A stretch of 13,994 nucleotides of DNA. It comes from JAUXIQ01 sp030620925 [NCBI: Nitrospinota bacterium] (lineage in GTDB: Bacteria; JAUXIQ01). The stretch lies in assembly GCA_030620925.1 (NCBI GenBank), contig JAUXIQ010000014.1, positions 1 through 13,994 of the forward strand. The letters run 5' to 3'. A program made the position numbers and the translations under genes. Under the pieces are notes generated by a model that saw only the letters and a list, made by a program, of their open reading frames with translations, was not told where the DNA came from and searched no databases. Shown here one piece after another: positions 1 to 13,994 of the stretch (the first letter of the stretch is position 1; the number at the start of each line of letters is the position of its first letter).

Positions 1-99
1 CCCCGGACTTGTCCGGGGGCATAAACCCGGCAACAAGCTACCGGGTTCGAACCCCGCGAAAAGCGGAGTCATCAAAAACCCACACACAAGTGAGTGGGT
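1..99. other. Hairpin-rich GC segment upstream of the acyl-CoA dehydrogenase
   Basis: No gene is recognised before position 253. The segment holds four inverted repeats in a row: CCCCGGA/TCCGGGG at 1-18, CCCGG/CCGGG at about 28-46, a CCGC/GCGG stem with an A-rich loop at about 53-65, and ACCCAC/GTGGGT at 78-83 and 94-99. None is followed by a T tract, so they are not clear terminators. A TTCGAA sequence near 46 looks like a tRNA T-loop, but its flanks do not pair as a T stem. It may be the end of a structured RNA or gene that begins outside the window. The structures are seen; any function is unknown. Confidence 0.35.
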
Positions 100-164
100 A
101 TGGATGTAGCGCGTCTCACGGAATGACAGGTGATAAAGAAAACGTTTTCCTTTTTCCCCTGCGC

Positions 165-191
165 TTGACAGTGCGCTTCAGTCGGTATAAA
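165..191 (+). promoter_or_regulatory. Candidate promoter for the acyl-CoA dehydrogenase gene
   Basis: A perfect TTGACA at 165-170 is followed 15 bases later by TATAAA at 186-191; a 17-base spacing would instead place TAAAAG at 188-193. The start codon lies about 60 bases downstream. The spacing to TATAAA is shorter than the usual 16-18, so the exact -10 is uncertain. Confidence 0.5.
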
Positions 192-252
192 AGTAATTAG
201 TCCGCCAAAGCGTCTATTATGCAGCGTAATAAATAATACAGGGGGCAGTGCA

Positions 253-1425
253 ATGGAAAATTTCGAAGGCTTCGGGATGTCAGACGAACTGAAGATGATA
301 CAGGCCACAATCCGCAAATTCATGCAGGAAGAAGTGCTGCCCAATGAGATCGGGCTGGAGCACGACTCCACCGAGTTCCCTGAGGATATACAGCAGGAGA
401 TTTCTAAGAAGGCCAGGGACGCCGGCCTCTGGTGCCTGGGTGCGCCGGAGGAATACGGCGGGGGAGGGCTCAACGAGTTCGGTTTTTGCGTGGTCACCGA
501 GGAGATGGCCCAGTGCCGGGCCGGTCTTTATCATCCCGGATACGACGTCTTCGGGCGCTACCCGCCCAATATAATCTACGCCGGTAACGAGGAGCAGTTG
601 CAGAAATATGCAGTCACCACCATCCGGGACGGGCTGAAGACATTCTTCGCCGTCACCGAGCCCAGCGGAGGGTCGGACCCCGCGAGGGCCATCCAGACCA
701 AGGGTCGGCGCGACGGCGACAACTGGGTGCTTAACGGCTCCAAGATATTCTGCACCGGCGCCGGAGAAGCGGAATGGGGGGTGGTATTCGTTCGCACAAA
801 CCCTGACAAGGGCCGCCAGGGGATAAGCTGCTTTATTATAGAGAAAAACACTCCCGGCTTCACTCCACACGTTTTCGAGGTCATGCGCTCGACTACCGCT
901 TACGAGATCGCCATTGAGGACTGCGTGGTGCCACAGAGCCAGATGCTGGGGAAAGAGGGTGAGGGGCTCGACCTGACCCTGCGCCTTCTCACCAAGAACC
1001 GCTTCCACTACTCCGCCGCCAACATCGGCGTTTGCGTGGCCGCCCTGAGCCAGGCCGCCGAGCACGTAAAGCAGCGGGAAACCTTCGGGAAGCTTTTGAG
1101 CGAGCGCCAGGCCATACAGTGGATGCTTGCCGATTCGGAGGTTGAGGTGCGTGCCGCCCGCTGGCTTACCTGGGAGGGATGCTGGAAGCACGACAGGGGT
1201 GAGGACTACCGCATCGAGGCGTCCATCTGCAAGCTCTACAGCGGAGACGTCCTGTGGAACGTTATCGACCGCTGTGTGCAGATGTTCGGCGGCTACGGAC
1301 TGGCCAAGGAGTACCCCTTCGAACGCTGGCTCAGGGAGGCCCGCTTCAGGCGCATAGGCGAGGGCCCCTCCGAGGTGCACCGAATGGTCATCTCCAGAGG
1401 TCTGATCAAGGGATATATTAACTAA
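253..1425 (+). CDS. Acyl-CoA dehydrogenase (FAD flavoenzyme)
   Basis: This 390-residue protein has the full length and layout of the acyl-CoA dehydrogenase family, which oxidises acyl-CoA thioesters to 2-enoyl-CoA with FAD and passes electrons to ETF. Visible marks are the helical N-terminal domain (about 1-125), the flavin/substrate signature TEPSGGSD at 135-142 leading into the beta domain, and the C-terminal helical domain with QMFGGYG at 343-349. In RRIGEGPSEVHRM the Glu at 370 sits where the catalytic base of medium-chain enzymes (IYEG context) is found, so it is expected to be active. The start ATG follows a G-rich stretch (GGGGG, 7 bases upstream), a weak but acceptable ribosome binding site. 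It stands alone, with its own promoter and a hairpin behind it. Substrate class is not deducible; crotonobetainyl-CoA-type or aryl/short-chain acyl-CoA enzymes are all possible. Confidence 0.93.
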   Translation: MENFEGFGMSDELKMIQATIRKFMQEEVLPNEIGLEHDSTEFPEDIQQEISKKARDAGLWCLGAPEEYGGGGLNEFGFCVVTEEMAQCRAGLYHPGYDVFGRYPPNIIYAGNEEQLQKYAVTTIRDGLKTFFAVTEPSGGSDPARAIQTKGRRDGDNWVLNGSKIFCTGAGEAEWGVVFVRTNPDKGRQGISCFIIEKNTPGFTPHVFEVMRSTTAYEIAIEDCVVPQSQMLGKEGEGLDLTLRLLTKNRFHYSAANIGVCVAALSQAAEHVKQRETFGKLLSERQAIQWMLADSEVEVRAARWLTWEGCWKHDRGEDYRIEASICKLYSGDVLWNVIDRCVQMFGGYGLAKEYPFERWLREARFRRIGEGPSEVHRMVISRGLIKGYIN

Positions 1426-1476
1426 GTAAGTTTCAGAGCACTTCAGGGGAGCTTGATGAACCCCTCGGATATACAA

Positions 1477-1512
1477 GGGCCGCCTTCCTCGTTTCCTTTA
1501 AGAAGGCGGCCC
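1477..1512. terminator. Hairpin between convergent genes
   Basis: A perfect 11-base-pair stem (GGGCCGCCTTC at 1477-1487 with its complement at 1502-1512) encloses a 14-base pyrimidine-rich loop. It lies 51 bases after the acyl-CoA dehydrogenase and 52 bases after the convergent PilX-like gene. Neither side has a good T tract, only AT-rich sequence on the plus side, so termination is likely but not textbook. Confidence 0.55.
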
Positions 1513-1564
1513 ATTATATATTAAGCTGGATTCCGTCGGCTAAAATAAAATGAACGCAAGGGCG

Positions 1565-2929
1565 TCATTCTATTTGGACCCAGGATAACAGCTTGCCTGT
1601 TAGCGGGCCGTATTTGGGAGGGTTGTTATTGTCATAAACGATGGAGATATTTCCGGCCAAGGGGCTGAGTGAAAACCCGTCAGTGGCTATTATAGGGCCG
1701 TAAAGGGTCTTATTGCCACCACCGCCGAAATCGAAATAGGTAGCTGTGTAGACACCGAGCTGATTGGTCGGGCTGCCGATTTGGATGTTCCCCCTGAAAT
1801 AGATTTCCGCGTTTGCTACCGCTGCCACACCCTCGAGGTCTATATGGCCCTGTATATTGGTATTCGTATAGAACTCTATGCTGCCAGAAGCCAGAACCAC
1901 CCCATTCCAGGGTTGATCCACACTTACCGTTACATTCCCATCAATGTAAACTACCCCCTTCAGAGGTTGGATGGCGACACTGCCGGGGCAGCCTCCACTA
2001 TACTCTATATTGACCGTAGTCGCTGCATCAGGCGGCGCCCTGTAGAGGAACAGGCATTCTGTTCCGTCCATGCTTTCATACAGGTCCCCTGCGCCTCCGG
2101 GCGGTCTGCCGGCGACGGTCATGATATTGAGTATATCTATTACCAGATTGCTGGCGATCGACCTGTAATATTCCGCGCTGACAGGAGGGATATCCTCCAC
2201 CTGCGCGTTGCCACTGCCGGTGGTTCCCCCGCCGACCAGGTTGACTTCTCCTGTAAAGGTCTCGGAAGCGGTGACTGCCCCCTCGGAGATATCCGCATTA
2301 CCGAGACTTGTAAAGTTGCTGTTGGTGTGGATGGACGGCTGAGAACCTGTGACTGAGATGCTGCCTTGCAGGGTAATGTCGCCGCCGGAGAGAATGGCGT
2401 ACTTCGGCTCGTAGGACACCTTTTTATAGAGGCCCTTAATGGTGGATATAGAGCGCGGGTTTCCGGCACCGTCTTCTATCCACCCTCTGGAAATCAGTAT
2501 TACCCCCAGGTCTTCATCAAAATCGTTGCCCACGATAGTGTCGTTGGACGGGCCGGTAACGTATCCCGCGTCATCGTTATCGGCGAGCCAGACCTTGAAT
2601 TTTCTCTTGTCGCTTACCGTGATGGTGTTAATCCACCTGTGTATGTCGTAGCTGGTGGAGTTAATTGTCATTGTCTCCACGGGGTAGGCGGCAGTAAGCT
2701 CTTCGTCTTGAAAACCGTCGTTTTCGTCTAATTTCAACAGTGCCGCACCCTCGTTTAGACCCGCATCGGCCAGGTGGAGCGATACACGCTTCAACCTGCT
2801 GTTGGTAATCTGCTGTTGCTTTTCAACAGACATATTGAGACTCAAAATCCCTATAGTCAACAGCGGACCCAATATGAACATGACAAGCAACATCGATATT
2901 CCTTGTTCTTTGGATTCATACTGTTTCAT
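1565..2929 (-). CDS. PilX-like pilus assembly / type IV pilin-like secretion protein
   Basis: The 454-residue product begins with a short polar leader, one hydrophobic segment (about residues 10-32) and then ADAGLNEG at 54-61, matching the A-E-A-G-L-N-E motif of PilX N-terminal proteins. This is known for minor or accessory proteins of type IV pilus-type machines, anchored in the inner membrane by the N-terminal helix. The rest is long, rich in Gly, Ser, Thr and Asn, and has repeated short beta-like strands (GDITLQGSISVTGS, NGVVLASGSIEF, AEIYFRGNIQIG), suggesting a surface beta-helix or beta-rich domain. The start is supported by AAGGA 7 bases upstream. Upstream lie a c-di-GMP riboswitch, terminator and strong promoter on the same strand, so expression is probably set by c-di-GMP. 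No other pilus gene is in the window. Function in adhesion or surface attachment is inferred. Confidence 0.82.
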   Translation of the reverse strand: MKQYESKEQGISMLLVMFILGPLLTIGILSLNMSVEKQQQITNSRLKRVSLHLADAGLNEGAALLKLDENDGFQDEELTAAYPVETMTINSTSYDIHRWINTITVSDKRKFKVWLADNDDAGYVTGPSNDTIVGNDFDEDLGVILISRGWIEDGAGNPRSISTIKGLYKKVSYEPKYAILSGGDITLQGSISVTGSQPSIHTNSNFTSLGNADISEGAVTASETFTGEVNLVGGGTTGSGNAQVEDIPPVSAEYYRSIASNLVIDILNIMTVAGRPPGGAGDLYESMDGTECLFLYRAPPDAATTVNIEYSGGCPGSVAIQPLKGVVYIDGNVTVSVDQPWNGVVLASGSIEFYTNTNIQGHIDLEGVAAVANAEIYFRGNIQIGSPTNQLGVYTATYFDFGGGGNKTLYGPIIATDGFSLSPLAGNISIVYDNNNPPKYGPLTGKLLSWVQIE

Positions 2930-3128
2930 GGGACTGTCCTTCCCCCTTTTTTAAACTCGATTATTGAGGCTCGTTCGTTTCAAAAGCCTCAGTTTTTTCC
3001 CCTTTGCTGCCTTGGGGAAACCCGATGTTCCTTTTCCTTTAAGGATATGAGCAGTATTTCCGCTGAACGCCTATTTCAGCGGTTCTTATCGCCATCTGAT
3101 GGATATATGGATATTGAGAATAAACCAT
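2930..3128 (-). promoter_or_regulatory. Structured 5' leader of the PilX-like gene
   Basis: About 200 bases separate the riboswitch terminator from the start codon and contain no gene on the minus strand. They form four successive inverted repeats: CCGCTGAA/TTCAGCGG (3060-3082, 8 bp, perfect), a TCCTT/AAGGA stem (3029-3045), TTTCCCC/GGGGAAA (2996-3020) and TGAGGCT/AGCCTCA (2965-2991). The last is followed on the plus strand by GTTTTTT, so it could also stop antisense transcription from the plus strand. I do not recognise a known RNA family here. The stems are seen; any regulatory role is inference. Confidence 0.4.
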
Positions 3129-3165
3129 AAAAAAAAGCTCGCTTCCACAAAAGGGAAACGAGCTT
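3129..3165 (-). terminator. Intrinsic terminator of the riboswitch expression platform
   Basis: Read on the minus strand, AAGCTCGTTTCC and GGAAGCGAGCTT pair over 12 positions (one G-U) around a 7-base loop, followed by a run of 8 T. It lies about 15 bases after the c-di-GMP aptamer and about 200 bases before the PilX-like start, with no gene in between, so it is placed as a conditional terminator within the leader. Confidence 0.88.
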
Positions 3166-3179
3166 CCAGTTCCACCTTT

Positions 3180-3268
3180 CGTTTAGCAGCCCCGCTACCC
3201 TATCCACCTTTGGTAGACTTAGACCGGAAGCTTTGCGCCCCTGCCTTTCAGCAGGTTTGCCCTTCAAC
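3180..3268 (-). ncRNA. Class I cyclic di-GMP riboswitch (GEMM-I)
   Basis: Read on the minus strand the segment reproduces the hallmark blocks of the Vibrio Vc2-type c-di-GMP-I aptamer in order. These are GGGCAAACC; a 5-bp stem CCTGC/GCAGG capped by a GAAA-containing loop (3240-3255); GGCGCAAAGC; TTCCGGTCTAAG; a second stem TCTACC/GGTGGA with an AAA loop (3203-3217); and GGTAGCGGGG. The conserved core blocks are identical or nearly so to those remembered for Vc2. The base equivalent to Vc2 G20 appears to be G (AGGGC), which favours c-di-GMP over 3',3'-cGAMP; this is alignment by eye. A terminator follows immediately and a PilX-like gene is next on the same strand. This is consistent with known control of motility, pilus and surface genes by this class. 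Whether ligand turns the gene on or off is not resolved; an AAACG just 3' of the aptamer could pair with CGTTT in the terminator arm. Confidence 0.93.
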
Positions 3269-3326
3269 GTCTCAAGCTGATATGCAGTTACTATCTCTTG
3301 CATATCAGTTATTTCTTATTTATTAC

Positions 3327-3355
3327 ACTATAGTGTGCCGGTTGGAAATTGTCAA
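3327..3355 (-). promoter_or_regulatory. Promoter of the riboswitch / PilX-like transcript
   Basis: On the minus strand TTGACA (3355-3350) is separated by exactly 17 bases from TATAGT (3332-3327). Transcription would start near 3320, about 50 bases ahead of the aptamer core. The -10 overlaps a perfect 12-base palindrome, ACACTATAGTGT (3325-3336), a possible operator. Confidence 0.78.
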
Positions 3356-3363
3356 GAAAATAA

Positions 3364-3391
3364 TTGACACATAACCACGTATAGTTATGAT
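3364..3391 (+). promoter_or_regulatory. Divergent promoter facing the five-gene operon
   Basis: TTGACA (3364-3369), a 16-base spacer and TATGAT (3386-3391) make a near-consensus plus-strand promoter. Its -35 box lies only 8 bases from the -35 of the opposite promoter, so the two are back to back. The transcript would have a leader of about 350 bases before the first operon gene. Confidence 0.65.
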
Positions 3392-3397
3392 TTAATA

Positions 3398-3750
3398 GGG
3401 AATAATTCTCTTTTGAGCGGCGGTGATTATACCTCAAAAATTGCTACTTATAAGCCTCATATCGCATTTAATTAGAGCGCGGCCAGCGGGATGAAGAAAA
3501 TGGTTCAGGTAGTCGCGTCACTCTATTTTAGCCCGGGATATGAGTATCCCGGTGAGGGGGCCGTTTGGAGGTGGTTTTACCCTGTCGTGATAGATTTGGG
3601 CCTGCGAACTACCCCCAGAATTAGTTTGGTGGTTCGGCTGCCGTCACACGCCGGTCACGGACGGCAAAACGGATTGAATACAGATATAGCTTGTGCTATT
3701 CTTCATCCACGATCTTGGAGTGTTTTATCGTTTAGGTTAGGGGGTGGATA
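3398..3750 (+). promoter_or_regulatory. Long leader ahead of the operon, with hairpins and a second promoter candidate
   Basis: This 350-base stretch has no gene I can support. It contains a perfect 8-bp hairpin with a TGAG loop (3533-3552), a GCCGTC/GACGGC repeat (3640-3645 and 3660-3665) and a longer AACTACC/GGTGGTT pairing around 3607-3634. A second promoter candidate, TTGAAT-17-TATTCT, lies at 3674-3702 and would give a leader of only about 42 bases. An 86-codon open frame (3491-3751) ends on the first base of the operon start codon but has no ribosome binding site or recognisable sequence. No known riboswitch family is recognised. Confidence 0.4.
3674..3702 (+). promoter_or_regulatory. 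Proximal promoter candidate of the operon
   Basis: TTGAAT at 3674-3679, a 17-base spacer and TATTCT at 3697-3702 match four of six consensus bases each. The start codon of the HMG-CoA-lyase-like gene is about 42 bases past the expected transcription start. Confidence 0.45.
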
Positions 3751-4659
3751 ATGAGTTTACAGCTACCTCAGTCGGTTACAGTGGTTGAACAGGGCCCCAG
3801 GGACGGTTTTCAGAACGAGAAGGAAGTAATACCCACCGAGGAGAAGGTGAGGATAATAGACGCTCTGTCAGATACGGGGCTCAAAGCAATGCAGGTGACC
3901 TCCTTCGTGCATCCCAAGTGGGTGCCCCAGCTCGGAGACGCCGAGGAAGTTTTAAAACGCATGAAACGGGCTGAAGGGATTAAATATTCCGCCCTGGTAC
4001 TCAATGAAAAAGGGCTGCAGCGAGCCATAGAAAGTGAAATCGGGACTATCGATGTGGGCGTTTCGGCCAGCGAGACCCACAGCCGAAAAAACGTGAACAT
4101 GACCGTCCAAGAAGGATTGGACCGCATCCTGGGCGTAATAGAGGCCGGGAAGGAGGCGGGTCTGAGTGTCAGGGCGGGGGTGATGTGTTCTTTCGGCTGC
4201 GTATTTGAGGGTAACGTCCCCATGGAGAACGTCCTGCGCATCGCCTCATCGTTCCTGTCCGCGGGAGCGGAAGGAATCGGCCTGGCGGATACCACGGGCA
4301 TGGGGAATCCCGCCGATGTTTATGAGTTGTTTTCGAGGCTCATCGATATAGCGGACGGGGTGCCGGTATCGGCCCACTTCCATAACACCAGGGGTTCAGG
4401 TCTGGCCAACGTGCTGGCGGCGATGCAGGCGGGCTGCAACGTTTTTGACGGCGCTATCGGTGGATTGGGGGGGTGTCCCTTCGCTCCGGGTGCAACGGGC
4501 AACGTCGCCACCGCCGACCTGGTCAACATGTTCCATGAAATGGGTATAGAGACGGGAATCGACCTGGAGAAACTGGTTGAATGCGCCCGAATGGTGGAGT
4601 CCATTCTGGGCAAAGAGCTTCCGGGGCAGGTCTTGCGTGCGGGACCGGTGAAACATTGA
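3751..4659 (+). CDS. HMG-CoA lyase-like enzyme (HMGL/DRE-TIM family)
   Basis: The 302-residue TIM-barrel protein belongs to the family of hydroxymethylglutaryl-CoA lyases, which cleave 3-hydroxy-3-methylglutaryl-CoA to acetyl-CoA and acetoacetate using a divalent metal. Seen are EQGPRDGFQ at 13-21 (catalytic Arg17 and metal ligand Asp18), the metal-binding HFH at 209-211, and the signature GGLGGCPFAPGATGN with catalytic Cys242 and metal ligand Asn251. The Cys-Asn spacing equals that of the human enzyme (C266/N275), and the length is typical. The start follows a weak G-rich ribosome binding site (GGGGGTGG). It is first of five same-strand genes and is followed after 36 bases by a ThDP enzyme, so the true substrate may be another 3-hydroxy-acyl-CoA. 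A related aldolase-type role is possible, but all key residues of a lyase are present. Confidence 0.9.
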   Translation: MSLQLPQSVTVVEQGPRDGFQNEKEVIPTEEKVRIIDALSDTGLKAMQVTSFVHPKWVPQLGDAEEVLKRMKRAEGIKYSALVLNEKGLQRAIESEIGTIDVGVSASETHSRKNVNMTVQEGLDRILGVIEAGKEAGLSVRAGVMCSFGCVFEGNVPMENVLRIASSFLSAGAEGIGLADTTGMGNPADVYELFSRLIDIADGVPVSAHFHNTRGSGLANVLAAMQAGCNVFDGAIGGLGGCPFAPGATGNVATADLVNMFHEMGIETGIDLEKLVECARMVESILGKELPGQVLRAGPVKH

Positions 4660-4695
4660 TGGCCTTAGAGGGAAATATTAACATGGGGGGATGTC

Positions 4696-6384
4696 ATGGC
4701 TCAGGTTACCGGCGCTGAGGCACTCATAAATACCCTTAAAGCTCAAGGTGTGCAGCACATCTTTGGCTTACCCGGCACTACGGTGGTGCCGCTGCTGGAT
4801 GCGTTGGCGGGCAGGGAGGACGTCAAATATATTCTGAGCCTGCATGAGAACAGTGTGATGTCCATGGCCGAGGGCTACGCCCGGGCCACGGGCGGCCCGG
4901 CTTTCGTGAGCATCCACATGATACCCGGCACGGCAAACGCCCTGGGCTGCATGTACAGCGCCCAGCGCGACGGGGTGCCGCTGGTAGTCCTCGCCACCGA
5001 CCAGGATTCCCGCATCAGCGGCCGCGACACCTTCACCGAGACGTCGGACATGGTGGAGATAAACAACCAGTTCACCAAGTGGAGCTGGTGTGTGCCCCGG
5101 GCCGAGCGCATCCCCGAGGCTTTGAACAGGGCCTTCAAGACGGCCGCCGCCCAGCCCCCCGGCCCCGTTTACCTGACCATGCCCAAGAACCTGTTGGCAG
5201 AGAAGATAGAATACGGCAATACAGCCCTGGACGGGCAGAGGTTGAGCACACGGCTGGAGCCGGACCCCGAACAGATACATAATGCGGCTCGATATCTGTT
5301 ATCCGCAGAGCGGCCCATATCCGTGGCCGGATACGGTGTGATGACCGACGGCGCGCTGGAGGAGATGGTGGAGCTGGCCGAACTCCTGGCCATGCCCGTA
5401 TACATGGAGCCCTTTCACCCCTACCTGACCTTTCCACACAGGCACGAGCTCTTCTTCGGCCCTTACCGGCCGAACGCACCCGTCCAGGAGTCGGCAGACC
5501 TGATGTTCGGCGTGGGAGGAAGATTGTTCGTGGAGTTCGATTATTCGCCGACGCCGATGATTCCTGAGGGATTAAGGCTCATACACATGAACGTGGACCC
5601 CTGGGAAGTGGGCAAGATATTTCCCACCGAGGTGGGAATAGTGGCCGACGCCAAAAGCGGGCTGGCGGCGTTGATCGATGGAGTGAAAGAGCTGATGGAC
5701 GCCGGCGCCAGGGAGAGGATTCAGTTGCGCTCCGAACACCTCAGGGAACGCAAGAAGGAGAAGGACGCCTCCCTGGCCCAGGAGCTTAAAAATGGCTGGG
5801 ACGATGCTCCCCTCAAGCAGTGGCGTATGACCGCCGACCTGGTGCAGGAGATGGGCGAGGAGACGGTATTGGTCAACGAGAGCGTTACCGCCTCGGGCTA
5901 CTTCTTTGATTATCCCCGCCAGGAGCTCTATTTCGCCAACTCCTGCGGTTTCCTGGGCTGGGGCCTGGGCGCGGCGGTGGGCGTTAAGCTGGCCATGCCG
6001 GAGCGGAAAGTGGTGGCCTGCGTGGGGGACGGCAGTTTCGTTCTGGGCATGCAGTCGCTCTGGTCTTCGATGAGGTACAACCTCCCCATCACCGTGGTGG
6101 TCGTTAACAACGGCACTTATGTTGCAGTTAAGGGAGCTCTTAACCTGCACGGGGGAAAGGCGGCCCAGCAACCCGATACGCTGGGCCTGGGGAGCGACCT
6201 GGGGAGCCCTGACGTCGATTATGCAAAAATAGCCGAGGGCTTCGGCGGAGTGGGGGAGCGCGTGGAGAAACCTGAGCAACTGCGTCCGGCAATACGGCGG
6301 GCTCTGGACGCCGACAGGCTGGCGGTGGTGGATGTATTGGTGGACCCCAGGGAGACCGGCTACGGGCGGCCGCGTCTGCCGTAA
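4696..6384 (+). CDS. Benzoylformate decarboxylase-like ThDP-dependent enzyme
   Basis: At 562 residues it has the usual three domains: N-terminal pyrimidine-binding (about 1-170), central (about 190-330) and C-terminal pyrophosphate-binding (about 370-540). Glu51 in LHENSV is the expected activator of the cofactor. GDGS at 444-447 and NN at 471-472 form the ThDP/metal motif. Several stretches follow benzoylformate decarboxylase closely, from memory: FGLPG, IHM-PGTANALG (His74 at the place of active-site His70), VNESVTAS and NNGTY. The second active-site histidine of that enzyme (His281) seems to be replaced, since the aligned stretch reads LFVEFDY. It therefore probably decarboxylates or ligates a 2-oxo acid, but substrate and product are open; acetolactate-synthase-like or 2-hydroxyacyl-CoA lyase roles cannot be excluded. 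A GGGGGG run 5 bases before the ATG serves as ribosome binding site. The gap to the next gene is short. Confidence 0.88.
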   Translation: MAQVTGAEALINTLKAQGVQHIFGLPGTTVVPLLDALAGREDVKYILSLHENSVMSMAEGYARATGGPAFVSIHMIPGTANALGCMYSAQRDGVPLVVLATDQDSRISGRDTFTETSDMVEINNQFTKWSWCVPRAERIPEALNRAFKTAAAQPPGPVYLTMPKNLLAEKIEYGNTALDGQRLSTRLEPDPEQIHNAARYLLSAERPISVAGYGVMTDGALEEMVELAELLAMPVYMEPFHPYLTFPHRHELFFGPYRPNAPVQESADLMFGVGGRLFVEFDYSPTPMIPEGLRLIHMNVDPWEVGKIFPTEVGIVADAKSGLAALIDGVKELMDAGARERIQLRSEHLRERKKEKDASLAQELKNGWDDAPLKQWRMTADLVQEMGEETVLVNESVTASGYFFDYPRQELYFANSCGFLGWGLGAAVGVKLAMPERKVVACVGDGSFVLGMQSLWSSMRYNLPITVVVVNNGTYVAVKGALNLHGGKAAQQPDTLGLGSDLGSPDVDYAKIAEGFGGVGERVEKPEQLRPAIRRALDADRLAVVDVLVDPRETGYGRPRLP

Positions 6385-6417
6385 CCAGGATCGGGAACTG
6401 AGATGGGAGGGCAGGGC

Positions 6418-7245
6418 ATGTCATCTAAGGAGATGGATAAGCTGACCGCTCGGGAGGTGAGGGGAATAGTACGTGAGGGGAAATGGGTGCGGCCCACGGC
6501 GGGCCTGTCGAGAGGGTTCATCCAGGCCAACCTGGTGATCCTGCCCGCCCGTGAGGCGGAGGACTTTTACCGATTCTGCAAGGCGAACCCCAAACCCTGT
6601 CCGCTGCTGGAGATGTTTGAGGCCGGCTGTCCGGAACCCAGGCGTGTGGCCCCCGGCGCCGATATTCGCACCGACCTGCCGCTGTACCGCATATTCAAAG
6701 ACGGGGAGATGGTCGGCGAAGAAGAGGATGTTACTTCTTTCTGGCGGGATGACATGGTCTCCTTTCTGCTGGGATGCAGCTACACCTTCGAGCACCGTCT
6801 TGCCGAGGCGGGCATTCCCTTGCGCCACTGGGAACAGGGGTGCAACGTGGCCGCTTTCGTCACGGAAGTCCAGTGCGAGCCGGTGGGCATCTTCCGGGGA
6901 CCAATGGTGGTCAGCATGCGCCCGGTGCCGGAGGAACAGGTGGAGCTGGCGGTGCAGGTCACCGAGCCTCACCATCACAGCCACGGCGCGCCCGTGCATA
7001 TTGGACGGCCGGAGGAAATAGGCATAAAAGACATTTCCCGGCCCGAATACGGGGACGCCGTCGAGATAAGGGAAGGGGAGGTGCCGATATTCTGGGCCTG
7101 CGGGGTGACCCCCCAGGAGGTGCTCCTGAACGCCAAACCTCCACTGGCCCTCACTCACTCCCCCGGGTATATGTTCATTACCGATTTGAAGGACGACGCC
7201 CCTGTGAAACTTTTCGAAGCGCCGGAAGCATTTTTGAGGGATTGA
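6418..7245 (+). CDS. UPF0317 / DUF1445 family hydro-lyase-like protein (YcsI-like)
   Basis: The protein shows the family's long conserved blocks: QANLVILP, FCKANPKPCPLLEMFEAG, ADIRTDLPLYR, SFLLGCSYTFEHRL, GPMVVSMRP, HGAPVHIG, FWACGVTPQ and LTHSPGYMFITD. Members are annotated as putative hydro-lyases and are related to mammalian D-glutamate cyclase, which dehydrates D-glutamate to 5-oxo-D-proline; the bacterial substrates are mostly unknown. I chose the ATG at 6418 (275 residues) over the one at 6403 because GGAGGG lies 6 bases ahead of it; the longer form has no proper ribosome binding site. It sits 33 bases after the ThDP enzyme and before the MaoC pair. Its job may therefore be adding or removing water from a hydroxy or oxo acid in the same pathway, which is inference. 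Length is usual for the family. Confidence 0.88.
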   Translation: MSSKEMDKLTAREVRGIVREGKWVRPTAGLSRGFIQANLVILPAREAEDFYRFCKANPKPCPLLEMFEAGCPEPRRVAPGADIRTDLPLYRIFKDGEMVGEEEDVTSFWRDDMVSFLLGCSYTFEHRLAEAGIPLRHWEQGCNVAAFVTEVQCEPVGIFRGPMVVSMRPVPEEQVELAVQVTEPHHHSHGAPVHIGRPEEIGIKDISRPEYGDAVEIREGEVPIFWACGVTPQEVLLNAKPPLALTHSPGYMFITDLKDDAPVKLFEAPEAFLRD

Positions 7246-7331
7246 CAGCGGCCCCTGCTGATGGTAAGTAATTGTTGATTTGAGTGAGACACTTACATTT
7301 TAGCCGAGATTTTATAGTGGAGGGATTTTCT

Positions 7332-7796
7332 ATGGTTGATAAGAACCTTCTGGGAAAGGAGTTCCCCGGCCCTACGTGGGATATTGAGAAGGGGAAGATC
7401 GGGGAGTTCGCCAAAGCGATCGAGGACCCCAACCCTATTTTCTATGATGAAGCGGCGGCGAAAGCTGTCGGGCTTGAAGGGGTTCCCGCGCCGCTGACCT
7501 TTTTGGTGACGGAGATGTTTCATTTCGACGAAAGTATCTCCAGGCCGGATTACAAGGTGGATATGAACCGCGTCCTCGACGGGGGGACGGAGTTCGAATA
7601 CATCAAGCCGGTGCTTGCAGGAGACACCATCACCAGCAGCACGAAGGTGGTGGACATCTATGAAAAGACGGGCAAACGCGGGGGGACGATGACTTTCGTG
7701 GTGGCCGAGACCACCTATACCAACCAGAAAGGCGAGGCCTGCGTGAAGTCGCGAGGCACCCTGATTGAGACCAGCCAGGCACCCACATCGGGCTGA
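7332..7796 (+). CDS. MaoC-like N-terminal-type dehydratase subunit (HadA-like)
   Basis: The 154-residue protein resembles the FAS1-like N-terminal half of MaoC dehydratases (GKEFPGPTWDIEKGKIGEFA, EDPNPIFYDEAAAK, PAPLTFLV). This hot-dog-fold unit lacks the catalytic Asp-x-Asn-x-x-His site and normally pairs with a catalytic partner. The start at 7332 is preferred to an upstream in-frame ATG at 7284 because GGAGGG lies 7 bases before it. The partner gene follows 17 bases later. By analogy with mycobacterial HadA/HadB, the two should form a heterodimeric (3R)-hydroxyacyl-CoA (or -ACP) dehydratase/enoyl hydratase. An 86-base gap separates it from the UPF0317 gene. Substrate-binding role is inferred from the family. 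Confidence 0.85.
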   Translation: MVDKNLLGKEFPGPTWDIEKGKIGEFAKAIEDPNPIFYDEAAAKAVGLEGVPAPLTFLVTEMFHFDESISRPDYKVDMNRVLDGGTEFEYIKPVLAGDTITSSTKVVDIYEKTGKRGGTMTFVVAETTYTNQKGEACVKSRGTLIETSQAPTSG

Positions 7797-7813
7797 GAGA
7801 GGAGATACTGCAG

Positions 7814-8242
7814 ATGGCAGAGCTTTATTACGAGGATATAAATGAAGGTGACGAGGCCCAACCTCTGGCGATGGGTCCCTGCACCAGGACTCAGGTAGTA
7901 AAATACGCCGGGGCTTCGGGTGATTTTAATCCCTTGCATACGGACGAACTGTTCGCCATTCGGGCCGGTTTCGACCGGATATTCGCCATGGGCAAGATGG
8001 GTGCCGGCATGTGCACCCGCATGGTATGCGATTGGCTGGGCTTCCAGAACATCAAGAAGTACGGTTTCAGGTTCACCAGCCAGCTATGGCCGAATGACCT
8101 CATAACCTATAAAGGTAAAGTCGTCCGTAAGTATGAGGAAGGCGGAGAAAACCTGGTGGAGTGCGACATATTTGGTGAAAATCAAAACGGCGCCAGAACC
8201 TTGATGGGCAGCGTATTGGCCAGCTTGCCGTCCAAGAAGTGA
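7814..8242 (+). CDS. MaoC-like (R)-specific enoyl-CoA hydratase/dehydratase, catalytic subunit (HadB-like)
   Basis: This 142-residue hot-dog-fold protein carries the hydratase-2 motif ASGDFNPLHTD at 34-44, with the catalytic Asp37 and His42, followed by GFDRIFAMGKMGAG. Such enzymes add or remove water at the 2,3 position of (R)-3-hydroxyacyl-CoA or -ACP. The size is that of a single hot-dog domain, so it needs a partner, and the preceding gene supplies a matching N-terminal-type subunit. GAGGAG lies 9 bases before the ATG. It is the last operon gene and is followed 29 bases later by a strong terminator. It could serve either a breakdown pathway or a lipid-synthesis pathway; the lyase and decarboxylase next door favour breakdown. 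Confidence 0.9.
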   Translation: MAELYYEDINEGDEAQPLAMGPCTRTQVVKYAGASGDFNPLHTDELFAIRAGFDRIFAMGKMGAGMCTRMVCDWLGFQNIKKYGFRFTSQLWPNDLITYKGKVVRKYEEGGENLVECDIFGENQNGARTLMGSVLASLPSKK

Positions 8243-8271
8243 AGACGTTACCGGATAAGTAAAAGCAATGG

Positions 8272-8305
8272 TGGGCCGGGGCTGATACCCCGGCCCATCT
8301 TTTTT
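8272..8305 (+). terminator. Intrinsic terminator closing the five-gene operon
   Basis: A perfect 10-bp stem, TGGGCCGGGG (8272-8281) with CCCCGGCCCA (8288-8297), has a 6-base loop CTGATA and is followed by TCTTTTTT. This is a textbook rho-independent terminator just after the MaoC gene. Confidence 0.93.
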
Positions 8306-8401
8306 AAGAAGCGGTGAGTTGTTATTAACGGCCGAAAATCTTTTAAGAGCTGATCCCCCGATAACGCGGGAGCTGATGCTTGGTGAAGAGGGAGGAATGA
8401 G

Positions 8402-9196
8402 ATGGATTTAGGAATTAAAGACAGGGTGGCTATAGTGGCCGCATCCAGCAAGGGTTTGGGCAAGGCATCGGCCATGGCGCTGGCCGGGGAAGGTGTGAAG
8501 CTCACCCTTTGCGCCCGGGGCGAAGAGGCCCTGAACGCCGCCGCCGATGAAATAAGCGGGAAAACCGGTGCAGAAGTTTTTAGCATGGCGGTGGACGTTA
8601 CCAATAAAGACGATATAGACGCCCTGGTAAAAGCCACCGTGGATAAATTCGGTAAGGTGGACATCCTGGTGACCAATGCCGGCGGGCCGCCGCCGGTGGT
8701 CTCTTTCCTCGACGTGACGGACGAGGGCTGGCGGGAAGGCATAGACCTCAACCTCATGAGCACCATAAACATGTGCAGGGCCGTCGTCCCCCACATGAAG
8801 GCTCAGAAGTGGGGCCGCATCGTTAACATTATGTCCATCTCGGTGAAGCAGCCGCTGGACGCGCTGCTCCTCTCCAACGTTTCACGGACGGCTGTGGTGG
8901 GTTTCTCCAAGACCATCTCCAACGAGCTGGCCGGGGACAATATAACCGTGAATACCGTCTGCCCGGGAGCCATCTTGACTGATAGAGTGAAGAATATGAC
9001 TCAGGCCAGGGCAAAGAACGAAGGCAAGACGCAGGAAGAGATTCTGGCCGCCTACACTGACATCATCCCCATGGGACGCATAGGCCGGCCGGAGGAGCTG
9101 GGTGGCATGGTGGCCTTTCTGGCCTCTGAGCATGCCAGCTATATTACCGGCACGGTAATACAGATAGACGGCGGGTTCGTTAAAGGTTATAACTGA
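8402..9196 (+). CDS. Atypical short-chain dehydrogenase/reductase lacking the catalytic Tyr/Lys
   Basis: The 264-residue protein is a clear SDR by size and by TNAGGPP at 91-97, CPGAILTDR and the C-terminal QIDGGF. The glycine motif is altered (AASSKGLG at 13-20 rather than TGxxxGIG). In the active site Ser145 is present, but the position 13 residues later, normally Tyr, is Ser158 and the Lys position is Arg162 (SNVSR, in place of YxxxK). Relatives with the same SN-x-x-R pattern are widespread and usually annotated as 3-oxoacyl-ACP reductase-like, so this is a subfamily trait rather than a mutation. Activity as a normal reductase is doubtful. GGAGG lies about 6 bases before the ATG. It has a leader of about 100 bases after the previous terminator and shares its first residues (MDLG-K-R) with the minus-strand SDR ending at 9807. 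Confidence 0.88.
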   Translation: MDLGIKDRVAIVAASSKGLGKASAMALAGEGVKLTLCARGEEALNAAADEISGKTGAEVFSMAVDVTNKDDIDALVKATVDKFGKVDILVTNAGGPPPVVSFLDVTDEGWREGIDLNLMSTINMCRAVVPHMKAQKWGRIVNIMSISVKQPLDALLLSNVSRTAVVGFSKTISNELAGDNITVNTVCPGAILTDRVKNMTQARAKNEGKTQEEILAAYTDIIPMGRIGRPEELGGMVAFLASEHASYITGTVIQIDGGFVKGYN

Positions 9197-9237
9197 TACC
9201 GGCGAGGGATAACAAGATATTTTTCCGCTGTAGTGTA

Positions 9238-9307
9238 GGGGCGATCCCGCGTTTGGCGGGATTGTATTCGCCCGAATTTGTAGAGACAATTCATGAATTG
9301 TCTCTAC
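9238..9307. repeat. Two adjoining palindromic intergenic repeat units
   Basis: The first unit (9238-9273) is a nested hairpin: GGGCG/CGCCC outside and ATCCCGC/GCGGGAT inside with a GTTTG loop. The second (9280-9307) is a perfect 28-base palindrome whose half is GTAGAGACAATTCA. The GTAGRGRC-type ends resemble short dispersed palindromes seen many times in bacterial genomes. They lie just after the SDR gene and may act as mRNA ends or mobile REP/MITE-like elements. Only one copy of each is visible here. Confidence 0.7.
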
Positions 9308-9397
9308 GACAGTGATAATGTATCTCTCATCGCGTATACATTGAATCATTCCGCCGCAGGGCGGGAGGAAGCCGGGTCCACTTACGCGATTTCGAAT

Positions 9398-9562
9398 TCA
9401 GCTTTTAGTGGACGTTCTTGCAAAAAAAGATGTGAATTGCTGTTCCACTTTCACTGAATTGCATTTGGGGCACTTGACCCTCTTGTTTCCCTTTTCACTG
9501 ATACTCAGATTCAGGGAAAATTTCTTTCTGCATTTAGCGCACTGATAATCATACGTCGGCAT
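9398..9562 (-). CDS. FmdB-family zinc ribbon protein
   Basis: A 54-residue protein beginning MPTYDYQCAKC is encoded on the minus strand. It has two CxxC pairs (Cys8/Cys11 and Cys31/Cys34), the zinc ribbon of the FmdB family, and a basic linker between them. FmdB-like proteins are small cytosolic zinc ribbons often described as putative regulators; their function is not established. The start is well supported by AAGGAGG 8 bases upstream and the MPxYxYxC opening typical of the family. After the second CxxC it ends with a short Ser/Thr-rich tail. It lies downstream of the SDR ending at 9807 on the same strand, but a gap of 244 bases with its own TATAAT suggests separate transcription. Confidence 0.88.
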   Translation of the reverse strand: MPTYDYQCAKCRKKFSLNLSISEKGNKRVKCPKCNSVKVEQQFTSFFARTSTKS

Positions 9563-9609
9563 CTCGCAAACCTCCTTCGGATTTATCCACTAACTGGAAG
9601 TAGAGTTGT

Positions 9610-9615
9610 ATTATA
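9610..9615 (-). promoter_or_regulatory. Candidate -10 element for the FmdB-like gene
   Basis: A perfect TATAAT is read on the minus strand 48 bases before the start codon, but no good -35 box is found 16-18 bases upstream. The rest of the 244-base gap (9563-9806) shows only a GGGCTGC/GCAGCCC inverted repeat near 9770-9797, just after the upstream SDR, without a T tract. Confidence 0.4.
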
Positions 9616-9806
9616 CCTGTCTCGGCTTTGCATATGGGCGGTTTTTGTGCCCTCTAAAATATCCGCGGCCATACCGGTTAAAAGATTCGAGTCCCTTACA
9701 CAACTAATATAGACTCGCCGGAGCAATTTTTCTTCATGTTTTATCGAATGGTCTGCTGATTTTGCATGGGCTGCAACCAGCAGCGGAGGCAGCCCCCTTT
9801 TTCAGC

Positions 9807-10607
9807 TCAGGCCGTGGCCCGGTAAGAGCCGCCGTCTATGTTTATGTTCGTGCCGGTGATATAGTCGGCTTTGTTGGAACATAAGAAGGCCACCATGTAG
9901 CCTATCTCCTCCGGTTTGCCGAACCTCCTCAACGGCACGCCCTGTGACCTCTCATCCAGCACCTCTTGCGGCTTCCTGCCGGAGCTCTTCCCCAGGGTCC
10001 GGGCGTTTTCCTCCCACATGGGAGTCAGTATGGGCCCCGGCGAGACGCTGTTCACCAGGATGTTTAACTGGGCGAGGTCTTCGGCCATGGCCTTGGACAG
10101 GCTGATAACGGCTGCCTTGGTGGTGGTGTATTCCACCAGGTTGGGCAGCGGCGGGAGGGCTATCATTTTCCCCACGATGGAGGTGATATTGATTATTCGG
10201 CCCCAGCCTTTTTCTTTCATATAGGGGACCGCCCCACGCGAGCAGCGGATGGTGCTCATGAGGTTGAAGTCGATCCCCGCCTGCCAGGTTTCATCATCCA
10301 GCTCCGTGAAGCTGCCCCTTTGGCCGCCGCCGGCATTGTTCACCAGAATATCTATGCCCCCCAGCTCCCTGGCCACGGTATCTACGAGCTTTGTTATTTC
10401 GTCCGCGTTCGTTACGTCCGCCTGCACGGCTACGACCTGGTACCCCTTGTCTTTAAACTCCTTCTCCGTTTCCTTCAGTTGGCCGGCTTTCCGCCCGCAG
10501 ATGGCCACTGCCGCCCCCTCCGCGGCCAACACTTCCGCGCAGGACTTTCCGATCCCTGCGCTGGAGCCGGTTATCATTGCGTTGCGTCCCTTTAGTCCCA
10601 GGTCCAT
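9807..10607 (-). CDS. Classical short-chain dehydrogenase/reductase
   Basis: A 266-residue SDR of FabG-like length. It has the NAD(P)-binding TGSSAGIG at 13-20, NNAGG at 90-94, Ser143, Tyr160 and Lys164 (YTTTK), and INIDGG near the C-terminus. All catalytic residues are present, so it should act as an alcohol dehydrogenase/ketoreductase on a hydroxyacyl or similar substrate. The Ser-Tyr spacing is 4 residues longer than usual (KMIALPPLPNLVEY), marking a subfamily. I chose the ATG at 10607, which has AAGGAG 7 bases upstream; a longer open frame to 10712 would extend through the promoter and adds no conserved sequence. It is monocistronic with a TGGAAA-17-TATAAT promoter. A sister of the SDR at 8402-9196 judging by the shared N-terminus. 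Confidence 0.9.
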   Translation of the reverse strand: MDLGLKGRNAMITGSSAGIGKSCAEVLAAEGAAVAICGRKAGQLKETEKEFKDKGYQVVAVQADVTNADEITKLVDTVARELGGIDILVNNAGGGQRGSFTELDDETWQAGIDFNLMSTIRCSRGAVPYMKEKGWGRIINITSIVGKMIALPPLPNLVEYTTTKAAVISLSKAMAEDLAQLNILVNSVSPGPILTPMWEENARTLGKSSGRKPQEVLDERSQGVPLRRFGKPEEIGYMVAFLCSNKADYITGTNINIDGGSYRATA

Positions 10608-10662
10608 AGCCCTTCTCCTTCCTCGATGAGATAGTCTTGCGTTATTGTCCCGACAATGGATA

Positions 10663-10691
10663 ATTATAGCTTCAAACGAGTGCCATTTCCA
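10663..10691 (-). promoter_or_regulatory. Candidate promoter of the minus-strand SDR gene
   Basis: On the minus strand TGGAAA (10691-10686), a 17-base spacer and a perfect TATAAT (10668-10663) lie about 56 bases ahead of the chosen start codon. This supports starting the protein at 10607 rather than 10712. Confidence 0.6.
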
Positions 10692-10753
10692 TATCGTTCG
10701 GAGTTTATTCAAACAAACGGTTGCACTCGCACTCTGTTTCTGGATAGGCGAGG

Positions 10754-10784
10754 GAAAAGAGTGCCCCGCCGGATAATCGGGGCA
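10754..10784 (-). terminator. Intrinsic terminator after the MFE-2-like SDR
   Basis: On the minus strand TGCCCCG/CGGGGCA forms a 7-bp stem around a 9-base loop, followed by CTCTTTT. It lies 23 bases after the stop codon of the SDR ending at 10808. Confidence 0.78.
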
Positions 10785-10807
10785 TCTCTTGATTTTGTAA
10801 ACCGTCT

Positions 10808-11719
10808 CTAAACCAGGGGTTCGTAAGGGAATATATCGGCCGTGGTCACCAGGGGTGAGAAAGAATCGGCCATGGCCCCGGGGATTACATCAGCAATACT
10901 CTGCGGGTCCCAGCCTTCTGCCCGGTGTATGGTCCTCACCGGCCTGGGGAGCGAGAAGAGTATTATCTCTTTCGCCCTCACGCCGAAGACCTGCCCGCTG
11001 ATTTCTCCCGCCTCTTCGCTGGCCAGATAGGTGACCAGGGGTGCGATATGGCCGGGGTCCATCCTCTTGATTTTCTCCAGGCGCTGTTTGTCTTCTTCGG
11101 TCCTTTCTGGGATGGTTCCGATGAGGCGCGTCCAGGCGAAGGGAGCGATGGCGTTGAAGGTAACGCCGTAGCGCTGCATGTCCAGCGCACAGTTCCTGGT
11201 GAAACCCACGATTCCCAATTTGGCGGCGCCGTAGTTTGATTGGCCGTAGTTGCCCAGGATACCGGAGGTCGAGGAGAAATTAATGACCCTCCCGTATTTC
11301 TGCTGCTTCATGTAGTTCGAAGCGGCCCGGGTGCAGTCGAAGGTGCCCTTCATGTGCACTTCCATGACGCCGTCCCACTCTTCTTCTGTCATGTTGAATA
11401 TCATCCTGTCGCGCAGCACGCCGGCGTTGTTCACCAGTATGTCTATTTTGCCGAAATTGTCGATCGCCGTCTTGATGATGTTGTGGCCGCCTTCCCACGT
11501 GGCGACGGTATCGAAATTATCCACTGCCTCACCGCCCGCGTCGGTTATCTCTTTGACCACCTGGGTGGCGACGGCCTGGTCAGAACCCGTGCCGTCTTCG
11601 GCGCCGCCCAGGTCGTTCACTACAACCTTGGCCCCTTCCTTGGCCATAAGCAGAGCCATGCTTCTGCCGATGCCTCTGCCCGCTCCGGTAACTACCGCCA
11701 CTCTGTCCTTGAGCATCAT
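10808..11719 (-). CDS. MFE-2-type (3R)-hydroxyacyl-CoA dehydrogenase-like SDR
   Basis: A 303-residue protein with a complete SDR core: TGAGRGIG at 11-18, the NDLGG at 35-39 typical of peroxisomal multifunctional enzyme type 2 (17-beta-HSD type 4), NNAG at 97-100, Ser150, Tyr163 and Lys167 (NYGAAK). MFE-2 dehydrogenase domains oxidise (3R)-hydroxyacyl-CoA to 3-oxoacyl-CoA with NAD. It is longer than a standard 250-residue SDR through a C-terminal extension after GQVFGVRAKEI (about residue 240 on), as in the MFE-2 group, though it lacks fused hydratase and SCP domains. AGGAGG stands 8 bases before the first of two adjacent ATG codons. The stand-alone MaoC pair elsewhere in the window could supply the hydratase half, which is inference. 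It has its own promoter and terminator. Confidence 0.88.
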   Translation of the reverse strand: MMLKDRVAVVTGAGRGIGRSMALLMAKEGAKVVVNDLGGAEDGTGSDQAVATQVVKEITDAGGEAVDNFDTVATWEGGHNIIKTAIDNFGKIDILVNNAGVLRDRMIFNMTEEEWDGVMEVHMKGTFDCTRAASNYMKQQKYGRVINFSSTSGILGNYGQSNYGAAKLGIVGFTRNCALDMQRYGVTFNAIAPFAWTRLIGTIPERTEEDKQRLEKIKRMDPGHIAPLVTYLASEEAGEISGQVFGVRAKEIILFSLPRPVRTIHRAEGWDPQSIADVIPGAMADSFSPLVTTADIFPYEPLV

Positions 11720-12073
11720 CTGGGTTGCCTCCTTTTGGTTGAAAATTTACTGTACAAGACAGTTGCAGTTTAAAAGGATAATCCAGGTAACTTCTTACTG
11801 AGCGAATTAACGGCGCGTATTATAACAGGAAGACCGGCTCGTGCCAAACTAAGAATGGGGGATGCGAAAACCTTTGTTCGTCAGAACGGAGCGATAACAG
11901 CAAGGCGGGAAAATTCCGGCTAAAGTTCAATGTCTTTTTCAGTCGATAAATATATATCATGAGGTTGGTTTTTTTTAATATCCTACTAGAGGAGGAAGTA
12001 GCAGAATGCCGTGAGGATAGTAAGGAGGATTAAAGAGCAGGTAAGCATTACCTTGATAACAGGAGAAAGAACG
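11720..12073. other. Intergenic region between divergent genes
   Basis: No gene is supported in this 354-base stretch. It contains the promoter of the minus-strand SDR. On the plus side are an AT-rich tract near 11945-11960 and GAGGAGG at about 11991-11997, followed by a three-codon ATG frame (12006) with a stop. An in-frame GTG at 12011 could lengthen the lipoprotein, but its added residues would put charged sequence ahead of the signal peptide. A CCGG/GGAAAATTCC-like region at 11905-11925 loosely resembles part of a c-di-GMP aptamer but lacks the core. Confidence 0.4.
11819..11847 (-). promoter_or_regulatory. Promoter of the MFE-2-like SDR gene
   Basis: On the minus strand TTGGCA (11847-11842) and a perfect TATAAT (11824-11819) are separated by 17 bases. 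The expected transcript has a leader of about 93 bases. Confidence 0.72.
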
Positions 12074-12418
12074 ATGAGGGGAAAAATAAAAGTTGTTGTG
12101 CTTCTCGGAGCGTGTGGGCTTCTTCTTACAGCCTGCATTGGGGAGATGACTCCAACTGATGCGACCTCACAAAAAAGTGGAACTCCAAAAGTTACTTCTA
12201 AAGCTTCGTCCAGGGCTGACCGGGTGGAGATTGTGGTCGATCGGGCAAATATAAGAGCTGGAGCATCTGCTAAGAGCAAAAAGATCGCAACCCTGAGCAG
12301 AGGTGCCTTATTGGATAAATTTGCCGTAAAAGGGAACTGGATAAAAGTCTCCCTACCAGACGGAAGGCAGGGCTGGGTATATAAGACACTGACAAGGGAA
12401 GTAGAGTCATCTAAATAA
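12074..12418 (+). CDS. SH3-domain lipoprotein
   Basis: The 114-residue product starts with a lipoprotein signal: MRGKIK, a hydrophobic run and the lipobox LLTAC with Cys21 as the expected acylated residue. A Ser/Thr/Lys-rich linker (about 22-50) leads to one bacterial SH3 domain (about 51-107), recognised by ANIRAGASAKSKKIATLSRG, GNWIKV and GWVYKTL. Such domains typically bind peptidoglycan or other cell-wall ligands, so an envelope role is likely. The start at 12074 is chosen because AGGAG lies 8 bases upstream and it puts the signal peptide at the N-terminus. The protein is alone in its transcription unit and ends before a strong terminator. Being a lipoprotein implies a membrane to anchor in; whether inner or outer cannot be told. 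Confidence 0.88.
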   Translation: MRGKIKVVVLLGACGLLLTACIGEMTPTDATSQKSGTPKVTSKASSRADRVEIVVDRANIRAGASAKSKKIATLSRGALLDKFAVKGNWIKVSLPDGRQGWVYKTLTREVESSK

Positions 12419-12491
12419 AAACCACTGAGAAGGAGTACCAGATCCGAGCAGCCGGGTGGAATTCACCTGGTAGCATAAGAGAAACTTTACG

Positions 12492-12527
12492 GGGACCGGT
12501 TTAGTATAGCCGGTCCCTTTTTATTTA
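12492..12527 (+). terminator. Intrinsic terminator after the SH3 lipoprotein gene
   Basis: GGGACCGG (12492-12499) pairs perfectly with CCGGTCCC (12510-12517) around a 10-base loop, followed by TTTTTATTTATT. Confidence 0.9.
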
Positions 12528-12781
12528 TTGGTCATCCTATGAACTCCCGGGGGTCTTGTTTTTTTGGGAACTCCTAGTCACTGGATAAAATTGAAATTCA
12601 AGGTATGAAACCGTCCGCATGCACCACTTTGATCGGGGAGATGTCCAGAGGCTTTTTGCGTTACTTAACTTCAGTTGAAGTGGATAGCAACTCAAGCGTG
12701 GTTGAAGTCAAAGGTGGTTTAACCGTGGTATTTTAAAAGCTGATGCCTCCCCGATACCGTTGACCTGCGGAGGCCGAAGGA
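12528..12781 (+). promoter_or_regulatory. Upstream region of the small secreted protein, with a possible site-hiding hairpin
   Basis: The stretch has no well-supported gene. A 43-codon frame from ATG 12605 to 12736 has no ribosome binding site and no recognised sequence. Just before the next gene, GCCTCC (12745-12750) can pair with GGAGGC (12769-12774), which contains the ribosome binding site of the gene starting at 12782. Such pairing could hold translation down. The pairing is seen; its use is inference. Confidence 0.35.
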
Positions 12782-12961
12782 GTGAGAACCCTCGCATTTG
12801 CAATCGCCTTCCTTCTCCTCTTGCCCACCTTCGCCTACCCGCGCCCCGATAGCCTGGGCAAACAGGGCGGCCACTACAATCGCAAGACTGGAATTTATCA
12901 CTTCCACGGGGAATCGTGTAATAGCAGAGGACAGATACCGGCTCCCGTTGTAGTTCCATAA
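12782..12961 (+). CDS. Small secreted protein with GHYNRKTGIYHFH motif
   Basis: A 59-residue protein starting with GTG: VRTLAFAIAF, then LLLLPTFA, forms a typical signal peptide, with cleavage likely after Ala18 (TFA). The mature part, about 41 residues, carries DSLGKQGGHYNRKTGIYHFH, which resembles the short motif G-C/G-H-x-N-x-K-T-G-x-Y-H-x-H seen in small secreted or periplasmic bacterial proteins (YHxH-type). The three His could bind metal; the Cys found in many relatives is missing at that place and a single Cys46 follows. GGAGG lies 8-9 bases before GTG, and an in-frame stop at 12761 rules out a longer form with another start. It faces the tRNA-Sec gene tail to tail, with 9 bases between. 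No function is established for the motif; I am fairly confident of the gene, less of its family. Confidence 0.72.
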   Translation: MRTLAFAIAFLLLLPTFAYPRPDSLGKQGGHYNRKTGIYHFHGESCNSRGQIPAPVVVP

Positions 12962-12970
12962 AAAAAGAAT

Positions 12971-13065
12971 TGGCGGAAACGCGTGGGAGTCGAACCCACC
13001 GCAGGGGTCTTAGCCCTGCCACTGGATTTGAAGTCCAGGAGGGACACCGGTCCCCATGCGCTTCC
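12971..13065 (-). tRNA. selC: tRNA-Sec (anticodon TCA)
   Basis: The 95-base minus-strand gene folds as a selenocysteine tRNA. It has an 8-bp acceptor stem GGAAGCGC/GCGTTTCC (one G-U), a 6-bp D stem GGGGAC/GTCCCT with the short CGGT loop, and an anticodon arm CTGGA-CTTCAAA-TCCAG with UCA. A long variable arm GCAGGG/CCCTGC follows, then a T arm GTGGG-TTCGACT-CCCAC, with discriminator G and an encoded CCA. The 8+5 bp acceptor/T arrangement, long variable arm and anticodon together are specific to bacterial selC, and the total length equals the E. coli gene. It inserts selenocysteine at UGA with SelA, SelB and SelD, none of which is in the window. It implies the organism makes at least one selenoprotein. 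Confidence 0.97.
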
Positions 13066-13121
13066 GTTCTGTTGTGGACAGCTATCATCAATGTACGATT
13101 ATCCGGGTGACCTCACTGTTT

Positions 13122-13150
13122 CTAATAGGTGACCTGAGTCTTCTTGTCAA
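13122..13150 (-). promoter_or_regulatory. tRNA-Sec promoter with flanking direct repeats
   Basis: On the minus strand TTGACA (13150-13145), a 17-base spacer and TATTAG (13127-13122) lie about 57 bases before the tRNA. Two direct repeats GGTGACCT (13106-13113 and 13128-13135 on the plus strand), 22 bases apart, sit just downstream of the -10 and in the spacer. They could be a two-site operator for a dimeric regulator. Confidence 0.7.
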
Positions 13151-13935
13151 GGTTTTAATGAGTTATACGACTAATTTTGTTCACTTTTAAATTTAAGTAT
13201 GATATAAATATATACATGGTTATCCGGTTTTGTCTTAATTGCTGGAATTTAGCTGGATAGAAAAGATAATCTTTTAATAATTATCAAGTTAGGAATCTAT
13301 TATGTTAAGTCCGTCCTTATACGATAATGGTTATCAATTTATAGAAACTCTAAATAGAGTTTGCTTAAGTCTGTTATCAATATTATAAGGCGGAAGAATA
13401 ATGCCGACCCCTGTAAGGCCGCTCTATCGAAAGGGTTGAGGAAGCCCCTGCCCCATGAAGAAAACACCCTGAGTTTGCCCTGTCTGATCGAGTATAGCAA
13501 GGTGTTTTTAATTAATTGCATGATCTTTCTGGATCTTTTCATCCTTGCCGGATGAGTAGGTAAAGAATATCCATTACTGATGCCGGGTTCGCTTTTGTTT
13601 GCTTCCTGGTACCCCCTTCATTTCGCAGATTCCTTGATTTCGGCCGAGGGAAGTTGCTGGCTGAATCTGTGGGGAAAGCTGAATTTGGATAGGATACCGT
13701 TACCGACCGTAAGTTATTGAAAGTAAAGTATTATGATTTTACTTAAAATTGACGATAAAACTATTAGTAGTGTTTTGTTTTATGGATAAATTTCTATGAT
13801 CGGCTGCATCTCAAAATCGTAGTTAGGGAGGAATAGACTGCCTGATAGTTTTTGTTATAGAGCCGGCACAGAATAGGAAGTGGGTATAAGCGCGAAATTT
13901 GCCTTTCTGGATGCGAACCGAAGGAGATTGATTCT
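13151..13935. other. Long AT-rich non-coding stretch
   Basis: About 785 bases between the tRNA-Sec promoter and the last gene carry no open frame with a ribosome binding site or recognisable sequence. The one segment with visible structure is 13388-13520: short pairings (GCGG/CCGC, ACCC/GGGT) and an AAAACACC/GGTGTTTT pair (about 13458-13510) that is followed by TTAATTAATT. This might be a terminator or a structured RNA that I do not recognise. A 64-codon frame there starts with TTG and lacks support. Confidence 0.35.
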
Positions 13936-13994
13936 ATGAACCTGGATGGTACAAAAGATATATCCGATTCTGATGTTTCAGGCAGCGACGACCG
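13936..13994 (+). CDS. 5' end of an unidentified gene, cut by the window edge
   Basis: ATG at 13936 follows AAGGAG with 9 bases between, a good ribosome binding site, and the frame stays open to the end of the window (19 codons). The visible residues, MNLDGTKDISDSDVSGSDD, are acidic and Ser/Asp-rich and match nothing I recognise. The rest lies outside. Confidence 0.5.
   Translation, partial: MNLDGTKDISDSDVSGSDD

Follow-up and report, generated by a model that had tools for sequence, protein, structure and literature searches.

We identified a class I c-di-GMP riboswitch that we predict, with a probability of about 72%, to switch off, by transcription termination, a lone PilX-type pilin-like gene in a 13,994-nt stretch of Nitrospinota DNA (hereafter the window). 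The minus strand carries, in order, a promoter-like site, a c-di-GMP-I aptamer, an intrinsic terminator and, ~200 nt further on, the gene. This layout is confirmed, and the riboswitch is real, complete and ordinary in kind. An earlier sequence-only reading had proposed a complete transcriptional riboswitch at this site, a proposal now backed by computation through the aptamer score, the terminator and the folding of transcript prefixes. It had left the direction of control open; our fold models predict OFF with ligand.

The aptamer occupies 3180..3271 of the minus strand. Searching with cmsearch and RF01051, a check that the sequence-only reading had put forward, returned a match at 3271-3182 of 74.2 bits (E 2.3e-13), well over the gathering cut-off of 35. 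The alignment runs over all 87 model positions (1-87 of 87), which bears out the class I c-di-GMP aptamer of that reading, and P1 pairs 3269-3266 with 3180-3183. A permissive-threshold family scan of 2900-3480 yielded only three other matches, all far below their families' cut-offs. Across the genome (89.5% complete, 2.5 Mb in 445 contigs), this is the single RF01051 match.

Two kinds of evidence bear on the ligand. The selectivity position (RF01051 model position 11, corresponding to G20 of Vc2) is a G at 3261. Among the 75 aptamers that we compared, this base is G in 71 and A in 4; 14 of the 75 were chosen by a pattern requiring G, and of the remaining 61 it is G in 57. The genome also holds four GGDEF matches, two of them near-identical to each other, and in all four domains an Asp stands 26 positions ahead of the third residue of the motif (GG[D/E]EF), counted by eye. 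Given a G at the selectivity position and four canonical-looking GGDEF domains, c-di-GMP rather than cGAMP is likely the ligand. A cGAMP-sensing (GEMM-Ib) riboswitch would have company in the cGAMP riboswitches described upstream of Geobacter pilus assembly genes in the available part of one paper (PMC6456294). However, the same portion of that paper assigns Ser or Thr at the corresponding position to cGAMP-making GGDEF enzymes, and the accessible text of another has the G20A change accompanying cGAMP binding (PMC6274999). With a G in the aptamer and four GGDEF domains that look canonical, we regard cGAMP sensing as highly improbable.

The expression elements surrounding the aptamer agree with those named by the sequence-only reading. 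A consensus scan placed a sigma-70-like promoter, TTGACA-17-TATAGT, at 3355-3327 (11/12 bases), the only promoter-like site on the minus strand in 2900-3760. That region contained two such sites against a shuffle mean of 1.5, so the promoter taken by itself could be a chance occurrence; the second lies on the plus strand at 3364-3391. Between the predicted transcript start and the aptamer, a 10-bp hairpin (CTGATATGCA/TGCATATCAG, 3277..3308, minus strand) recurred in each of the prefix structures shown for lengths of 60 nt and more. The intrinsic terminator (3129..3167, minus strand) consists of a 14-pair hairpin at 3167-3133, with a predicted energy of -19.8 to -20.8 kcal/mol, and an eight-T tract at 3136-3129. 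The scan gave three terminator-like sites, compared with a shuffle mean of 0.9; this one has the most pairs, and the other two are on the plus strand. The leader continues past the terminator for ~200 nt (2930..3128). We looked there for a second RNA element and rejected the idea, since Rfam gave no credible match and the predicted fold did not exceed that of shuffled sequences in stability (z about -1.05).

Prefix folding yielded an antiterminator that excludes both the aptamer and the terminator. The switching strand ACUGGAAGCUCGUUUC (3155..3170, minus strand) doubles as antiterminator strand 2 and the left arm of the terminator. Its first partner, AGCUUCCGGU (3223..3232), is the 5' strand of P3 and forms 10 contiguous pairs, one of them G-U, with 3170-3161. 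A further strand, GAGACG (3268..3273), overlaps the 5' strand of P1 and pairs with CGUUUC (3160-3155) in prefix folds of 168-180 nt. In prefixes of 164-184 nt, the lowest-energy unliganded state had AGCUUCCGGU (3232-3223) paired with ACUGGAAGCU (3170-3161), lengthened from 168 nt by the GAGACG pairing to 10+6 bp in total. Relative to the native aptamer imposed as a constraint, this state was more stable by 11-17 kcal/mol, a gap that omits ligand and tertiary contacts. The energy model disfavours the aptamer already at 150 nt, before the linker is made (native aptamer -39.5 vs other fold -46.2). From 188 nt on the terminator is able to form, and forcing aptamer and terminator together gave a compatible fold. 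For the full leader without ligand, the terminator with a free aptamer region reached -69.8, the antiterminator -67.7 and the terminator with the native aptamer -62.2; with the first two so close and the third at that level without ligand, control would be kinetic.

The aptamer/linker duplex (-28.0 kcal/mol) was reached by 5 of 5,000 shuffles of the linker plus left arm and by 2 of 5,000 aptamer shuffles (2 of 1,000 in a first run). The uninterrupted 10-bp run alone was equalled by 237 of 2,000 shuffles, and aptamers of other loci with the same P3 sequence pair nearly as well with the window linker (for example L053, -27.5). Our searches found no leader orthologue, so the antiterminator lacks covariation support. 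In the cell, we infer ligand binding and termination to proceed as follows. At low c-di-GMP, 3232-3223 and 3273-3268 would pair with ACUGGAAGCUCGUUUC (3170-3155) in the growing RNA, disrupting the aptamer and tying up the left arm of the terminator, and the gene would be transcribed. With c-di-GMP bound, P1 and P3 would be locked and the left arm free, hairpin 3167-3133 would form and transcription would stop. We predict the OFF sign because the terminator follows the aptamer and because its left arm has alternative partners in the 5' strands of the P3 and P1 helices.

The opposite sign would result if the 3' strand of the aptamer (GGCUGCU) were the left arm of a longer terminator, with ligand preventing termination as in Geobacter pilM. 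A looser terminator finder did pick such a structure, a 56-nt hairpin of -21.0 kcal/mol with its left arm inside the aptamer, and our first automatic classing accordingly labelled the window ON. Long interrupted hairpins won in that classing, and we replaced it with a stricter definition, which was chosen after the looser definition's ON result had been seen. Under the strict scan, as in the forced fold, the terminator is downstream of the aptamer and compatible with it, in disagreement with the looser scan. The 56-nt hairpin has 4 contiguous pairs beside the U tract, beyond which its stem is broken up, whereas the compact stem sits directly before the eight U, begins ~14 nt beyond the end of the aptamer match and is compatible with a folded aptamer. 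We judge the compact stem adjoining the U tract to be the real terminator. Precedent leans the other way, since both studied pilus or adhesin cases are ON in the parts of the literature available to us, namely pilM (PMC9262584) and Bacillus thuringiensis cap, where ligand switches an adhesin gene on. Of the 34 terminator-bearing leaders in our comparison, 10 are likewise ON-type, the prepilin-gene leaders L019 and L024 among them. On balance, we consider an ON switch unlikely.

A different objection accepts the aptamer and terminator as real but holds that the switch is decayed or leaky, without useful control of the gene. It draws on the lack of any orthologue showing selection on the leader, on the single RF01051 copy in the genome and on a paralogous gene without an RF01051 match. 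Nevertheless, the aptamer scores strongly, and a promoter-like site, a terminator and a complementary switching strand accompany it; we find decay improbable. The OFF switch remains our preferred reading.

We compared the window with other RF01051 loci. An RF01051 match was present in 11 of 59 genomes in a sample of relatives (this genome included), the listed relatives sharing no more than domain with it, and in 49 of 118 genomes from the phylum of a Desulfobacterales MAG (locus L046), that MAG included. The 75 loci comprised the window, 29 from the relatives sample, 30 from the L046 phylum, 1 found with the PilX-profile loci and 14 selected by core pattern. By the strict automatic definition, 34 had a terminator and 41 had none. 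Of those 34, 24 were OFF-type, with the left arm downstream of the aptamer (window included), and 10 were ON-type, with the left arm inside it.

Six loci from deltaproteobacterial MAGs (L041, L046, L047, L048, L052 and L053) share the aptamer core pattern and a downstream OFF-type terminator with the window. They differ from the window in that CCCGCU in the left arm could pair with AGCGGG, the 3' strand of P3, and the best duplex lies at that strand in five of the six (the exception is L047). Among their downstream genes, judged by eye, are ones for HDOD, response-regulator and flagellar rod-type proteins. At these loci and at L049, whose weaker terminator was dropped by the strict rule, the duplex is mostly no stronger than in shuffles (19 to 690 of 1,000 reach it), so pairings of this kind are weak evidence in general. 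We dropped the idea that the antiterminator geometry of the window is unique, as the best pairing at L091 and L095 also falls on the P3 5' strand.

This survey brought up two further observations. A sigma-28-like promoter (TAAAGTTT-N11/12-GCCGATAA type) stands 53-68 nt upstream of the aptamer core in 6 of the 14 core-pattern loci (L041, L046, L047, L049, L052 and L053), five of which have an OFF-type terminator. The arrangement suggests that a flagellar sigma factor and c-di-GMP shut-off may act on one leader at those loci. Separately, 4 of 15 cores examined, all in MAGs, three named as Gammaproteobacteria and one as Pseudomonadota, have an ORF of 331-423 codons whose ATG falls within the aptamer's conserved UAUGA and has AGGGGA just upstream (L042 at 3523, L043 at 615, L050 at 1782 on the minus strand and L051 at 4183). 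In these four, the aptamer may double as the ribosome binding site.

The gene downstream of the riboswitch (1565..2929, minus strand) comprises 454 codons and encodes a protein with an N-terminal hydrophobic helix. Its ORF starts at 2929, ~200 nt past the T run, preceded by AAGGA; the gene stands alone, and the neighbouring acyl-CoA dehydrogenase gene is convergent. The sequence-only reading placed a PilX-like, surface-appendage gene 200 bases on. The position held, and profile matches and gene layout favour the assignment, but the resemblance to PilX is a distant one and no curated cut-off was reached. The protein exceeded no threshold in Pfam and NCBIfam scans, PilX_N (PF14341) included, and we therefore rejected a curated-family name for it. 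Run against the whole genome up to E 10, PF14341 matched only a T2SSK gene, below cut-off (E 0.127).

Relationship emerged instead from profile A1, built from the window protein and a paralogue 62% identical to it. Over the N-terminal segment, A1 matched proteins at L058 (E 3.4e-4), L063 (8.3e-9) and L064 (1.2e-5), which places the window protein among PilX-type proteins in the wide sense. PF14341 itself exceeded its cut-off at L058, L063, L064, L065 and L070 (seven proteins scanned). At E up to 0.001, A1 matched in 10 of 395 genomes of the L046 phylum and 13 of 386 across the domain (own included); a search via loci, with E up to 1 allowed, gave matches in 4 of 10 genomes, in one of them at 3.4e-4. 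The matches include PilX genes of minor-pilin operons, adjoining prepilin genes (L058, L064, L065, L068 and L070), tandem PilX genes (L063) and, by eye, GspK-like genes (L067 and L071). Some span the protein body (L105, L107 and L062), L062 also matching DUF7305 below cut-off. In an alignment of ten hand-picked proteins, identity to the window protein was 17-26%, the paralogue aside; L062 lacked the N-terminus, three columns were invariant and a C-terminal W stood in 9 of the 10 rows. At E up to 0.01, PilX_N matched four of the ten and DUF7305 two.

The window protein resembles PilX_N and DUF7305-type proteins in having an N-terminal hydrophobic segment, then an A[DE].G motif and a long body that can be aligned with theirs, at low identity. 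It differs in falling below every curated cut-off and in standing alone, outside a minor-pilin operon. A single-sequence structure model had a mean pLDDT of 34 and was confident only in part of the N-terminal helix; the only hits in a search of solved structures (E 0.085 and 0.37) were taken as chance. A short-peptide search for orthologues found none in genome contigs or viral contigs, and a search in the phylum of G057, which covered one genome, found nothing. From the profile evidence, we conclude that this is probably a divergent PilX-type prepilin-like protein, which would function in a type IV pilus or pseudopilus.

The paralogue (contig C416, G000:C416 604-1968, L056) has no RF01051 match. 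We discarded the idea of a leader common to the two genes, which gave no meaningful alignment. By eye, an extended -10-like element, TGGTATAAT, lies ~100 nt upstream of the paralogue's likely start, and a divergent gene nearby resembles formylglycine-generating-type proteins. The genome contains four T2SSE-family ATPase matches over cut-off and a T2SS pseudopilin cluster (T2SSK by Pfam), and no flagellin domain was found in it. The earlier interpretation is partly supported: the complete transcriptional riboswitch and, by profile, the pilin-like gene stood, and its description of the other genes as metabolic fits the window but not the genome, with its pseudopilin cluster and its four T2SSE-family and four GGDEF matches. 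Within the window, a plus-strand gene run at 3751-9196 diverges from the riboswitch and has its own promoter-like site at 3364-3391; encoding HMGL-like, thiamine-diphosphate, D-glutamate-cyclase-like, two MaoC-type-domain and SDR proteins, it may be one catabolic operon. A selenocysteine tRNA gene lies at 12975-13065 on the minus strand (RF01852, 78.3 bits; ARAGORN agrees), and the genome may accordingly decode UGA as Sec.

Riboswitches of this class beside pilus genes are already known. GEMM-I riboswitches ahead of Geobacter pilus assembly genes are in print (PMC6456294 and PMC9262584, as far as their available text goes), and the portions of the literature on PilX or minor pilins with riboswitches that were accessible held no case like this one. 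In our comparison, RF01051 leaders precede prepilin-type genes elsewhere too (L002, L019 and L024 (one genome), and L017), and in G151 and G077 RF01051 matches occur next to loci with PilX genes. The strict definition classes the L019 and L024 leaders as ON-type and those of L002 and L017 as OFF-type, and it finds no terminator at L064; the window is therefore not alone in having an OFF-type leader on a prepilin gene.

What is new is the predicted OFF sign on a pilin-like gene together with a paralogue outside the switch. A scheme in which c-di-GMP swaps pilus subunits would have high c-di-GMP silence the PilX-type protein while the riboswitch-free, 62% identical paralogue stays expressed, changing the makeup of the pilus or pseudopilus between two life styles; we think this quite unlikely. 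Against ON in the two studied pilus or adhesin cases, at least in the accessible accounts of them, only the predicted sign is unusual, and mildly so. If confirmed, it would mean that pilus-type genes can be controlled with either sign by this aptamer class; no new kind of system is opened. In the available part of PMC9262584, Clostridioides difficile Cd1 is, like the window, a class I transcriptional OFF switch whose terminator is compatible with the bound aptamer. Its antiterminator is described as using the 3' aptamer-stabilising strand, whereas that of the window would use the 5' strands of P3 and P1, and the downstream gene differs. Geobacter metallireducens pilM, described in the same text, likewise has a GEMM-I aptamer and a terminator ahead of a pilus gene, but it binds cGAMP, is ON and has a terminator and aptamer that are mutually exclusive.
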